DNA of 64,000 bases from Microbacterium lacus. GTDB taxonomy: Bacteria; Actinomycetota; Actinomycetes; Actinomycetales; Microbacteriaceae. How positions within the stretch are numbered: position 1 is the stretch's first letter; each line of letters starts with the position of its first letter. The notes beneath the pieces were generated by a model. It ran no database searches, was not told the DNA's origin, and saw nothing but the letters and a program-made list of their open reading frames with translations. Positions 1 to 64,000 of the stretch are shown here, piece by piece. The stretch covers positions 682,001-746,000 of the forward strand of contig NZ_BAAAPK010000001.1 of NCBI RefSeq assembly GCF_039531105.1, given 5' to 3'. A program made the translations under genes and the position numbers.

Positions 1-26
1 CGTACGGCTCGGAAAGCAGATTGCGG

Positions 27-1085
27 ATGATCGATCAGGTTCTTCTCTCCATCCCCGACGGTCAGGAGGATGTGACCGTCGTGCGGCCCATCGACGGCCT
101 CAGCTACATCGACCCGGACGATCCGGCGATGCCGTCCTACCGCGTGATCGCGAACAACCGCGCGCCCGTCGCGTTGCGCGACATGATGATCATCCCGGTG
201 CGCACCGGCTACGTCGGGGGCGGCGCCCATGTCGCGCCGGACCCGGCGCTCGTGCCTCCCACCGGTGCCGAGGCCGTCCCGGACGTCGAGGTCACGGTGG
301 TGTACCTGCCGGTGAGCGGGGGTGTCGCGCGGTGCCAGGTCTATCGGCCGCGCTCAGCATCGCCCGCAGAGCTGCTTCCGGTTCTGCTCTACGTGCACGG
401 CGGAGGATTCACCGTGGGCAGCTCCGATGACACCGACTACATCACGCGGCGCCTTGCGCGGGACAACGGCATGCTCGTCGTCTCGGCGGACTACCGGCTC
501 GCGCCGGAGTACCCCTTCCCGACGCCGTTGGAGGACGTCTACGACGTGTACCGCTGGCTGCGCGCGGACGCGGCCCGGGTGGGCGGCGACCCGGCGTGGG
601 TCGGGGCGGCGGGCGATTCGGCCGGTTCGAATTTCGCGGCGGCTCTGCCTCTGCGCGCCCGGGCCGATGCGGTGCCGGTGCCGTCCGCGGTCGTGCTGCT
701 GGGAGCGTTCGTCGACTTCGTCGCCGAGAGGTGGCCCTCGTTCCAGGCGATGGCCCCCCGCGGGATCGTGTACGACAGCGCCTTCTTCGGTTTCATCCGG
801 GGCGCTTACGTGCCGACCACGCCGTGGACGGACCCGCTCGTCAGCCCGATCTACGGCGACCTCGCGGACTACCCGCCGACCGTGATCGCTACGGGGACGC
901 ACGACCCGATCGTGGACTCTGCGCGTGCCTTCGCCGACCTGCTGCGGGAGGCGGGCACCCCGGTGGCCGGATACTTCCCCGACGGCATGCCGCACGGCTT
1001 CTACTTCTTCCCGGACGTGCAGGTGCCCGAGGGGGATAGGGCGTTCGATGAGGTCGCGCGCTTCTTGGCCGCCCATCGTCCGTGA
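27..1085 (+). CDS. alpha/beta hydrolase, hormone-sensitive-lipase (HSL) type
   Basis: Cytoplasmic carboxylesterase/lipase of the HSL branch; the substrate cannot be inferred. The oxyanion-hole motif HGGGF, the nucleophile elbow GDSAGS, the acid in GTHDPIVD and the histidine in MPHGF occur in the expected order, so the catalytic triad looks complete. About 350 residues, slightly long for the family because of an N-terminal extension of about 100 residues before the fold begins. No signal peptide. The reading frame is open to the left edge of the window, so the true start may lie upstream; ATG at 27 and TTG at 21 are the visible candidates. A second, more distant HSL-type hydrolase lies at 6886. 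Confidence 0.85.
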   Translation: MIDQVLLSIPDGQEDVTVVRPIDGLSYIDPDDPAMPSYRVIANNRAPVALRDMMIIPVRTGYVGGGAHVAPDPALVPPTGAEAVPDVEVTVVYLPVSGGVARCQVYRPRSASPAELLPVLLYVHGGGFTVGSSDDTDYITRRLARDNGMLVVSADYRLAPEYPFPTPLEDVYDVYRWLRADAARVGGDPAWVGAAGDSAGSNFAAALPLRARADAVPVPSAVVLLGAFVDFVAERWPSFQAMAPRGIVYDSAFFGFIRGAYVPTTPWTDPLVSPIYGDLADYPPTVIATGTHDPIVDSARAFADLLREAGTPVAGYFPDGMPHGFYFFPDVQVPEGDRAFDEVARFLAAHRP

Positions 1086-1193
1086 CGCGGACGAACTCAC
1101 GGCGCGCTCACAGTTTGGCGGGACCAAAAACCCCGGCGGCGCGGTTCTGTTGAAGTGACGCGGCAGCCAGCCGCGTCGACCGAGGAGGAACCC

Positions 1194-1664
1194 ATGTCCC
1201 ACGACTACCGCGCGACGGCCGACGCCCTGAGCCGGCTGACCCCCGCGCAGTACCGCGTCACGCAGGACGACGGCACCGAGCCGCCGTTCCGCAACGAGTA
1301 CTGGAACCACCACGAGCCCGGCATCTACGTCGACGTCGTCTCGGGCCAGCCGCTGTTCTCGTCGACCGACAAGTACGACAGCGGCACGGGCTGGCCGAGC
1401 TTCACCCGCCCGATCGAGCCCGCGGCCGTCACCGAGAAGGTGGACGGAATGCTGTGGATGAAGCGCACCGAGGTGCGCTCGTCGGGCGCCGACAGCCACC
1501 TCGGGCACGTCTTCGACGACGGACCTCGGGATGCCGGGGGCCTGCGCTACTGCATGAACTCCGCCGCGCTGCGCTTCATCCCCGTCGCACAGCTCGAGGA
1601 GCAGGGTTACGGTGACTACCGCAGCCTCTTCGACACGACCACCACACAGGAGAACGCATCATGA
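1194..1664 (+). CDS. msrB: peptide-methionine (R)-S-oxide reductase MsrB, zinc-free single-Cys form
   Basis: Reduces the R epimer of methionine sulfoxide in oxidised proteins, in the cytoplasm. The family core is clear: GTGWPSF, the [10 protein letters not shown] block and the catalytic cysteine in [11 protein letters not shown]. The start at 1194 is preceded by GAGGAGG at 1182; the longer frame from 1155 would bury this site. The protein has a single cysteine. The two CxxC pairs that bind structural zinc in many MsrBs are absent (the first position reads SGQPLFSS), and there is no separate resolving cysteine, so recycling probably depends directly on an external thiol. The stop overlaps the start of msrA by 4 bp (ATGA), so the two genes are translationally coupled. 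Confidence 0.95.
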
Positions 1665-2212
1665 CCAGCGGACCGAACGACACCGGCGAGATCACCCGCA
1701 CCCCCGGAACCGAGACCGCCGTCCTCGCGGGCGGTTGCTTCTGGGGCGTGGAGGACCTGATCCGTCGCCAGCCCGGCGTGCTCGACACCCGCGTCGGCTA
1801 CACCGGCGGAGCGAACGACCACGCGACCTACCGCAACCACCCGGGCCACGCCGAGGCCGTCGAGATCGTTTTCGACCCCACGAAGACGACGTACCGCGAC
1901 ATCCTGGCGTTCTTCTTCCAGATCCACGACCCGTCGACGCTGAACCGCCAGGGCAACGACATCGGCACGAGCTACCGGTCGGCGATCTTCCCGCTGGATG
2001 CCGAGCAGGAGCGGATCGCGCGCGACACGATCGCCGACGTCGACGCGTCGGGGCTCTGGCCCCGCAAGGCTGTCACCACGATCGAACCCGCGGGCCCGTT
2101 CTGGGAGGCCGAGCCCGAGCACCAGGATTACCTCGTGCGGATCCCGCACGGCTACACGTGCCACTTCGTGCGGCCCGGATGGGTGCTGCCCAAGCGCGAC
2201 GCGACCGTCTAG
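1661..2212 (+). CDS. msrA: peptide-methionine (S)-S-oxide reductase MsrA
   Basis: Reduces the S epimer of methionine sulfoxide and complements the upstream MsrB, so the pair repairs both stereoisomers. The catalytic motif GGCFWGVED is near the N terminus, followed by the family blocks [14 protein letters not shown] and [12 protein letters not shown]; length (183 residues) is typical. The C terminus ends soon after the core, without an obvious pair of resolving cysteines. An ATGA overlap with msrB and a GGAGA-type ribosome site within the msrB 3' end place both genes in one operon, which is closed by the strong hairpin at 2223-2250. Confidence 0.96.
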
Positions 2213-2222
2213 GACGAACGCG

Positions 2223-2250
2223 AACGGCCGGGCCCGAGGGCCCGGCCGTT
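2223..2250. terminator. bidirectional terminator hairpin between convergent genes
   Basis: A perfect 13-bp inverted repeat (AACGGCCGGGCCC and its complement) separated by only 2 nt. It starts 10 bp after the msrA stop and ends 11 bp before the stop of the convergent oxidoreductase, so it can terminate both transcripts. There is no long U tract, as is usual in high-GC actinobacteria. Confidence 0.85.
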
Positions 2251-2261
2251 CTGCGTGTCTT

Positions 2262-3422
2262 CTACAGCGTGCGGGCGAACGGGTCGAAGTCGACCGGCAC
2301 CGCCGCGATCGGCTCGACCGTGCTCTCGACCGTCACGAACTCGCCGCGAGCGGCGGAGTCCTGCGCGGCGGCCATCGTGTCCAGCACGTGGTAGCCGAGC
2401 TCGCCGGTCGCGCGATGCGGGCGGCCCGTGCGGATCGCCCGCGCCATGTCGAGCGCGCCGAGTCCTCGGCCGACGACGACACCCTCTTCGGGCACCTCCG
2501 TGAACTCCTGCTCGGCCACGGCGGCGAGCGCGGGGTCGGAGCCCCGGTGGCCGAACGGGCGCGTGATGGCGGTCCGCCCCGTGAACATGTTCGGATCCGG
2601 CAGCACGATCGTCCCCTCCGTGCCCGAGATCTCGAAGAAGCCCTGGCGGCGCAGCGCCGAGTCGAAGCTCAGGAGCGACTGCGACTGGGCGCCGCCCTCG
2701 AACGTCGCGAGCACGTTGATCGTCGAAGGGACCTCGACCGGGAACGTCTGCCCGGCATCCGGCCCCACGAGGATCGTGCGCTCCTCGACCTGCTTGAGCC
2801 CCATCGCGGCGACCGTCGCCACCGGACCGAGGATCGAGATCAGCGTGGTCAGGTAGTACGGGCCCATGTCGAACAGCGGTCCGGCGCCGTTCGCGTACAG
2901 GAAGCCCGGGTTCGGGTGGAACACCTCGGGTCCCTGGTACTGCATGCTCGTCTGCGCGAAGAGCGGTCGGCCGATGTCACCGCGTTCGATCGCCCGCTTG
3001 GCGGACTGGATGCCGGGCCCGAGCACGGTGTCCGGGGCGATCCCGACCCGAAGGCCCGCCGCATCGGCCTGCGCGAGCAGCGCCCGAGCGCTCTCGCGGT
3101 CGATGCCGATGGGCTTCTCGCTCCAGACGTGCTTGCCCGCGGCGATCGCGAGAGAGGAGACCTCGACGTGCGCGGCGGGGATCGTGAGGTTGATCACGAG
3201 CTCGACACCGGGGTGGGCGAGGACGTCCTCCGCGGTTCCGGATGCCGGCACCCCGTGCTTCTGCGCCTGCGCGGCGGCCCGCTCGGCCAGCACATCGCCG
3301 ACGATGAGCACCTCCACGTCGGGGAAGCTGTTCAGGTTCTCCAGATACGTGTCGCTGATGTTGCCGGCACCGATCACGCCGATGCCGACGGGGCCTGATC
3401 CGACGGGCGCGAACGCGGCCAT
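2262..3422 (-). CDS. Gfo/Idh/MocA family oxidoreductase
   Basis: NAD(P)-dependent sugar or polyol dehydrogenase of the Gfo/Idh/MocA family, 386 residues. An N-terminal Rossmann fold starts with GVIGAGNIS (around residue 14), and the family motif EKPIGID is near residue 100. The C-terminal alpha/beta substrate domain is full length. Its ATG overlaps the upstream isomerase's stop by one base (TGATG), so the two are coupled and probably act on the same substrate. Such oxidoreductase/isomerase pairs handle inositols, keto-sugars or 3-keto-glycosides; the sequence alone does not say which. Likely controlled by the divergent TetR protein through the palindrome at 4267-4306. Confidence 0.88.
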   Translation of the reverse strand: MAAFAPVGSGPVGIGVIGAGNISDTYLENLNSFPDVEVLIVGDVLAERAAAQAQKHGVPASGTAEDVLAHPGVELVINLTIPAAHVEVSSLAIAAGKHVWSEKPIGIDRESARALLAQADAAGLRVGIAPDTVLGPGIQSAKRAIERGDIGRPLFAQTSMQYQGPEVFHPNPGFLYANGAGPLFDMGPYYLTTLISILGPVATVAAMGLKQVEERTILVGPDAGQTFPVEVPSTINVLATFEGGAQSQSLLSFDSALRRQGFFEISGTEGTIVLPDPNMFTGRTAITRPFGHRGSDPALAAVAEQEFTEVPEEGVVVGRGLGALDMARAIRTGRPHRATGELGYHVLDTMAAAQDSAARGEFVTVESTVEPIAAVPVDFDPFARTL

Positions 3423-4222
3423 CAGGAGAGTCCTCGAGCCGCGAGGAACTCGTACCCGGTGCGGACGCCCGCCCAGATGTCACCCGGGTAGGCGTCGAAC
3501 TCCACGATGGCGTACTGCGCCGCATGCGCGGCATCGAGCGCGGCGGTCAGCGCGACCGCGCCTTCTCCGGCGGGCACCTGATCGGTCGGCACGGTGCCCA
3601 GCGACGGAAGCGGGTCGAGCGTGCCGTCCTTGACGTGGAGGGCCACGACGCGGTCGCCGAGGCGTTCGACGAGGGCCGCCACGTCGGCGCCGCCGGCCGA
3701 GGCCCAGTACAGGTCGAGCTCGAGGCCGACCGCGGGATCGAGGTGCTCGGCGAAGATCTCCAGCGCGAACCTGCCGTCGATGCGGTTCGTGAACTCCTGG
3801 TTGTGGTTGTGGTACCCCACCGCGATGCCGTACCCGGAGCCGATCTGGGCCGCGGCGTTCAGGGCTTCGGCGGTCTTGCGGATCTCGTCGACGCTCTCCC
3901 AGCGGTCCGGGGCGACGAACGGGTCGAACACGGTCGACATGCCGAGCTTCGTCGCGGCCTGGAAGACCTCGTCGGGTGTCGGGACCGCGATCGTCGGGTC
4001 GAACGGGTTCTCGGTGCCGGACGCGAGCGAGGCGTGGCCGGTCGGGGAGGCGAGTCCGTGTCGGGTGAATGCCTCGGCGAGCTCGTCCGCCCGGGTCACG
4101 AAGCCGAACGCCTCGACGTTGCGGAAGCCGATCTCGCGGAGCGAGGCGAGCGTCGCGTCGGCGTCGGCGGTGAGTTCGTCTCTCACCGTCCACAGCTGGA
4201 CGGAGATTGCGGGGGTGGTCAT
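3422..4222 (-). CDS. sugar phosphate isomerase/epimerase (xylose-isomerase-like TIM barrel)
   Basis: AP-endonuclease-2/xylose-isomerase-like TIM-barrel protein of 266 residues, the IolE/IolI-type architecture. It begins MTTPAISVQLWTVRDEL and carries the metal-site context of this fold: YHNHNQEF near the middle, ELDLYW, then HVKDG and VEFDAYPGD toward the C terminus. I chose the ATG at 4222, preceded by GCAGGA; the frame is open much further upstream, but that would run through the operator and the divergent TetR gene. First gene of a two-gene operon with the Gfo/Idh oxidoreductase (1-bp TGATG overlap). Confidence 0.86.
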   Translation of the reverse strand: MTTPAISVQLWTVRDELTADADATLASLREIGFRNVEAFGFVTRADELAEAFTRHGLASPTGHASLASGTENPFDPTIAVPTPDEVFQAATKLGMSTVFDPFVAPDRWESVDEIRKTAEALNAAAQIGSGYGIAVGYHNHNQEFTNRIDGRFALEIFAEHLDPAVGLELDLYWASAGGADVAALVERLGDRVVALHVKDGTLDPLPSLGTVPTDQVPAGEGAVALTAALDAAHAAQYAIVEFDAYPGDIWAGVRTGYEFLAARGLS

Positions 4223-4266
4223 GGAGCGGTCCTGCTTTCTTGCGGGCGGGCGAGCTTTTGGGAACG

Positions 4267-4306
4267 GTACCACAGAAAACCACCACCTGGAGGTTTTTCT
4301 TGGTAC
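4267..4306. promoter_or_regulatory. imperfect palindromic operator between TetR gene and divergent operon
   Basis: Two 15-nt arms (4267-4281 and 4292-4306) match at 12 of 15 positions when one is reverse complemented, with a 10-nt spacer. The arms have outer GTACCA and inner AAAACC blocks. The element occupies most of the 93-bp divergent intergenic region and ends 9 bp before the TetR start, as expected for an autoregulating TetR repressor that also controls the leftward operon. Confidence 0.65.
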
Positions 4307-4315
4307 GCTTCGGAT

Positions 4316-4945
4316 ATGCCCGCGCCGACGCCCTCCGACGAAGCCGGGACGAGTCGTCGCCCGTACGCGAAGGGCGTCGCGCGGCGGCAGGAGATCCTCG
4401 ACCGGGCGATCGAGGTGTTCGCGGCGAAAGGCGCCGAGGGCACGTCGCTGCGGGCGATCGCCGAGAGGATCGGGGTCTCGCATGCGGCCCTGCTGCACTA
4501 CTTCGGCTCACGCGAGGAGCTCCTCGTCGAGGTGCTGCGGCACTGGGAGGCGCTGCGCGGGGGAGCCCCCCGCGAAGTGGTGGGCGCGATGGTGGCCGCG
4601 GCCGAGCGCAACGTGACCGTTCCCGGATTCGTCGCGCTGTACACGTCCCTCCTCGCCGGCGCGGTCGAGCCCGACAAGGCCTACTCCCGCGAGTTCTTCT
4701 CGGCGCGCTTCGCGCGACTGCGCGGGGAGATCGCACGTCTGATCCGTCTCGGACAGGCAGACGGGACGATCCGCACGGACGTGGACGCCGAGGAGATGGC
4801 CGCCCTCGTGATCGCCGCCTCCGACGGGCTGCAGACGCAGTGGCTCCTCGATCCGGCCGTCGACATCGCCCGGAGCCTGCTGCTGCTGGAGCGCATCCTC
4901 GCCGTCCCGCAGGTCGCTCAGAAGAATTTCGACGAACCCGCGTAA
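4316..4945 (+). CDS. TetR/AcrR family transcriptional regulator
   Basis: 209-residue TetR-type repressor. The helix-turn-helix is at about residues 38-70 (TSLRAIAERIGVSHAALLHYF), followed by a divergent ligand-binding domain with ALVIAASDGLQTQWLLDP, common in sugar-associated TetR proteins. The start at 4316 lies just past a strong palindrome; longer versions of the frame would translate the antisense of the isomerase gene. Divergent from the oxidoreductase/isomerase operon, which is its most likely target along with itself. Confidence 0.88.
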   Translation: MPAPTPSDEAGTSRRPYAKGVARRQEILDRAIEVFAAKGAEGTSLRAIAERIGVSHAALLHYFGSREELLVEVLRHWEALRGGAPREVVGAMVAAAERNVTVPGFVALYTSLLAGAVEPDKAYSREFFSARFARLRGEIARLIRLGQADGTIRTDVDAEEMAALVIAASDGLQTQWLLDPAVDIARSLLLLERILAVPQVAQKNFDEPA

Positions 4946-5137
4946 TGGACGGCGCGGCCCGGCGTCCTGGGTGTGTGAAGTAGAGATCCATGTACTTCGC
5001 GGTGCTGCCCCAACAGTGCCTGGGCCGTCGCTGCTTGGTTTCATCCCCAGAAGTCAGCGTCGGCCCTTAACTGTCTCCGCGGGCTTCGTCGAGCGCTTCG
5101 GCTTTCTTTGCCGGCATCCGCGTGATATGCATTCCTC
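4946..5137. other. intergenic region, no recognised element
   Basis: About 190 bp between the TetR gene and the sigma-factor fusion gene. Less GC-rich than its surroundings. I see no convincing gene, hairpin or consensus promoter here; the promoter of the sigma fusion gene presumably lies within it. Confidence 0.5.
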
Positions 5138-6883
5138 ATGGCAGACGATGTGGGGTCGTCGCATGTTCGCACCGATTTTGGGGAATTGAGCGACGCCGAG
5201 CTCGTGCGCGCCACCCGGGAGGGCTCGCGGCGTGCGTATGCCGCGCTGTACGCGCGGCACTCCTCAGGCGCGCTCAAGTACGCGCGCACCCTCTCCTCGT
5301 CGGATGCCGATGACGTGGTCTCCGAGGCGTTTCTGAAGGTGTACTCCGCCCTTCGCGCGGGGAAGGGCCCCGAGGAGGACTTCCGCTTCTACCTCCGCTC
5401 AGCGGTGCGCAACACGTTCGTCTCCATGGTGCGTGCGCGCCGGACGGTCGATGCCGGTGACGCGATCGAAGAGGTCGTCGGCGATCGCGGCGCCGATGTC
5501 GCCTCGCTCCGCAGCTTCGACGGATCGACCACGGCCAAGGCTTTCCTGTCGCTGCCGGCGCGGTGGCAGGAGGTGCTGTGGTACCTCGAGGTCGAGGGTT
5601 TCAGCCGGGAGCGCACGGCCGAGATCCTGGGCATGAACGCGAATGCCGTCTCCGCACTGTCCTTCCGCGCGCGCGAAGCGCTGCGGACGGCCTGGGTGCA
5701 GCAGCATGTCGGTGCCCCGTCCGACCTCGACCGGGGCTGCGAGGCGATCTCGCCGCTGCTCGGCGCGCACTCGCGGCGGGGTCTCTCGCGACGTGACCGA
5801 CTCCGTGTCGAGCACCACCTGACCGGCTGCGTACACTGCCGCTCGATCGTCGACGAGCTGTCCGAACTGCTGACCCCCGGCCGGCTCGCTCTCGCCCTGC
5901 TGCCCCTCGTGGTCACCGGCGGTGGATTCGCGGCGTGGGCCGCGCGCTTCGGTGTGGGCTCGACCTCGATCGGTCCCGCGGCGCTCGCCTCGGCATCCGC
6001 CGCCGCGCCCTCGACCGCGCTGCTCGCGTCGGTCGGCGGTAGCACGGGTGCGGCGGCCCTGTCGGTCGTGGGCAAGGTCGCCGCGTGCGCCGTGGCGGTC
6101 GCGATGATCGTGCCGCCCGCCCAGATGCTGATCGTCGGGGCGAACGACGCGCCGCTCACCCCTCACTCCTCGAGCACGATCCATCGCGCCGTGTTGAGCG
6201 AAGACGGGTCGGATCAGGTGTCGCCGACGGGCCCGCTCGTCCACGAGTCTCCGCACACGGACCCGGCCGCGCCCGCGGATGCCGACGATCCGGTCGCGGG
6301 CGGACGGTCGGAGTGGGCGGGTACACCCGGTGGTAACCCGGACGGCGGCGGCAACGCGGCAGCCGACGCTGCCGGGGATGCCGGGGGCAATGCGAACGCG
6401 GGTGGGAGCAACCCGAATGCTGGTGGCGGAAACCTGAACGCGGGCGGAAGCAACCCGAATGCGGGTGGCGGAAACCCGAACGCGGGCGGTGGCAACGCCA
6501 ATGCCAATCCCAACGCCGGCGCGACCGGCAACACGAACTCGAAGGGAAACGCGAACGCCAGCGCGAACTCGAGCCGGAATGCGAATGCGAATGCCAACGC
6601 GAACGCGAACGCGAACTCGAGCCCGAATGCGAATGCCAACGGGAACGGCAACGGGAACGGCAACGGGAACGGCAACGGGAATGCCGATGGCAACGCGAAC
6701 GGCAAGGGGCAGCCGAGCGGCAATGCGTCCCCGCAGGCCGGCGACTCCGCCCCGAACGGCGCAGCGGCGTCGAACGGTCAGGGCAGCACCGCGCGCGGCG
6801 CGAACGCGAACAGCGCCACGACTCCCGGGGCGAAGGGCGGCCCGGCGGAAGACGCCGCACCGACGACCCCCACCGGCCCGTAG
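5138..6883 (+). CDS. sigma-70 family sigma factor fused to zinc-finger/membrane anti-sigma-like region and Asn/Gly-rich tail
   Basis: 581-residue fusion. Residues about 18-85 are sigma region 2 (YAALYARHSSGALKYART), and about 130-185 are region 4 with its helix-turn-helix (RTAEILGMNANAVSALSF). Next comes a zinc-finger anti-sigma motif HHLTGCVHCR (about residues 226-235), then two hydrophobic stretches (about 248-272 and 300-335) that could span the membrane. From about residue 385 to the end the protein is almost entirely Asn, Gly, Ala and Ser in NAGGG, NANA and NGNG repeats. The domain order suggests a sigma factor tethered and restrained by its own anti-sigma region, with the tail outside the cell (inference). 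Only 2 bp separate it from the next hydrolase gene. The tail is encoded by short tandem repeats and could vary in length between strains. Confidence 0.85.
   Translation: MADDVGSSHVRTDFGELSDAELVRATREGSRRAYAALYARHSSGALKYARTLSSSDADDVVSEAFLKVYSALRAGKGPEEDFRFYLRSAVRNTFVSMVRARRTVDAGDAIEEVVGDRGADVASLRSFDGSTTAKAFLSLPARWQEVLWYLEVEGFSRERTAEILGMNANAVSALSFRAREALRTAWVQQHVGAPSDLDRGCEAISPLLGAHSRRGLSRRDRLRVEHHLTGCVHCRSIVDELSELLTPGRLALALLPLVVTGGGFAAWAARFGVGSTSIGPAALASASAAAPSTALLASVGGSTGAAALSVVGKVAACAVAVAMIVPPAQMLIVGANDAPLTPHSSSTIHRAVLSEDGSDQVSPTGPLVHESPHTDPAAPADADDPVAGGRSEWAGTPGGNPDGGGNAAADAAGDAGGNANAGGSNPNAGGGNLNAGGSNPNAGGGNPNAGGGNANANPNAGATGNTNSKGNANASANSSRNANANANANANANSSPNANANGNGNGNGNGNGNGNADGNANGKGQPSGNASPQAGDSAPNGAAASNGQGSTARGANANSATTPGAKGGPAEDAAPTTPTGP
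6638..6679 (+). repeat. hexanucleotide tandem repeat (AACGGS)7 within coding sequence
   Basis: Seven contiguous copies of AACGGG/AACGGC encode alternating Asn-Gly. The repeat lies in the tail of the sigma fusion gene, next to longer GCGAAC-type (Asn-Ala) repeats. Because the unit is 6 bp, gain or loss of copies keeps the frame. Confidence 0.95.
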
Positions 6884-6885
6884 TC

Positions 6886-7848
6886 ATGGCTGACGGGGCG
6901 CCTCCGCCGTTCGATCCCGAATTCGACGAGGTGCTGAGCCGACTCGCCGGCACGGTGCCGCCCGCGATCACCCCCGATCTGATCGAGGGTTTCCGCGCGC
7001 TTCCGCCGGATCCCACCGTCGGCGGCCTCGTGGCCGCCCTCGGAGTCACGCACGAGCAGCGCACGGTGCCGGGATTCGAGGGGGCGGCCCTGAACGCATC
7101 GGTCTTCCGCTCGCCCGCGCAGGGTGCACCGGGCCCCGGCATCCTGTATCTGCACGGCGGAGGGATGGTCTTCGGCAACCGGTTCGGCGGCGTCGGCGCC
7201 TATCTGTCCTACATCGCGAGCCACGGTGCCGTCGTGATCACGATCGACTACCGACTCGCACCGGAGCATCCCGACCCGGCGCCGGTCGAGGACTGCTTCG
7301 CGTCGGCGCGCTGGATCGCGCAGCACGCGGACGAGCTCGGCGTCGACCCCGGCCGGATCATCGTCGCCGGGCAGAGTGCCGGAGCGGGACTGGCCGCCGG
7401 TGTCTGCCTGCTGGCCCGCGACCGCGATGAGCCGGCGATCGCCGCGCAGGTGCTCGTGAGCCCGATGCTCGACGACCGCAACGACACCGGGTCGGCCCAG
7501 CAGATCGACGGCCGGGGCGTATGGGACCGCACGAGCAACGCGACCGGGTGGTCCGCCCTCCTCGGCGACCGGCGCGGTGGCGATGCCGTCACGGATGCCG
7601 CCGCCCCGGGCCGCGCGATCGACCTCGGCGGTCTGCCGCCCGCGTTCCTCTCGGTCGGCAGCGCCGAGGTCTTCCGCGACGAGACCGTCGCGTATGCGTC
7701 GCGCATGTGGGCGGGAGGCGGCGACGCCGAGCTGCACGTCTGGCCGGGAGGATTCCACGGGTTCGAGAACTTCGCTCCCCAGGCGGCACTCTCCCGTGCG
7801 GCGGCGGCTGCGCGGGACGGATGGCTCACCCGGTTCCTGAATCGGTGA
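6886..7848 (+). CDS. alpha/beta hydrolase (HSL type)
   Basis: 320-residue esterase/lipase. It has oxyanion motif HGGGMVFG (about residue 90), nucleophile elbow GQSAGAG (about 165), an acidic residue in the SVGSAEVFRDE block and histidine in GGFHGFENF near the C terminus, so the triad is complete. No signal peptide, so probably cytoplasmic. It starts 2 bp after the stop of the sigma fusion gene and is likely co-transcribed with it; whether the two are functionally linked is unknown. Substrate not inferable. Confidence 0.9.
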   Translation: MADGAPPPFDPEFDEVLSRLAGTVPPAITPDLIEGFRALPPDPTVGGLVAALGVTHEQRTVPGFEGAALNASVFRSPAQGAPGPGILYLHGGGMVFGNRFGGVGAYLSYIASHGAVVITIDYRLAPEHPDPAPVEDCFASARWIAQHADELGVDPGRIIVAGQSAGAGLAAGVCLLARDRDEPAIAAQVLVSPMLDDRNDTGSAQQIDGRGVWDRTSNATGWSALLGDRRGGDAVTDAAAPGRAIDLGGLPPAFLSVGSAEVFRDETVAYASRMWAGGGDAELHVWPGGFHGFENFAPQAALSRAAAAARDGWLTRFLNR

Positions 7849-7889
7849 CACGCTCGCCGTAGGCGCGCGGGCGCGACAGACTGTCTGGC

Positions 7890-9275
7890 ATGACCCACGC
7901 GCCCGAACCCGATCACATGCACGCCATCTCGGACGACACCCGCGACACCGTCGACGAGGTGCTGCACTACGCCCGACGACGTGCGCTCTTTCAGGACATC
8001 CCGCTCGACAAGGCGATGTCGCCGCGCGACCTGGCCCGGCTGGCGTCGGGATCGATCACCGCCGACGGCATCGGGGCGCGACGGGCGATCGGGCTGTTCG
8101 AGAACGTGCTCGCACCGGCCTGCATCTCCACCGACCACCCTGGATACCTGTCGTTCATCCCGTCCGCGCCGACGAAGGCCGCCCTCGCGTTCGACGTGGT
8201 GGTCTCCGCGTCGGCGATCTACGCCGGGTCGTGGATGGAGGGTGCGGGGGCGGTCTACGCCGAGAACGAGGTCCTGCATTGGCTCGCGCGCGAGTTCGGC
8301 CTGCCCGAGGGCGCCGGCGGCGTCTTCGTGCAGGGCGGCACGATCGGCAATCTGTCCGCTCTCGTCGCCGCGCGCGACGTGGCGCGGCGACGCAATCGCC
8401 AGGTCGGGCGCGAGGACCCCGCGCGCTGGATCATCGTCTGCAGTGCGGAAGCGCACTCCTCGATCGCGTCGGCGGCCGCGGTCATGGACGTCGACGTCGT
8501 CACCGCGGCACCGGATGCCGAGGGGCGGCTGCATGGCGAAGCGGTGAGCGCTCTGCTCGACGAGCACGGCCCAGCGGTGTTCGCCGTCGTCGCCACGGGC
8601 GGCACCACGAACTTCGGCATCGTGGACGACATCGCCTCGGTCGCCGCGGCGACGCGTGGGAGGGACGTCTGGCTGCACATCGACGGCGCCTACGGGCTCG
8701 CCGCGATGCTCGTCGAGAGCATGCGGCCGGCCTTCGAAGGTGTCGGCGAGGCGGACTCGGTGATCGTCGACCCGCACAAGTGGCTTTTCGCGCCGTTCGA
8801 CGCGTGCGCGCTCATCTACCGCGATCCCTCCGTAGCCCTCGCCGCGCACACGCAGAAAGCCGAATACCTCGACACGCTCACCGAATCCGCCGACTGGAAC
8901 CCGTCCGACCTCGCGATCCAGCTCACGCGGCGTGCGCGCGGACTTCCGCTGTGGTTCTCGCTCGCGACGCACGGCACCGAGCACTACCGGGCCGCGATCG
9001 ACGGCGGCATCCGTCTGGCTCGTCGCATCGCCGACGAGATCACCGCTCGAGAAGGGGTCTCGCTCGTCCGCGAGCCCCAGCTCTCGGTCGTCGTCTTCCG
9101 GCGGGAGGGCTGGTCGCCGGCGGACTACCAGGCGTGGTCGGACCGGCTGCTGGAGGACCAGCGGGCCTTCGTCGTCCCGAGCTCCCACGCGGGGGAGACG
9201 GTGCTGAGGTTCGCGATCATCAGTCCGCTCACGACGTTCGAGACGCTCACCGACATCCTCGACACCCTCGCCTGA
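7890..9275 (+). CDS. PLP-dependent group II decarboxylase (aromatic-amino-acid/glutamate decarboxylase-like)
   Basis: 461-residue pyridoxal-phosphate enzyme of the group II decarboxylase fold. The cofactor-binding aspartate lies in HIDGAYGLAAM (about residue 262) and the Schiff-base lysine in DPHKWLF (about 296). FVQGGTIGNLSAL and ATGGTTNFG are further family blocks. Close relatives act on L-2,4-diaminobutyrate, aromatic amino acids or tryptophan; the sequence does not decide which. The start at 7890 is 41 bp after the hydrolase, so the gene may be read from the same transcript. Confidence 0.87.
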   Translation: MTHAPEPDHMHAISDDTRDTVDEVLHYARRRALFQDIPLDKAMSPRDLARLASGSITADGIGARRAIGLFENVLAPACISTDHPGYLSFIPSAPTKAALAFDVVVSASAIYAGSWMEGAGAVYAENEVLHWLAREFGLPEGAGGVFVQGGTIGNLSALVAARDVARRRNRQVGREDPARWIIVCSAEAHSSIASAAAVMDVDVVTAAPDAEGRLHGEAVSALLDEHGPAVFAVVATGGTTNFGIVDDIASVAAATRGRDVWLHIDGAYGLAAMLVESMRPAFEGVGEADSVIVDPHKWLFAPFDACALIYRDPSVALAAHTQKAEYLDTLTESADWNPSDLAIQLTRRARGLPLWFSLATHGTEHYRAAIDGGIRLARRIADEITAREGVSLVREPQLSVVVFRREGWSPADYQAWSDRLLEDQRAFVVPSSHAGETVLRFAIISPLTTFETLTDILDTLA

Positions 9276-9316
9276 GCGGTCCGGGAGAGCGGGAGGCGGG
9301 GCGACGCGCAAGACCA

Positions 9317-9345
9317 TTGCCAGAGGGATAGGTCGCACATAGACT
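9317..9345 (+). promoter_or_regulatory. candidate housekeeping promoter of the secreted subtilase
   Basis: TTGCCA (9317-9322) and TAGACT (9340-9345) are separated by 17 nt, a good match to a primary-sigma promoter in an otherwise GC-rich spacer. It is followed by a leader of about 70 nt and AGGAG before the ATG at 9422. Confidence 0.6.
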
Positions 9346-9421
9346 CGTCGAACTGCTCGGCAGTCGGGGCGGACGGCGTCGTCGGTCCCGGAGTCAGGAC
9401 CTCAATCCCCCCAGGAGTGTC

Positions 9422-12400
9422 ATGCATTCTCGACCACGCGCCCTCATGTCCGCGGTCATCGCCGCGATCGCCGTTCCGGCCCTGATCTTCGGCTCCGCGC
9501 CGGCATGGGCGGCTGATCCGATATCTCCACCGACGTTGCCCGACGCCGCGACCGGCGACGGCTACGACACCCCAACTCCTCGCGGTCTCGCCGACAGCCT
9601 GAAGAGGGCGTCGGGTGCGGTGGAGGTCAGCGTCCGGCTCGCCGAACCGGCGATCGCCGAGACGGTGCCCGAAGGGGCGATCGCCGACGGCACCGTGCCC
9701 GGGGCATCCGACCAGCTGGCGCAGAAGGACCGCGTCAACGCGCAGCAGGACGAGTTCGTCGCCGCGGCCGATGATCTCGGTGTGACCGAGCTCGCCCGCA
9801 CCGACCTCGCTGCGAACATCGTCGCGGTCTCGGTCGACGCCGGGCAGCTGGAGAGCCTCGCGGCTCTCCCGAACGTCATCTCGATCAACCCGATCCGCAC
9901 GTACGAGAAGGACATCGTGACGGCGGCCGCGGAGGAGACCGTCGAGTCGGGCAGCCTCGCGCAGGCGATCGACTACGTCCAGGCCGCCCCGCTGCACGCG
10001 CAGGGCATCGACGGCACGGGCGTGAAGGTGGCCGTGCTCGACTCGGGCATCGACTTCACCCACCTCAACCTCGGTGGACCCGGCGACCAGGCCGTGACCG
10101 ACGAGTGCTTCGCGGGAGCCGCGGCCCCCGTGGCCGGCATCTGCGCCACGCTCTTCGGCGAAGGAGCCCCCAAGGTCAAGGGCGGGTACGACTTCGTCGG
10201 CGAGAACTGGCCGAACTCCGACCTCGTCCAGGACCCCAACCCGATCGACGCGGGACCCGAAGCGGGCCACGGCACGCACGTCGCCGACATCATCGGCGGC
10301 CGGAGCGCCGACGGCTCGCACCTGGGCATCGCCCCGGGCGTCGACCTCTACGGCGTGAAGGTCTGCTCGTCGGTGTCGACCTCGTGCAGCGGCGTCGCGA
10401 TCCTCCAGGGTCTGGACTGGTCCCTCGACCCGAACGGCGACGGGGACATCTCCGACGCGGTCGACGTCGTCAACATGTCCCTCGGCTCGTCGTACGGCCA
10501 GGAGCAGGACGACTCGGCGTTCGCCGCGAACAACCTCGTCAACGCAGGTGTGGTCGTGGTAGCCTCCGCAGGCAACTCCGCCGACCGTCCCTTCATCGTC
10601 GGGTCGCCGTCGTCGGCGCCCGGCGTGATCAGCGTCGCGCAGACCTCGCTGCCGGACGACCTGCAGTGGGTCATCCAGACCAGCGCCGGCACCACGATCA
10701 CGAACGCCGTGCTGCAGTCCTGGTCGCCCGCGCCGACGGGGGTCATCTCCGCTCCGATGGCGCGACCGACGGATGCCGGCGGCATCGGCTGCTCGGCAGG
10801 CGCCTACTCGTCCTTCCCGGCCGGCTCGATCGCGCTCGTCTCGCGCGGCTCGTGCAACGTGTCGGACAAGGCGGTCTTCGCCCAGGATGCCGGTGCGATC
10901 GCCGTCATCATCTACAACAACGCCCCCGGTGACCCGCCCAGCTTCAGCTTCGGCAGCACCGTCCCGGTCACCGTTCCGACATTCAGCATCTCCCAGTCCG
11001 CGGGTCAGGCTCTCGTGGCCGCCCTCGCCACCGGGCCCGTCACCGCGACGATCGATCCGGCCAGTGCGATCTCGCTGTCGAACACGATGGTCGGCACGTC
11101 GAGCCGCGGCACGACGATGGGCGACAACCGGGCCAAGCCCGACATCGGCGCCCCCGGCGCATGGCTGTCGGCCGAGACCGGCACGGCGACGGAAGAGACG
11201 AACTTCGGCGGAACCTCCGGTGCCGCCCCGGTCGTCTCCGGCGCCGCGGCGCTGCTGATCGACAAGTTCCCGGACGCCACGCCGCTCACGATCAAGGCGC
11301 GTCTGCTCAACGGTGCGGACAACACCAACCGCACTCCGACCGCGGACGGCTTCATCACGACGCCGATCTCGCGCATCGGCGCGGGTGAAGTGCGGGTCGC
11401 CGCGGCGGCGGACGCAGCCAGCGTTCTGACGACGCCCGGCGCCGGCGGAAACATCGGTCTCGGCATCCCGTCGATCACGACGAAGTCGAACTACTCCACC
11501 GACGTCGAGCTCACCCTCACGAACACGAGCGACACGAAGCTGAAGTACGACCTCGCCGCGAGCTTCCGCGAGGAGGCCGATCAGGCCAGCGGTGCGGTCG
11601 CGCTCAAGTTCGCGCCGAACAGCGTCAACCTCGGTGCCGGCAAGAGCCAGAAGATCAAGGTCAAGGTGACGATCGACGGCTCGAAGCTGCAGGACTGGCC
11701 CTTCAACGACGTGGGCGCCACCGGTGGCGACGGGTCGCTGCTGAACGGACCCGAGTTCGACGGCTGGATCACGGCGACATCCGAGCGCGACAGCGTGAAG
11801 ATTGGCTGGACCGTCCTGCCGAAGAAGGCCGCCGAGGTGAGCGCGAGCTCGTCGCTCAAGCTCAAGAAGGACGGCACCGGATCGGTCAAGGTCAAGAACA
11901 CGTCGTCGGTGGCGAGCGGGGATGTGGAGATCTTCGCCCTGACCGGCACGAGCCCCGAGCTGCCCGACCCCGCGCCGGGTGAGCCCGGGTCGCCGGGCAG
12001 CAACGCGGCGATCATCGACCTCGCCGCGGTGGGTGTGCGCGAGCCGGAGCCGGGCTTCGTCCAGTTCGGCGTCGCGACGTACGACCGCCGCACCGTGCTG
12101 AACTACCCGGCCGAGTTCGACGTGTACGTCGACTCGAACAACGACGGGACCGACGACTACATCGTCTACAACGCCGAACTGGGCGGGTTCGCCCTCACCG
12201 GCCAGACCGTCGTCTACGTCGCGAACCTCGCGACCGGTGCGAGCACGGCGTACTTCTACGTCGACGGAGGATTCAACTCGTCGACGCAGATCCTCACCGC
12301 GCCGATGTCGGCGCTCGGCATCGCGCCGGGACAGACGTTCGGCTACAGCGTGTACGCGTTCGACAACTACTTCACCGGGGCGACGACCGACTCGATCGAG

Positions 12401-12592
12401 GGTCAGACGTTCACCGCCGGTGAGGTGAAGTACACGCCCTCGTCCGGCACGCTGACGGTGCCGGCGAAGTCGAACTCGACGATCGACGTGAAGGCGACCG
12501 CCGCCGCCGGAGCGTCGACGCAGACCGGCCTGCTGCTGCTCTACCGCAGCGCCGCGACGAACGACTACGGCGTGGTCCAGATCGCGAAGTAG
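9422..12592 (+). CDS. secreted S8 (subtilisin-like) serine protease with PA domain and C-terminal Fn3-like region
   Basis: 1056-residue extracellular protease. The N terminus is a typical Sec signal peptide ending around AWA-AD (residue 32). A propeptide-like region follows, then the catalytic domain with Asp207 (VAVLDSGIDF), His283 (GHGTHVADI) and Ser599 (GGTSGAAPVVSG). A protease-associated (PA) domain is inserted between the His and Ser, recognisable from GSCNVSDKAVFAQDAGA and VPTFSISQSAGQALV. The C-terminal 400 residues are beta-rich, Lys/Ser/Thr-rich and Fn3-like. I see no LPXTG or membrane anchor, so the protein is probably released. Role: degradation of environmental protein. Monocistronic, between the promoter at 9317 and the terminator at 12602. 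Confidence 0.94.
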   Translation: MHSRPRALMSAVIAAIAVPALIFGSAPAWAADPISPPTLPDAATGDGYDTPTPRGLADSLKRASGAVEVSVRLAEPAIAETVPEGAIADGTVPGASDQLAQKDRVNAQQDEFVAAADDLGVTELARTDLAANIVAVSVDAGQLESLAALPNVISINPIRTYEKDIVTAAAEETVESGSLAQAIDYVQAAPLHAQGIDGTGVKVAVLDSGIDFTHLNLGGPGDQAVTDECFAGAAAPVAGICATLFGEGAPKVKGGYDFVGENWPNSDLVQDPNPIDAGPEAGHGTHVADIIGGRSADGSHLGIAPGVDLYGVKVCSSVSTSCSGVAILQGLDWSLDPNGDGDISDAVDVVNMSLGSSYGQEQDDSAFAANNLVNAGVVVVASAGNSADRPFIVGSPSSAPGVISVAQTSLPDDLQWVIQTSAGTTITNAVLQSWSPAPTGVISAPMARPTDAGGIGCSAGAYSSFPAGSIALVSRGSCNVSDKAVFAQDAGAIAVIIYNNAPGDPPSFSFGSTVPVTVPTFSISQSAGQALVAALATGPVTATIDPASAISLSNTMVGTSSRGTTMGDNRAKPDIGAPGAWLSAETGTATEETNFGGTSGAAPVVSGAAALLIDKFPDATPLTIKARLLNGADNTNRTPTADGFITTPISRIGAGEVRVAAAADAASVLTTPGAGGNIGLGIPSITTKSNYSTDVELTLTNTSDTKLKYDLAASFREEADQASGAVALKFAPNSVNLGAGKSQKIKVKVTIDGSKLQDWPFNDVGATGGDGSLLNGPEFDGWITATSERDSVKIGWTVLPKKAAEVSASSSLKLKKDGTGSVKVKNTSSVASGDVEIFALTGTSPELPDPAPGEPGSPGSNAAIIDLAAVGVREPEPGFVQFGVATYDRRTVLNYPAEFDVYVDSNNDGTDDYIVYNAELGGFALTGQTVVYVANLATGASTAYFYVDGGFNSSTQILTAPMSALGIAPGQTFGYSVYAFDNYFTGATTDSIEGQTFTAGEVKYTPSSGTLTVPAKSNSTIDVKATAAAGASTQTGLLLLYRSAATNDYGVVQIAK

Positions 12593-12601
12593 CCGCGCAT
12601 C

Positions 12602-12635
12602 ACGGGGCCGGGCGTCGGAAGGCGCCCGGCCCCGT
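12602..12635 (+). terminator. strong hairpin terminator after the subtilase gene
   Basis: Perfect 13-bp arms (ACGGGGCCGGGCG and complement) around an 8-nt loop, beginning 10 bp after the stop codon. No U tract, as usual in high-GC genomes. Confidence 0.85.
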
Positions 12636-12665
12636 CGCGTGCCCGCGCGTCCTCTCTCGCGCCCT

Positions 12666-12806
12666 CGAGGTGGTCTCTTTCCCGCCGAGGTGGTCCCTTT
12701 CTCCCGAGGTGGTCCCTTTCCCGCCGAGGTGGTGTGCACCATCTCGGGGGGAAACCCACCATCTCGGCGGAGAACCCACCATCTCGGCGGGGAACCCACC
12801 ATCTCG
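12666..12806. repeat. converging array of 20-bp repeats (family A, copy 1; 4+4 units)
   Basis: Four units with core CGAGGTGGT begin at 12666, 12686, 12705 and 12725. They face four reversed units with core ACCATCTCG at 12738, 12758, 12778 and 12798. The period is 19-20 bp and the centre is GGTGTGCACC. The two halves are complementary, so the array could form a long cruciform or RNA hairpin. A second, longer copy lies at 34725. It contains no gene and fills the space between the subtilase terminator and the PNPOx gene. Confidence 0.9.
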
Positions 12807-12849
12807 GGGCGGAACGCGGGACAGAGGAGAAGGGAGCGGAGGGGGGGGG

Positions 12850-12865
12850 GAGGACCTTCGGCCTA
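12850..12865 (+). promoter_or_regulatory. DevR/DosR-box-like palindrome upstream of the first PNPOx gene
   Basis: Core GGACCTTCGGCC (12852-12863) is identical to the core of two other sites (near 14018 and 17282). It lies 54 nt before the ATG at 12918 and is directly preceded by a run of ten G (12841-12850). The GGGAC/GTCCC-type half sites resemble the DosR (DevR) boxes described in mycobacteria and other actinobacteria. Probable target of the DevR encoded at 14037. Confidence 0.65.
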
Positions 12866-12917
12866 GCGAACAGAGCCGGATCGGAGTGGACTGAGGGGTG
12901 AGTGAGAGGAGTCCGCC

Positions 12918-13472
12918 ATGACGGACGACGACAGGGGCATCGAGCACCTCACCACGACCGAATGCTGGCGGCTGCTGGAGAGCACGTCCCTCGGACGACT
13001 CGCGGTGGAGGGAGACAAAGGCGCACCCGATCTCTTCCCGGTGAACTTCACGGTGCACAGCGGGTCCGTCTTCCTCCGGTCCGCGCCCGGATCCAAACTC
13101 ATGGACATCGCGGCGCACCCCGGCGTCGCGTTCGAGATCGACGGCGAGGATCCGCTCTCGCACTGGAGCGTCGTGATCCGCGGATCTGCTGTACGCCTCG
13201 ATTCGGATGCCGAGATCCACGAGTCCGGCGTCGAGAAGCTGCGGTCCGCGAGCCCGACCGAGAAGCACGACTTCGTGCGCATCACTCCGGCTTCGGTCAC
13301 TGGCCGGCGGTTCCGCAAGGGGGCGGCATCCGCCCCCGCCTCAGCCGCCCCGGTCACCACGACCGGATCGCACGAGCCGATCCGCCCGCCCGAACGCGGA
13401 GACCAGCGGCCCGGTCGCGCTGAGACGGGGCCGATCCCGATCCCGCACTTCCCGCCGCGTCCGACGCACTGA
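12918..13472 (+). CDS. pyridoxamine 5'-phosphate oxidase family (split-barrel flavin-binding) protein
   Basis: 184-residue split beta-barrel protein of the PNPOx-like superfamily, which bind FMN, F420 or heme. It begins with the short-member signature CWRLLESTSLGRLAV, followed by LFPVNFTVHSGSVFLRSAPGSKL. A Pro/Arg-rich C-terminal tail of about 50 residues follows the fold. AGAGGAG precedes the start. It is a paralogue of the convergent gene at 13488 (same GRLA, FPxNF and GSKL blocks). The DevR-like box upstream and the neighbouring DevS/DevR genes suggest induction under low oxygen or redox stress; the reaction is unknown. Confidence 0.82.
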   Translation: MTDDDRGIEHLTTTECWRLLESTSLGRLAVEGDKGAPDLFPVNFTVHSGSVFLRSAPGSKLMDIAAHPGVAFEIDGEDPLSHWSVVIRGSAVRLDSDAEIHESGVEKLRSASPTEKHDFVRITPASVTGRRFRKGAASAPASAAPVTTTGSHEPIRPPERGDQRPGRAETGPIPIPHFPPRPTH

Positions 13473-13487
13473 CATGGCGGTCGGGTG

Positions 13488-13937
13488 TCAGCTCGTCGGG
13501 CCGCCGTCGACGACGGCGTAGCGGTCCGGCTCGGGTGCGCGGCGGAACCGGCGGCCGGAGAGACGGGTCGGGGTGATGCGCACCCAGCGGTACTTGAGCG
13601 TCGGAATCCACGGCTCCAGACCCAGCGTGTCGGCGCGGTCGATGTCGTCCTGCGCATCGAGGCGCTCCGCGACGCCTTTCGCCACGACACTGGCCGCGAC
13701 CTCGTCGTCGTACCGATCGGCTTCCAGCGCCACGCGCGGATTCGCGGTCAGCTCCGCGAGCTTCGAGCCCGGGGAGGTCCGGAAATAGAGGGCGCCGTCG
13801 TGCGCGACGAAGTTGATCGGGAAGATGTCCACGTCATCGCGCACACTGAGCGCGAGTCTGCCGAGCTGCGCGTGCGCGAGCAGGTGCCAGCACTCCTCGG
13901 GCGTCATCTCGGTGACGACGTCGTCTTCGACATCCAC
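13488..13937 (-). CDS. pyridoxamine 5'-phosphate oxidase family (split-barrel flavin-binding) protein
   Basis: 149-residue PNPOx-like split barrel, paralogous to the convergent protein 15 bp away. The blocks CWHLLAHAQLGRLAL, IFPINFVAHDGALYFRTSPGSKL and the C-terminal RWVRITPTRLSGRRFRR cover the whole fold. I chose GTG at 13937 because GAGGAGG sits five nt upstream; a longer version to 13994 lacks such a site. A DevR-box-like palindrome lies 81 nt upstream (14018-14031), in the gap behind devR. Likely part of a DevR-controlled redox-stress set; the exact cofactor and substrate are not inferable. Confidence 0.83.
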   Translation of the reverse strand: MDVEDDVVTEMTPEECWHLLAHAQLGRLALSVRDDVDIFPINFVAHDGALYFRTSPGSKLAELTANPRVALEADRYDDEVAASVVAKGVAERLDAQDDIDRADTLGLEPWIPTLKYRWVRITPTRLSGRRFRRAPEPDRYAVVDGGPTS

Positions 13938-14017
13938 GGTGGCCTCCTCGATCGACCTCGAAGCGCGTGCTCCGATGCGGTGATGCCGAGTCAACCCGAG
14001 CGCTCCGACGACGCCCA

Positions 14018-14031
14018 GGGCCGAAGGTCCC
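14018..14031 (-). promoter_or_regulatory. DevR/DosR-box-like palindrome upstream of the second PNPOx gene
   Basis: GGGCCGAAGGTCCC on the plus strand, i.e. GGGACCTTCGGCCC reading toward the gene starting at 13937. Same core and same orientation relative to its gene as the sites at 12850 and 17282. Confidence 0.7.
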
Positions 14032-14036
14032 GCCGC

Positions 14037-14675
14037 TCAGGAGCGCTCGCGCCGGTGCTCCGCGCCGTAGACGGCGGCTTGTGTGCGCCGCTCCATGCCC
14101 AGCTTGGCCAGCAACCCGCTCACGTAGTTCTTGACCGTCTTCTCGGCGAGCCCGAGGCGCTCGCCGATCTCGCGGTTGGTCAGCCCTTCCGCGATCAGCG
14201 AGAGCACCTGACCCTCTCGCAGCGACAGTGCGGGTGCGACCGCTTCTTCGCGCGCCGCCGGCGCGAGCGCGCTCGCCGCCTGCTGCAGCACGGCCGGCGG
14301 CTGGATCGTGCGCCCGGACGCGACCCGCCGGATCGCGTCGATCAGGGCCCGGCTGCGGATGTCCTTCAGGACGTAGCCGCTCGCCCCCGCCAGCACGGCC
14401 GAGCGCAGGGCGTCGTCGTCGTCGTACGCCGTGAGGATCAGGCAGGAGATCTCGGGATGCGCCGAACGCACGTCCCGGCAGAGGTCGATGCCGTTGCCGT
14501 CGGGGAGGCGGACGTCGAGGACCGCCACATCCGGCAGCGTGGCTTCGATCCGGCGCCCCGCTTCGTGTACCGAGCCGGCTTCGCCGACGACGGTCAGATC
14601 GGGTTCGGCGTCGACGAGCTGCGCGATCCCGCGCCGCACGATCTCGTGATCGTCCACCAGGAATACGCGGATCAT
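14037..14675 (-). CDS. devR: NarL/LuxR-family response regulator, DevR (DosR)-like
   Basis: 212-residue DNA-binding response regulator. The receiver domain at residues 1-120 has the acidic pocket VDDHE, the phospho-acceptor aspartate in DVAVLDVRLPDGNG and the conserved lysine in GYVLKDI. The LuxR-type helix-turn-helix is at about residues 145-205 (LSLREGQVLSLIAEGLTNRE, then LAEKTVKNYVSGLLAKL). The LSxRE…LAEKTVKNYVS pattern is typical of DevR/DosR. The ATG overlaps the stop of the kinase gene by 4 bp, so the two are one coupled operon. Likely binds the three palindromes at 12850, 14018 and 17282. Confidence 0.9.
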   Translation of the reverse strand: MIRVFLVDDHEIVRRGIAQLVDAEPDLTVVGEAGSVHEAGRRIEATLPDVAVLDVRLPDGNGIDLCRDVRSAHPEISCLILTAYDDDDALRSAVLAGASGYVLKDIRSRALIDAIRRVASGRTIQPPAVLQQAASALAPAAREEAVAPALSLREGQVLSLIAEGLTNREIGERLGLAEKTVKNYVSGLLAKLGMERRTQAAVYGAEHRRERS

Positions 14676-16321
14676 CCCGCCCGTCCTTCCGTCGTCGCCG
14701 GCACCGTCCACCCCACCCGGGTTCCTCCCTCGGGTCCCGGGGAGATCGTGCACGTTCCGCCGAGCAGTGCGGCGCGCTCGATCATGTTGGCGAGCCCGCT
14801 CATGTGCACATCCGGCGGGATGCCGCGCCCGTCGTCCACGACCGTGAGGGTCACGATTCCCGACTCGATGCTCAGAGCGACTTCGACGCTCTGTGCCTGT
14901 GCGTGCTTGGCCACATTCGTCAGACACTCGCGCAGCACCGCGGTCAGCTCGTCCGCGAGTCCCGTCGAGACGAGCGAGTCCAGCGCCCCGGCGAACGTCA
15001 CGCGCGGCGTCATGAGCATGCCGGTGGACAGCTCGGAGACGACGTCGAGCATCCTGTCGCGCAGGCGACGCTGCGTGCGGTCGCCCGAGCCGAGAGCGAA
15101 GATCACCGTGCGGATGTCCTTGATCGCGGCATCGAGGGCGTCGACCTGCCGTTCGATCGCGGCTCCGGCCTCGGCATCCACCGTCGTGGACACCGCCTGC
15201 AGGGACAGACCGGCTCCGAAGAGCCGCTGGATCACATGGTCGTGCAGATCGCGGGCGATCCGGGCTCGATCCCGGCTCTGATCGAGCCGACGCCGGTCCT
15301 CGCGCGCCCGCACCACCTCGATCGCGACCCCCGCCTGGCCCGCGAACGCGAACGCCATGTCGAGGTCGACGGCGGTGAAGGCCGGGGCGTTGGGGCGCCG
15401 TGAGACGGTGAGCACGCCGAGGGGCTCGTCCGCGGCGAACAGCGGGATCGCGACGGTGGGGCCGCGGTCGCTCCGGCCGTCCGGCAGGCTCTGCGCGTCC
15501 ACGCTCGCCGCCCGGCGGGTCGACAGCGCCCGCGCGGCGAGCGTGCCCGCGGCGGGAAGGATCTCGCCGCGGGCCGGTGCGCCGGGAGCCGTGCCGGCCG
15601 CACCGCGCACCGTCGTCACCCGGAACTCCTCGTCGCCGTGCGGGACCATGACCGCGACGAGGTCCACGTCCATCAGTGCGCCGACGTGGTCGGCGATCAC
15701 CTCGAGGACGTCTTCGGTGTCGGCATCCAGCATCGCCGCCATCACGTCGGCGGTCGTCGCGCTCCACGCCTCGCGTGAGCGGGTGATGTCGAACAGTCGG
15801 GCGTTCTCGATCGCGATGCCGGCGCTCGCGGCGAGCGCGACCACGAGCTCCTCGTCGTCCCCGGTGAAGGGGCCGTGGTCGCTCTCGGCCAGGTAGAGGT
15901 TGCCGTAGACCTGCTCGCCGACGCGGATCGGCACCCCGAGGAACGCATCCATCGCCGGGTGGTGGGCGGGGAAGCCCACCGAGCGGGGATCGGCGGTCAG
16001 GTTCTCGAGGCGGATGGGGGCACGATCGGCGATCACGGCACCGAGCAGTCCGCGTCCGGCCGGCAGGTGACCGATGTGGGCGACGGTCGCCGCATCGACG
16101 CCGACGTGGATGAACCGCTCCAGACCGTCGCCGTCGGCCGCGATGACGCCCAGAGCGCCGTACCGCGCGCCGACGAGGTTCATCGCCGACTCCACGATTC
16201 GGCGGAGCACGATCTCGAGGTCGAGGCGCTCCACGACGGATGTCGTCGCCCGCAGCAGATCTCGCAGTCGCCGATCCGCGCGGTCGTCGTCGACCTGCGC
16301 GTGCTGATCGGTCCGCGACAC
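14672..16321 (-). CDS. devS: GAF-domain sensor histidine kinase, DevS/DosT-like
   Basis: 549-residue soluble sensor kinase with two N-terminal GAF domains (about residues 40-180 and 200-345), a HisKA_3 dimerisation domain with the phospho-acceptor histidine in ARIARDLHDHVIQRLFGAGL, and a C-terminal HATPase domain (LRECLTNVAKHAQA, DDGRGIPPD). In mycobacterial relatives the first GAF domain holds a heme that senses O2, NO or CO; heme ligation here is not proven. I chose GTG at 16321, preceded by GGGAGG; the open frame continues to 16690 but into the stress-protein gene. Partner of devR (ATGA overlap). No membrane segment. Confidence 0.9.
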   Translation of the reverse strand: MSRTDQHAQVDDDRADRRLRDLLRATTSVVERLDLEIVLRRIVESAMNLVGARYGALGVIAADGDGLERFIHVGVDAATVAHIGHLPAGRGLLGAVIADRAPIRLENLTADPRSVGFPAHHPAMDAFLGVPIRVGEQVYGNLYLAESDHGPFTGDDEELVVALAASAGIAIENARLFDITRSREAWSATTADVMAAMLDADTEDVLEVIADHVGALMDVDLVAVMVPHGDEEFRVTTVRGAAGTAPGAPARGEILPAAGTLAARALSTRRAASVDAQSLPDGRSDRGPTVAIPLFAADEPLGVLTVSRRPNAPAFTAVDLDMAFAFAGQAGVAIEVVRAREDRRRLDQSRDRARIARDLHDHVIQRLFGAGLSLQAVSTTVDAEAGAAIERQVDALDAAIKDIRTVIFALGSGDRTQRRLRDRMLDVVSELSTGMLMTPRVTFAGALDSLVSTGLADELTAVLRECLTNVAKHAQAQSVEVALSIESGIVTLTVVDDGRGIPPDVHMSGLANMIERAALLGGTCTISPGPEGGTRVGWTVPATTEGRAG

Positions 16322-16359
16322 GGCGCCCTCCCGTCCAGGCGAGTCTAGCCAGAGCCCTC

Positions 16360-17205
16360 TCACACCGAGTCGGTCCTCGCGCTCGGGACGACGCACACCG
16401 GGACGTGCGCCTGGGACAGCACGTCCTGTCCGGTCGATCCGAGGACGGCGCCCGTGAAGAGTGTGCGATGGTGCGTGCCGAGCACGAGCAGATTCGCCGC
16501 CCGGGAGGCCCGTAGCAGCGCCGTGGCCGGGCTCGTCTGCTCGATGATCTGCTCGGTGAGCAGATCGGGATGCGCCGCGCGGGCGCGGGTGATCGCGTCG
16601 CGGATCACCCGACGATGCGTGGCACGCGTCTCGATCGGCGAGGCGAGCAGCGCGACGGATCCCTCCATCTGCGGGACCGGCATCGCCCACGTATGCACGA
16701 GGGTGAGACGGACACCCGCCGCGGCGGCCTCGGCTGCCGCGAAGTCGACCGCGGCGAGCGACGAGTCGTCATCGTCCACGCCGACGACCACGCCGCCGGC
16801 GTTCGTCGTCCAGCGCTCGGGCCAGTCGTCGGGGATCACCGCGAGGGCGGTGCGAGTCCGGGAGGCGACACGCAGCGGCATCCAGGCGGCCACCGCCGAC
16901 CACAGGGGCCGACCCCGGTGGGACCCGATCACCAGCAGATCGGCGCCCCGCGCGCGCTCGAGCAGGGCGTCCGGCATCCGCCCCGTGAAGCGATGCGCAT
17001 CGACCTCGGCGTCGGGCGCGCGGTCGCGCAGGCGCCGTTCGGCCTCGATCAGCCCGGCGTCGCGGCCGAAGTCGTCTTGAAGCAGTGTGCCGCCGATCAT
17101 GACGACCTCGACCCGGCGGGGTCCCGCGGCGGCGCGCTCCGCCACCCAGTCCAGTGCCACCATCGAGGACGGGCTGCCGTCGAATCCCAGCACGATCGTC
17201 TCCAC
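16360..17205 (-). CDS. universal stress protein, tandem UspA domains
   Basis: 281-residue protein of two UspA domains (about 1-135 and 140-275). Domain 1 begins IVLGFDGSPSS and contains DLLVIGSHRGR; domain 2 begins VVVGVDDDDSS and contains NLLVLGTHHRTLFTGAVLGS, a near match to the G2xG9xG(S/T) nucleotide-binding motif. Tandem UspA proteins are a hallmark of the mycobacterial dormancy regulon and bind ATP. Located directly upstream of devS in the same orientation, but with its own DevR-like box at 17282-17295. Probably promotes survival under low oxygen or stasis. Confidence 0.9.
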   Translation of the reverse strand: METIVLGFDGSPSSMVALDWVAERAAAGPRRVEVVMIGGTLLQDDFGRDAGLIEAERRLRDRAPDAEVDAHRFTGRMPDALLERARGADLLVIGSHRGRPLWSAVAAWMPLRVASRTRTALAVIPDDWPERWTTNAGGVVVGVDDDDSSLAAVDFAAAEAAAAGVRLTLVHTWAMPVPQMEGSVALLASPIETRATHRRVIRDAITRARAAHPDLLTEQIIEQTSPATALLRASRAANLLVLGTHHRTLFTGAVLGSTGQDVLSQAHVPVCVVPSARTDSV

Positions 17206-17281
17206 GACGGGCCTCCTCCCGGACCGCGGTGCTCCATGCGCCGCCGTTTCGCACGGTACGGGAGCGCGTACGCCGTCCGAA

Positions 17282-17295
17282 GGGCCGAAGGTCCC
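17282..17295 (-). promoter_or_regulatory. DevR/DosR-box-like palindrome between USP gene and divergent SDR gene
   Basis: GGGCCGAAGGTCCC in the 134-bp divergent space; it reads GGGACCTTCGGCCC toward the universal stress protein, 77 nt before that start codon, and lies 44 nt before the SDR start at 17340. Could regulate either or both genes. Confidence 0.7.
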
Positions 17296-17339
17296 TCGTC
17301 GTGACCCCTGCGCCCCCGATCCGTGCGAGGGTCGAAGTG

Positions 17340-18179
17340 ATGAGCACCGGAGAGCAGACCAAGACGATCGTCATCACGGGGGCGAGCGACGGCATCGGCG
17401 CCGCTGCGGCCCGCAGGCTCGCCGAGCGCGGTCACCGGCTGGTCCTGGTGGGGCGCTCACCCGAGAAGACCCGCCGGATCGGGGCGGAGCTGGACAGTCC
17501 CGCCTTCGCAGCGGACTTCGCCGATCTGAGCGAGGTGCGGGCGCTCGCCGCGCGCATCGACGAGGAGGTCGATGCCGTCGACGTCCTGGTCAACAACGCC
17601 GGCGGGGTCTTCGGTGACCGCACCCCGACGGTCGACGGCTTCGAGAAGACCCTGCAGGTGGACCACCTGGCGCCGTTCCTCCTCACGAATCTGCTCATGC
17701 CCTCGCTACTGGCGGCGCGGGCGAGCGTCATCACGACCTCGAGTGCCGCCGCGCGCCTGTTCGGCGACATCCAGCTGGACGATCTCCAGAACGAGCGCCG
17801 GTTCTCCGCGAACAAGGCGTACGGCGACGCGAAGCTCGCGAACATCCTGTTCACGAAGGAGCTGCATCGGCGGTTCCATGCGCAGGGGCTGTCGGCGGCG
17901 GCTTTCCATCCCGGCCCGGTCGCGACGAACTTCGCGTCGGAGTCGACGAGCGCCATGCGCTGGGTGTACCAGACGCCCCTCCGCCACGCCTTCGGGCTCA
18001 TCTCCGCCGACCGCGGCGCGCAGACGCTCCTCTGGCTGGCCGAGACCACGCCGGGGACGGACTGGGCCTCGGGTGAGTACTACGAGAAGCTGAAGGTCGC
18101 GCGGACCAATCCGCAGGCGGCGGATGCCGATCTCGCCCGGCGTCTGTGGGACCGCAGCGCGGAGCTCGTCGGGCTGTAG
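17340..18179 (+). CDS. short-chain dehydrogenase/reductase (SDR)
   Basis: 279-residue SDR of the classical/retinol-dehydrogenase-like type. It has the cofactor motif TGASDGIGAAAA (about residue 14), NNAG, a serine in SVITTSSAAARLF and a catalytic YGDAKLAN (Y and K four residues apart), so the active site is complete. Substrate unknown. The longer open frame from 17154 runs antisense through the stress-protein gene and lacks a ribosome site, so I use ATG at 17340 behind GAGGG. Divergent from the universal stress protein, with the shared DevR-like box between them. Confidence 0.88.
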   Translation: MSTGEQTKTIVITGASDGIGAAAARRLAERGHRLVLVGRSPEKTRRIGAELDSPAFAADFADLSEVRALAARIDEEVDAVDVLVNNAGGVFGDRTPTVDGFEKTLQVDHLAPFLLTNLLMPSLLAARASVITTSSAAARLFGDIQLDDLQNERRFSANKAYGDAKLANILFTKELHRRFHAQGLSAAAFHPGPVATNFASESTSAMRWVYQTPLRHAFGLISADRGAQTLLWLAETTPGTDWASGEYYEKLKVARTNPQAADADLARRLWDRSAELVGL

Positions 18180-18221
18180 CCGACGCACTACGCTGAGCGG
18201 CGTGATCGAACGGTCCGGGCG

Positions 18222-19415
18222 ATGATGCCCCACGCCTCAGCCCGAGCCGGCTTCTGGATCGTCGCCGCGGTCTTCGCCGCAACGATGGCCTATTCGACCG
18301 TGCCGACCCCGCTGTACCCGTTGTACGAGCAGAGCGACGGCTTCCCGGTGAGCCTCGTGACCGTCATCTACTCCGCCTACGCGGTCGGGGTGATCGTGAG
18401 CCTGTACTTGTTCGGCCACATCAGCGACTGGTTCGGGCGCCGCCCGATGATCCTGATCGCCGTCGCGATCTCGCTCGTGTCGGGCGTGATGTTCCTGGCC
18501 TGGCCGGAGACCGCGGGGCTCGTGGCCGCGCGCCTGGTCAACGGAGTGAGCATCGGCATCATGTCGGCGACCGCGACGGCGTACCTCGGCGAAGTGCGCG
18601 CGGTCGCTGCCCCCACCGAGAAGCCGGCGTTCGCCGCCTCGGTCGCGGGTGCAGCGAACCTCGGCGGACTGGCGCTCGGCTCCCTCATCGGGGGAGCGAT
18701 GGCCGAAGTGCTCCCCGACCCGCTCGTGCTCCCGCACGTCCTCTTCCTCGTGCTCCTCACCGTTGCGCTGGTCGCCGTCGCGGCGGTGCCGGAGACGGTG
18801 GCGCGACCCGCAAAGGCGCCTCGCTACCGCCCGCAGAAGCTCTCCGTGCCGCGCGCCAACCGGTCCATCTTCCTCGTGGCCGCGTTCGGTGCGTTCGCGG
18901 GCTTCGCGGTGTTCGGGCTGTTCAGCTCGCTCATCCCCACTTTCCTCGGCGGCGAGTTCGAGGACCGCGACCACCTGCTGGCGGGGATCAGCGTCTTCGC
19001 GATCTTCGGGGCGTCGGCGGTGGGCCAGCTCGCGCTCGCCGGAGCGCGGCTGCGGACGCAGCTGACGGTGGCCGTCCTCGCGTGCACCGTGGGTCTCGTG
19101 GGTGTCGCTACGGGGGCGATCCTCGTGCAGATCGCCCTGTTCCTCGGCGGCGGGGTGATCGCGGGGCTCGGCGTCGGTCTGCTCTTCCGAGGGGCGATCG
19201 GCACCTCGCTCGCGATCGCCGAGCCGGGGCACTCCGGAGAGACGGTCGCGCTGTTGTTCCTGATCGCGTACCTCGGCCCGGTGATCCCCGTCCTCGCCGT
19301 CGGTGCCGGGCTGTCCTTCGCCCCGCCGCTGGCCGTCCTGCTGGTGTTCGTGGTGCTCGTGCTCGCGGCGACGGTGTCTGCGGGTCTGATCATGCGCCGC
19401 CGCGCGGCATCCTGA
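18222..19415 (+). CDS. MFS transporter
   Basis: 397-residue major facilitator with about 12 predicted membrane helices. The loop after helix 2 carries the family motif DWFGRRP, and helix 4 begins VNGVSIGIMSATATAYLGE. Inner-membrane exporter or importer; the substrate is not evident, though short MFS proteins like this are often drug or metabolite exporters. Two ATGs are adjacent (18222, 18225). Begins 42 bp after the SDR gene in the same direction, so possibly co-transcribed. Confidence 0.9.
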   Translation: MMPHASARAGFWIVAAVFAATMAYSTVPTPLYPLYEQSDGFPVSLVTVIYSAYAVGVIVSLYLFGHISDWFGRRPMILIAVAISLVSGVMFLAWPETAGLVAARLVNGVSIGIMSATATAYLGEVRAVAAPTEKPAFAASVAGAANLGGLALGSLIGGAMAEVLPDPLVLPHVLFLVLLTVALVAVAAVPETVARPAKAPRYRPQKLSVPRANRSIFLVAAFGAFAGFAVFGLFSSLIPTFLGGEFEDRDHLLAGISVFAIFGASAVGQLALAGARLRTQLTVAVLACTVGLVGVATGAILVQIALFLGGGVIAGLGVGLLFRGAIGTSLAIAEPGHSGETVALLFLIAYLGPVIPVLAVGAGLSFAPPLAVLLVFVVLVLAATVSAGLIMRRRAAS

Positions 19416-19462
19416 CCCCCGCGATGAGGCGGGCTGTCCGCTCCACGAAGTAGGCTCGCACC

Positions 19463-19777
19463 ATGGGCAGGTTCATCTACGACACGATGGCGAATTCGGT
19501 CGATATCGACGATCGCACGCTGGCACATCTGCGGATCGTCGTGATGAACAAGCTCCGGCGCACCGAGGCGTTCATGTTCGACGTCGAGGTCGGTGACGGC
19601 AGCGGTCGGCGCAGCTTCTGGATGCACCCGTCCGTGCCGATCCAGTTCCACTTCTTCGGCAGCCGCAACCCGCGCATCAACCGGGCGTGGATCGAAGACC
19701 TCATGCAGGCCGCGAGCGGCCCGAACGGTCTGACCATCACTCCCGAGCCGACCGAGGACACGCCGGCCGAAGAGTGA
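19463..19777 (+). CDS. small conserved protein, DUF7882-like (often mislabelled 'ATP-dependent DNA ligase')
   Basis: 104 residues. Proteins starting MGxxxYD…DDRTLAHLRIVVMNKLRR, followed by a FWMHPSVPIQFHFFGSR block and a short acidic tail, are abundant in Microbacteriaceae and are frequently labelled DNA ligase without any ligase motif. There is no KxDG nucleotidyl-transfer motif here, so it is not a ligase. Function unknown. It converges on a paralogue at 19788 with 10 bp between the stops. Confidence 0.78.
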   Translation: MGRFIYDTMANSVDIDDRTLAHLRIVVMNKLRRTEAFMFDVEVGDGSGRRSFWMHPSVPIQFHFFGSRNPRINRAWIEDLMQAASGPNGLTITPEPTEDTPAEE

Positions 19778-19787
19778 TCCGTCCGGG

Positions 19788-20276
19788 TCAGCGCTCGGGC
19801 TGAGCCGGCATCTCGCTCGTGCGGAGTACTTCCGCGGCCTCGTCAGCCGGGTTCTGCGGCACGTCGTTGCCTGCCACGGTCAGTTTCTCGATCGTGAGCT
19901 CATCGACTTCGACCTTGCCGACGGAGATGTCGGCATCCTGCTCCCCGTCCTCGTCGATGACGGGGATCGGGCCGGTGTCGAAGTGCTCGGCGATGAGCGT
20001 GATGCCGCCGGAGGAGTTCGCCGAACTCGCGAGCTCCTCGATCCACTCGCGGCTCAGATTCGTCGGCTCGGGGTCGTCGAACACGAACCGGAGCGGGATC
20101 GACGGGTGCAGCCAGATCGTGGTGCGCCCACGCGGCTGATCGTCGGGGTGGCGCCACGTGACCGTGAAACTCTCGCTCCGACGCAGCTTGGTCGCGATGA
20201 CGACCTTCAGATGCGCCAGCGCGCGGTCCTCGATGTGGATCGGGGTCGCCGATCCTCCGTAGTAGATGGTGCCCAC
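19788..20276 (-). CDS. conserved protein, DUF7882-like, with acidic C-terminal extension
   Basis: 162 residues from GTG at 20276. The first 100 residues match the convergent neighbour (IEDRALAHLKVVIATKLRRSESF, TTIWLHPSIPLRFVF, REWIEELASSANSSGGI). The last 60 form an acidic, low-complexity extension (VIDEDGEQDADISVGKVEVDEL). An upstream ATG at 20336 would add 20 residues that do not resemble the paralogue, which begins MGRFIYD as this one begins MGTIYYG. Function unknown. The two genes form a tail-to-tail pair of diverged duplicates. Confidence 0.75.
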   Translation of the reverse strand: MGTIYYGGSATPIHIEDRALAHLKVVIATKLRRSESFTVTWRHPDDQPRGRTTIWLHPSIPLRFVFDDPEPTNLSREWIEELASSANSSGGITLIAEHFDTGPIPVIDEDGEQDADISVGKVEVDELTIEKLTVAGNDVPQNPADEAAEVLRTSEMPAQPER

Positions 20277-20295
20277 GTGGCCACCATATGCCCTG

Positions 20296-20931
20296 TCAGC
20301 GCGTGGCGCGTGCCAGGTTGGCCTCGAGCTCGTCACGGTCCTGCCGCACCCCGTACGCAGGCTGATCGCGCTCGACCCGCCAGCTCTCCGAGAGCCGTCC
20401 GGCGTTCACCGTGTCGAATCCGAACTCGTCGTACAGCGCGGTCACGAATGCGACGGCGTCCGCGTGATCGCTCGAGGTCGCGAGAGCTCGGCGACCGGGC
20501 GTTCCCGCGGGCGAGCCGTCGGTGAGGATCTGTCCCGACATGATGTGGTTGAACGCCTTCACGACCTTCGACTCGGGCAGGTGCTCCTGGAGCATCCCGC
20601 TCGTGGTCGTGGTCTTCTCCTCGAGCGCGGCGATCCGGCCGTCGCGCTCCCAGTAGTAGTTGTTGGTGTCCAGCACGATCTTGCCGGCCAGCGGTGCGAC
20701 GGGCACCTCTTGATAGGCCTTGAGGGGGACGGTCACGATCACGACCTCACCCTGGGTCGCGGCATCCGTCACGGTGCCCGCCTGGGCGTGCTCGCCGAGC
20801 TCGGCCACGAGCTCCTGCAGCGACGCGGGGCCGCGCGAGTTGCTGATGACCACATCGTGGCCGCGGTCCACGAGTCCCCGGGCGAGGGTCGAGCCGATAT
20901 GTCCTGCGCCGATGATTCCGAAGCGTGTCAT
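20296..20931 (-). CDS. NADPH-dependent F420 reductase-like NAD(P)-binding oxidoreductase
   Basis: 211-residue Rossmann protein similar to F420H2:NADP oxidoreductase (NpdG/FNO) and related prokaryotic NAD(P)-binding reductases. The N terminus FGIIGAGHIGSTLARGL is the dinucleotide site, and SNSRGP after strand 2 is typical of NADP(H) preference. DTNNYYWERDG and KVVKAFNHI are conserved family blocks. Whether the electron partner is F420 cannot be told from sequence. Lies between the DUF7882 protein and an aminotransferase, all leftward, with a 53-bp gap to the aminotransferase. Confidence 0.8.
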   Translation of the reverse strand: MTRFGIIGAGHIGSTLARGLVDRGHDVVISNSRGPASLQELVAELGEHAQAGTVTDAATQGEVVIVTVPLKAYQEVPVAPLAGKIVLDTNNYYWERDGRIAALEEKTTTTSGMLQEHLPESKVVKAFNHIMSGQILTDGSPAGTPGRRALATSSDHADAVAFVTALYDEFGFDTVNAGRLSESWRVERDQPAYGVRQDRDELEANLARATR

Positions 20932-20984
20932 GCGGGGTGGAACGCGACCGCCGGGCGGGTATTCCCGATCGGATGCCGCGCGCC

Positions 20985-22388
20985 TCAGAGCCGCGACCAG
21001 GCCTCGGTGAGGACGCTCCGCAGGATCTGCTCGATCTGATCGAACTCGGACGGGCCGATCGTGAGCGGCGGCGCCAGCTGGATCACGGGATCGCCGCGGT
21101 CATCGGCGCGGCAGTACAGGCCCGCGTCGAAGAGCGCCTTGGAGAGGAAGCCGCGCAGCAGCCGCTCGGACTCGTCGTCGTCGAAGGTCTCCTTCGTGGC
21201 CTTGTCCTTCACGAGCTCGATGCCGAAGAAGTATCCGTCGCCGCGGACGTCGCCGACGATCGGCAGGTCGCCGAGCCGCTCGAGCGTCGACCGGAAGACC
21301 GGAGAGTTCTCGCGAACGTGGGCCAGCAGCCCTTCCTCCTCGAAGATGTCGAGGTTCTCCAGCGCGACCGCGGACGAGACCGGGTGCCCGCCGAACGTGT
21401 AGCCGTGCGGGAACGAGGCCTGGCCGTGGGCGAACGGCTCGTAGATGCGGTCGCTCACGATCGTGCCGCCCAGCGGCGAGTAGCCGCTCGTGACCGCCTT
21501 CGCGAACGTGATCATGTCGGGCTGATAGCCGTAGACGTCCGCGCCGAAGTACTGGCCGAGGCGGCCGAACGCGCAGATGACCTCGTCCGAGACCAGGAGC
21601 ACGTCGTACTTGTCGCAGATCTCGCGGACGCGCTGGAAGTAGCCGGCCGGCGGGGGGAAGCATCCGCCGGAGTTCTGAACCGGCTCGAGGAACACGGCGG
21701 CGACCGTGTCGGGACCCTCGAAGTTGATCATCTCCTCGATGCGGTCGGCGGCCCAGACGCCGAACTCCTCCGGAGTGCCTCCGGCGAAGCCCATCTCGCC
21801 CGCACGGTAGTAGTTGGTGTTCGGCACGCGGAACCCGCCGGGGACCACGGGTTCGAACATGGATTTCATTCCCGGCAGGCCCGTGATCGCGAGCGCGCCC
21901 TGCGGCGTGCCGTGGTACGCGATGAAGCGCGAGATCACCTTGTGCTTCGTGGGGCGCCCGACGAGCTTCCAGTAGTGCTTCGCGAGCTTGAACGCAGTCT
22001 CGACCGCCTCCCCGCCGCCGGTGGAGAAGAAGACGTGGTTGAGGTCACCCGGCGCGAGATCGGCGATCCGGTCGGCCAGCTCGATCGCGGCGGGGTGGGC
22101 GTAGGACCAGATCGGGAAGAACGCGAGCTGCTCGGCCTGACGGGCAGCAGCCTCCGCGAGCCGGCGCCGACCGTGTCCGGCGTTGACGACGAAGAGACCG
22201 GCGAGACCGTCGATGTACTCCTTGCCGGTCGAATCCCAGATGCGGTGCCCCTCGCCCTTCACGATGATCGGCACCCCGGGGCCTTCGGTCATGACCGACT
22301 GGCGGGAGAAGTGCATCCAGAGATGGTCGCGCGCCATCGCCTGGAGGTCGGCATCCGTCCGGGACGGGGATTCGGTCGAGATCGACAT
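20985..22388 (-). CDS. class III (omega) aminotransferase, PLP-dependent
   Basis: 467-residue fold-type I aminotransferase of subgroup III. It has FFSTGGGEAVETAFKLAKHYW near residue 125, AYHGTPQGAL for the phosphate/PLP environment, VSDEVICAFGRLG with the cofactor aspartate, and the Schiff-base lysine in TFAKAVTSGYSPLGG. The length and motif spacing resemble omega-amino acid:pyruvate transaminases used in polyamine, beta-alanine or GABA breakdown. Single gene; the leader before it has no recognised operator. Confidence 0.9.
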   Translation of the reverse strand: MSISTESPSRTDADLQAMARDHLWMHFSRQSVMTEGPGVPIIVKGEGHRIWDSTGKEYIDGLAGLFVVNAGHGRRRLAEAAARQAEQLAFFPIWSYAHPAAIELADRIADLAPGDLNHVFFSTGGGEAVETAFKLAKHYWKLVGRPTKHKVISRFIAYHGTPQGALAITGLPGMKSMFEPVVPGGFRVPNTNYYRAGEMGFAGGTPEEFGVWAADRIEEMINFEGPDTVAAVFLEPVQNSGGCFPPPAGYFQRVREICDKYDVLLVSDEVICAFGRLGQYFGADVYGYQPDMITFAKAVTSGYSPLGGTIVSDRIYEPFAHGQASFPHGYTFGGHPVSSAVALENLDIFEEEGLLAHVRENSPVFRSTLERLGDLPIVGDVRGDGYFFGIELVKDKATKETFDDDESERLLRGFLSKALFDAGLYCRADDRGDPVIQLAPPLTIGPSEFDQIEQILRSVLTEAWSRL

Positions 22389-22459
22389 GTGGCGGCCTTC
22401 CTCCCGGCGCCGTGCGCGCCGGTGGCTCCGACGTTACTCCCGCCTGCGGCCGCGGTGCC

Positions 22460-24754
22460 TCATCCGATCGGCACCGCGGCGAGGACCGCGACGTCCGTCA
22501 CCCGGCGGTCCGCCGATCCGACGACGTGCACGTCTCCGGTCAGCTCGATCACCGCGCTCGCCTCGCGCTCGGCGCACGACGGTCCGACCCACAGTTCCAC
22601 AGTGCCGGGTTCGACGATGCGCGTCCCCGCCCGTGAGGTGAAGGCCAGGCGCGTGGACGGCACGTCGAACACCACGTCGCGCTCCGCCCCGGCCGGAAGG
22701 TCCACCCGGGCGTAGCCGAGCAGTTGCGCGACCGGACGCGTCACCGAGGCGGAGACGTCGCGGGCGTAGAGCTGCACGACGTCGGTGCCGTCGCGCTCGC
22801 CGTCGTTGCGCACGCGGACGGTGGCGCGGAACGAGTCGCCGGCCTGCGCGGCACCGTCGACGCGCAGGTCGGTGTGACTGAACGTCGTGTAGCTGAGCCC
22901 GAAGCCGAACGGACGCACCGGGGCACTGCTCGCGCTCGTGACCTCGCTGGGACCACCCAGGATCGGGTGCAGGTACGAGTACGGCTGCGATCCCGCCGAC
23001 CGCGGCAGGGACACCGGCAGGCGGCCGCTCGGCACGCTCGCCCCGGACAGGAGGGAAGCGAGCGCGGGTGCGCCCTCTTCACCGGGGAAGAAGGACTGGA
23101 CGACGGCCGCCGGGGCGCCGGGCGCATCCAGCGCCCAGTCGATCGCGTACGGACGGCCGGTCAGCAGCACGAGCACGACCGGGGTGCCTGTCGCGGTGAC
23201 CGCCTGGACGAGTTCCCGCTGCACTCCGGGCAGCTCCAGGCTCTCCACGTCGTTGCCCTCGCCGACCGTGCCGCGCCCGAAGAGCCCCGCGCGGTCGCCG
23301 ACGACGACGACCGCGACATCGGCATCGCTCGCCGCGGCGACGGCGTCGGGGATGCGGCTGCGGTCCTCCCCCTCGACGTCGCACCCTTCGGCGTGGACGA
23401 TCTCGGACTGCGGGAACTCGGACCGCAGGGCGTCGAGCACGGTCGGGATCTCGAAGCCGAACTCGACGCCGGGGTGGTGTGCGAGGACGTGGTTCGCGAA
23501 CGAATAGCAGCCCATGAGCGCCTCGGCCGACGCCGCGTTCGGTCCGATGGCGGCGATGCGCTGCGGCGAGCGCAGCGGCAGGACGCCGTCGTTGGAGAGG
23601 AGCACGACCGACTCCTCGGCGAGCCGACGGGCCGCCGCGCGGTGCGCGGGGCCGTCCAGGTCCGCGCTTCGCGGCGCCGCGTCGAAGGTCTCGTCCAGAA
23701 GCCCCAGCCGCTCCTTCTGGGCGAGCACGCGCGCCACGGCACGGTCGACGATCGCCTCGTCGATGCCCCCGGTGCGCATCAGCTCGAGGAGCGGCTCCGC
23801 GTAGGCCTCGGCGTTCGGGAGTTCGACGTCGATCCCGGCCGTCAGCGCGAGACGGGCCGCCTCGGCGGGGCTCGCGGCGACCGCGTGCATCGTCTGCAGG
23901 AACAGCACCGAGAAGTAGTCGGCGACCACGACCCCGTCGAAGCCCCACTGCCCGCGCAGCAGATCGGTGAGGTGTTCCGCGGAGGCGGCGACCGGCATCC
24001 CGTCGATCTCGGCGTACGAGTTCATGACGCTCCGCGCACCGCCGTCGCGGACGGCCATCTCGAACGGCGGGAGGAGGACGTCGGCGATCTCGCGCGGTCC
24101 CGCGGACACCGGCGCATGGTTGCGACCCGCGCGCGAGGCAGAGTATCCGACGAAGTGCTTGAGGGTGGCGTCGACGCCCGTCTCCTGCAGACCGCGCACG
24201 TAGGCGGTGCCGATCGTGCCGACGACGTAGGGGTCCTCGGCGATGCACTCGTCCACGCGGCCCCAGCGCGGGTCGCGGATCACATCGAGGACGGGAGCGA
24301 GGCCCTGGTGGATGCCGAGCTCGCGCATCGTGCCGCCGATCAGGCGCGCCATCTCGTGCACCGCCTCCGGATCGAACGAGGCCCCCCACGCGAGCGGGGT
24401 GGGATAGGTGGCGGCCTTCCACGCGGCCAGGCCCGTCAGGCACTCCTCATGCACGATCGCCGGGATGCCGAGACGGGTCTGCCCGCGCAGGCGCCGCTGC
24501 TCGCCCCAGAGCCATTCGGCGCGGGCGATCGGGTCGACGGGCCGCGTGCCGTACACCCGGGTGAGGTGCCCGATGCCGTGACGGCTGGCCTCCTCATAAG
24601 CGGTCGACGAGCCGAGCTCGTCCGCCATCGGCGCCACGACCTCGTCGCCCTGATCGATCCAGTACCCGCCGAGCTGAGCGACTTTCTCTTCCGGCGTCAT
24701 CTGAGCGATGAGGTCTTCTACGCGCGCCGAAGCGCGCTGTTCGTTCTCGATCAT
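22460..24754 (-). CDS. glycoside hydrolase family 3 (beta-xylosidase/beta-glucosidase)
   Basis: 764-residue GH3 enzyme without signal peptide, so probably intracellular. It has the N-terminal TIM barrel with LKHFVGY and the nucleophile aspartate in GFDGVVVADYFS, the alpha/beta sandwich (AIGPNAASAEALMGCYSF), and the C-terminal Fn3-like domain with FGFGLSYTTF. Last gene of the ABC importer operon (10 bp after the permease), so it probably hydrolyses the imported oligosaccharide. Next to xylose genes, xylo-oligosaccharides or beta-glucosides are the likely substrates. I chose ATG at 24754, preceded by GGAAGAA; the ATG at 24781 would overlap the permease gene. Confidence 0.9.
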   Translation of the reverse strand: MIENEQRASARVEDLIAQMTPEEKVAQLGGYWIDQGDEVVAPMADELGSSTAYEEASRHGIGHLTRVYGTRPVDPIARAEWLWGEQRRLRGQTRLGIPAIVHEECLTGLAAWKAATYPTPLAWGASFDPEAVHEMARLIGGTMRELGIHQGLAPVLDVIRDPRWGRVDECIAEDPYVVGTIGTAYVRGLQETGVDATLKHFVGYSASRAGRNHAPVSAGPREIADVLLPPFEMAVRDGGARSVMNSYAEIDGMPVAASAEHLTDLLRGQWGFDGVVVADYFSVLFLQTMHAVAASPAEAARLALTAGIDVELPNAEAYAEPLLELMRTGGIDEAIVDRAVARVLAQKERLGLLDETFDAAPRSADLDGPAHRAAARRLAEESVVLLSNDGVLPLRSPQRIAAIGPNAASAEALMGCYSFANHVLAHHPGVEFGFEIPTVLDALRSEFPQSEIVHAEGCDVEGEDRSRIPDAVAAASDADVAVVVVGDRAGLFGRGTVGEGNDVESLELPGVQRELVQAVTATGTPVVLVLLTGRPYAIDWALDAPGAPAAVVQSFFPGEEGAPALASLLSGASVPSGRLPVSLPRSAGSQPYSYLHPILGGPSEVTSASSAPVRPFGFGLSYTTFSHTDLRVDGAAQAGDSFRATVRVRNDGERDGTDVVQLYARDVSASVTRPVAQLLGYARVDLPAGAERDVVFDVPSTRLAFTSRAGTRIVEPGTVELWVGPSCAEREASAVIELTGDVHVVGSADRRVTDVAVLAAVPIG

Positions 24755-24764
24755 GACTTCTTCC

Positions 24765-25637
24765 TCAGCCCTTGACCGCACCCGTGAGCCCGCCGACGAT
24801 GCGTCGTTCGAACAGGCTGAAGAACACCAGCGCGGGGATCATCGACAGCGATGTGAAGGCGAGCACCTTCGCCGTGTCGACGGAGTACTGCGATGCGAAC
24901 GCCTGGGTGCCCAACGGGAGGGTGAAGGAATTCTCGTTGTTCAGGATGAACAGCGGAAGCATGTAGCTGTTCCAGCTGCCGATGAACGCCAGGATGCCGA
25001 CCGTGATCACACCGGGCACGGCGAGCGGGATCACCATTCGCCAGAAGAAGCCCAGGCGACTGCATCCGTCGATCGCCGCCGCCTCCTGGAGCTCGTTGGG
25101 GATCGCCGCCAGGAACGGCACCAGGATGATCACGGTGATCGGCAGGGCGAAGGCGACCTGGGGGATGATGACGCCGGCGAGCGAATTCATCAGACCGAGG
25201 TTGCGCACCAGGATGTACAGCGGCGTGATCGCGACCGTCATCGGGAACATGAGCCCGGCGGCGAAAAGGGCGTAGACGGCTCCGCGCCCGCGGAATGAGT
25301 ACCGGGCCAGCGCGAACGCGGCCATGAGCCCCAGGGAGACCACGACCGCCGTGGTGACGACAGCGGTGATCGTGGAGTTGCCCACCTGCTGCCAGAACAC
25401 ACCGCTGAGCAGGACGTCGGCATAGTTCTGCCAGTTCCACACGGTCGGGAGCCCGGACGGGTCGACCGTGATCTCGGAGTTCGACCGGAATCCGCCGAGG
25501 ATGATGTAGGCGACAGGCGCGAGCATGAGCCCGATGAGCACGAGCGCCACGAAGTAGATCAGGAGGCCCCCCGACCGTCGAGGGGCCGGTGAGGATCGCC
25601 GGGGCGCCGGAGGCGCGGCGAGTGTGACAGTGGCCAT
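24765..25637 (-). CDS. carbohydrate ABC transporter permease (MalG-like)
   Basis: 290-residue inner-membrane permease with six predicted helices. The ATPase-coupling EAA loop is ELQEAAAIDGCSRLGFFWRMVIPLAVPG (about residues 190-217). The C terminus GGLTGAVKG is typical of MalG-type subunits. It begins at ATG 25637, overlapping the stop of the partner permease by one base (TGATG). No ATPase gene is present in this operon, so the importer probably uses a shared MsiK-type ATPase encoded elsewhere, as is usual in actinobacteria. Confidence 0.92.
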   Translation of the reverse strand: MATVTLAAPPAPRRSSPAPRRSGGLLIYFVALVLIGLMLAPVAYIILGGFRSNSEITVDPSGLPTVWNWQNYADVLLSGVFWQQVGNSTITAVVTTAVVVSLGLMAAFALARYSFRGRGAVYALFAAGLMFPMTVAITPLYILVRNLGLMNSLAGVIIPQVAFALPITVIILVPFLAAIPNELQEAAAIDGCSRLGFFWRMVIPLAVPGVITVGILAFIGSWNSYMLPLFILNNENSFTLPLGTQAFASQYSVDTAKVLAFTSLSMIPALVFFSLFERRIVGGLTGAVKG

Positions 25638-26680
25638 CAGGCCTTCCCTCCCGTGATGGCTCCGGCGGTGTCGCGTCGAAGCAGGAAGCGCTGGTAGAGG
25701 AGTGCGACGGCCAGCGAGATGAGGAACATGACGACGGCGACGGCGCTGCCGTAGCCGAAGCTGCCGGCGTTGCGGCCGTTCGCGACCATGTAGGTCGCCA
25801 TCGTGGACGTGCCGGCGGTGGAGGCCACGTACTGACCCCAGATGATCCACACCAGATCGAACAGCTGGAGCGAGCCGATGATCGAAAGGAACGCCCAGAT
25901 GCGCACGGTCGGACCGAGCAGGGGGAGCACGATGTGGCGCTGGATCTGCCAGTAGGACGCGCCGTCGATCGCGGCTGCCTCAGCGAGTTCATCGGGGATC
26001 CCCTGGAGACCTGCGAGGAACAGGATCGTGGCGAACCCGACGTATTTCCAGGTGATGATCACCATGAGCGTCCAGATCGCGATCGACGGGTCGGACAGCC
26101 AGTCGGTGGCGAGGGCGCCCAGCCCCACTCGTTCGAGGAGGCCGTTCAACGCGCCATTGGACTGCAGCATAAGCGACCAGCCGATTCCGACGACGACCTC
26201 GGAGATCACGTAGGGGACGAAGATCAGCACGCGGATCGCGGATTGGAAGCGCATTTTGCGGTTCAGCAGCAGCGCCAGTCCCAGCGCGACGGGACCCTGC
26301 AGCACGAGGGACATGATCGCGATGAAGACGTTGTGGCCGAGTGCCTCGTGGAAGGCCGGGTCGGTCAGGATCACGATGTAGTTGCGCAGGCCGACGAAGT
26401 CGACTGCGGGGCCGAATCCCGACCAGCTGAAGAAGCCGTAGTACGCGGCCATCACCACCGGGAAGATGACGAAGGCGACGAACACGATCAGCGCCGGGCC
26501 GATGAGGATCAGCAGCTCGAGACGAGATCCCCATCCGGCGCCGCGGGCGCGCCGGCCCGGGGCGCGCCCGCTGCGGGGAGGGCGCCCCGAGGGGGGCGTC
26601 GCCTGAGCGTCGCCCCCCTCGGCGTCCGGCGTTCCGGGCGCGTCCGCGGTGGTGTGCGAAATGTCGCGCACGGAAGCCAT
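25637..26680 (-). CDS. carbohydrate ABC transporter permease (MalF-like)
   Basis: 347-residue permease with a 45-residue charged, Pro/Arg-rich cytoplasmic N terminus followed by six predicted helices. The EAA loop is DELAEAAAIDGASYWQIQRHIVLPLL (about residues 235-260). I chose ATG at 26680 behind GGAGAG rather than 26725, which would overlap the binding-protein gene. Works with the downstream MalG-like subunit and the upstream lipoprotein. Coupled to both neighbours (13-bp gap upstream, 1-bp overlap downstream). Confidence 0.92.
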   Translation of the reverse strand: MASVRDISHTTADAPGTPDAEGGDAQATPPSGRPPRSGRAPGRRARGAGWGSRLELLILIGPALIVFVAFVIFPVVMAAYYGFFSWSGFGPAVDFVGLRNYIVILTDPAFHEALGHNVFIAIMSLVLQGPVALGLALLLNRKMRFQSAIRVLIFVPYVISEVVVGIGWSLMLQSNGALNGLLERVGLGALATDWLSDPSIAIWTLMVIITWKYVGFATILFLAGLQGIPDELAEAAAIDGASYWQIQRHIVLPLLGPTVRIWAFLSIIGSLQLFDLVWIIWGQYVASTAGTSTMATYMVANGRNAGSFGYGSAVAVVMFLISLAVALLYQRFLLRRDTAGAITGGKA

Positions 26681-26693
26681 CAGTGCTCTCCGC

Positions 26694-27980
26694 TCAGGAC
26701 TTCGCCGCGGCGGCGTTGACCGCATCGACGATGGCTTGAGCGTCGCCCTTGCCGGCGAACATGTCGACCACGGCGACGTTGAGGGCGTTGCCGATGTTCT
26801 GGCCGTACAGGGTGTCCAGCCAGACGACGACGTACGGGGCGTCGTTGTAGGCCTTGAGCACTTCCTGCAGCGACGGATCGGTCACGACGCCCTGTGCCTC
26901 CTGGGAAGCGGGCAATGTCACGAAGGCTTCGGCGTACGCCTCCTGATTGGCCTTCTCGACCATGAAGTTCAAGAAGTCGACGCACTCCTTGGGAGCGTTC
27001 ACCCAGCACGAGTACCCGTCGACGCCGCCCATCATCGCGCCGGGCTCGCCGTCACCGCCGGGAACCTCCGGGAACGGGAACCAGAGCAGATCGGCGAGCG
27101 GCTGCTCGTCCGGGGTCAGCGAAGCGATCACTCCGGGGTTCCACGCGCCCATGAGCTCCATGGCGGCCTGGTGGTTCGCGACGAGTCCGGCGGACGACCC
27201 GGCGCCCTGCTGGGCGGGCGTCGTGAGGAAGCCCTCGTTGAAAGGCTCCGTCTCCAGGAACGACTGCAGGTCCTCGCCGGCCTTCAGCCAGCACGGGTCA
27301 TCGAAGCTCCGGCTGTCGGCGGCGGCGTCCATGACGTCCTTGGTGCAGGCGCGGAGGGCGAAGTTGTAGTACCAGTGGGCTGCGGGCCATGCGTCCTTCG
27401 CGCCGACCGCGATCGGTGCCACGCCGCTCTCTTTCAGCGCGGTGTCCGCCGTCTCGAGCTCGTCGATCGTGGCGGGGGGAGTGGTGATGCCGGCCGCCTC
27501 GAACAGGTCGCCCGCGTAGAAGATGCCCGACGGAAGGACCGAGGTCGGCATCCCGTAGTTCTTCCCGTCGATCTCGAAGGCGGACAGGACGCCGCCGAGG
27601 GCCTGCTTCGACGCGTCCGTGATGCCGTCGGTGAGATCCATGACCTGGCCGGCCTTGACGATGTCGGCGAGCTTGCCGCCGCCGCGCGCCATGAAGATGT
27701 CGGGGGCGTCGCCGGAGTTCAGCGCGGTCTGCAGCTTCCCGTCCATCTCCTCGTTCTGGATCGACTGGATCTCGACGGTGACACCGGGGTTCGCCTCTTC
27801 GAACGCCGCCGCGGTGTCTTCCCAGTAGGCCTTGCCCGGGCCGGTGGTCGAGTTGTGCCAGAAGGTGAGCGTGACATCGCCGCCGTCGCTGCTGTCGCCG
27901 CTGCCGCCGGCACAGCCGCTGAGGGCGAGCGCCCCCGCGATCAGGACGGCAGACCCCGCGAGGAGCTTCTTGCCATTCAT
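26694..27980 (-). CDS. ABC transporter substrate-binding lipoprotein (family 1 sugar binding)
   Basis: 428-residue extracellular solute-binding protein. The N terminus is a lipoprotein signal with lipobox ALSGC, followed by a Gly/Ser/Asp linker and the two-lobed sugar-binding fold (VTLTFWHNSTTGPG, AFEEANPGVTVEIQSI). It captures an oligosaccharide at the cell surface for the two permeases encoded downstream. First gene of the importer-GH3 operon. The promoter with its LacI-type operator is at 28094-28113. An in-frame extension to 28019 lacks the signal-peptide form at its N terminus, so ATG 27980 is used. Confidence 0.93.
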   Translation of the reverse strand: MNGKKLLAGSAVLIAGALALSGCAGGSGDSSDGGDVTLTFWHNSTTGPGKAYWEDTAAAFEEANPGVTVEIQSIQNEEMDGKLQTALNSGDAPDIFMARGGGKLADIVKAGQVMDLTDGITDASKQALGGVLSAFEIDGKNYGMPTSVLPSGIFYAGDLFEAAGITTPPATIDELETADTALKESGVAPIAVGAKDAWPAAHWYYNFALRACTKDVMDAAADSRSFDDPCWLKAGEDLQSFLETEPFNEGFLTTPAQQGAGSSAGLVANHQAAMELMGAWNPGVIASLTPDEQPLADLLWFPFPEVPGGDGEPGAMMGGVDGYSCWVNAPKECVDFLNFMVEKANQEAYAEAFVTLPASQEAQGVVTDPSLQEVLKAYNDAPYVVVWLDTLYGQNIGNALNVAVVDMFAGKGDAQAIVDAVNAAAAKS

Positions 27981-28093
27981 GTGATTTCCGTTCTCTTCGT
28001 CGAGTCGCACCTCGCGCACGGAGGTGTCGTGAATGGTGCCCGATGGGTGATGCTCGGGAACTGGCGTTCAGTGTCGCAAGCGATTTGTTGCCG

Positions 28094-28113
28094 TGTCAAA
28101 CGTTTTCGAAAAC
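28094..28113 (-). promoter_or_regulatory. -35 box of importer operon with adjacent LacI-type operator
   Basis: TTGACA on the minus strand (28094-28099) directly adjoins the perfect 12-bp palindrome GTTTTCGAAAAC (28102-28113), whose central CG and symmetrical arms are typical of LacI/GalR operators. A weak -10 (GACACT) follows 18 nt after the -35. The LacI gene starts 25 bp to the right, so one site could control both directions. Confidence 0.7.
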
Positions 28114-28138
28114 CTTTTCCATTCGTTATCATCGCGAC

Positions 28139-29137
28139 ATGGGACGCCGCGCCACGATCAACGACGTCGCCGCGGCTGCCGGGGTGTCAGTGTCCACGGT
28201 CTCCAAGGCCGTGCACGGTCGCTACGGCGTCTCGCCTGACACGATCCGCCGCGTCATGGACGTGGTGGAGCGCTTGGGCTACCAGTCGAGCCTCGGCGCG
28301 AGCAGCATGCGCGCGCACCGCACGGGTGTGATCGGCGTCCTCGTGCCCGCCTTCGAGCCGTTCAGCGCCGAGATCCTCAAAGGCGTCGGCGCCGCGGTCC
28401 GCGGCACGGGTTTCGACCTCATGGCCTACGCGGGCTCGCAGGACGGCACCGGCGAGGGCTGGGAGCGTCGATCGGTGAGCCGGTTGAGCGGAACGCTCAT
28501 CGACGGGGTCATCATGGTCACCCCCACCGTGGTCAACGTGGCAGGCGAGGTGCCGATCGTCGCGATAGACCCGCACACCGGTCCTGCCGACCTGCCGACG
28601 GTCGAGTCCGACAGCTTCCACGGTGCGCAGCTCGCGACCCGCTACCTGATCGAGCTCGGCCACTCCCGCATCGGCTTCATCGCGGGCCGCCCCGACCTGC
28701 GCTCCTCCGTCCTGCGCGATGCGGGGTACCGCAGCGCGCTCTTGGAGGCCGGCATCCGGTTCGAACCCGGCCTCGTGGGCGTCGGCCGATACGAGGAGGA
28801 CGCCTCCCGGCAGCTCGCGCACGAACTGCTGTCGCAGGTCGAGCGCCCCACGGCGATCTTCGCGGCGAACGACCTGTCCGCGATCGCGGTCCTCGGGGCC
28901 GCGCATGAACTGGGAATCCGCGTGCCCGACGAGCTCTCGGTGATCGGCTTCGACGACATCCCCGAAGCATCGCGACACGTCCCCGCCCTCAGCACCGTCC
29001 GTCAGCCCATGCAGCGCTTGGGTGAAGTCGCCACGAGACTCCTGATCGGGCTCATGAACGGCGAGACCCCAGAGCAGACGCACGTGCGCCTGCCCACGCG
29101 GCTCGTGCCGAGGGCGACGACCGCACCGCCGCTCTGA
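28139..29137 (+). CDS. LacI/GalR family transcriptional regulator
   Basis: 332 residues. The N-terminal helix-turn-helix TINDVAAAAGVSVSTVSKAVHG and hinge helix precede a periplasmic-binding-protein-like effector domain (GVIGVLVPAFEPFSAEIL, ELGHSRIGFIAGRPD, VIGFDDIPEA). Such proteins repress sugar-uptake operons until an imported sugar binds. Divergent from the ABC importer-GH3 operon, with the palindrome GTTTTCGAAAAC in between; this operon and its own gene are the obvious targets. Confidence 0.92.
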   Translation: MGRRATINDVAAAAGVSVSTVSKAVHGRYGVSPDTIRRVMDVVERLGYQSSLGASSMRAHRTGVIGVLVPAFEPFSAEILKGVGAAVRGTGFDLMAYAGSQDGTGEGWERRSVSRLSGTLIDGVIMVTPTVVNVAGEVPIVAIDPHTGPADLPTVESDSFHGAQLATRYLIELGHSRIGFIAGRPDLRSSVLRDAGYRSALLEAGIRFEPGLVGVGRYEEDASRQLAHELLSQVERPTAIFAANDLSAIAVLGAAHELGIRVPDELSVIGFDDIPEASRHVPALSTVRQPMQRLGEVATRLLIGLMNGETPEQTHVRLPTRLVPRATTAPPL

Positions 29138-29167
29138 CGGGGGATCAGCCGGCGCTCTGGCCCGGGA

Positions 29168-30352
29168 TCAGCCGGCGATCGCCGAGGGGTCGCGCAGGAT
29201 CTCGCCGAACGCGAGCTCGGCCGCGCCGATCAGCAGGCGGTCCTCCGCCAGGACGGCGGTGCGGATGCGGAGCCCTTCCGTGTTCGCGGGCATCGCCTGC
29301 GCCGCGACGGCGGCCTCCAGAGCCTCCAGGTCGCGGTCGGCGAGGGTCGCGAGGAACCCGCCGAGCACCACGACCGACGGATTGAGCACGTTGACCGCAT
29401 TGCCGAGCGCCGTCGCCAGGATGCGTCGCTGGCGGGCGACCTCCTCGGCGGCCGTCACCGACCCGGACGTGCGCAGCGCTTCGGCGAGCGTGGGCTCGTC
29501 CGCGGAGAGCAGCTTCACCGCGGCGAGCAGACGTGCCCTGCTCACTTCGTCCTCGAGTACGCCGTCGCCCGCGCGCCGATCCGCGGGGGAGGCGATGCCC
29601 GGACGGTTCTGCCCGAATTCACCGGCGTAGCCGCCGGCGCCGGGGATCGGCATCCCGCCCACGATGAGTCCGCCACCGATGCCGCTCGCGCCGCCGTTGA
29701 GGTACACGACGTCGTCGACGCCGCGCGCGGCGCCGAACAGGTGCTCGGCCATCGCGCCGAGACTCGCGTCGTTGCCGACCGTGGTCGGCAGGCCGGTGGC
29801 TCCGGCGACGAGGTCGCGCACGGGCGCGTCGGTCCAATGCAGGTGCGGCGCGTTGCGCACGAGGCCGTCGGCTGCGCGGACGAGGCCGGGGACGGCCAGA
29901 CCCACCCCCACGATCCGCGCGTCCGCGAGGCCGCCGGCGCGCCAGCTGTCGACCTGCGCCGAGATCATCGCGGCGGTGTCTTCGGGTGAGATCAGACCGT
30001 CCAGCTCGATGCGGGCGCGCATTGCGATGCTCTGGTCGAGTCGTACGGCGCCGATCGTGAGCGCGTCGACCTCGGGGTTCGCGGCGATCGCGACGACGCG
30101 CGGATCGGAGGCGACCACCGGAGACGGACGACCCACGCGCCGTGAGGCCTCCGGAGCGCGCTCCTGCACGAGCCCTTCGCGCACGAGTTCGGCCACGAGA
30201 TCGGCGATCGTCGAGCGATTGAGCCCGGTCGCCTCGGTGAGCGCCGCCCGCGACTGCGGGCCGTCGACGTGCACGAGGCGGAGGACCCGGGCGAGGTTGC
30301 GCTGGCGGACGCCGTCGGGGCCTGTTCGCTCAGCGGCGTGGAGCTCGTTCAT
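29168..30352 (-). CDS. xylR: ROK family transcriptional regulator (XylR-type repressor)
   Basis: 394 residues. A MarR-like winged helix at about 18-75 (RAALTEATGLNRSTIADLVAEL) is fused to an ROK domain. The zinc-binding Cys cluster and the kinase-type phosphate loop of ROK sugar kinases are missing: GGYAGEFGQNRPG is followed by no Cys. This marks it as a regulator, not a glucokinase. Divergent from the GH43 gene and next to xylA/xylB, so a xylose-responsive repressor is the natural reading (inference from context). ATG at 30352 is preceded by GGGAG. Its stop region is part of a short direct duplication (29141-29154 and 29164-29177). Confidence 0.83.
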   Translation of the reverse strand: MNELHAAERTGPDGVRQRNLARVLRLVHVDGPQSRAALTEATGLNRSTIADLVAELVREGLVQERAPEASRRVGRPSPVVASDPRVVAIAANPEVDALTIGAVRLDQSIAMRARIELDGLISPEDTAAMISAQVDSWRAGGLADARIVGVGLAVPGLVRAADGLVRNAPHLHWTDAPVRDLVAGATGLPTTVGNDASLGAMAEHLFGAARGVDDVVYLNGGASGIGGGLIVGGMPIPGAGGYAGEFGQNRPGIASPADRRAGDGVLEDEVSRARLLAAVKLLSADEPTLAEALRTSGSVTAAEEVARQRRILATALGNAVNVLNPSVVVLGGFLATLADRDLEALEAAVAAQAMPANTEGLRIRTAVLAEDRLLIGAAELAFGEILRDPSAIAG

Positions 30353-30377
30353 CTCCCTCACTGTAGGGCTCGAGGAC

Positions 30378-30412
30378 GTTTGTTGTCGGAAACTGCAATC
30401 TGGCCGTAAGGT
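30378..30412 (+). promoter_or_regulatory. candidate promoter and operator between ROK regulator and GH43 gene
   Basis: TTGTCG (30383-30388) and TAAGGT (30407-30412) are spaced 18 nt apart, ahead of the GTG start at 30445. The inverted repeat GTTT-N8-AAAC (30378-30393) overlaps the -35 box and could be the ROK-regulator site. Weak individually; supported mainly by position. Confidence 0.4.
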
Positions 30413-30444
30413 CGTGCCCACGCCGCACCGCTCGAGGAGGACAC

Positions 30445-31977
30445 GTGGGCCGCTATCGCGATCCGATCCTGCCGGGATGCCATCCCGATCCGTCGATCTG
30501 CCGGGTCGGAGACGAGTACTTCCTGGTGACGTCGACGTTCGAGTACCTGCCCGGGCTGCCGGTCCACCGCTCGACGAATCTCGTGGACTGGGAGCCGATC
30601 GGTCACGCGATCGAGCGCTCCGACCAGCTGGATCTGTCCGGCTTGCGATCCTCGTGCGGACTGTTCGCGCCCACGATCCGGTACCACGACGGCACGTTCT
30701 TCGTCGTATGCACCGTCGTCGCCGGGGCATTCTGGGACACGGCGGAGCGTGGCGGGCGGACCGGTCACTTCGTCGTGACCGCGACCGATCCGCGGGGTCC
30801 GTGGTCGGATCCGATCTGGCTCGCCGGCGACGATGAGATCGATCCCTCGCTCGCGTTCGACGACGGCCGCGTCTGGCTGTGCGGCACGCGCCTCGCCCAG
30901 CCCGGACTCTGGCACCACCAGACCGAGGTGTGGCTGCGGGAGCTCGATCCCGAGACGTTCGCCGTCATCGGCGACGAGCACGTGCTCTGGCACGGTGCCG
31001 TCGAGGGTGCCGTCTGGGCCGAGGGGCCCCACCTGTACCGGCACCCGGAGGGCGGATGGATGCTGCTCGCCTCGGAGGGCGGCACGTTCGGCGAGCACGC
31101 GATCAGTGTCGCGTACGCCGACGAGATCACCGGGCCCTACCGTGGCGATCGGGGCAACCCGCGGCTCACCCACCGAGACCTCGGTGCACGCACCGACATC
31201 TGGGCCGTGGGACACGCGGATCTCGTGGACGCGGCCGACGGTCGTACGTGGGCCGTGCTGCTCGCGACCGGTCTGCGCCCCGACGGCGGGGACAGCCTCC
31301 TCGGACGCCAGACGCACCTCGTGCCGCTCGACTGGGAGGGCGGCAGTCCGCTGTTCGCACCGGGAGTGGGGCGCGTGCAGGGCGAGGTCGATGCCGAAGG
31401 CGTTCCGGATCAGGTCGTCGGGCCCGATTCCTTCGACGACGACTTCGACGGGTCGTTGGGGCTCGCCTGGACAGGTGTCCGCCGGATGCCTCACACGTTC
31501 GCCGACACGGCCGTCCGCCCGGGATTCGTGCGGCTCCACGGCGGCGGCGAGCCGACCGGACTCGAGGACCAGTCCTTCCTCGGTCGGCGGCTCCCCGCCG
31601 AGCGCGTCCAAGTGCGGGCGGTGCTGGAGCTCTCGGGCGCCGGGCGGGGCGGCATCCTGCTGCGCGTCGGCGACGAGCGCCACCTCGAGGTCTCGGTCGA
31701 CGACACCGGCCTCGCCCGCGCGGTGCTCGTCACCGGTGACGGCCGCGCGGTGCTCGGCGAAGCCCCGGTCGACGCCGGTGCGCCGGTCGAGATCGCGCTG
31801 CGGATCGACGGGGCGGATGCCGAGGCCGTGGTCTCCGGCGCGAGCCTGGGTACGGCGGATCTGCGGGGGCTCAGCCCGGTCGCCGCCGCGTCGTTCCTCG
31901 GCGCCTGGATCGGCCCGTTCGCGGCCGGGGAGGGTCACGTCGACGTGGACGGCCTCGAGCTGCGCGTGCTGTCGTGA
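30445..31977 (+). CDS. glycoside hydrolase family 43 beta-xylosidase/alpha-L-arabinofuranosidase
   Basis: 510-residue GH43 enzyme. The five-blade propeller occupies about residues 1-310, with the catalytic base aspartate in [10 protein letters not shown], the pKa-modulating aspartate in [11 protein letters not shown] and the general acid in [11 protein letters not shown]. The C-terminal beta-sandwich (about 330-510) is the GH43 C2 domain that completes the active site in beta-xylosidases. No signal peptide, so it cleaves imported xylo-oligosaccharides in the cytoplasm. GTG start with GAGGAGG at 30433. Lies upstream of xylA, separated by a hairpin and the xylA promoter region. Confidence 0.92.
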
Positions 31978-31985
31978 TGTCCGTG

Positions 31986-32010
31986 CGGATGCCGCTGGAC
32001 GCGGCATCCG
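31986..32010 (+). terminator. hairpin after the GH43 gene
   Basis: Perfect 10-bp arms (CGGATGCCGC/GCGGCATCCG) with loop TGGAC, starting 8 bp after the GH43 stop. It probably terminates or attenuates read-through into xylA. The same stem sequence occurs in the hairpin at 41368-41397. Confidence 0.6.
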
Positions 32011-32021
32011 AAACGGTATAG

Positions 32022-32036
32022 GTTGTGATCAGCAAC
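32022..32036 (+). promoter_or_regulatory. candidate XylR operator in the xylA leader
   Basis: GTTGTGATCAGCAAC, an imperfect palindrome centred on GATC, directly after a TATAGG hexamer (32017-32022) and 20 nt before the xylA start. It shares the GTTGT…GCAA pattern with sequence at 30382 in the ROK-GH43 space. A plausible repressor site, unproven. Confidence 0.4.
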
Positions 32037-32056
32037 ATTTTCCGCAAAGGAGCAGC

Positions 32057-33247
32057 ATGCCCACCCCTACTCGCGACGACAAGTTCTCGTTCGGACTCTG
32101 GACCGTCGGCTACAACGGCACCGACCCGTTCGGCGGCCCCACCCGTCACCCGCTCGATGTCGTGCACGCGGTCGAGAAGCTCGCCGAGCTCGGCGCCTAC
32201 GGCCTCACGTTCCACGACGACGACCTGTTCGCGTTCGGCTCGACCGACGCCGAGCGTCAGACCCAGATCGACCGCCTGAAGGGTGCTCTGGCCGACACGG
32301 GGCTCATCATCCCGATGGTCACCACGAATCTGTTCTCGGCGCCCGTCTTCAAGGACGGCGGCTTCACCTCGAACGACCGCCAGGTGCGCCGCTTCGCGCT
32401 GCGCAAGGTGTTCCGTCAGCTCGACCTCGGCGCCGAGCTCGGCGCGAAGACGTTCGTGATGTGGGGCGGCCGCGAGGGCGCCGAGTACGACTCCGCGAAG
32501 GACATCCGCCAGGCGCTCGAGCGCTACCGCGAGGCCGTCAACCTCCTCGGTGACTACGTGACCGACAAGGGCTACGACATCCGGTTCGCGATCGAGCCGA
32601 AGCCCAACGAGCCGCGCGGAGACATCCTCCTCCCGACGCTCGGCCATGCGATCGCGTTCATCGACTCGCTCGAGCGCCCTGAGCTCGTCGGCTTGAACCC
32701 CGAGGTCGGGCACGAGCAGATGGCGGGCCTGAACTTCGCCGCCGGCATCGCGCAGGCGCTGTTCCACGGCAAGCTCTTCCACATCGACCTGAACGGTCAG
32801 CGCGGCATCAAGTACGACCAGGACCTCGTGTTCGGCCACGGCGATCTGCACAACGCGTTCGCGCTCGTGGACCTGCTCGAGAACGGCGGCCCGGGCGGGG
32901 TTCCGGCGTACGACGGTCCGCGCCACTTCGACTACAAGCCCTCGCGCACCGAGGACGAGACCGGCGTGTGGGACTCGGCCGCCGCGAACATGCGCACCTA
33001 TCTCCTGCTCAAGGAGCGGGCCGCGGCGTTCCGCGCCGACCCCGAGGTGCAGGAGGCGCTCGCCGCCGCCCGCGTGGACGAGCTCTCGGTGCCGACCCTG
33101 AACGAGGGCGAGACCTACGACGACTTCCTCGCGGACCGCTCGGCCTACGAGGACTTCGACCCGTCGGTGTACCTCGGCGGCAAGGGCTTCGGTTTCGTGC
33201 GCCTGCAGCAGCTCGCGACCGAGCACCTGCTCGGCGCGCGCGGCTGA
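32057..33247 (+). CDS. xylA: xylose isomerase
   Basis: Converts D-xylose to D-xylulose in the cytoplasm; a metal-dependent TIM barrel of 396 residues, full length for the class I actinobacterial enzyme. The active-site blocks are present: TFHDDDLF with the catalytic histidine (about residue 55), [21 protein letters not shown] with the first metal-binding glutamate, NPEVGHEQM, and [16 protein letters not shown] with further metal ligands. AAAGGAG precedes ATG 32057; the much longer open frame upstream is a shadow of the GH43 gene. Followed by xylB after an intergenic repeat. Confidence 0.97.
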
Positions 33248-33266
33248 CCCGGTCTTCTCCCGGCAA

Positions 33267-33374
33267 GTTGGCGACACCTTCCTGCGTCGGCGCCTGAGGT
33301 TTCATGGGGCCGACGCAGGGAAGTGGCGCCAACAGGTTGAGCGGGCTCAGGACCCGCAGGATGGTGTCGCCAAC
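33267..33374. repeat. intergenic inverted repeat (family B), three half-units
   Basis: A 25-nt half-unit at 33267-33291 (starting GTTGGCGACACC, ending GCGTCGGC) is matched at 22 of 25 positions by the reverse complement of 33309-33333. A third, partial unit lies at 33353-33374, also reversed. It fills nearly the whole xylA-xylB gap (33248-33397) and could form a long RNA hairpin that separates or stabilises the two messages. No coding potential. Confidence 0.85.
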
Positions 33375-33397
33375 GTGAGAAGTGCGAAAGGGGAGCC

Positions 33398-34699
33398 ATG
33401 GCTCTCGTGATGGGCGTCGACTCGTCGACGCAGTCCTGCAAGGTGCTGGTCGTGGACGCCGACTCGGGCGCGGTCGTGCGGGAGGGGCGCGCGACGCACC
33501 CTGCCGGCACGTCGGTGGACCCGGAGGCGTGGCTGTCGGCCCTGCGGGCGGCGATCGCGGATGCCGGGGGCCTCGGTGACGTGGAGGCGTGGGCGATCGG
33601 CGGGCAGCAGCACGGCATGGTGGTGCTGGATGCCGAGGGTCGGGTGATCCGCGACGCGCTGCTGTGGAACGACACGAGGTCTGCGGGAGCGGCATCCGAT
33701 CTCATCGCCGAGTTCGGCGCCGACGCGCTCGCCGAGCGCACCGGACTCGTGCCGGTGGCGTCGTTCACGATCACGAAGCTCAGATGGCTGCGCGATCACG
33801 AACCCGAGAACGCTGCGCGGGTCGCGGCCGTCGCGCTGCCGCACGACTGGCTCACGTGGCGGCTTCGTGGCTTCGGCCCGCAGGGTGAGTCGCCGCTCGG
33901 CCCGGTGTTCGCCGAGCTCGTGACCGACCGCTCGGACGCGTCGGGCACCGGGTACTGGGATCCCGCGAGCGGTGGGTACGACCGCGATCTGCTGATCGCG
34001 GCGCTCGGGCACGACGCCGCGCTGCCGCGCGTGCTCGGCCCGGAGGAGTGGGTCATCGACCAGGACGGCCGGCGGGTCGGCGGGGGAGCCGGCGACAACG
34101 CCGGCGCCGCGCTCGGGCTCGGGGCCGGGCCCGGCGACGTCGTCGTCTCGATCGGCACGAGCGGCACGGTCTTCGCGGTGAGCGAGCAGCGCACGATCGA
34201 TCCGACAGGGACGGTCGCGGGCTTCGCGGACTGCACCGGGCGGTTCCTGCCGCTGGTCGCGACGCTCAACGCGGCGCGCGTCCTGGACGCGATCGCCCGT
34301 CTCCTCGGGGTCGATCACGCCGAGCTCAGCCGGCTCGCGGTGTCGGCGGAACCGGGCGCGGCGGGTCTCGCACTCGTGCCGTACTTCGAGGGCGAGCGCA
34401 CGCCGAATCTGCCCGATGCGACCGCGTCGCTGACCGGGATGACACTGGCCTCGACGACGCGGGAGAACCTGGCCCGGGCCGCCGTGGAGGGCATGCTCGC
34501 GGGGCTCGGCGCGGGCCTGGAGGCGCTCCGCGCGCTCGGCGTGCCGATCGAGCGCGCCCTGCTGATCGGCGGGGGTGCGCAGTCCGAGGCGGTGCGCGTG
34601 GTCGCCCCGCTCGTGCTGGGGGTTCCGGTGGAGGTGCCCGCGCCCGGGGAGTACGTCGCTCTCGGTGCCGCCCGGCAGGCGGCATCCGTCCTCGCCTGA
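33398..34699 (+). CDS. xylB: xylulokinase
   Basis: FGGY-family sugar kinase, 433 residues, that phosphorylates D-xylulose to xylulose-5-phosphate for the pentose phosphate pathway. The N-terminal phosphate loop is [17 protein letters not shown], the substrate block is [13 protein letters not shown] with WNDTRS, and the second nucleotide motif is [23 protein letters not shown] near the C terminus is typical. Somewhat shorter than the usual 480-500 residues but with all catalytic blocks present. GGGGAG precedes the ATG. Together with xylA and the intracellular xylosidases it completes xyloside use. Confidence 0.95.
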
Positions 34700-34724
34700 C
34701 GCGCCCGCGGCCCCGCTCGCCCGC

Positions 34725-34946
34725 CGAGATGGTCCCTCTTCTCTCGAGTTGGTCCCTCTTCCGCCGAGATGGTCCCTCTTCTCCCGAGATGGTGCACACC
34801 TTCTCGACGGAAGACCCACCATTTGGCGGGCAAACCCACCACCTCGGCGGAAGACCCACCATTTCGCGGGGAAACCCACCACCTCGGGAGAAGAGCCACC
34901 GTTTCGCGGGGAAAGCCACCATGTCGCGGGAAGACCCACCACCTCG
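34725..34946. repeat. converging array of 20-bp repeats (family A, copy 2; 4+8 units)
   Basis: Four units with core CGAGATGGT (starts 34725, 34745, 34765, 34785; the second reads CGAGTTGGT) face eight reversed units at an exact 20-bp period (34798 to 34938; cores ACCACCTCG, ACCATTTCG and variants). The centre is GGTGCACACC, which is the reverse complement of the centre of copy 1 at 12666. So the two elements are inserted in opposite orientation. Non-coding, and fills the space between xylB and the alarmone synthetase gene. Confidence 0.9.
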
Positions 34947-34998
34947 GGAGGGCACGCGCTCCCAGGCGGCTCGTAGGCCGCCACCGTACCGTCGAGGG

Positions 34999-35676
34999 AT
35001 GCCGGACGACGGGCTCGATGAACAGCTCACCTTCTCGACCACCCAGTTGCGCGCGATGCGCGACGAGATGCAGCGGTTCCTCTTGGAGTACCGCTTCGGC
35101 ATGCAGGAGGTCGAGACCAAGGTCGGGATCCTCCGCGACGAGTTCGCCTACATGCACGACTACAACCCGATCGAGCACGTCTCCAGCCGCGTGAAGTCGC
35201 CGGACAGCATCGTCGACAAGGTCGTTCGCAAGGGCGTGGAGCCCGACTTCGCCTCGATCCGCCGAGAGATCACCGACATCGCCGGCGTCCGCATCACGTG
35301 CAGCTTCACCACGGACGCCTACCGGCTGTTCGACCTGCTCACCCGGCAGGACGACGTGACGGTCGTCGCGGTGAAGGACTACATCGCCGAGCCGAAGGCG
35401 AACGGATACAAGAGCCTGCACGCGATCATCGAGGTGCCGGTCTTCCTCTCCAGCGGCCGGGTGGCGGTGCCGGTCGAGGTGCAGTTCCGCACGATCGCGA
35501 TGGACTTCTGGGCGAGCCTCGAGCACAAGATCTACTACAAGTACGACCGCCAGGTTCCCGCGGAGCTCCTCACGAGCCTCAAGGATGCCGCCGACACGGC
35601 CGCCGAACTCGATGAGCGCATGCAGCGCCTGCACCGCGAACTTCACGGACCGAAAGGTCGCACGGTCGCGGTCTGA
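34999..35676 (+). CDS. small alarmone synthetase (RelA/SpoT-domain GTP pyrophosphokinase)
   Basis: 225-residue stand-alone synthetase that makes (p)ppGpp from ATP and GTP or GDP; there is no hydrolase, TGS or ACT domain, so it is a small alarmone synthetase. Synthetase blocks: HVSSRVKSPDSIVDKV, ITDIAGVRITCSF, the nucleotide-binding NGYKSLHAIIEVPV, and VEVQFRTIAMDFWASLEHKIYYKY. ATG at 34999 directly follows GAGGG; the longer open frame runs through xylB and the repeat array. Followed at 24 bp by a coiled-coil protein gene. Confidence 0.92.
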   Translation: MPDDGLDEQLTFSTTQLRAMRDEMQRFLLEYRFGMQEVETKVGILRDEFAYMHDYNPIEHVSSRVKSPDSIVDKVVRKGVEPDFASIRREITDIAGVRITCSFTTDAYRLFDLLTRQDDVTVVAVKDYIAEPKANGYKSLHAIIEVPVFLSSGRVAVPVEVQFRTIAMDFWASLEHKIYYKYDRQVPAELLTSLKDAADTAAELDERMQRLHRELHGPKGRTVAV

Positions 35677-35700
35677 GCGCCGGCCGGACAGAATGAACGG

Positions 35701-36537
35701 ATGACCGCGCCCGCAGACCTCGACGCGGTCGCCGCCGAGCTCTACGCGCTGCCGCCCGACGAGTTCACCGCGGCACGCAACGTCAGGGCGAACCAGGCGG
35801 ACAGACCCCTCGCCGCGCAGATCAAGGCGCTGCGCAAGCCGACGGCCGCGGCCTGGGCGGTGGGTCTCCTCGCCCGCGAGGGTCAGCTCGGCGACGCGCT
35901 CGAGCTCTCCGCTGCGCTGCGCGAGGCGCAGGACGACCTGGACGCCGCGGAGCTGAACCGCCTCGGCCGTCAGCGCCGGGCCCTCGTCGCCGCGCTCGCT
36001 GCGCAGGCCGCCGATCTCGCGGCCGCGAAGGGTGTCACGGTCAGCGCGTCGGCGCGCACCGAGGTCGAGAAGACGATCAATGCCGCCGTGATGGATGCCG
36101 CGGCTGCGGCCGCCGTGATGACCGGGCGCCTGGTCCGAACTCTCGAGGCGACCGGGCTCGAGCCCGTGGACCTTACCGACGCGGTCGGCGGCTCCGTACC
36201 GGGGGTGCCGGACGCCCCCGCGCCGAGCCGCGACGACCTCGCGGAGCGCCGGGCGCGCAAGGCCGCCGAGCGGGAGCTGCGCGAGGCCGAGCGCGCCGCA
36301 GGCGAAGCGGACCGCGAGCTGGCGAAGATCGACGCGAAGCTCGCGAAGGCGCGCGAGCGCACCGACCACCTCCGCGAACGCGTCGATGACCTGCGCGCAG
36401 AACTCGCGCGGTTCGAAGCGGATGCCGAGAAGGCAGAGGCCGCCGCGACCGATCTCGAAGCCGAACGCACCGAGGCGGCCGAGCGCGCGCAGAGCGCCGC
36501 CCGCGCGACCGAGCGCGCACGGAAGGCCCTGACGTGA
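35701..36537 (+). CDS. hypothetical coiled-coil protein
   Basis: 278 residues, not assignable to a known function. The N-terminal 100 residues are helical and contain RPLAAQIKALRKPTAAAWAVGLL, a block I associate with an uncharacterised actinobacterial family. From about residue 180 to the end the sequence is an uninterrupted charged heptad region (AERRARKAAERELREAERAA and onward), a long coiled coil. No signal peptide or membrane segment, so cytoplasmic. Sits between the alarmone synthetase (24 bp) and the lipase, whose GTG overlaps its stop by 4 bp. Confidence 0.75.
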   Translation: MTAPADLDAVAAELYALPPDEFTAARNVRANQADRPLAAQIKALRKPTAAAWAVGLLAREGQLGDALELSAALREAQDDLDAAELNRLGRQRRALVAALAAQAADLAAAKGVTVSASARTEVEKTINAAVMDAAAAAAVMTGRLVRTLEATGLEPVDLTDAVGGSVPGVPDAPAPSRDDLAERRARKAAERELREAERAAGEADRELAKIDAKLAKARERTDHLRERVDDLRAELARFEADAEKAEAAATDLEAERTEAAERAQSAARATERARKALT

Positions 36538-37712
36538 GGCCGGGCTTCCGCTTCGTCGCGGCGGTCATCGCCGGCATCCTGGCCGTCACCGGCGCCGTCG
36601 TCGCGGCCGAGGTCGCCCGCTTCGCCGGCGACGCGCTGGAGCGCCCCGGGATCGACGCGTTCTACGAGCAGCCCGCGGATGCCGCCACCGGCGACCCCGG
36701 CACGATCGTGAAGACCGATCCTCTGCTCGGCGCCCCGCTCGCGGCGCGCGCGTGGCGCATCATGTACCGCACCACGACCGCCGCCGGAGAACCGGTGGTC
36801 GCGACCGGAGTGCTCGTGGTTCCGCTCCTGCCGGCGCCTCCCGAGGGGCGGACCGTCGTGTCCTGGGGACACCCCACCACGGGAGCCGCCCGGGACTGCG
36901 CGCCCTCCTACGCCTTCGGTCCGTTCTCGCTGATCGAAGGTCTCCGCGCTCTCCTGGACCGCGGGTACGCGGTCGTCGCGACCGACTACGTCGGCATGGG
37001 CACCGACGGCCCGGACTCGTACCTCGTCGGGATCACCGGCGGGAATGCCGTCCTCGATGCGGTGCGCGCCGCCCGGGCCGTCCCCGAGGCGCGGGCGAGC
37101 GATCGGGTCATCCTGTGGGGGCACTCTCAGGGCGGTCAGGCCGTGCTGTTCGCGGCCGAGCAGGCGCCGCAGTACGCCCCCGAGCTGCAGATCCAGGCGG
37201 TCGCCGCGGCGGCCCCGGCTGCGAACCTGGCCGACCTCATGAGCGCCCATCTCGACGACATCTCCGGGGTCACGATCGGCTCGTACGCCTTCACCGCGTT
37301 CTCCGAGACCTATCCGGACGCGCCGCTGGAGAGCATCCTGACGCCCGCGGCGCTCAAGACCGTGCCGCAGATGAACGAGCTGTGCCTGCTGAGCAACATC
37401 GACGAGCTGCATGCGATCGGGCAGCCGCTCGTCGGCGACTTCACGATCGCGGACCCCACGACCACCGCACCGTGGAGCGACCTGCTCGCGGAGAACTCCG
37501 CCGGCGCGACGGCCTTCGACGCGCCGCTGTTCCTGGCTCAGGGACTGAAGGACGAGCTCGTCGTCCCGAAGGACACGGCGGCGTTCGCCGAGCACGAGGC
37601 CGGGCTCGGCATCCGCGTGACCTACCAGGAGATCCCGTTCGCGACGCACGGCACGGTGGCCCTGCTCGCGATCCCGGGGCTCATGCAGTGGCTGGACCGC
37701 CACGTGCCGTGA
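36534..37712 (+). CDS. secreted or membrane-anchored lipase (alpha/beta hydrolase, LIP family)
   Basis: 392-residue lipase similar to secretory lipases (Candida LipA-like family, also common in actinobacteria). An N-terminal hydrophobic segment (residues 5-25, FVAAVIAGILAVTGAVVAAEV) is a signal peptide or anchor. The oxyanion region is VSWGHPTTG, the nucleophile elbow GHSQGG (about residue 197), the acid probably in LAQGLKDELVVP and the histidine in ATHG. GTG start overlapping the upstream stop (GTGA), so translationally coupled to the coiled-coil gene. Probably hydrolyses extracellular esters. Confidence 0.85.
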   Translation: MRPGFRFVAAVIAGILAVTGAVVAAEVARFAGDALERPGIDAFYEQPADAATGDPGTIVKTDPLLGAPLAARAWRIMYRTTTAAGEPVVATGVLVVPLLPAPPEGRTVVSWGHPTTGAARDCAPSYAFGPFSLIEGLRALLDRGYAVVATDYVGMGTDGPDSYLVGITGGNAVLDAVRAARAVPEARASDRVILWGHSQGGQAVLFAAEQAPQYAPELQIQAVAAAAPAANLADLMSAHLDDISGVTIGSYAFTAFSETYPDAPLESILTPAALKTVPQMNELCLLSNIDELHAIGQPLVGDFTIADPTTTAPWSDLLAENSAGATAFDAPLFLAQGLKDELVVPKDTAAFAEHEAGLGIRVTYQEIPFATHGTVALLAIPGLMQWLDRHVP

Positions 37713-37733
37713 GCCGCCCGATACGGTGAATCC

Positions 37734-38936
37734 GTGGACCAGCTCGAGCCGACGCTCCTCGTCATCCCGCTCCTCGCGGTGCTCGCGCCCCTGCTCGCGC
37801 GCGGACTCGGTCGGTGGGTGCGGATCCCGATCGTCGTCTTCGAGCTGCTGCTCGGCATCCTCTTCGGTCCGGCGCTCCTCGGCTGGGCCGTGCCGTCGGA
37901 GTTCATCGGCGCGCTGTCCGAGTTCGGCCTCGCGATGCTGTTCTTCGTCGCAGGCTCCGAGATCGACTTCACCGCGTTCCGGGGGCGCACCGGTCGCCGC
38001 GCCGTCGGCGGCTGGCTCATCAGCCTCGTCGCCGGCGTCGGTATCGCCTGGTTGATCTGGCCCGGCCAGGCGGCGATCGTCGTCGGGATCGCGCTGTGCT
38101 CGACGGCTCTCGGCACGATTCTGCCGATCCTGCGCGATGCACGGGAGCTCGGTACGCCGTTCGGCAAGGCGATCAGTGCGATCGGCGCGGTCGGCGAGTT
38201 CGGGCCCCTGATCGCGATCTCCATCTTCCTCGGGGCGAGCAACCCCGGCATCGAGGCCGTCGTCCTCGTGCTGTTCGGACTCGTCGCGGGGCTCGCGATC
38301 TGGCTGGCGTTCCGGATGCCGCGCGGGGCGATGCACCGCGTGGTCAACTCCACCCTCCACACGTCCGGGCAGTTCGCGATCCGGGTGGTGTTCCTGATCC
38401 TGTCTGGCCTGGTGGCGCTCAGCATCGTCCTCGATCTCGATCTGCTCCTCGGCGCTTTCGCCGCGGGCATCGTGTGGCGCCTGCTCATGCGCGATGCCGA
38501 CCCGCGCGACCGCGAAGCCGTGGAGAGCAAAGTCGAAGCCGTCGCGTTCGGCTTCCTGGTGCCGGTCTTCTTCATCTACACCGGGGTGACGTTCGATCTC
38601 GCGTCGCTCCTGGCCGACCCTCTGCTGCTGCTGGCGCTCCCCGTGCTGCTCGTGGTGCTGCTCGTCGTGCGGGGCCTCCCGTCGATGCTGGCCGCTCCCG
38701 AGGGGTCGGGGCCGAGGGACCGCATCTCGGTGGGCGTCCTCGGCGCGACGGGTCTGCCCATCATCGTCGCGGTCACCGCGATCGGCGTCGCCGAGGACGT
38801 CATGTCCAGCGCTCACGCCGCGGTGCTCGTGGGTGCGGGCGTGCTGTCGGTCCTGCTGTTCCCCCTGATCGCGATGACCCTCCGCGGGGAGCGGCGGTCG
38901 CGGGTCAGCGCCCCGCTCGAAGACGACCTCGCGTGA
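37734..38936 (+). CDS. cation:proton antiporter (CPA2/Kef-type)
   Basis: 400-residue membrane protein with about 11-13 helices of the Na+/H+ exchanger (CPA2) fold: LLGILFGPALLGW early, AMLFFVAGSEIDF in the ion pathway, VPVFFIYTGVTFDL in the middle. It lacks the cytosolic TrkA-N/RCK domain of true Kef potassium efflux proteins, so gating must be different. Exchanges Na+ or K+ for protons and so helps pH or salt homeostasis. GTG start at 37734; its stop overlaps the next gene's start (GTGA). Confidence 0.88.
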   Translation: MDQLEPTLLVIPLLAVLAPLLARGLGRWVRIPIVVFELLLGILFGPALLGWAVPSEFIGALSEFGLAMLFFVAGSEIDFTAFRGRTGRRAVGGWLISLVAGVGIAWLIWPGQAAIVVGIALCSTALGTILPILRDARELGTPFGKAISAIGAVGEFGPLIAISIFLGASNPGIEAVVLVLFGLVAGLAIWLAFRMPRGAMHRVVNSTLHTSGQFAIRVVFLILSGLVALSIVLDLDLLLGAFAAGIVWRLLMRDADPRDREAVESKVEAVAFGFLVPVFFIYTGVTFDLASLLADPLLLLALPVLLVVLLVVRGLPSMLAAPEGSGPRDRISVGVLGATGLPIIVAVTAIGVAEDVMSSAHAAVLVGAGVLSVLLFPLIAMTLRGERRSRVSAPLEDDLA

Positions 38937-39421
38937 GCGCGCAGGACATCCTCGCGAGCGCCCGCGCCCGGCTGCGCGGTGCGCCCCGAGAGGCGCTCGG
39001 CGAACTCGTCGTCCCCCGCCGGGTGCTCGGCATCGGCCGGGCCGACCGCATCGTCCCGCGCGGCACCGCGTGGCACCTCGGCGCGCTGCTCCTCACCGAC
39101 GACGGGGTGCTCGGGACCGGTGAGATCCTCCGGGCCCGCACCGAGGCGCGGCGCGGGTATGCCGCGGAATCCCAGCGGCAACGGGCCGAACTCGCGGCGG
39201 CCGCCCGGCGCGGCGGCTTCGCGGAGGGCGAGACCGTGCATGTCGGGTGGCAGGAGCTCGATATCGACGCGGTGGACGGGGGAGCGGCATCCGGCCCCCT
39301 CGCGCTGCGCGACGGGGTGCCCTCGATCCGGTGGAGCGCGGCGGGCGGATACATGCCGCTGGAGCGCTATCTCGCCGAGCGCATCGAGCTGCTGCGGAAC
39401 CCGCCCGCCGGCGCGACCTGA
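38933..39421 (+). CDS. conserved hypothetical protein coupled to the antiporter
   Basis: 162 residues from GTG at 38933, which overlaps the antiporter stop by 4 bp. The sequence is soluble and basic, with blocks LGELVVPRRVLGIGRADRI, TAWHLGALLLTDDGVLGTGE and GYMPLERYLAERIELL. It resembles a small actinobacterial family of unknown function. The tight coupling suggests a role with the antiporter, but nothing in the sequence identifies it. Convergent with the amidotransferase gene, one base between stops. Confidence 0.72.
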   Translation: MSAQDILASARARLRGAPREALGELVVPRRVLGIGRADRIVPRGTAWHLGALLLTDDGVLGTGEILRARTEARRGYAAESQRQRAELAAAARRGGFAEGETVHVGWQELDIDAVDGGAASGPLALRDGVPSIRWSAAGGYMPLERYLAERIELLRNPPAGAT

Positions 39422-39422
39422 C

Positions 39423-40172
39423 TCAGTCCTCGGCCGCGCCGAACCTGCGGGCGAACGCGTGCAGCAGCCGCACCGGCTCAGTGACGGATGCCGCCAGCAC
39501 CCGGCCCGCGACGGTGTCGTAGTCGTTCGCCGGGAAGTACCCGTCGTCGCGGTACACGGCCATGCGCTCGGTGAAGGCGCGGGTGGTCGGCTCGGGGTGG
39601 AACTGGGTCGCGTAGAGGCGCTCGCCCACCCGGTACGCCTGCACCGGGCAGCCCTCGTTCGTGGCGAGCAGCGTCGCACCGGGCGGCACCGCGGCGGCGC
39701 CTTCCTTGTGGGCGGTGAGTGCGGTGAACCGGCGCGCGATCGTACCGAAGATCGGGTCGACCTGCCCTTGGTCGGTGAGCTCGACGCCGACCGGACCGGT
39801 GTCCTCCGGGAAGCCTCGGCTGACCTCGCCGCCGAGGAGGCGCGTGAGGATGCCGATGCTGTAGCACGTGAACATCCCGGCCCCGCGGCCCGAGTCCAGC
39901 ACCGCCGTCGCGAGCTTCTCGAGGTCGGCCTCGAGGCGGCGCTGCACGTCGGGTTTGGCGGACTCGGGGTCGGTGACGTTGAACGGGCTTCCGCCGATGA
40001 AGAAGCCGCTGTACCGGTCCAGGACGTCGTCGGGCAGGGGCTCGTTCACGAGGTCGAGGGTCGCCAGCCGATCCGGTGAGAGGCGGGCGGCGGCGCGGAA
40101 CGATTCGTACTCGGCGACCGCGGCGAGCTGCTGCGGGCGCACGCAGACGTACAGGAGCGGCGCCGTGGTCAT
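39423..40172 (-). CDS. class I glutamine amidotransferase-like protein
   Basis: 249 residues with the GATase1 (GuaA N-terminal-like) fold and no attached synthetase domain. The nucleophile cysteine lies in GMFTCYSIGIL, a variant of the usual GICYG elbow, and the histidine-glutamate pair in QFHPEPT. FFIGGSPFNVTD is the oxyanion strand. Stand-alone members of this group hydrolyse glutamine or gamma-glutamyl compounds; the acceptor here is unknown. ATG at 40172. Convergent with the hypothetical gene and divergent from the sigma factor at 40288. Confidence 0.82.
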   Translation of the reverse strand: MTTAPLLYVCVRPQQLAAVAEYESFRAAARLSPDRLATLDLVNEPLPDDVLDRYSGFFIGGSPFNVTDPESAKPDVQRRLEADLEKLATAVLDSGRGAGMFTCYSIGILTRLLGGEVSRGFPEDTGPVGVELTDQGQVDPIFGTIARRFTALTAHKEGAAAVPPGATLLATNEGCPVQAYRVGERLYATQFHPEPTTRAFTERMAVYRDDGYFPANDYDTVAGRVLAASVTEPVRLLHAFARRFGAAED

Positions 40173-40219
40173 GCAGCGAGTTTAGACGTGCGCGCAGGCG
40201 GATTCTGAGGTCGGGGGAA

Positions 40220-40260
40220 ATGTATCCGCCGACATGTATCACGCCCGATCTTTCGCGCTC
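40220..40260 (+). promoter_or_regulatory. bipartite promoter-like motif ahead of the CHAT-locus sigma factor
   Basis: ATGTATC occurs twice (40220-40226 and 40234-40240). The second copy, extended to ATGTATCA (40234-40241), is followed after 13 nt by GCGCTC (40255-40260). An identical ATGTATCA-N13-GCGCTC lies after the last gene of the locus (45590-45616). The spacing fits an alternative-sigma -35/-10 pair, and the predicted start of transcription would be 10-20 nt before the start codon. Probably autoregulated by the sigma factor it precedes (inference). Confidence 0.6.
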
Positions 40261-40287
40261 TGTGGATGTGTGGACACAATGGGCGTC

Positions 40288-40893
40288 ATGACGCACGAAA
40301 GCGCTGGGGCTTTTGTCGACTCCGCCGAACCGACACGCTGGGAGCGGGCTGCGGCCCTGTTCCTCCGCTGGCGCGACGGGGAGACGCGGGCGATGGATGA
40401 CCTCGTGCGGCTGATGACGCCGCTGCTCTGGCACGTCGTGCGCGCATACGGCCTCGACCGGGCGCTCGCCGAGGACGTCGTGCAGACGACGTGGATGACG
40501 CTCGTGCGCCGGCACGAATCGATCACCGAGCCGCAGGCGATCTCGGGATGGCTGACGATGGTGGCGCGCCGCGAGGCGTGGCGCGTCGGCAAGCTGCAGC
40601 GCCGTGCCGATCCGACCGAGGTCGAGAGCCTGGAGGCTCACCTTCCCGCCCAGCAGTCCGCGGAGCAGACCGCATCCACCGACGACGAGTCCCGTCGCCT
40701 GTGGGGTGCCGTCTCCAGGCTGAACGACCGATGCCGGCGCCTGCTGCGCATCGTGGCTTTCGAGGAGCGCCCGGACTACGCACGCATCGCCCAGGACATG
40801 GCGATGCCGATCGGCTCGATCGGGCCGACGCGTCAGCGCTGCCTCGGCAAACTCCGCTCGCTCCTGGTGGGCGAAGGCTGGGAAGAGGACTGA
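40288..40893 (+). CDS. ECF-like sigma-70 family sigma factor of the CHAT/S8 locus
   Basis: 201 residues with only regions 2 and 4, as in ECF sigma factors. Region 2 is at about 20-90 (MDDLVRLMTPLLWHVVRAYG, EDVVQTTWMTLVRRH, ISGWLTMVARREAWR) and region 4 at about 130-190 (LNDRCRRLLRIVAFEERPDYARIAQDMAMPIGSIGPTRQRCL). No zinc-finger anti-sigma is fused or adjacent. Start codon uncertain: ATG 40279 adds three residues, and neither has a strong ribosome site. First of four tandem genes (1 bp to the next). Likely redirects RNA polymerase to the ATGTATCA-N13-GCGCTC motifs flanking the locus (inference). Confidence 0.88.
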   Translation: MTHESAGAFVDSAEPTRWERAAALFLRWRDGETRAMDDLVRLMTPLLWHVVRAYGLDRALAEDVVQTTWMTLVRRHESITEPQAISGWLTMVARREAWRVGKLQRRADPTEVESLEAHLPAQQSAEQTASTDDESRRLWGAVSRLNDRCRRLLRIVAFEERPDYARIAQDMAMPIGSIGPTRQRCLGKLRSLLVGEGWEED

Positions 40894-40894
40894 C

Positions 40895-41362
40895 ATGGAC
40901 ACCGAGGACTTCGCAGCGGACGCCGCGCTGTTCGCCCGCATGCGACTCATGTGGCAGGAGGTCGACCCCGCGCCCGCCGACCTGGTCGACCGGATGGTCG
41001 CCGCCGTCGCCGTCGAGGACCTGTCGCGCGAGTACGCGCTGCTGACCCTCGTGGAGGGCGACCTCGCCGCCGTGCGCGGCGAGAGCGACACCGCCACGCT
41101 GCAGTTCAGCGACGGGACGACGAGCGTGCTGCTGCACGTGAGCGCCACCGAGGACGGCGCGCGCCGCATCGACGGGTGGGTGGATGCCGCGGCCCTCGCG
41201 ATCCGCCTGCTGCAGGGGGAGCGCGAGTTCAGCACCGACCCGGGCGAGCACGGCCGCTTCGCTTTCGACAGCGTGCCCGCCGGTGTCTCGCGGCTCCGCC
41301 TGGTCGTCCGCGACGCCGGCGGCGAGATGCACGACTTCCAGACCCCCCAATTCGAAGTGTGA
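40895..41362 (+). CDS. small protein of the CHAT/S8 locus, candidate sigma partner
   Basis: 155 residues, no cysteine, no membrane segment. The N-terminal part (FARMRLMWQEVDPAPADLVDRMVAAVAVEDL) is helical and acidic. The C-terminal part (STDPGEHGRFAFDSVPAG, then SRLRLVV) resembles the beta-sandwich repeat of carboxypeptidase-regulatory-like domains. It starts one base after the sigma gene, so the two products are made in step. Position and size suggest an inhibitor or adaptor of the sigma factor and a possible protease substrate, but it has no zinc-finger anti-sigma signature. Function unproven. Confidence 0.75.
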   Translation: MDTEDFAADAALFARMRLMWQEVDPAPADLVDRMVAAVAVEDLSREYALLTLVEGDLAAVRGESDTATLQFSDGTTSVLLHVSATEDGARRIDGWVDAAALAIRLLQGEREFSTDPGEHGRFAFDSVPAGVSRLRLVVRDAGGEMHDFQTPQFEV

Positions 41363-41367
41363 CCTGT

Positions 41368-41397
41368 CGGATGCCGCGACGGTGGTCGCGGCATCCG
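41368..41397 (+). terminator. intra-operon hairpin between small-protein and S8 protease genes
   Basis: Perfect 13-bp arms (CGGATGCCGCGAC and complement) around loop GGTG, 5 bp after one stop and 18 bp before the next start; GAGGAGC follows at 41403. No U tract. It could lower protease expression relative to the sigma factor or set an RNA-processing boundary. Confidence 0.6.
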
Positions 41398-41415
41398 CTG
41401 TGATGAGGAGCGAAC

Positions 41416-43068
41416 ATGAGTGATCTGCCCCCCGACGACCCTGCCCGCGGAGCGGTTTCCGATCAGCGAGGAGTGCCGGGGTGGAGGCGCCGGTACGACT
41501 CCGCGCGCGCTCAGGGCGTGCCGCTCGATCCGACCAGCGAGCCGGTGCGGGGAGTCAGCGCGTATCCCACCGCGTATGCCCCCGATCATCTGCTGCTCAC
41601 GTCCGGGGAGAAGGTCGAGTCGGTCCTCGAGGTGCTCCGTCCGGCGGCGGCGGACTTCGGCTGGGGGCTGGAGCTGCAGAACCTCGACGGCTCGCCGCTC
41701 GATCCTGAGACCGCAGGGGAGCGGGCCCGTCGAGGTCGCGAGCGATTCGACCTGCCGACGATCTACCGCGTCGAGATCTTCCCCTCGCCGAGCCCGGATC
41801 GCGACGATCAGCCGGTGCCGCCGATCGACGCGTGGCGCCTGCTGCAGCGTGCCCGGGCACGCAACGGGCGGGTCATCCCCGGTGTGAGCCTCGACCACGT
41901 CCTCTCGGTCGATCCGTTCGGCAAGACGAACCCGTTCGGCAAGACCAATCCGTTCGGCAAGACCAACCCGTTCGGCAAGACCAACCCGTTCGGCAAGACG
42001 AACGCGCCGGGGGTCGACAGTTACGCCGAACCCGGCTGCGGCGGTCGCCAGGTGGTCGACTACATCGGTCCCGCGCCGCGCCGCAGCATCGCCGTCGACA
42101 AGGGTGGCAGACGGCCGGTCGTCGCAATCCTGGACACCGGTTGCGGCACGCACGAGTGGCTGACCGATGACATCGTGACGCGGTCACCGGTCGTGGACGG
42201 CGTGCGGCTCGGAGTCCACGACCCGGAAACGGATCCCGAGGTGATCGGCGACGTCTCCGGCCAGTTCGACGGGGAACTGGATGCGTCCGCCGGCCACGGC
42301 ACGTTCATTGCCGGGATCATCCGACAGGTGTGCCCGGAGGCGGACCTCGTGACCGTGCGCGTGGCAGACAGTCAGGGGACGCTCCTGGAGGGGCATTTCC
42401 TGTACGCGATCCGCACGTTGGTCAAGTGGATGCTGCTCCCGGCCGCGGAGGGCGGCCGGCGCATCGACGTGCTGAACCTCTCGCTGGGGTACTACCACGA
42501 GACCCCGGAGGACGAACTCTTCGACCGGACTCTCAGTGAGCTGCTCACGCTCGCGCGCAGGAACGGCTGTGCCGTGGTCTGCTCCGCGGGCAACGAGGCG
42601 ACCGACCGGCCCACGTTCCCCGCGGCGCTGTGGAACTGGCCCGGATCGGACTTCGCCGTCGAGGACGTCGTCGATGCCGCTCCGCATCTCGCGGTGGGCG
42701 CGCTCAATCCGAACAACAGCGTCGCCCTCTTCAGCAACATCGGCGCGTGGGTGCACACGTACGCGCCGGGGTCCGCGGTGCTGAGCACTTCTCCGCCCTT
42801 CAACGGCGGCGTCCAGGCCGGGACGCGCTCGGACCGTCTCGGGATGCGCCGAGAGACGATCGATCCCGACGATTTCACCGGCGGCTACGCGTTGTGGAGC
42901 GGGACCTCGTTCGCGGCTCCGTATGTGGCGGGCCGGCTCGCCTCCGCTCTCGTGGAGAGGCTGGCGAGTTCGGCGGACCTCGACCCGACGGCGTGCGCGC
43001 GTGTCCTTGACGAAGCGCGTGTGCAGGTGCTGGCAGAGCTGGAGAAGCGGCTGCTGCGGGCGGGGTGA
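41416..43068 (+). CDS. cytoplasmic S8 family serine protease with (PFGKTN)5 linker
   Basis: 550-residue subtilase with no signal peptide or membrane helix, so intracellular, which is unusual for S8 proteases. An N-terminal domain (about 1-160) of unknown fold is followed by five exact PFGKTN repeats (167-196) and the catalytic domain with Asp240 (VAILDTGCGTHEW), His294 (SAGHGTFIAGI) and Ser498 (WSGTSFAAPYVAG). All triad residues are present. The repeat linker sits where a propeptide boundary would be and may be a cleavage or docking site. Third gene of the locus; the TPR-CHAT gene follows after 33 bp. The likely role is a protease in a signalling cascade rather than nutrition. Confidence 0.9.
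   Translation: MSDLPPDDPARGAVSDQRGVPGWRRRYDSARAQGVPLDPTSEPVRGVSAYPTAYAPDHLLLTSGEKVESVLEVLRPAAADFGWGLELQNLDGSPLDPETAGERARRGRERFDLPTIYRVEIFPSPSPDRDDQPVPPIDAWRLLQRARARNGRVIPGVSLDHVLSVDPFGKTNPFGKTNPFGKTNPFGKTNPFGKTNAPGVDSYAEPGCGGRQVVDYIGPAPRRSIAVDKGGRRPVVAILDTGCGTHEWLTDDIVTRSPVVDGVRLGVHDPETDPEVIGDVSGQFDGELDASAGHGTFIAGIIRQVCPEADLVTVRVADSQGTLLEGHFLYAIRTLVKWMLLPAAEGGRRIDVLNLSLGYYHETPEDELFDRTLSELLTLARRNGCAVVCSAGNEATDRPTFPAALWNWPGSDFAVEDVVDAAPHLAVGALNPNNSVALFSNIGAWVHTYAPGSAVLSTSPPFNGGVQAGTRSDRLGMRRETIDPDDFTGGYALWSGTSFAAPYVAGRLASALVERLASSADLDPTACARVLDEARVQVLAELEKRLLRAG
41914..42003 (+). repeat. 18-bp coding tandem repeat, 5 units, encoding PFGKTN
   Basis: Five contiguous 18-bp units (ccgttcggcaagacSaaY) differ only at two wobble positions. 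They encode an NPF-containing hexapeptide repeat between the N-terminal domain and the protease domain. Near-identity at the DNA level suggests recent expansion or ongoing homogenisation. Confidence 0.97.
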
Positions 43069-43101
43069 CGCGCGCGTCCCGAACGGCGCCATGATGGGGG
43101 G

Positions 43102-45573
43102 ATGGCGCGTTCCGCGGCGGAACTTCACGAGACGGCGGTCCGGCTCGCGAATCAGGGGCGCCACTCCGCAGCGACCCGGCACCTGCTCACGGCTCAGGAA
43201 CTGACCGAGGATCCTGGCCTGCGGGCGCGCATCCTCGGCACTCTCGGCTACATCCGCGCGCGCACGGGCGACCCCGAGGGCGGCGAGCGGCTGTGCCGCG
43301 AGGCGATGGCACTGCCCGGGATCGACTCCCGGACGTACGCGCTCCTTTCGGGACAGCTTGGCGCCCTCGCCGAGCAGGCGGGAAGGTACGACGACTCGGA
43401 GAAGTGGCTGACGCGCGGCATCGACGCCCTGGCCGAGGACACCGAGGAGCGCGCGAACCTGCTCGTGAACCGCAGTCTCGTCAACATGCGCCGGCTCCGG
43501 TTGAGCGCCGCATCCGAGGACGCCTCCGCGGCATCGCGCATCTTCGCGTCGATCGGGAGCCCGATCGACGAAGCGCAGTCGCAGCACAACGAGGGGTATC
43601 TCGCACTCCTCGCCGGTGATCTCGTGACCGCGATGCGGGTCATGTCCGGTGCTCGCAGCACGCTCGCGGAACAGTCTCCGGTACTCGCGGCGATGTGCGA
43701 CATGGACCGTGCGGAGGTGCTTCGGGACGCCGGGCAGGTGCGAGAAGCGGAGCGCCTGCTCGCTCACGCGGCTGGAGTCTTCGGTCGTCAGCGGATGCCG
43801 CAATCTCGCGCGGAGGCCGAGTTCCACCTCGCCCGATCGCTCCTCGCGCACGACCCGGTCGGTGCGCGACCGATCGCCCGTCATGCGGCTCGCCGATTCC
43901 GCGGTCTGGGAAGCGCGTCGTGGGCCCTGCGTGCGGACGCGGTGCGTATGCGCGCCGAGCTCAGCGCGGGGCAGGTGCTGCGCAGCGGACGCCGTGTCGG
44001 CGCGACCGGTCCCGTGCCGTCGCGGTCGGAGATCGAGGAGACGGCACGCGGGCTCGCCCGTGTCGGCTTCGCCGGAGAGGCAGCCGCCCTGCGGTTCACG
44101 CACGAGGTGTGGAGCGCGCGTCACGAAGCCGTGCAGGACGTGCGGGCGCGTCCGGTGCGGCTCGTGGACGGCGCCCCGATGGAGGCGCGCACCCTCGCCC
44201 ACCAGGCTCGCGCGACCCGCGCCGAACGTCGGGGCCGGCTCGCGCAGGCTCGTCGGTTCGCCGCCGCAGGGCTGGACGAACTGGCGGAGTGGCTGAGCGA
44301 TTTCGGCAGCCTCGACCTGCAGACATCGGCGGTGATGCAGGGCAACGGCCTCCTCGGCGTGGGGCTGGCCGCAGCCGTCCGCTCGGGCCGGCCCGAGGCG
44401 GTCTTCGAGTGGTCCGAACGCGCGCGCCACATGAGCGCGCAGGTTCTGCCTCTCCGGCCACCGCCGGACCCCCAGCTGGCGGAGGACCTCTCCGAACTGA
44501 GGATGCTGCGCGCGGACGGCGGGGACTGGCAGTCACAGCCACGGGCGCGCGAACTTCGTGAACGCATCCGCGACCGCCAATGGTCGACGACCGGCGGTGC
44601 AGCCCTCCAGAACCGCGTCGGGCTCGACGACCTGCGCGAGGCGCTGGATGAGGAAACGGCGGTCCTCTCGTTCGTCTTCTCCGGGGACTCTTTGCACGTG
44701 CTGGTGACGCGGCGTTCCGATGTCGCCCTCGTCGACGTCGCGGAGTGGCCACGCGTCCGCGATGCGTTGCCGGGCTTGCGCTCGGATCTGGACATGGCGG
44801 CGTCCGTGCGCGGCCGGATGGGGGAGATCGTCCGCCGCTCGCTCGATGATCGCCTGGCGGCGCTGTCGGCGGTGCTGATCGATCCCGTCCTTGCGCGACA
44901 CTCTGCCCAGCGCTGCGTGATCACCGTGCCTGGGGTGCTGAGCGGCATCCCGTGGTCGATGCTCCCGGGTCTGCGCGGCTCGGCCGTCACTCTCGCCGGT
45001 TCGGCGTCGCGATGGATCCATCAGCGCGGACAGGAGACTCGGCTCGAGACGGCTGCGTTCGTCGCCGGTCCGCGCGTGTCGCGGGCTCAGGAGGAGATCG
45101 CCGCGGCGTCCGTGACCTGGCGCTCGCCGGTGATTCCGGATCCCGCGACCGTCGATGTCGTGACCGACCTCTCGTCGAGCGTCGACGTCCTGCATGTCGC
45201 CGCCCACGGCCGTCATTCCGCCGACACCCCGATGCTCTCGGGCCTGGACCTCACTGACGGCACGCTGTTCGGCTACGACATCGACCGGATGGCGAAGGTG
45301 CCGTCGCTCGTTGTGCTCTCGGCGTGCGAGGCGGGTCGCTCGTCCGTACGGTGGGGGGAGGAGGCGATCGGCATGACGCGTGCGTGGCTCCACGCAGGCA
45401 CCCGGTGCGTGATCGCCGCGCCGGTGGTCGTCGCCGACGACGACGCGTGCGAACTGCTGGCGGCGATGCACGAAGGGCTGGCTGCGGGTGAGGAGCCGGC
45501 AGTGGCCCTGGCGGCGGCATCCGCGCGCACGGGCATCGTCGCGCCGTTCCAGGCCCACGGATCCGGCTTCTGA
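43102..45573 (+). CDS. TPR-CHAT caspase-like protease
   Basis: 823 residues. About 1-420 is a helical TPR array (pairs such as AAELHETAVRLANQGRHSAA and ARILGTLGYIRARTGDPEGG). About 530-823 is a CHAT domain of the caspase/separase clan, with the catalytic histidine His702 in VLHVAAHGRHS and cysteine Cys742 in LVVLSACEAGRSS. Upstream blocks ITVPGVLSGIPWSMLPGL and RCVIAAPVVVADDDACELL are typical of CHAT. No signal peptide. TPR-CHAT proteases cleave specific partner proteins after an activating signal; here the partners are probably encoded in the same locus. Last of four genes, followed by the second bipartite motif. Confidence 0.93.
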   Translation: MARSAAELHETAVRLANQGRHSAATRHLLTAQELTEDPGLRARILGTLGYIRARTGDPEGGERLCREAMALPGIDSRTYALLSGQLGALAEQAGRYDDSEKWLTRGIDALAEDTEERANLLVNRSLVNMRRLRLSAASEDASAASRIFASIGSPIDEAQSQHNEGYLALLAGDLVTAMRVMSGARSTLAEQSPVLAAMCDMDRAEVLRDAGQVREAERLLAHAAGVFGRQRMPQSRAEAEFHLARSLLAHDPVGARPIARHAARRFRGLGSASWALRADAVRMRAELSAGQVLRSGRRVGATGPVPSRSEIEETARGLARVGFAGEAAALRFTHEVWSARHEAVQDVRARPVRLVDGAPMEARTLAHQARATRAERRGRLAQARRFAAAGLDELAEWLSDFGSLDLQTSAVMQGNGLLGVGLAAAVRSGRPEAVFEWSERARHMSAQVLPLRPPPDPQLAEDLSELRMLRADGGDWQSQPRARELRERIRDRQWSTTGGAALQNRVGLDDLREALDEETAVLSFVFSGDSLHVLVTRRSDVALVDVAEWPRVRDALPGLRSDLDMAASVRGRMGEIVRRSLDDRLAALSAVLIDPVLARHSAQRCVITVPGVLSGIPWSMLPGLRGSAVTLAGSASRWIHQRGQETRLETAAFVAGPRVSRAQEEIAAASVTWRSPVIPDPATVDVVTDLSSSVDVLHVAAHGRHSADTPMLSGLDLTDGTLFGYDIDRMAKVPSLVVLSACEAGRSSVRWGEEAIGMTRAWLHAGTRCVIAAPVVVADDDACELLAAMHEGLAAGEEPAVALAAASARTGIVAPFQAHGSGF

Positions 45574-45589
45574 GAAAAGTCAGCCGGGG

Positions 45590-45616
45590 ATGTATCAGAC
45601 CTGAGCGGTTGCGCTC
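45590..45616 (+). promoter_or_regulatory. second ATGTATCA-N13-GCGCTC motif, downstream of the CHAT gene
   Basis: ATGTATCA (45590-45597) and GCGCTC (45611-45616) with exactly the same 13-nt spacing as at 40234-40260, starting 17 nt after the CHAT stop. No annotated plus-strand gene follows; a hairpin comes about 110 nt later. Candidate promoter for a short transcript under control of the locus sigma factor. Confidence 0.55.
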
Positions 45617-45723
45617 CTTCATCGTGGAGCGGCCCTGCAGTCCGGAACCGGGGGGTAACGGATATTGGGGGCGCAGGATCCATGGGGCGCGATGGGGGCG
45701 CGAGGATCCTGTCGGGCTGCTCC

Positions 45724-45765
45724 GCGGGGGATGTCGCGGAAACCCAACTCGGCGACATCCCCCGC
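45724..45765. terminator. bidirectional hairpin terminator between CHAT locus and LysR-like gene
   Basis: Perfect 14-bp arms (GCGGGGGATGTCGC and complement) with a 14-nt loop, ending one base before the stop codon of the leftward gene. It closes transcripts from both sides. Confidence 0.75.
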
Positions 45766-45766
45766 T

Positions 45767-46480
45767 TCACGTCCGCGACGAGTTCGCGCTGCGTCCGCGC
45801 ACGATCCCGATGAAGGTCTCCACGGCCGGCGTGGTCCGATCGGTCGGCCAGGCCAGCGCGACGGTGGACGTCGGCGCCTCCCGCAACGGGCGCGACGCGA
45901 CGTCCTTGCGGCGATGCAGCCGTGCGAGCGACATCGGCGCGATCACGATCCCGACGCCGGTCGCGACGACGGCGACCGCCTGCTCGGTGTCCTCCGGGGC
46001 GTCGAACGCCGGCGCGACCGTGCCGGCAACGCGGATGCCGAGCGCGTCGTCGCGCGGCACGATGAGCACTTCGCCCGCGAGGTCCTCCGGCGCGAGCTCG
46101 TCGACCGTGGTCAGGTGCGAGTCGGAGGGGCAGATCACGACGGTCACCTCGTCGTACAGCGGGATGACGCTGAGCCCGTCGCGCTCGATCGGCAGCCGGA
46201 CCAGCGCCGCGTCCAGATCGCCCGCCAGGAGCCGCGACCGCTGATCCGCCACGGAGATCGGCTCGAGCTCGAGCGGGGAGAGCGGCATCCGCTCGCGCCA
46301 CGCGTCGATCCAGCCGCCCGGCGTCGCCCCGGGGATCGCGCCGAGCACGAAACGCTCCGGGGGCGGAGGCGGTGCGATCGGCTCAGGGGTCTTCGCCGGT
46401 GTCTTCGCGCGCTTGTTCACGGGCGCTTTGTGCGCCGACGGGCGGGGCTTTCCAGACCGGGACCCGCCGCCTTTCGCCAC
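45767..46480 (-). CDS. orphan LysR-type substrate-binding (effector) domain with basic N-terminal tail
   Basis: About 237 residues from GTG at 46480 (alternatives ATG 46516 or 46528). The C-terminal 195 residues are a LysR effector domain (FVLGAIPGATPGGWIDAW, DLDAALVRLP, VVATGVGIVIAPMSLARLHR). The expected winged helix is replaced by a 45-residue Lys/Arg/Pro-rich segment (KGGGSRSGKPRPSAHK and PAKTPEPIAPPPPPE). It therefore cannot be a normal LysR regulator. It may bind a ligand and use the basic tail for nucleic acid or protein contact; function unknown. The upstream alternatives would overlap the divergent gene's start codon (CATG). Confidence 0.72.
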   Translation of the reverse strand: MAKGGGSRSGKPRPSAHKAPVNKRAKTPAKTPEPIAPPPPPERFVLGAIPGATPGGWIDAWRERMPLSPLELEPISVADQRSRLLAGDLDAALVRLPIERDGLSVIPLYDEVTVVICPSDSHLTTVDELAPEDLAGEVLIVPRDDALGIRVAGTVAPAFDAPEDTEQAVAVVATGVGIVIAPMSLARLHRRKDVASRPLREAPTSTVALAWPTDRTTPAVETFIGIVRGRSANSSRT

Positions 46481-46514
46481 GGACTCAGCGTAGCCGGGGC
46501 GATAGTGTTCGCTC

Positions 46515-46913
46515 ATGATCGCCGTCATCGCCTCGGTCTTCGCGGGCCTCGCCGCCCTGCTGCACGTCTACATCTTCATCCTCGAGAGCGTGCGCTGGCG
46601 CACGCCGCGGGTCTGGAAGACGTTCGGCGTCGCCGACCAGGCCGCCGCCGACATCACGCGGCCGATGGCGTACAACCAGGGCTTCTACAACCTGTTCCTC
46701 GCGATCGGAGCGGCGTTGGGGCTCGTCCTCTACTGGGTCGGCGCTCCCGACTCGGGCCTGCGCATCGCCGGATTCACCCTCGTGCTGTTCAGTGTCGGCT
46801 CGATGCTCGCGGCATCGCTCGTGCTCATCTCGTCCGGCAAGCGCTACCTGCGGCCCGCGGCGATCCAGGGGACGCTGCCGCTCCTGGCGTTCGTGCTGTT
46901 CCTGCTCGCCTGA
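46515..46913 (+). CDS. DUF1304 family membrane protein
   Basis: 132-residue integral membrane protein with four predicted helices. The family blocks ESVRWRTPRVWKTFGV and MAYNQGFYNLFLAIGAALGL are intact. DUF1304 proteins are widespread and of unknown function. ATG at 46515, directly divergent from the LysR-like gene; no ribosome site is evident, and a TAGTGT hexamer 8-13 nt upstream suggests a leaderless or very short-leader transcript. Confidence 0.85.
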   Translation: MIAVIASVFAGLAALLHVYIFILESVRWRTPRVWKTFGVADQAAADITRPMAYNQGFYNLFLAIGAALGLVLYWVGAPDSGLRIAGFTLVLFSVGSMLAASLVLISSGKRYLRPAAIQGTLPLLAFVLFLLA

Positions 46914-46951
46914 ACTCTGCCCCTCGAGTGCACGGGCTCCACGTGAGCACG

Positions 46952-46987
46952 CCGTGCGCTCGGCGCGAAAGCCGTGCGCTCGGCGCA
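46952..46987. repeat. 16-bp direct repeat with 4-nt spacer
   Basis: GCCGTGCGCTCGGCGC occurs at 46952-46967 and again at 46972-46987, separated by GAAA. Intergenic, between the DUF1304 gene and the convergent hexapeptide-repeat gene. Each unit also has internal complementarity (GCCG…CGGC), so small hairpins are possible. Confidence 0.85.
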
Positions 46988-47001
46988 ACCCGCGCCGGGA
47001 C

Positions 47002-47409
47002 TCAGGCGGCCAGGCGCAGGCCGCGGCGGTCCGTGGCGACGCGCTCGCCGTCTCCGACGGTCTCGTCGTCGCCGATGAGCGAGTTCACGGCGACCCGGGC
47101 TCCCGTGCCGATGTGCGTCCGCACGCCGATCTTCGCGCCGGCGCCGATCGCGGCACCCGACCCGATGTGGGCGTGGGGGGCGATGTCGGCCTCCGGGCCG
47201 ATCACGGCGTCCGCTTCGACCCAGACCCCGCGGCCGACGTGAGCGCCCGCGGCGATCTGGACGCCCGGCTCGACGTACGCGCCGGCCTCCACGATCGCGC
47301 TCGGGTGCACCTTGGCGCCGTGCGCGACGAGCCCGCGGCCGTTCGTGTGCTTGCGATACCGCAGCGACTCACCACGGTCGTTCTCGATGTCGACGTAGTT
47401 CTTACCCAC
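47002..47409 (-). CDS. left-handed beta-helix (hexapeptide repeat) protein
   Basis: 135 residues. After a 30-residue N terminus the protein is a run of hexapeptides ([IV]xxGAx type: AIVEAGAYVEPGVQIAAGAHVG and onward) that form a left-handed beta-helix, as in acyl/acetyl transferases and gamma-carbonic anhydrases. No obvious catalytic histidine or cofactor domain, so it may be structural or need a partner. I chose GTG at 47409, preceded by GGAGGGG three nt upstream; ATG 47460 lacks a site. Function unknown. Confidence 0.75.
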   Translation of the reverse strand: MGKNYVDIENDRGESLRYRKHTNGRGLVAHGAKVHPSAIVEAGAYVEPGVQIAAGAHVGRGVWVEADAVIGPEADIAPHAHIGSGAAIGAGAKIGVRTHIGTGARVAVNSLIGDDETVGDGERVATDRRGLRLAA

Positions 47410-47570
47410 GATCCCCTCCAGCGGCCCAGTTGTGCCGAGTACAGGAATAACCTGTCCCACTGCTTATTCATTCCCGCGCATCGGTCCATTCGGATGCATT
47501 CACGCGCAAGAAATATTCGCCGCGGAGCCCAGAACGGATTCCCCTGCGGGACCTCTTCTCGCGGATGCCG

Positions 47571-48336
47571 TCACGTCTGGCACGTCGGACACCAGAAGGT
47601 GTTGCGCTCCCGGGTCGGATCCGCTCCGAGCGACCCCTCCCTGATGACCGTTCCGCAGCGTCGGCAGGGCCGGCCCTCGCGTCGATAGACCCAGGTGGAG
47701 CGCCCCGGTCGGTCGTCGCCGGTGAACGTGCGCCCCTGCCGATCGCGGTTCGCGCGGATCATGCGCGCGCCGAGATCCAGGATGCCGGCGACGTCGGTCT
47801 CGGTCGCCGGACGGGTGGGCAGCACCCCGCGGACGAAGAGGATCTCGTTCGCGTACTCGTTGCCGAAACCCGCGACATTGCGCTGGTCCAGGAGCGCGAC
47901 GTGCACCGCGCGCTCGTCGGCGCCGAGCCGCCGGGCGGCCTCCGCGGGGTCCCACGCGTCGCTGAGCGGATCGGGACCGAGATGACCCACGATCTGCTCT
48001 TCGTCGCGGGTGGGGATGACTTTGATATCGGCCAGGTCGAACCCGACGGTGTCCCACTCCGCGTTCGCGAGCACGGCGCGCGCCGTGTAGCCCGGCCGAC
48101 GCCAGCGCCCGCCGTGCGGGTAGACGTCCCACCGGCCCTCCATCTTCAGATGGCTGTGCAGGGTCCACTCACCGATGTGGTGGAGGAGGTGCTTGCCCCG
48201 AGGGACGACCTCGTGCACGGTCATGCCGCGCAGGTCGATCGTCGCGGCCTGCGGCACGCGCAGATCGAAGCGTGTGAGGACGGTGCCCGCCAGAGCCTCA
48301 TGCAGGCGGTGCGCCGCGCGGTAGACGGTGTCGCCC

Positions 48337-48344
<8 letters not shown>
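47571..48344 (-). CDS. nei: endonuclease VIII-like DNA glycosylase (Fpg/Nei family)
   Basis: 257-residue bifunctional DNA glycosylase/AP lyase that removes oxidised bases. The N terminus is PEGDTVYRAA, where the processed N-terminal Pro is the nucleophile and Glu the catalytic acid; the Nei subgroup reads PEGDT rather than the PELPE of Fpg. The helix-two-turn-helix is in DQRNVAGFGNEYANEILF, and the C-terminal zinc finger has CRRC and CPTC. GTG start overlaps the lhr stop by 8 nt. The adjacency with lhr matches the nei2-lhr arrangement in mycobacteria, so the pair probably serves DNA repair. Confidence 0.93.
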
Positions 48345-53034
<4,690 letters not shown>

Positions 53035-53092
53035 GCGTCCATCTTCCTCGCTGGGTCCGACATGGGGGCGGGCTTGATTTCGAGCGCCGACG

Positions 53093-54694
53093 TCAGGCGC
53101 GCTCCCGCAGACCGTCGGGCAACATCTCCAGGGTGACGTCGATGCCGAGTCTGCTCAGGAAGTGCTCGTCGTGGCTGACCACGAGCACCGCACCCCGGTA
53201 GGCGCCGAGGGCGTCGACGAGCTGGTCGGCGGTATCCAGGTCGAGGTTGTTGGTGGGCTCGTCGAGCACGAGCAGCTGCGGCGGGGGATCTGCCAGCAGC
53301 ACGCGCGCGAGCGCCACCCGGAACCGCTCGCCGCCGGACAAGGTCGACACCGCCCGGTCCATCGCGTCCCCGCGGAGCAGGAACCGCGCGAGCCTGTTCC
53401 GCAGTTCGCGATCGGGCATCGCCGTCGCGGCATCGCGGATGTTCTCGAACACCGACGCGTGCTCGGCGAGTCCGTCCACCCGCTGCGGCAGGTAGCCGAT
53501 GCGGTCGGTGTGCGCGATCGCGGCGATGTCCGCCGCCGGCGTCTGCCGAGCCACGAGGTGCTCGAGCAGCGTGGTCTTGCCCACCCCGTTCGGCCCGACC
53601 AGCGCGACGCGCTCGGGCCCCTGGATCACCCACGAGCGTTCCCCGTCGCCGAGCGTCGCGATGCGCCGCCCCGCCGCGACGTCCGGATCCGGCAGATCGA
53701 TCCGGATCGCCTCATCGTCGCGGACGCGCCGTTCGGCGGCATCCAGCCGCGCCCGCGCCGCCGTCTCGCGGTCGCGCATGTCCGTACGCATCTTGCCCGC
53801 CGACACTTCGGCCGCCCGCTTCAGACCCCCGGCGAGGATCGGCGGAACCCGCTTCTCCAGCTGCGCCTTGCGCCCCATGGCCGCTCGGCGCGAGATCTTG
53901 ATCTCCGCCTCGATCCGGTCGCGCTTCTCGCGCTTGACGACCTGCGCCGCCGCGCGCTCGGCACGCAGCGCGGCGCCCTGCTCGGCATCCCGCAGCGCCT
54001 GCCAGTGGGAGAACGGACCGCCGACGAGGGTCAGCGCGCTCCCGTACAGCTCGGCGGTGTCGTCCATGAGCTCGAGCAGCTCGACGTCGTGGCTGACGAC
54101 GATCAGCGCGCCGCGCCACCCGCGCACGATCTCGGCGAGCCGCGCCCGCGCCGGGCCGTCGAGGTTGTTCGTCGGCTCGTCCAGCAGGGTGACGCCCGCG
54201 CCCCGCAGCCGGATGCCGGCGATCGCGGTCAGCACGGCCTCACCGCCGGACAGCTCGCCGACCCGTCGGTCGAGCATGCCAGGCTCGAGTCCGGCCTCGG
54301 CCAGTGCGACGTGCGCGCGAGCCTCGACGTCCCACTGGTCGCCGACCTCGTCGAAGCGGGCGGGATCCACGTCGCCCGCCTCGATGGCACGCACCGCGCG
54401 CAGCGGGACGCCCACGCCGAGCAGGTCGGCGACCGGCGTCTGCACGTCCAGCGTGAGTCGCTGGGGCAGATACGCGGGCGGCGCGGACGCCGTCACCGTC
54501 CCGCCGGTCGGAGTGAGGTCACCGGTGATCAGGCGCAGAAGAGTGGACTTGCCGGAGCCGTTGCGTCCGACCAGGCCGGTCCGCCCGGCGCCGAACGCCC
54601 CCGAGACCTCGCGGAGCGCGACGGAGCCGTCCGGCCAGGAGAACGAGACACGGTCCAGGACGACCGTGGAGTGGAGAGAAGAGTGAGCAGGCAT
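53093..54694 (-). CDS. ABC-F family ribosomal-protection or translation factor
   Basis: 533-residue soluble protein with two ABC ATPase domains and no membrane segments. Walker A sites are GRNGSGKST (about residue 42) and GPNGVGKTT (about 362), signatures LSGGEAVL and LSGGERFR, and DEPTNNLD occurs twice. A charged interdomain linker (about 225-300) is the ribosome-contacting region. ABC-F proteins bind the ribosomal E site; many actinobacterial members give resistance to macrolides, lincosamides or pleuromutilins, but housekeeping EttA-like roles cannot be excluded. The candidate leader peptide at 54782 suggests antibiotic-inducible attenuation. Confidence 0.9.
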   Translation of the reverse strand: MPAHSSLHSTVVLDRVSFSWPDGSVALREVSGAFGAGRTGLVGRNGSGKSTLLRLITGDLTPTGGTVTASAPPAYLPQRLTLDVQTPVADLLGVGVPLRAVRAIEAGDVDPARFDEVGDQWDVEARAHVALAEAGLEPGMLDRRVGELSGGEAVLTAIAGIRLRGAGVTLLDEPTNNLDGPARARLAEIVRGWRGALIVVSHDVELLELMDDTAELYGSALTLVGGPFSHWQALRDAEQGAALRAERAAAQVVKREKRDRIEAEIKISRRAAMGRKAQLEKRVPPILAGGLKRAAEVSAGKMRTDMRDRETAARARLDAAERRVRDDEAIRIDLPDPDVAAGRRIATLGDGERSWVIQGPERVALVGPNGVGKTTLLEHLVARQTPAADIAAIAHTDRIGYLPQRVDGLAEHASVFENIRDAATAMPDRELRNRLARFLLRGDAMDRAVSTLSGGERFRVALARVLLADPPPQLLVLDEPTNNLDLDTADQLVDALGAYRGAVLVVSHDEHFLSRLGIDVTLEMLPDGLRERA

Positions 54695-54781
54695 GAGGGC
54701 CTCCAGATGTCATGCGCTGACACCGGGTGCCTGCTCGAAGAGACGAGCGGCAGAGCTCTGTGGAACGGGAGCGTCGGCGGT

Positions 54782-54823
54782 TCAGCGCGCGGATGCGGGC
54801 GCGGAAGCGTCGAGAGTTCTCAC
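54782..54823 (-). CDS. candidate 13-residue leader peptide upstream of the ABC-F gene
   Basis: GTG start with GAGGA seven nt upstream, 13 codons, TGA stop; product (M)RTLDASAPASAR. It lies 87 nt before the ABC-F start in the leader region. Short leader ORFs whose translation stalls with antibiotic are known regulators of resistance ABC-F genes. The hairpin-rich sequence between the leader stop and the gene includes the palindrome AGAGCTCT. Too short for coding statistics; supported by position and ribosome site only. Confidence 0.5.
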   Translation of the reverse strand: MRTLDASAPASAR

Positions 54824-54877
54824 CGGAGGTTCCTCACGTGGGGGACAGGAGTGACCAGAATAGCGGATGCCGCACGC

Positions 54878-55531
54878 TCAGTCTTCGGCGGTCTTCGCTT
54901 CGAGCTGCTTCTCGAGGAACACCCGCACGTCATCCAGTTCACCCTCGGACACGCTGTGGGTGAGACCCGGGTAGACCCGACCGCTCAGCTCGGCGTGCTC
55001 GGGAAGCCACGCGACGGTGTGTTCGACGAGGAACGCGGGGATCACGTCGTCCCGCGTTCCGCGCCCCCAGAACACCGGCGGTCGCCGCTCGGCCAGGGCG
55101 GTGTCGCCGGGCAGCTCGCCCGGCGTCACGTAGCCGCTGAGGGTGACGGCGAAGGCGAAGCGCTCGGGCTGCAGGCGCATCGCCTGGAGCGCCACCGCGG
55201 CACCCTGCGAGAAGCCGAGCAGACCGACGTCGACGCCGGGAGCGGTCGCGTCGAGCCAGGCGATGAGTGCGGACGCGGCATCCGTCACGTGCCGGGGGTC
55301 CCGGTTCTGCAGTCCTTCGATCGGGTACCAGGAGTGGCCGGGCGCCGGGAACGGCGGAGTCAGCGGAGCGCGGACGGCCGCGACCGCGAAAGCGGGCGGC
55401 AGATAGGGGACGAGGCCGAACAGGTCGCGCTCGTCGGCGCCGTAGCCGTGCAGGAGCACCAGGAGCGGGCGGCCGGCGCGGTCGGCGGCGTCGGCGGACC
55501 AGAGGACGGCGTCGGGGTCGAGATCGGCCAT
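54878..55531 (-). CDS. phospholipase/carboxylesterase (alpha/beta hydrolase)
   Basis: 217-residue serine hydrolase of the acyl-protein-thioesterase/carboxylesterase group. The oxyanion-hole motif LLHGYGADERDLFGL, nucleophile elbow GFSQGAAVAL (about residue 113), acid in GRGTRDDVIP and histidine in LTHSVSEGE are all present. No signal peptide. A single gene upstream of the ABC-F leader in the same direction; any functional link is unclear. Confidence 0.88.
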   Translation of the reverse strand: MADLDPDAVLWSADAADRAGRPLLVLLHGYGADERDLFGLVPYLPPAFAVAAVRAPLTPPFPAPGHSWYPIEGLQNRDPRHVTDAASALIAWLDATAPGVDVGLLGFSQGAAVALQAMRLQPERFAFAVTLSGYVTPGELPGDTALAERRPPVFWGRGTRDDVIPAFLVEHTVAWLPEHAELSGRVYPGLTHSVSEGELDDVRVFLEKQLEAKTAED

Positions 55532-55570
55532 CTGCCCATCTTCTCAGCACGGTCCGACCCGAGTCCGCTT

Positions 55571-55661
55571 CACAACTCCTGCATTCCGGGCGACGTGCGG
55601 CGCGGCATCCGCGGATTCCGCGGCTCCGCCCGCGCCGGGCACCCGGATTGCGGGAGTTGTG
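55571..55661. repeat. intergenic inverted repeat (family D)
   Basis: 20-nt arms at 55571-55590 and 55642-55661 match at 18 of 20 positions (outer CACAACTCC, inner TCCGGG). The 51-nt spacer contains a second palindrome centred on CCGCGG at 55600-55620. It lies between two divergent genes, so it is not a simple terminator. Its right arm ends 15 bp before the TATACA box of the next gene. Confidence 0.85.
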
Positions 55662-55675
55662 CGCACCGCCTGAGG

Positions 55676-55681
55676 TATACA
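55676..55681 (+). promoter_or_regulatory. TATACA -10 box, possible leaderless transcript
   Basis: TATACA ends 7 nt before the ATG at 55688, so transcription would begin at or next to the start codon. The AGGAGG at 55681-55686 is only one nt from the ATG, too close to work as a normal ribosome site. No clear -35. Confidence 0.4.
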
Positions 55682-55687
55682 GGAGGC

Positions 55688-56377
55688 ATGCCGGTCAGAA
55701 CCCCCGACCCCGACCCGAACGATCGCGACGACGAGGGCGTGCCGCGCGATCCGCTCGGCGGCGAGGGCTTCGGCCCCGGCGGCCAGGCCGGGCGCAGCGG
55801 GCGTGACGGGCGGCCCCTCGGCGACGGGACGTTCGGCTCGCCGACCCCGAGCAGCGCCGCCAATCCGGGCTGGCTCTCCGAGATCGAGCTGGCTGAGGCG
55901 CGGCGGCGACTGCCGATCCTGTACGTGGAGGCGGTGCCGGTGCGCACCGACGGCGTGGGCAACGTCACCGAGGTCGGCATCCTCCTGCGCGCGACGCCGC
56001 TCGGCGAGATGACCCGCACGATCGTGAGCGGCCGCGTGCGGTACGGCGAGACGGTGCGCGACGCGCTCTTCCGTCACCTCGAGAACGACCTCGGCCCCAT
56101 GGCCTTCCCGCTCCTGCCCCCGCAGCCGGTGCCGTTCACGGTCGCGGAGTACTTCCCGATGCCGGGCGTCTCGGCGTTCCACGACGACCGCCAGCACGCG
56201 GTCTCTCTCGCGTTCGTCGTGCCGGTGACGGGCACGTGCCAGCCGCGGCAGGACGCGCTCGAGGTGACGTGGATGCCGCCCGCCGAAGCCGCGAGCGATG
56301 CGCTGTCGGCCGAGATGGAGGGTGGACGGGGGAGTCTGATCCGCCTCGCGCTGGCGAGCGTCGGCGCTCTGCGCTGA
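55688..56377 (+). CDS. NUDIX hydrolase-like protein, DUF4916 family
   Basis: 229 residues. The first 55 are a disordered Gly/Asp/Pro/Arg-rich tail (GGEGFGPGGQAGRSGRDG and similar). The rest is a NUDIX-like fold: LPILYVEAVPVRTDGVGNV, GILLRATPLGEMTRTIVSGRVRYGETVRDALFRHL and AFHDDRQHAVSLAFVVPV. A full NUDIX box (GX5EX7REUXEEXGU) is not visible; the VRYGETVRDALFRHLENDLG stretch is at that position but lacks the catalytic glutamate cluster. This matches the DUF4916 group, whose substrate is unknown. A perfect inverted repeat starts just after the stop codon. Confidence 0.8.
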   Translation: MPVRTPDPDPNDRDDEGVPRDPLGGEGFGPGGQAGRSGRDGRPLGDGTFGSPTPSSAANPGWLSEIELAEARRRLPILYVEAVPVRTDGVGNVTEVGILLRATPLGEMTRTIVSGRVRYGETVRDALFRHLENDLGPMAFPLLPPQPVPFTVAEYFPMPGVSAFHDDRQHAVSLAFVVPVTGTCQPRQDALEVTWMPPAEAASDALSAEMEGGRGSLIRLALASVGALR

Positions 56378-56457
56378 CCTGCCGCTCGCGAGAGGGCAGT
56401 TCTGGCTGCCGCGTACGGCGTGTCGCCCTACATTCCTGCCCTCTCGCGAGCGGCAGG
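56378..56457. repeat. perfect 22-bp inverted repeat (family C) at the 3' end of the NUDIX-like gene
   Basis: Arms at 56378-56399 and 56436-56457 are perfectly complementary (outer CCTGCCGCTCGCG, inner GAGGGCAG), with a 36-nt loop. The left arm begins at the base after the TGA stop. It probably acts as a terminator, though perfect 22-bp arms with a long loop are also the form of a REP- or MITE-like intergenic repeat. Confidence 0.9.
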
Positions 56458-56521
56458 CGGCGGGCCTGAGTGTTTCCCCCTGACCGGGTCCGGGATGCCG
56501 CCACCGGCGTAGCCTGAAGCC

Positions 56522-57595
56522 ATGAGCCCCGAAGCCCGAGTGACACGTCGCCGCGCCCTCACGTGGAGCGCCGCACTCGGCGTGCCGGTGCTGGTCGGAG
56601 CGGCGATCCTCGTGCCCGTGGCCGCGAGCGGCGCGGTCGACCTTCCCGACAAGACCCCCGCCGAGCTCATCGCGTTCGCCGCGGACAGCGAGGTCGACGC
56701 GCTCAGCGGCACGATCGAGCAGACCTCCGATCTCGGTCTGCCCGACCTCGGCGCGCTGGCCGGGGGAGCGGCATCCGGCGACGAGGCGACCGCGGCGAAG
56801 CTCGACGATCTGCTGTCGCTCGTCACCGGATCGCACACCGCGAAGGTGTACCTCGACGGCGCCGACGCCCGTCTGCAGGTGCTGGATCGGCTGGGTGAGC
56901 GCAACGTCTACGTCGACGGCGCCGCCGGGACCGCCTGGTTCGTGGACAGCGAGTCGAAGACCGCGACCGCGCTGCCCCTGCCGGACGGCGAGGCGCCGGA
57001 CGTCGCGCCGACACCCGAAGACATGCTCGACCAGGCGCTCGCGAAGCTCGACGAGAGCACCGAGGTGACCGTCGGGACCGATGGCCGGGTCGCGGGCCGG
57101 GACGTGTACGAGCTGATCTTCACGCCGCGCACGGACGACACGCTCGTCGGTGAGCTGCGCTTCGCGATCGACGGCGAGAACGGCGCGGCGCTCGCCGCGT
57201 CCGTCACCGCGCGCGGCGCGCCCCAGCCGGCGTGGCAGGTCTCGTTCACGCAGGTGGATTTCACGGCGCCCGACCCGTCGGTGTTCGCTTTCACTCCCGG
57301 CGACGGCGTGCAGGTCGAGCAGCTCGCGCTCCCCGACCGTGCCCCGACCGCCCCGGACTCCGACGCACCCCGGCCCACCGTCATCGGCGAGGGCTGGTCG
57401 AGTGTGGTCGAGCTGCCGATGGACGCAGGGAAGACTCTGGACGCCGAGCAGCTCGCGCTCCTCGACTCCCTCACGACGCCCGTCGACGGCGGCCGGGTGC
57501 TGCAGACCGCGCTCGTGTCGGTGCTGCTGACCGACGACGGCAGGGTGCTCGCCGGCGCGGTCCCCGTCGACGTCCTGGTCGCCGCGGGTCGCTGA
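56522..57595 (+). CDS. LolA-like / DUF2092-type secreted protein
   Basis: 357 residues. It starts with a Tat/Sec-like signal: a twin-arginine-type stretch RVTRRRALTWSAALGVPVLVG, then a hydrophobic segment and PVAASGAVD. The mature part resembles LolA-like lipid-carrier domains in outer-surface proteins of Gram-positives (ALSGTIEQTSDLGLPDLGAL, VYLDGADARLQVLDRLGERNVYVDG, GRDVYELIFTPR). Directly upstream of an ABC exporter (7 bp), so the three may handle a lipid or lipoprotein. This is inference from arrangement. Confidence 0.78.
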   Translation: MSPEARVTRRRALTWSAALGVPVLVGAAILVPVAASGAVDLPDKTPAELIAFAADSEVDALSGTIEQTSDLGLPDLGALAGGAASGDEATAAKLDDLLSLVTGSHTAKVYLDGADARLQVLDRLGERNVYVDGAAGTAWFVDSESKTATALPLPDGEAPDVAPTPEDMLDQALAKLDESTEVTVGTDGRVAGRDVYELIFTPRTDDTLVGELRFAIDGENGAALAASVTARGAPQPAWQVSFTQVDFTAPDPSVFAFTPGDGVQVEQLALPDRAPTAPDSDAPRPTVIGEGWSSVVELPMDAGKTLDAEQLALLDSLTTPVDGGRVLQTALVSVLLTDDGRVLAGAVPVDVLVAAGR

Positions 57596-57602
57596 CGCGT
57601 CC

Positions 57603-58556
57603 GTGAGCGACCTCGCGATCCGCACCGCCGGGCTCACGAAGCGCTTCGGGGCGCAGACGGCCGTCGACGGCCTCGACCTCGCCGTGCCGCGCGGGTCGGT
57701 CTTCGGTTTCCTCGGGCCGAACGGCTCGGGCAAGACGACGACGATCCGGATGCTGCTCGGACTGATCCGGCCGAGCGGCGGCGAATCGCACGTCCTCGGC
57801 GAACGGATGCCGGCCTCCGGCGACACTGTCCTCCCACGCGTCGGCGCGCTGGTCGAGGGCCCCGCGTTCTCGCCTTTCCTGACCGGAGAGCAGAACCTCC
57901 GCCGCTTCGACGCCGCCGACCGCCACTCCGATCCTCGGACGCGGGCCACGCGCGTCGCCGCCGCACTGGACCGTGTGGGCCTCGGTCATGCGGCGCGCAA
58001 GAAGGCTCATGCGTACTCGCTCGGCATGAAGCAGCGGCTGGGCCTGGCGAACGCCCTCCTGATGCCCCGCGAGCTGCTCGTGCTGGACGAGCCGACGAAC
58101 GGGCTCGATCCGCAGGGGACGCGTGAGGTGCGCGCGCTGATCCGCTCCTTCGCCGCCGACGGGACGACCGTGTTCGTCTCCAGCCACCTGCTGGCCGAGG
58201 TCGAGCAGCTGTGCAGCCACGTCGGGGTCATGAGCGGCGGGCGCCTGGTCGCGCAGGGGACGCTCGAGGACTTCCGCCGGACGGGTGCGCACCCGCGGGT
58301 GCGCGTGAAGACGCCGCAGACGGATGCCGCCGCCGCGGTCCTCGCCCGGCTCGGCGTCGCCGCGGTGGCGCGGGATGCCGCCTCAGATCGGGACGCCGTG
58401 ACCGGCATCCTGCCGCCGGACGGTCCCGCGCCGGAGGCGATCGTCGCCGCACTCGTCGCGGCCGGAGTGCCGGTACGCGGCTTCGAGGTCGTGGGCGAGA
58501 GCCTGGAGCAGCGCTTCGTCGAGCTCACCGGGGAGGGCTTCGATGTCGTCGCGTGA
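57603..58556 (+). CDS. ABC transporter ATP-binding protein (DrrA/CcmA-type)
   Basis: 317-residue cytoplasmic ATPase. It has Walker A GPNGSGKTTTIRML (about residue 40), a signature that is variant (SLGMKQRLGLA in place of LSGGQ), Walker B LLVLDEPTNGLDPQ and the switch VFVSSHLLAEVEQL. The C-terminal 80 residues are the regulatory extension usual in DrrA-like exporters. GTG start at 57603, 7 bp after the LolA-like gene; the stop overlaps the permease gene by 14 nt. Confidence 0.92.
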   Translation: MSDLAIRTAGLTKRFGAQTAVDGLDLAVPRGSVFGFLGPNGSGKTTTIRMLLGLIRPSGGESHVLGERMPASGDTVLPRVGALVEGPAFSPFLTGEQNLRRFDAADRHSDPRTRATRVAAALDRVGLGHAARKKAHAYSLGMKQRLGLANALLMPRELLVLDEPTNGLDPQGTREVRALIRSFAADGTTVFVSSHLLAEVEQLCSHVGVMSGGRLVAQGTLEDFRRTGAHPRVRVKTPQTDAAAAVLARLGVAAVARDAASDRDAVTGILPPDGPAPEAIVAALVAAGVPVRGFEVVGESLEQRFVELTGEGFDVVA

Positions 58557-59388
58557 GGAGGTCGTGGCGCGGGGAGGCACTGTGCGCCTGTTCGCGAACG
58601 AACTGGCCACGCAGTTCCGCCGCTGGCGCACGTGGGCGATGCTCGCTGCCCTTGCGCTCATCCCGGTGCTGATCGGCATCGCGGTGCGGCTGGTGGGCGG
58701 GTCGAGCCCCGGCCGGGGCCCGGCGTTCCTGGACCAGATCACCGACAACGGACTGTTCGTCGCGCTCGCCGCGCTCACGGTCGCGATCCCGCTGTTCCTG
58801 CCGCTCACGGTGAGCGTCGCCGCCGGCGATGCGATCGCGGGGGAGGCGAGCCACGGCACGCTCCGCTACCTCCTGATCGCCCCGGCGGGACGCGCGCGGC
58901 TCCTGATCGTGAAGTACCTGTCGGCGGCTGTCTTCTGCCTCGCCGGAACCGTCGCCGTGGTGACGGTAGGGACGATCGTCGGGATGGTGCTCTTTCCGAT
59001 CGGGCCGGTCACTCTGCTCTCCGGCGCGCAGGTGAGCGTGGGTGAGGGGATCCTCCGCCTCCTCGCCGTCGCCGCGTACGTCGCGGTCTCGCTTCTCGGG
59101 CTCGCCGCGATCGGGCTGTTCTTCTCGACGCTGACGAACGTCCCGATCGGGGCGATGGCGGCCACGGCGATCCTCGCGGTCACGGCGCAGATCGTCGGCG
59201 CGATCCCGCAGCTGGACGCGCTGCATCCATGGCTCTTCACCGATCGATGGCTGGACTTCGGCGATCTGCTGCGCGCCCCGATCGTGTGGGACTCGTTCGG
59301 CGCGAACGCCGTTCTGCAGGGCGGCTACATCCTGGTGTTCGGTGCCGCCGCGCTCGCGCGTTTCCTCACGCGCGACGTGCTGTCCTGA
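58543..59388 (+). CDS. ABC-2 type transporter permease
   Basis: 281-residue membrane protein with six predicted helices (LAALALIPVLIGIAVRL, FVALAALTVAIPLFLPL, AVFCLAGTVAVVTVG and three more) and the EXE-like segment DAIAGEASHGTLRYLLIAP that contacts the ATPase. Partner of the preceding ATPase, with the genes overlapping by 14 nt. Exports an unknown substrate; the upstream LolA-like protein may receive or deliver it. Confidence 0.9.
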   Translation: MSSREEVVARGGTVRLFANELATQFRRWRTWAMLAALALIPVLIGIAVRLVGGSSPGRGPAFLDQITDNGLFVALAALTVAIPLFLPLTVSVAAGDAIAGEASHGTLRYLLIAPAGRARLLIVKYLSAAVFCLAGTVAVVTVGTIVGMVLFPIGPVTLLSGAQVSVGEGILRLLAVAAYVAVSLLGLAAIGLFFSTLTNVPIGAMAATAILAVTAQIVGAIPQLDALHPWLFTDRWLDFGDLLRAPIVWDSFGANAVLQGGYILVFGAAALARFLTRDVLS

Positions 59389-59401
59389 CCCTGGCGGCAG
59401 G

Positions 59402-60469
59402 TCAGGCGGCGGTCTCGCGCGCGATCGCGGCGATGAAGGCGTCGATGTCCTGCTCGGTCGTGTCGAACGAGCACATCCACCGCACCTCGTTCTTGGACGC
59501 GTCCCAGTCATAGAAGCGGAAGGACTCCCGCAGCCGGTCGGCCACACCGTCGGGCAGAGTCGCGAACACGCCGTTCGCCTGGGTCGGCTGCGTGAACTCC
59601 ACGCCGCGGATCGACCCGTCGGCGAGGCCGGCCTCCACCCCCGCACGTAGACGTGCGGCCATCGCGTTCGAGTGCGACGCGTTGCGCAGCCACAGGTCGC
59701 CCTCCAGCAGCGCGATCAGCTGCGCCGAGACGAACCGCATCTTGGACGAGAGCTGCATGTTGAGCTTGCGCAGGAACGTGAGCCCCGCCGACGCGTCCGG
59801 GTCGAGAACGACGATCGCCTCGCCGAGCATCGCGCCGTTCTTCGTGCCGCCGAAGCTCAGCACGTCCACCCCGACGTCGCGCGTGAACGCGCGGAAGGGC
59901 GCACCGAGCGACGCCGCCGCGTTCGAGATGCGCGCGCCGTCCAGGTGGAGCTTCATCCCGAGCGCGTGCGTGTGGTCGGCGATCGCGCGGATTTCATCGA
60001 TCGAGTACAGCGTACCGAGCTCGGTGGACTGGGTGATCGAGACCACGAGCGGCTGCGCGCGGTGCTCGTCGCCCCAGCCCCAGGCCTCGCGGTCGATGAG
60101 CTCGGGGGTGAGCTTGCCGTCGTCGGTCGGTACCGTCAGGAGCTTGATGCCGGCGACCCGCTCGGGGGCGCCGCCCTCGTCGACGTTGATGTGCGCGGTG
60201 GAGGCGGCGATGACGGCGCCCCAACGCGGCAGCATCGACTGCAGCCCGACGACGTTCGCGCCGGTGCCGTTGAAGACCGGGAAGGCCTCGACGCCGTCGC
60301 CGAAATGCCCCGCGAAGACCTCCTGCAGGCGGGCGGTGTACGCGTCCTCGCCGTAGGCCACCTGGTGGCCGTCGTTCGCCGCGGCGATCGCCTGGATCAC
60401 TTCGGGGTGGATGCCGGAGTAGTTGTCGGACGCGAAGCCGCGCAGGGCGGTGTCATGGAGCGGGGTCAC
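59402..60469 (-). CDS. low-specificity L-threonine aldolase (beta-eliminating lyase family)
   Basis: 355-residue PLP enzyme that splits L-threonine or allo-threonine to glycine and acetaldehyde. The cofactor aspartate is in LHLDGARISNAA and the Schiff-base lysine in VLSFGGTKNGAMLGEA; FNGTGANVVGL and AHINVDEGGAPE complete the site. GTG start at 60469. Convergent with the ABC exporter genes. In the same orientation as the DUF1206, SDR and DUF6421 genes to its right, a neighbourhood I recall as recurring in actinobacteria. Confidence 0.92.
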   Translation of the reverse strand: MTPLHDTALRGFASDNYSGIHPEVIQAIAAANDGHQVAYGEDAYTARLQEVFAGHFGDGVEAFPVFNGTGANVVGLQSMLPRWGAVIAASTAHINVDEGGAPERVAGIKLLTVPTDDGKLTPELIDREAWGWGDEHRAQPLVVSITQSTELGTLYSIDEIRAIADHTHALGMKLHLDGARISNAAASLGAPFRAFTRDVGVDVLSFGGTKNGAMLGEAIVVLDPDASAGLTFLRKLNMQLSSKMRFVSAQLIALLEGDLWLRNASHSNAMAARLRAGVEAGLADGSIRGVEFTQPTQANGVFATLPDGVADRLRESFRFYDWDASKNEVRWMCSFDTTEQDIDAFIAAIARETAA

Positions 60470-60496
60470 CGCTCCATTCTCCCACCTCGCGCCGCG

Positions 60497-61333
60497 TCAC
60501 ATCTTGGCGTAGCGGGCCCGCGCGAAGCAGAACAGGCCGTACAGCACGAGGCCCGCGCCGACGACCCACAGGATCACCGGCCCGAACGGAAGACCGGCCA
60601 GGGCGTGCAGCGCGGCATCCAATCCGCCGGCCTGGGCGGGGTCGTGTGCGATCGCGGCGATCACGAACAGCACGCCGGTCACGGCGACCGCGATGCCCTT
60701 CGCGACGTAGCCGACGACGCCGAAGATCACGATGCCCTGCCGGGCTCCCTTCTTCGCCGCCGCGGCCGCTTCGCTCTCGGCCGCGGTCGAAGGAAGGTCC
60801 AGGTTCTTCCTGAAGGCCTGAGTGATGCCGCGATAGATGAACGCGATGCCGATACCGCCGACGATCAGCCCGACGAGCACGAGAAGGAAGACGCCGGCGG
60901 GTGTGGCGAGCAGCTGCGCGCTCATGGTCTGCGACGACTCGGACGAGTCCGACTGGCCGCCCACCGCGTACACGAGCGCGGTGATCGCGATCGCGATGTA
61001 GGCCACGGCCGTGCCGATGTACTTGACCCGGTAACCCCACTTCTTCTTCGTGTCGGGGTTGCGCTCCAGGAACGCCTCGGCGATCTGCCAGATCGCGAGG
61101 GCGGACAGGCCCAGGAAGATGGCCCAGAGGAGGGCGATTCCGGCGGGCGAGTTGCGGATCTGCTCCATCGCGCCGCCCTGATCCGCCTCTCCGCTCCCGC
61201 CGGTGGCGACGGCGATGGCGATCAGGCCGATCACGATGTGGACGATGCCCAGGACGACGTAGCCGATCCGGGCGATCGTGCGGAAAACGGTGGAATCTTG
61301 CGCCGCTCGGGCAGCGGCTTGGGGACCGGTCAT
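60497..61333 (-). CDS. DUF1206 family membrane protein
   Basis: 278 residues with six predicted helices arranged as three repeats of two helices (starting IARIGYVVLGIVHIVIGLIAIAV, VKYIGTAVAYIAIAITALVYAV and FGVVGYVAKGIAVAVTGVLFVI), as expected for DUF1206. The loops contain Lys/Asp-rich segments. Function unknown; the family is widespread in actinobacteria and cyanobacteria. Sits between the aldolase and the SDR-DUF6421 pair, 44 bp from the SDR. Confidence 0.85.
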   Translation of the reverse strand: MTGPQAAARAAQDSTVFRTIARIGYVVLGIVHIVIGLIAIAVATGGSGEADQGGAMEQIRNSPAGIALLWAIFLGLSALAIWQIAEAFLERNPDTKKKWGYRVKYIGTAVAYIAIAITALVYAVGGQSDSSESSQTMSAQLLATPAGVFLLVLVGLIVGGIGIAFIYRGITQAFRKNLDLPSTAAESEAAAAAKKGARQGIVIFGVVGYVAKGIAVAVTGVLFVIAAIAHDPAQAGGLDAALHALAGLPFGPVILWVVGAGLVLYGLFCFARARYAKM

Positions 61334-61377
61334 ACGCGAATGCTAGCGATCCGGGGATACCCCGCGGGAGTACTTGA

Positions 61378-62037
61378 CTACAGGGGGATGATCGTGCCGT
61401 TCACGGATGCAGCATCCTCGGCCCACAGTGCGGTGAAGCGTGCCGCGAGTTCGGCTTCCAGGCCCTCGAGGCTCTTCACCCGGAAGACCGTCGCCGCTGC
61501 GGTGAGCGGGGCGCCGGCATCCCTCGCCGCCTTCGCGAAGCCCTGCGCGACCGCGCGCGTCCACGCCTCGCTCGCGGCCTTCACCGCCGCGTAGTTCGCT
61601 CCGCCCGCGAGGGGCTTGTCCACTGCGGTCGAGGAGACGATCGCCAGGCGCGCGCGGCCGGCGGCCCTCAGATCAGCGTCGAACTCCCGCGACACCACCC
61701 GCAGCGCGGTGAACGACAGTTCGAGGAACCGGTAGTCCGCCTCGCTTTGCCCGGCCAGGCCTCCGCCGCCTCGCCAGCCACCGACGAGGTGCAGCACGCC
61801 GTCCACCGCGCCGACGCGATCGTGCAGGGCGTGCACGGCGGCTTCGTCGGTGAGGTCGGCGACCTCGACCCGGATGCCGGGCACGGCCTGAGCGAGTTCC
61901 GCCAGCCGGTCCTCGTCTCGGCCGACCGCGACGACCCGCGCCCCGGCCTCGGCGAGGGCGCGAGCCGCCGCCAGGCCGCTCGCGCTGGTCGCGCCGGCGA
62001 TGAGCACGACGCGACCGGCGACGGGGTTCTCAGACAT
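61378..62037 (-). CDS. short-chain dehydrogenase/reductase (SDR)
   Basis: 219-residue SDR. The cofactor motif is AGATSASGLAAARALAEAG (a variant of TGxxxGxG), followed by VADLTDEAAVHAL, HLVGGWRGGG in place of NNAG, catalytic serine in AIVSSTAVD and YAAVKAAS as the Tyr-Lys pair. It may act on a substrate made by the neighbouring enzymes. Its ATG overlaps the DUF6421 stop by 8 nt, so the two are one coupled unit. Confidence 0.88.
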   Translation of the reverse strand: MSENPVAGRVVLIAGATSASGLAAARALAEAGARVVAVGRDEDRLAELAQAVPGIRVEVADLTDEAAVHALHDRVGAVDGVLHLVGGWRGGGGLAGQSEADYRFLELSFTALRVVSREFDADLRAAGRARLAIVSSTAVDKPLAGGANYAAVKAASEAWTRAVAQGFAKAARDAGAPLTAAATVFRVKSLEGLEAELAARFTALWAEDAASVNGTIIPL

Positions 62038-63469
62038 CGGTCGCGCGGATGCCGACGGTCGAGGAGATCACCGGGCGCATCTTCTTCTCGAGCGCCTCGA
62101 AGAACATCGACAGCGGGAACTCGTCGTCCAGCACTTCGTCCGTGTAGCCCTTCGCGGGACCGGCGAGGATCTCGCGCGGGAGTCCCTGTGCCCACACCGA
62201 CGCCGGGTGCGGGGTGAGGGTGCCGCGCACCAGCTCGTACGCGGCGAGCCAGTGCGCCATCTTCGGACGGTCGATCGAGCGCCAGTAGAGCTCGTCGATC
62301 GCGTCACCGAGTTCGACCACTGCCGCGGGCACGGCATCCCAGTCGAAGGCGAGCGACGTGTCGGTCCAGTGCAGTACGCCGCGCTGGTGCAGCCACGCGA
62401 ACAGCAGCTGACCGCCGACCGCGTCGTAATTGCGCACGCGCGTACCGGTGATCGCGAAGCGGAAGATGCGGTCGAAGATCACCGCGTACTGCACGAGCCC
62501 GGCGTGCTCGAGCATCTCGTGCTCGGCATCCGTCAGGCTCGCGCCGGAGTCGCGTCGCTCGCTCAGGCGCTTCTGGATCGACACGCACTCGCGGAACGCG
62601 GTGAGGTCGCAGCGCATCTCCTCGAGCGAGTACAGGAAGAACGGCATCCGCTGCTTGATCATGAACGGATCGAACGGCAGGTCGCCGCGCATGTGCGTGC
62701 GGTCGTGGATGATGTCCCACATCACGAACGTCTTCTCGGTGAGCCGCTGGTCATCCAGCATGGCGGCCGCATCGGCCGGAAGGTCGAGCTTGGTGATGTC
62801 GGCGGCGGCGCGCACGACGCGGCGATAGCGCGCGGCTTCGCGGTCCTGGAAGATCGCGCCCCACGTGAAGGTCGGGATCTCGCGCATCGCGACCGTCTCC
62901 GGGAACAGCACCGCGCTGTTCGTGTCGTAGCCGGGCGTGAAGTCGATCAGGCGCAGGCTCACGAACAGCCGGTTGACGTACTCGGTCTCCAGCTGAGCGA
63001 TGAACTCCGGCCAGATGACTTCGACGAGCAGCGCCTCGACGAAGCGGTTGCGCGAGCCGTTCTGCGTGTACATCGGGAAGACGACGAGATGACGGATGCC
63101 GTCCTCCCGGTGCAGCTGCGGCTGGAAGGCCACGAGCGAGTCGTAGAAGTCGGGTACGCCGAAGCCCCCGTCGACCCAGCGCTGGAAGTCGTGCACGTTC
63201 GCGGCGAGGTAGTCCGCATCGTGCGGGAAGAGCGGTGCGAGTGCGCGGATCGAGTCGATGATCGCCTCGACGTGGCCGCGTGCGTCGGCGTGGTCGCTGC
63301 TCTCGGGAACGGAGCCGTCCTGGGCCTGGATCGCCTGCAGGGCGATCGCGGCGTCCTTGAGGGTGCGCCACGCGGCGGTGCGCTCGGCGGAGGTCGCGTC
63401 CTCGACGACCTCGGGTTCGCCGACGACGGCCTGGAGCGCACCTGCGGGGTGGGTCTGGCTGAGGGACAT
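62030..63469 (-). CDS. DUF6421 family protein
   Basis: 479 residues, no signal peptide or membrane segment, conserved across actinobacteria but with no known activity. The most conserved-looking region is WDIIHDRTHMRGDLPFDPFM (about residues 255-275), whose His/Asp/His pattern could bind metal. NGSRNRFVEALLVEVIWPEF and RNYDAVGGQLLFAWLHQRGVLHWTD are other strong blocks. Tightly coupled to the downstream SDR (8-nt overlap) and divergent from the Lrp/AsnC gene, with a palindromic operator in between. Possibly an enzyme in amino-acid metabolism (inference from neighbours). Confidence 0.82.
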   Translation of the reverse strand: MSLSQTHPAGALQAVVGEPEVVEDATSAERTAAWRTLKDAAIALQAIQAQDGSVPESSDHADARGHVEAIIDSIRALAPLFPHDADYLAANVHDFQRWVDGGFGVPDFYDSLVAFQPQLHREDGIRHLVVFPMYTQNGSRNRFVEALLVEVIWPEFIAQLETEYVNRLFVSLRLIDFTPGYDTNSAVLFPETVAMREIPTFTWGAIFQDREAARYRRVVRAAADITKLDLPADAAAMLDDQRLTEKTFVMWDIIHDRTHMRGDLPFDPFMIKQRMPFFLYSLEEMRCDLTAFRECVSIQKRLSERRDSGASLTDAEHEMLEHAGLVQYAVIFDRIFRFAITGTRVRNYDAVGGQLLFAWLHQRGVLHWTDTSLAFDWDAVPAAVVELGDAIDELYWRSIDRPKMAHWLAAYELVRGTLTPHPASVWAQGLPREILAGPAKGYTDEVLDDEFPLSMFFEALEKKMRPVISSTVGIRATDV

Positions 63470-63493
63470 GGAAACCTCCGATCGTAAGAGAAC

Positions 63494-63510
63494 GCCGGAA
63501 ATATTCCGGC
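63494..63510. promoter_or_regulatory. palindromic operator between DUF6421 operon and Lrp/AsnC gene
   Basis: GCCGGAAATATTCCGGC, a perfect 7-bp inverted repeat around ATA. A related partial site (CCGGTATTCTTCC) lies at 63526-63538. The AT-rich centre and length suit Lrp/AsnC binding, and the 74-bp divergent gap leaves little room for other elements. Confidence 0.65.
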
Positions 63511-63543
63511 TCCCGGTGACTATCCCCGGTATTCTTCCATGTC

Positions 63544-63987
63544 ATGGATGACCGTGTCGACCTGTCGATCCTCGCCGAGGTCTCCCGCGACCCCCGCGCG
63601 ACCCTCGCTCAGCTCTCCGAGCGCGTCGGGCTCGGGGTTTCCGCCGTGCAGGCGCGCCTGCGTCGGCTGGAGAGCGAGGGAACGATCGCCGGATACCGCG
63701 CGGTGCTCGACCCGGAGGCGGTCGGGCGCCCGCTCTCGGCGTTCATCGAGATCACGCCGCTCGATCCTTCGCAGCCCGACAACGCGCCCGAGCTTCTCGA
63801 GCACCTGAGCGAGATCGAGGCGTGTCACTCGATCGCCGGCGACGCGGCGTACATCCTGTTCGTGCGGGTCGCGGGACCGAGGGACCTGGAAGCCCTCATC
63901 CGCGAGATCCGGCTCTCGGCATCCGTCAGCACGCGCACCACGGTCGTGCTGCAGACGTTCTACGAGAACCGTCCGATCGCGCTCTGA
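63544..63987 (+). CDS. Lrp/AsnC family transcriptional regulator
   Basis: 147 residues. The N-terminal helix-turn-helix is at about 5-50 (ATLAQLSERVGLGVSAVQARLRRLESEGTI). The C-terminal RAM/Lrp ligand-binding domain (about 65-140) has AFIEITP, CHSIAGDAAYILFVRV and TTVVLQTFYE. Members sense amino acids. Divergent from the DUF6421-SDR operon, with the palindrome at 63494 between, so local regulation in response to an amino acid, perhaps one handled by the nearby aldolase, is likely. Confidence 0.9.
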   Translation: MDDRVDLSILAEVSRDPRATLAQLSERVGLGVSAVQARLRRLESEGTIAGYRAVLDPEAVGRPLSAFIEITPLDPSQPDNAPELLEHLSEIEACHSIAGDAAYILFVRVAGPRDLEALIREIRLSASVSTRTTVVLQTFYENRPIAL

Positions 63988-64000
63988 CCGCCGGGCCGCC

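Follow-up and report, generated by a model that had tools for sequence, protein, structure and literature searches.

Four genes on one strand (+) of the window, the 64,000-nucleotide stretch of Microbacterium lacus DNA analysed here, form a conserved unit; they encode a sigma factor, a small partner protein of 155 residues and two proteases, one of the S8 type and one of the TPR-CHAT type. Covariation across related loci makes it quite likely that short tandem repeats of the S8 protease dock on the TPR domain of the CHAT protease, and strongly indicates that the third residue of the repeat unit packs against CHAT residue 199. Our best explanation is a cytoplasmic proteolytic switch acting on an ECF54-type sigma factor, a chain of steps to which, taken as a whole, we give about even chances.

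Gene content and conservation of the locus

The sigma protein matched TIGR02937 (E 7.6e-18, residues 53-210) and Sigma70_r2 (3.5e-9), which bears out an earlier preliminary description of this DNA in assigning it regions 2 and 4, and the 155-residue partner does start one base past the sigma stop (ORF coordinates 40893/40895). The S8 protein matched PF00082 at 1.9e-23 and the TPR-CHAT protein PF12770 at 5.5e-27. The catalytic residues named in that description, the S8 triad Asp240/His294/Ser498 and the CHAT pair His702 and Cys742, were invariant in 23/23 aligned rows of the respective protein, and the linker described as having five repeats consists of an 18-base unit in 5.0 copies (41914-42003). 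The end of the locus, previously placed at 45765, had to be revised, as the CHAT stop lies at 45573 and 45765 is the end of the hairpin of a predicted small RNA. Because a promoter-like element overlaps the annotated sigma start at 40234, translation probably begins further downstream (Table 1). PADLOC named no defence system; its rows for subtilase, IetS and BovA were weak and generic.

Table 1. Features of the four-gene locus, in window positions
Feature	Position	Strand	Basis or remark
Sigma ORF, mechanical start	40234-40893	+	ORF list
Promoter-like element 1, TGTATCA-N15-GCTC, 5' of sigma gene	40235..40260	+	pattern match; overlaps mechanical ORF start
ECF sigma factor, regions 2 and 4	40279..40893	+	probable start, 40279 or 40288
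Small protein, 155 aa	40895..41362	+	N-terminal helix, low-confidence stretch, beta-sandwich; proposed sigma-binding adaptor
S8 protease, 550 aa, modelled as pro-form	41416..43068	+	family match, alignment, structural model
Propeptide-like domain of S8 protease, residues 51-163	41566..41904	+	
Tandem repeat array DPFGKT-(NPFGKT)n at S8 pro/mature junction	41911..42003	+	sequence, structural model
S8 Asp240	42133-42135	+	alignment
S8 His294	42295-42297	+	alignment
S8 Ser498	42907-42909	+	alignment
TPR-CHAT protease, 823 aa	43102..45573	+	family match, alignment
CHAT codon 199 (Cys in window), TPR position tracking repeat residue 3	43696..43698	+	column scoring
CHAT His702	45205-45207	+	alignment
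CHAT Cys742	45325-45327	+	alignment
Promoter-like element 2, TGTATCA-N15-GCTC, 3' of CHAT stop	45591..45616	+	pattern match
Predicted small RNA, GGGG hairpin loops	45624..45765	+	5' end inferred
Terminator-like hairpin of predicted small RNA	45724..45765	+	covariation, folding

Co-occurrence of the four families across actinobacteria, a check proposed in the preliminary description, was confirmed. All four genes were present in 49 of 54 close loci found through the small protein, while four of the other five end at contig edges and the fifth (L055) is an 18-residue match; 52 of the 54 belong to Microbacterium, the remaining two being labelled Actinomycetes bacterium and Planococcus, and one locus (L034) is >99% identical to the window. 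Among 24 distant actinobacterial loci (matches up to about 2e-11 outside Microbacterium), 15 held all four families. As for the incomplete ones, L140 is missing the S8 gene alone, L136 and L137 share a genome (G042) that carries the full set elsewhere, five have a CHAT gene elsewhere in the genome (with S8 adjoining CHAT in 4/5), and L150 is a 6.8-kb contig. At the genome level, a broader small-protein profile (A8) matched 34 of 296 sampled actinobacterial genomes in 25 of 198 genera (E<=0.001); of 59 Microbacterium genomes, 29 had the small protein at the stricter E<=1e-10. The CHAT subfamily occurred in 29 genomes, 22 of which were among the 34 with the small protein, compared to 3.3 expected by arithmetic. 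Gene order varies among loci, being S8-sigma-small-CHAT in L067, L069 and L070, with S8 divergently oriented in L071 and L073, which indicates that the association is not frozen synteny.

The modelled S8 pro-form and its repeat array

In structural comparison, pro-forms aligned to the S8 model over 287-310 model residues, starting at 37-58, and mature subtilisins over about 220 residues, starting after 217, pointing to a propeptide domain placed before the catalytic domain as in zymogens. This claim is carried by the structural match; an I9-type propeptide was not supported by profile comparison, in which six distant S8 relatives, all secreted, had propeptides without similarity to this domain. 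Two features set the protein apart from pro-subtilisins and PCSK9 (3whi, 2z2z, 6u2f), namely a tandem array of 5-8-residue repeats at the pro/mature junction and an apparently cytoplasmic location in the window's S8, on which no export signal was noticed by eye.

In the Microbacterium set (window copy L001 included), 54 of 55 S8 proteins have the array at one place, the single protein without it being cut at a contig end. Units are 5-8 residues long in 3-8 copies, NPFGKT in the window and NPYGST, NPHGMT, NPFTG or LPFGAS in other loci of the set. Repeats were also present in 9 of 29 distant S8 proteins (units GYGDGV, GPFTSG, HPMYDG, HPFWGG, HPFWVG, NPAYQG, NPGYQG, NPAYQA and TPYPGG) and were absent from the four Streptomyces-like ones (the label is a guess); given this limited occurrence, repeat docking is not required by the pathway overall. 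Neighbouring units in 51 loci (L001, L034, L054 and L006 left out) differed at 453 of 839 synonymous sites (pS 0.54) and at 94 of 2665 nonsynonymous sites (pN 0.035, a value bounded by array picking, in which units are at least 80% alike), which suggests that the copies are old and that their likeness is maintained at the protein level.

Covariation of the repeats with the CHAT protease

Covariation was evaluated in a 49-row set that leaves out the window copy L001, L034 (near-identical to the window, with its sigma gene cut), L039 (CHAT ORF <780 residues) and L006, L031, L054 and L055 (contig ends or a short match). Mean identity across the 49 loci was 71% for the sigma factor and small protein, 40% for the S8 N-part and 54% for the S8 catalytic part. 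In 153 pairs of loci the small proteins shared >=85% identity; where the repeat units differed (143 pairs), divergence was 47% in S8, 52% in the TPR half and 32% in the CHAT catalytic part, compared to 19%, 16% and 19%, respectively, in the 10 pairs sharing the same unit. Repeat distance correlated with S8 and CHAT, most strongly in CHAT with the TPR part, and hardly with the sigma factor (-0.00) or the small protein (0.06). Conditioned on all other segments, the partial correlation of repeat distance with CHAT residues 1-200 was 0.29 (0/1000 permutations as high), and it was 0.275 in 42 less redundant rows (0/1000); the first S8 catalytic part gave 0.23 and the S8 N-part 0.11. One entry of the same partial matrix is odd, the -0.30 that relates CHAT 1-200 to the S8 N-part. 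The S8 and CHAT genes adjoin, and S8 and TPR are clearly co-inherited, so co-inheritance accounts for part of the link between repeats and CHAT. Plain linkage as its full cause was rejected, since the S8 C-terminal part, which lies physically between the repeats and CHAT, shows none (partial -0.07).

When the 1389 columns of the four proteins were scored against repeat residue 3, CHAT column 199 ranked first with 1.36 of 1.44 bits, the top raw value among the other 24 columns listed being 0.93. In the 49 rows, Tyr in the repeat was paired with Gly at CHAT 199 (13/13), His with Asn (6/6) and Val with Ile (1/1), and Phe repeats went with Cys, Ser or Ala in 28 of 29 rows, the exception being L029 with Asn. 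Ten further cases were available, nine distant and one from another Microbacterium (L075, NPF-Ser). They comprise NPA-Leu in L071 and L141, NPG-Ile in L139, HPFW-Ser in L070, and the two cassettes of the L068 genome, GPF with Ala and HPMY with Gly, together with three poorer fits to a size rule, HPFW-Pro (L069), GYGDGV-Ala (L067) and TPYPGG-Ile (L168, unless read as YPG). By amino-acid volume, the two residues were inversely ranked in size, with rho -0.91 in the 49 rows (which are related), -0.38 in the ten further cases (p 0.28; -0.66 and p 0.053 without L168) and a permutation p of 0.013 for 14 rows, in which each class is represented once and the ten are added. On a CHAT tree from which column 199 was left out, Tyr requires 6 changes of state, of which supported branches force 2, and Gly accompanies Tyr in 2/2 supported independent pairs (sign test p 0.5, too few for significance); in the single independent His pair residue 199 stays the same because L029 keeps Asn with its Phe repeat. 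That repeat residue 3 predicts CHAT 199 argues for docking of the repeats on the TPR domain, and in our reading the pairing pattern reflects a size-complementary pocket.

A promoter-like element beside the genes

A short element, [TGC]GTATCA-N14..16-NCTC and mostly TGTATCA-N15-GCTC, which we read as an ECF-like -35/-10 pair, was located 5' of the sigma gene in 52/52 loci (the window and 51 others) and 3' of the CHAT stop in 47 of 50, with both sites in 46. Across 809 kb of close loci, 103 sites fell on the coding strand versus 4 on the other, and the window contained 2 matches versus 0.01 expected. Outside the locus, the window's genome had three more matches, versus two for a reversed control pattern. 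In the 24 distant loci, with both strands counted, 27 of 33 sites lay beside genes of the four families, which suggests that promoter and sigma factor have stayed matched; 4 of the 27 fall where the sigma gene ends, just ahead of the small-protein gene, and could be a coding coincidence, and L137, L143, L149 and L151 had no site. The sigma factor would thus use TGTATCA-N15-NCTC, and the conserved element before its own gene suggests autoregulation. The element also precedes S8 in the Streptomyces-like (again a guess) loci L144, L147 and L148. Genes behind the second site differ among loci, being S8 in L030 and L039, secreted proteins (twice) in L140 and, behind a divergent copy, a trypsin-like protease in L069, which indicates that the regulon varies; at other loci the element stands before AAA-type regulators (L144, L147) or before genes of the system itself (L136, L142).

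A predicted small RNA downstream of CHAT

Element 2 is followed by a stretch of about 140 bases ending in a strong hairpin, in which 8 of 14 predicted pairs had changes on both sides (20 sequences). In the closing stem of the body, strands of one genome paired with each other better than after swapping among 45 genomes (sum -757.9 versus a swapped mean of -579.2, sd 20.1; 0/20000 as low, 8.9 sd), although a control pairing of the 5' strand with the middle segment also deviated (8/5000 as low, 3.3 sd). Fold z-scores were modest (mean -1.9, 17/45 below -2), and GGGG runs fell in hairpin loops 1.16 times per molecule compared to 0.18 in shuffles (44 molecules); the stem and fold tests leave out L034 and L015, and the GGGG-loop test also L050. 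These runs could form quadruplexes or pair with C-rich RNA. A MAFFT alignment handled the inner RNA poorly. A covariance model (R1) proved narrow. At E<=0.0011 it matched 32 of 52 Microbacterium sources, including 11 rows on which it was trained, and none of 8 distant loci scanned; in whole genomes, 10 of 59 carried the RNA, whereas 29 of 59 have the small protein, and of the ten, G298 had no small-protein match. A second, weak R1 match was present in the window's genome (E 6.4e-4), and L024 holds a second RNA copy with its own promoter element. Rfam gave no match at gathering score in the window, L024, L071, L141 or L068, and a miRNA row at 45924-45980 under a lax threshold was dismissed as chance-level (E 0.92). 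Of 11 other element sites inspected, five (L071, L141, L068, L146 and L067) had no evident gene behind them and were followed by structured stretches with G-rich loops (z -2.4 to -5.0).

The small protein and known systems

The small protein is modelled as an N-terminal helix, a conserved stretch of low confidence (26-63), whose part 26-53 abounds in invariant residues and is not confidently modelled on its own, and a confidently modelled beta-sandwich (66-149) of CarboxypepD_reg/Ig-like type; the conserved low-confidence stretch may fold on a partner. CarboxypepD_reg was matched at E<=1 by 10 of 19 family members (best 7.7e-7), the window's own member being unmatched, and family profile searches detected no anti-sigma family match. 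We presume that such a CarboxypepD_reg-type protein has no enzymatic role. Its distances follow those of the sigma factor closely (correlation 0.87, partial 0.77), a relation of which adjacency may explain part. In the L068 stretch, two S8-CHAT cassettes have one small protein each and share a single sigma gene, and G042 has three small-protein matches, one of them directly behind a promoter element (L136); from these arrangements we propose that the small protein is an adaptor.

The gene set itself is already in print. Section 3.3 of a 2022 review (PMC8999054) places ECF54 sigma factors beside carboxypeptidase, subtilase and CHAT domains and proposes proteolytic control. On this point the preliminary description, which knew of no characterised example, is incomplete, and its interpretation as a whole is partly supported. 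In the searched papers, the control of ECF54-type sigma factors is a proposal only. No other description of the gene set appeared by title or abstract among the matches listed from open-licence PubMed Central papers, and the accessible part of PMC9205884 does not name ECF54. Our locus likewise combines sigma regions 2 and 4 with carboxypeptidase-type, subtilase and CHAT neighbours in an actinobacterium; ECF54-type is a putative assignment of the sigma factor. The CarboxypepD_reg matches fit the 'carboxypeptidase' listed beside ECF54, and the two may be the same protein. Unlike the locus presented here, the ECF54 account, in the accessible part of PMC8999054, does not mention tandem repeats, a TPR pairing rule, a TGTATCA promoter or a small RNA.

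Kinship with the type III-E pathway (Cas7-11-Csx29, Csx30 and CASP-sigma), to which the locus had earlier been compared, was not supported by sequence. The likeness is that a partner protein joins a TPR-CHAT protease to a sigma factor, Csx30 binding and inhibiting CASP-sigma according to the accessible text of PMC10028731. The locus differs in adding an S8 protease and in a partner unrelated to Csx30 by sequence. Against the PDB, the small-protein profile found no Csx30 at E<=10, and the CHAT profile found no Csx29 at E<=1, matching just TPR-type or other helical chains; the structural comparison of the small protein likewise showed no Csx30 among the 50 rows listed. The ordered part of the small protein is the CarboxypepD_reg/Ig-like beta-sandwich described above. 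The six genes of 39423-46528 (four of the locus and two flanking) include no Cas gene or CRISPR part.

A proposed switch and its alternatives

In the switch that we propose, the disordered, near-identical repeats behind the S8 propeptide-like domain would dock in the CHAT TPR domain, the S8 protease and the TPR half together making up a fast-changing input module. The small protein would pair with the sigma factor, connect it to each S8-CHAT cassette and probably serve as a soluble sigma inhibitor cut by active CHAT. A signal would alter the docked S8, through repeat cleavage or propeptide loss, and thereby activate CHAT; the freed sigma factor would then act on TGTATCA-N15-NCTC promoters, transcribing its own operon and, in Microbacterium, the GGGG-loop small RNA after CHAT, the use of both being read from conservation. 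Most likely it is through CHAT that input from the subtilase reaches the small protein and the sigma factor, and the direction of proteolysis is a guess. A bolder version, which we regard as speculative and rather improbable, is a peptide barcode in which the S8 zymogen bears a lineage-specific short peptide in many copies where it is activated, CHAT reads this peptide by a one-residue size key in its TPR domain, activation sheds the copies as intracellular signals, CHAT cuts a soluble sigma inhibitor, the GGGG-loop RNA is the main output, and the whole is a polymorphic, self-specific alarm system across actinobacteria.

The absence of an anti-sigma family match would also suit a scheme without any anti-sigma step, in which the proteases silence the system through degradation of the sigma factor itself, as proposed for ECF54 sigma factors in section 3.3 of PMC8999054, and the small protein is a helper. 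We consider this rather unlikely, because the small-protein gene sits directly behind the sigma gene and co-evolves with it (adjacency may be part of the reason), and because the one-per-cassette arrangement of L068 suits an adaptor or inhibitor. Release of the repeats might itself be the signal. The RRNPP family consists of TPR receptors that bind linear short peptides, and an S8 protease processing itself at the array could shed 5-8-residue peptides that signal through the CHAT TPR domain in a similar way. The units are peptide-sized, lie at the pro/mature junction, are kept alike in many copies and vary between lineages yet match TPR residue 199; however, docking without release fits the same data and the window's S8 has no visible export signal, so that we hold this possibility to be unlikely. 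RRNPP receptors such as NprR also have a TPR domain, and the linear peptides they bind are about as short as the repeat units, whereas here a CHAT output replaces DNA binding, and the CHAT profile matches NprR at just E 0.58, a generic TPR match.

In the version of the preliminary description, the locus would be related to the type III-E protease pathway but work without CRISPR, the small protein being a substrate like Csx30, which would explain why the parts look alike in outline (a TPR-CHAT protease, a sigma factor and a partner protein that in the type III-E case is an inhibitor). We judge it very unlikely in view of the missing Csx29 and Csx30 matches, the lack of Cas genes among the six genes searched, and a small protein of 155 aa compared to at least 565 residues for Csx30 in the accessible part of PMC10028731; the shared logic may have arisen by convergence. 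Finally, slippage could have produced the repeats as a neutral linker, the pattern at residue 199 being a case of hitchhiking on shared ancestry. The repeats are lineage-restricted, the adjoining S8 and CHAT genes are exchanged together, relatedness affects Mantel-type tests and few independent switches are forced, all of which this explanation would accommodate. It is nevertheless highly improbable in our view, as the units differ far more often at synonymous than at nonsynonymous sites, column 199 alone stands out although all 1389 scored columns share the same ancestry, and the physically closer S8 C-terminal part is without partial correlation.

Novelty and implications

The modelled S8 pro-form with repeats at its junction and their pairing with CHAT 199, the TGTATCA-N15-NCTC element and the structured RNA with GGGG loops did not appear in the searched papers; the preliminary description, too, has neither the evidence for pairing on the TPR domain of CHAT nor the small RNA. 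The analysis yields directly testable parts, namely a binding pair with a predicted specificity swap (repeat residue 3 versus CHAT 199), the sequence of a promoter and an RNA that is probably an output. If true, it would couple caspase-like proteolysis to transcription independently of CRISPR, with an input module that evolves much faster than the output module, as is typical of conflict or self-recognition systems.

Cassette make-up and S8 protein variants

Two S8-CHAT-small protein cassettes lay in a single stretch of the related locus L068, with just one sigma factor gene, and their S8 repeat units differed (GPFTSG versus HPMYDG); in L075, an inserted set of ABC transporter genes, which looked phosphonate-like on inspection, separated the S8 and CHAT genes. 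A Microbacterium-like locus was also present in an entry labelled Planococcus (L031), which is probably a mislabelled or mixed assembly. The S8 protein of L151 carried a Tat-like signal, judged by eye, and may therefore function extracellularly in this lineage. In a deeper branch (L164-L167, L169 and L170), the S8 proteins had signal-like starts and classical-looking propeptides and were devoid of repeats, with the small protein diverged in L164-L167 and L169 and none found in L170.

Repeats, small RNA copies and promoter elements elsewhere

Within the window, two groups of 20-base tandem repeats were related in sequence (CGAGGTGGTCCCTTTCCCGC and GGAAAACCCACCATTTCGCG), and a further repeat tract with 6-, 21- and 42-base periods perhaps encodes an Asn-rich segment. 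The second small RNA copy of L024, about 3 kb further downstream, had its own promoter-like site. Genome G298 contained the small RNA with its promoter, and the small protein had no match in this fragmented assembly. In L069, a diverged version of the promoter element preceded a gene for a protease, trypsin-like by eye, with C-terminal repeats rich in Cys-Pro-Trp, and in two Streptomyces-like genomes (L144 and L147) the element occurred upstream of a gene that resembled an AAA-type regulator on inspection, several kb away from the locus. In the window's own genome (G000), the RNA model gave one more, weak hit (E 6.4e-4), and three additional sites fitted the promoter pattern; these are possible extra regulon members.

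Positions of the features described
Feature	Record	Position
Double cassette	L068	6243-17681
ABC transporter insertion	L075	8243-12281
S8 with Tat-like signal	L151	8767-10257
20-base repeats	window	12666-12815; 34724-34941
6/21/42-base tract	window	6393-6727
Second small RNA	L024	15801-15977
Small RNA and promoter	G298:C114	806-945
Trypsin-like protease	L069	11375-12952
Promoter element, AAA-type regulator	L144; L147	14887; 819
RNA-model match	G000:C1	70976-71103
Promoter-pattern matches	G000	C1:916409; C1:971287; C2:125754
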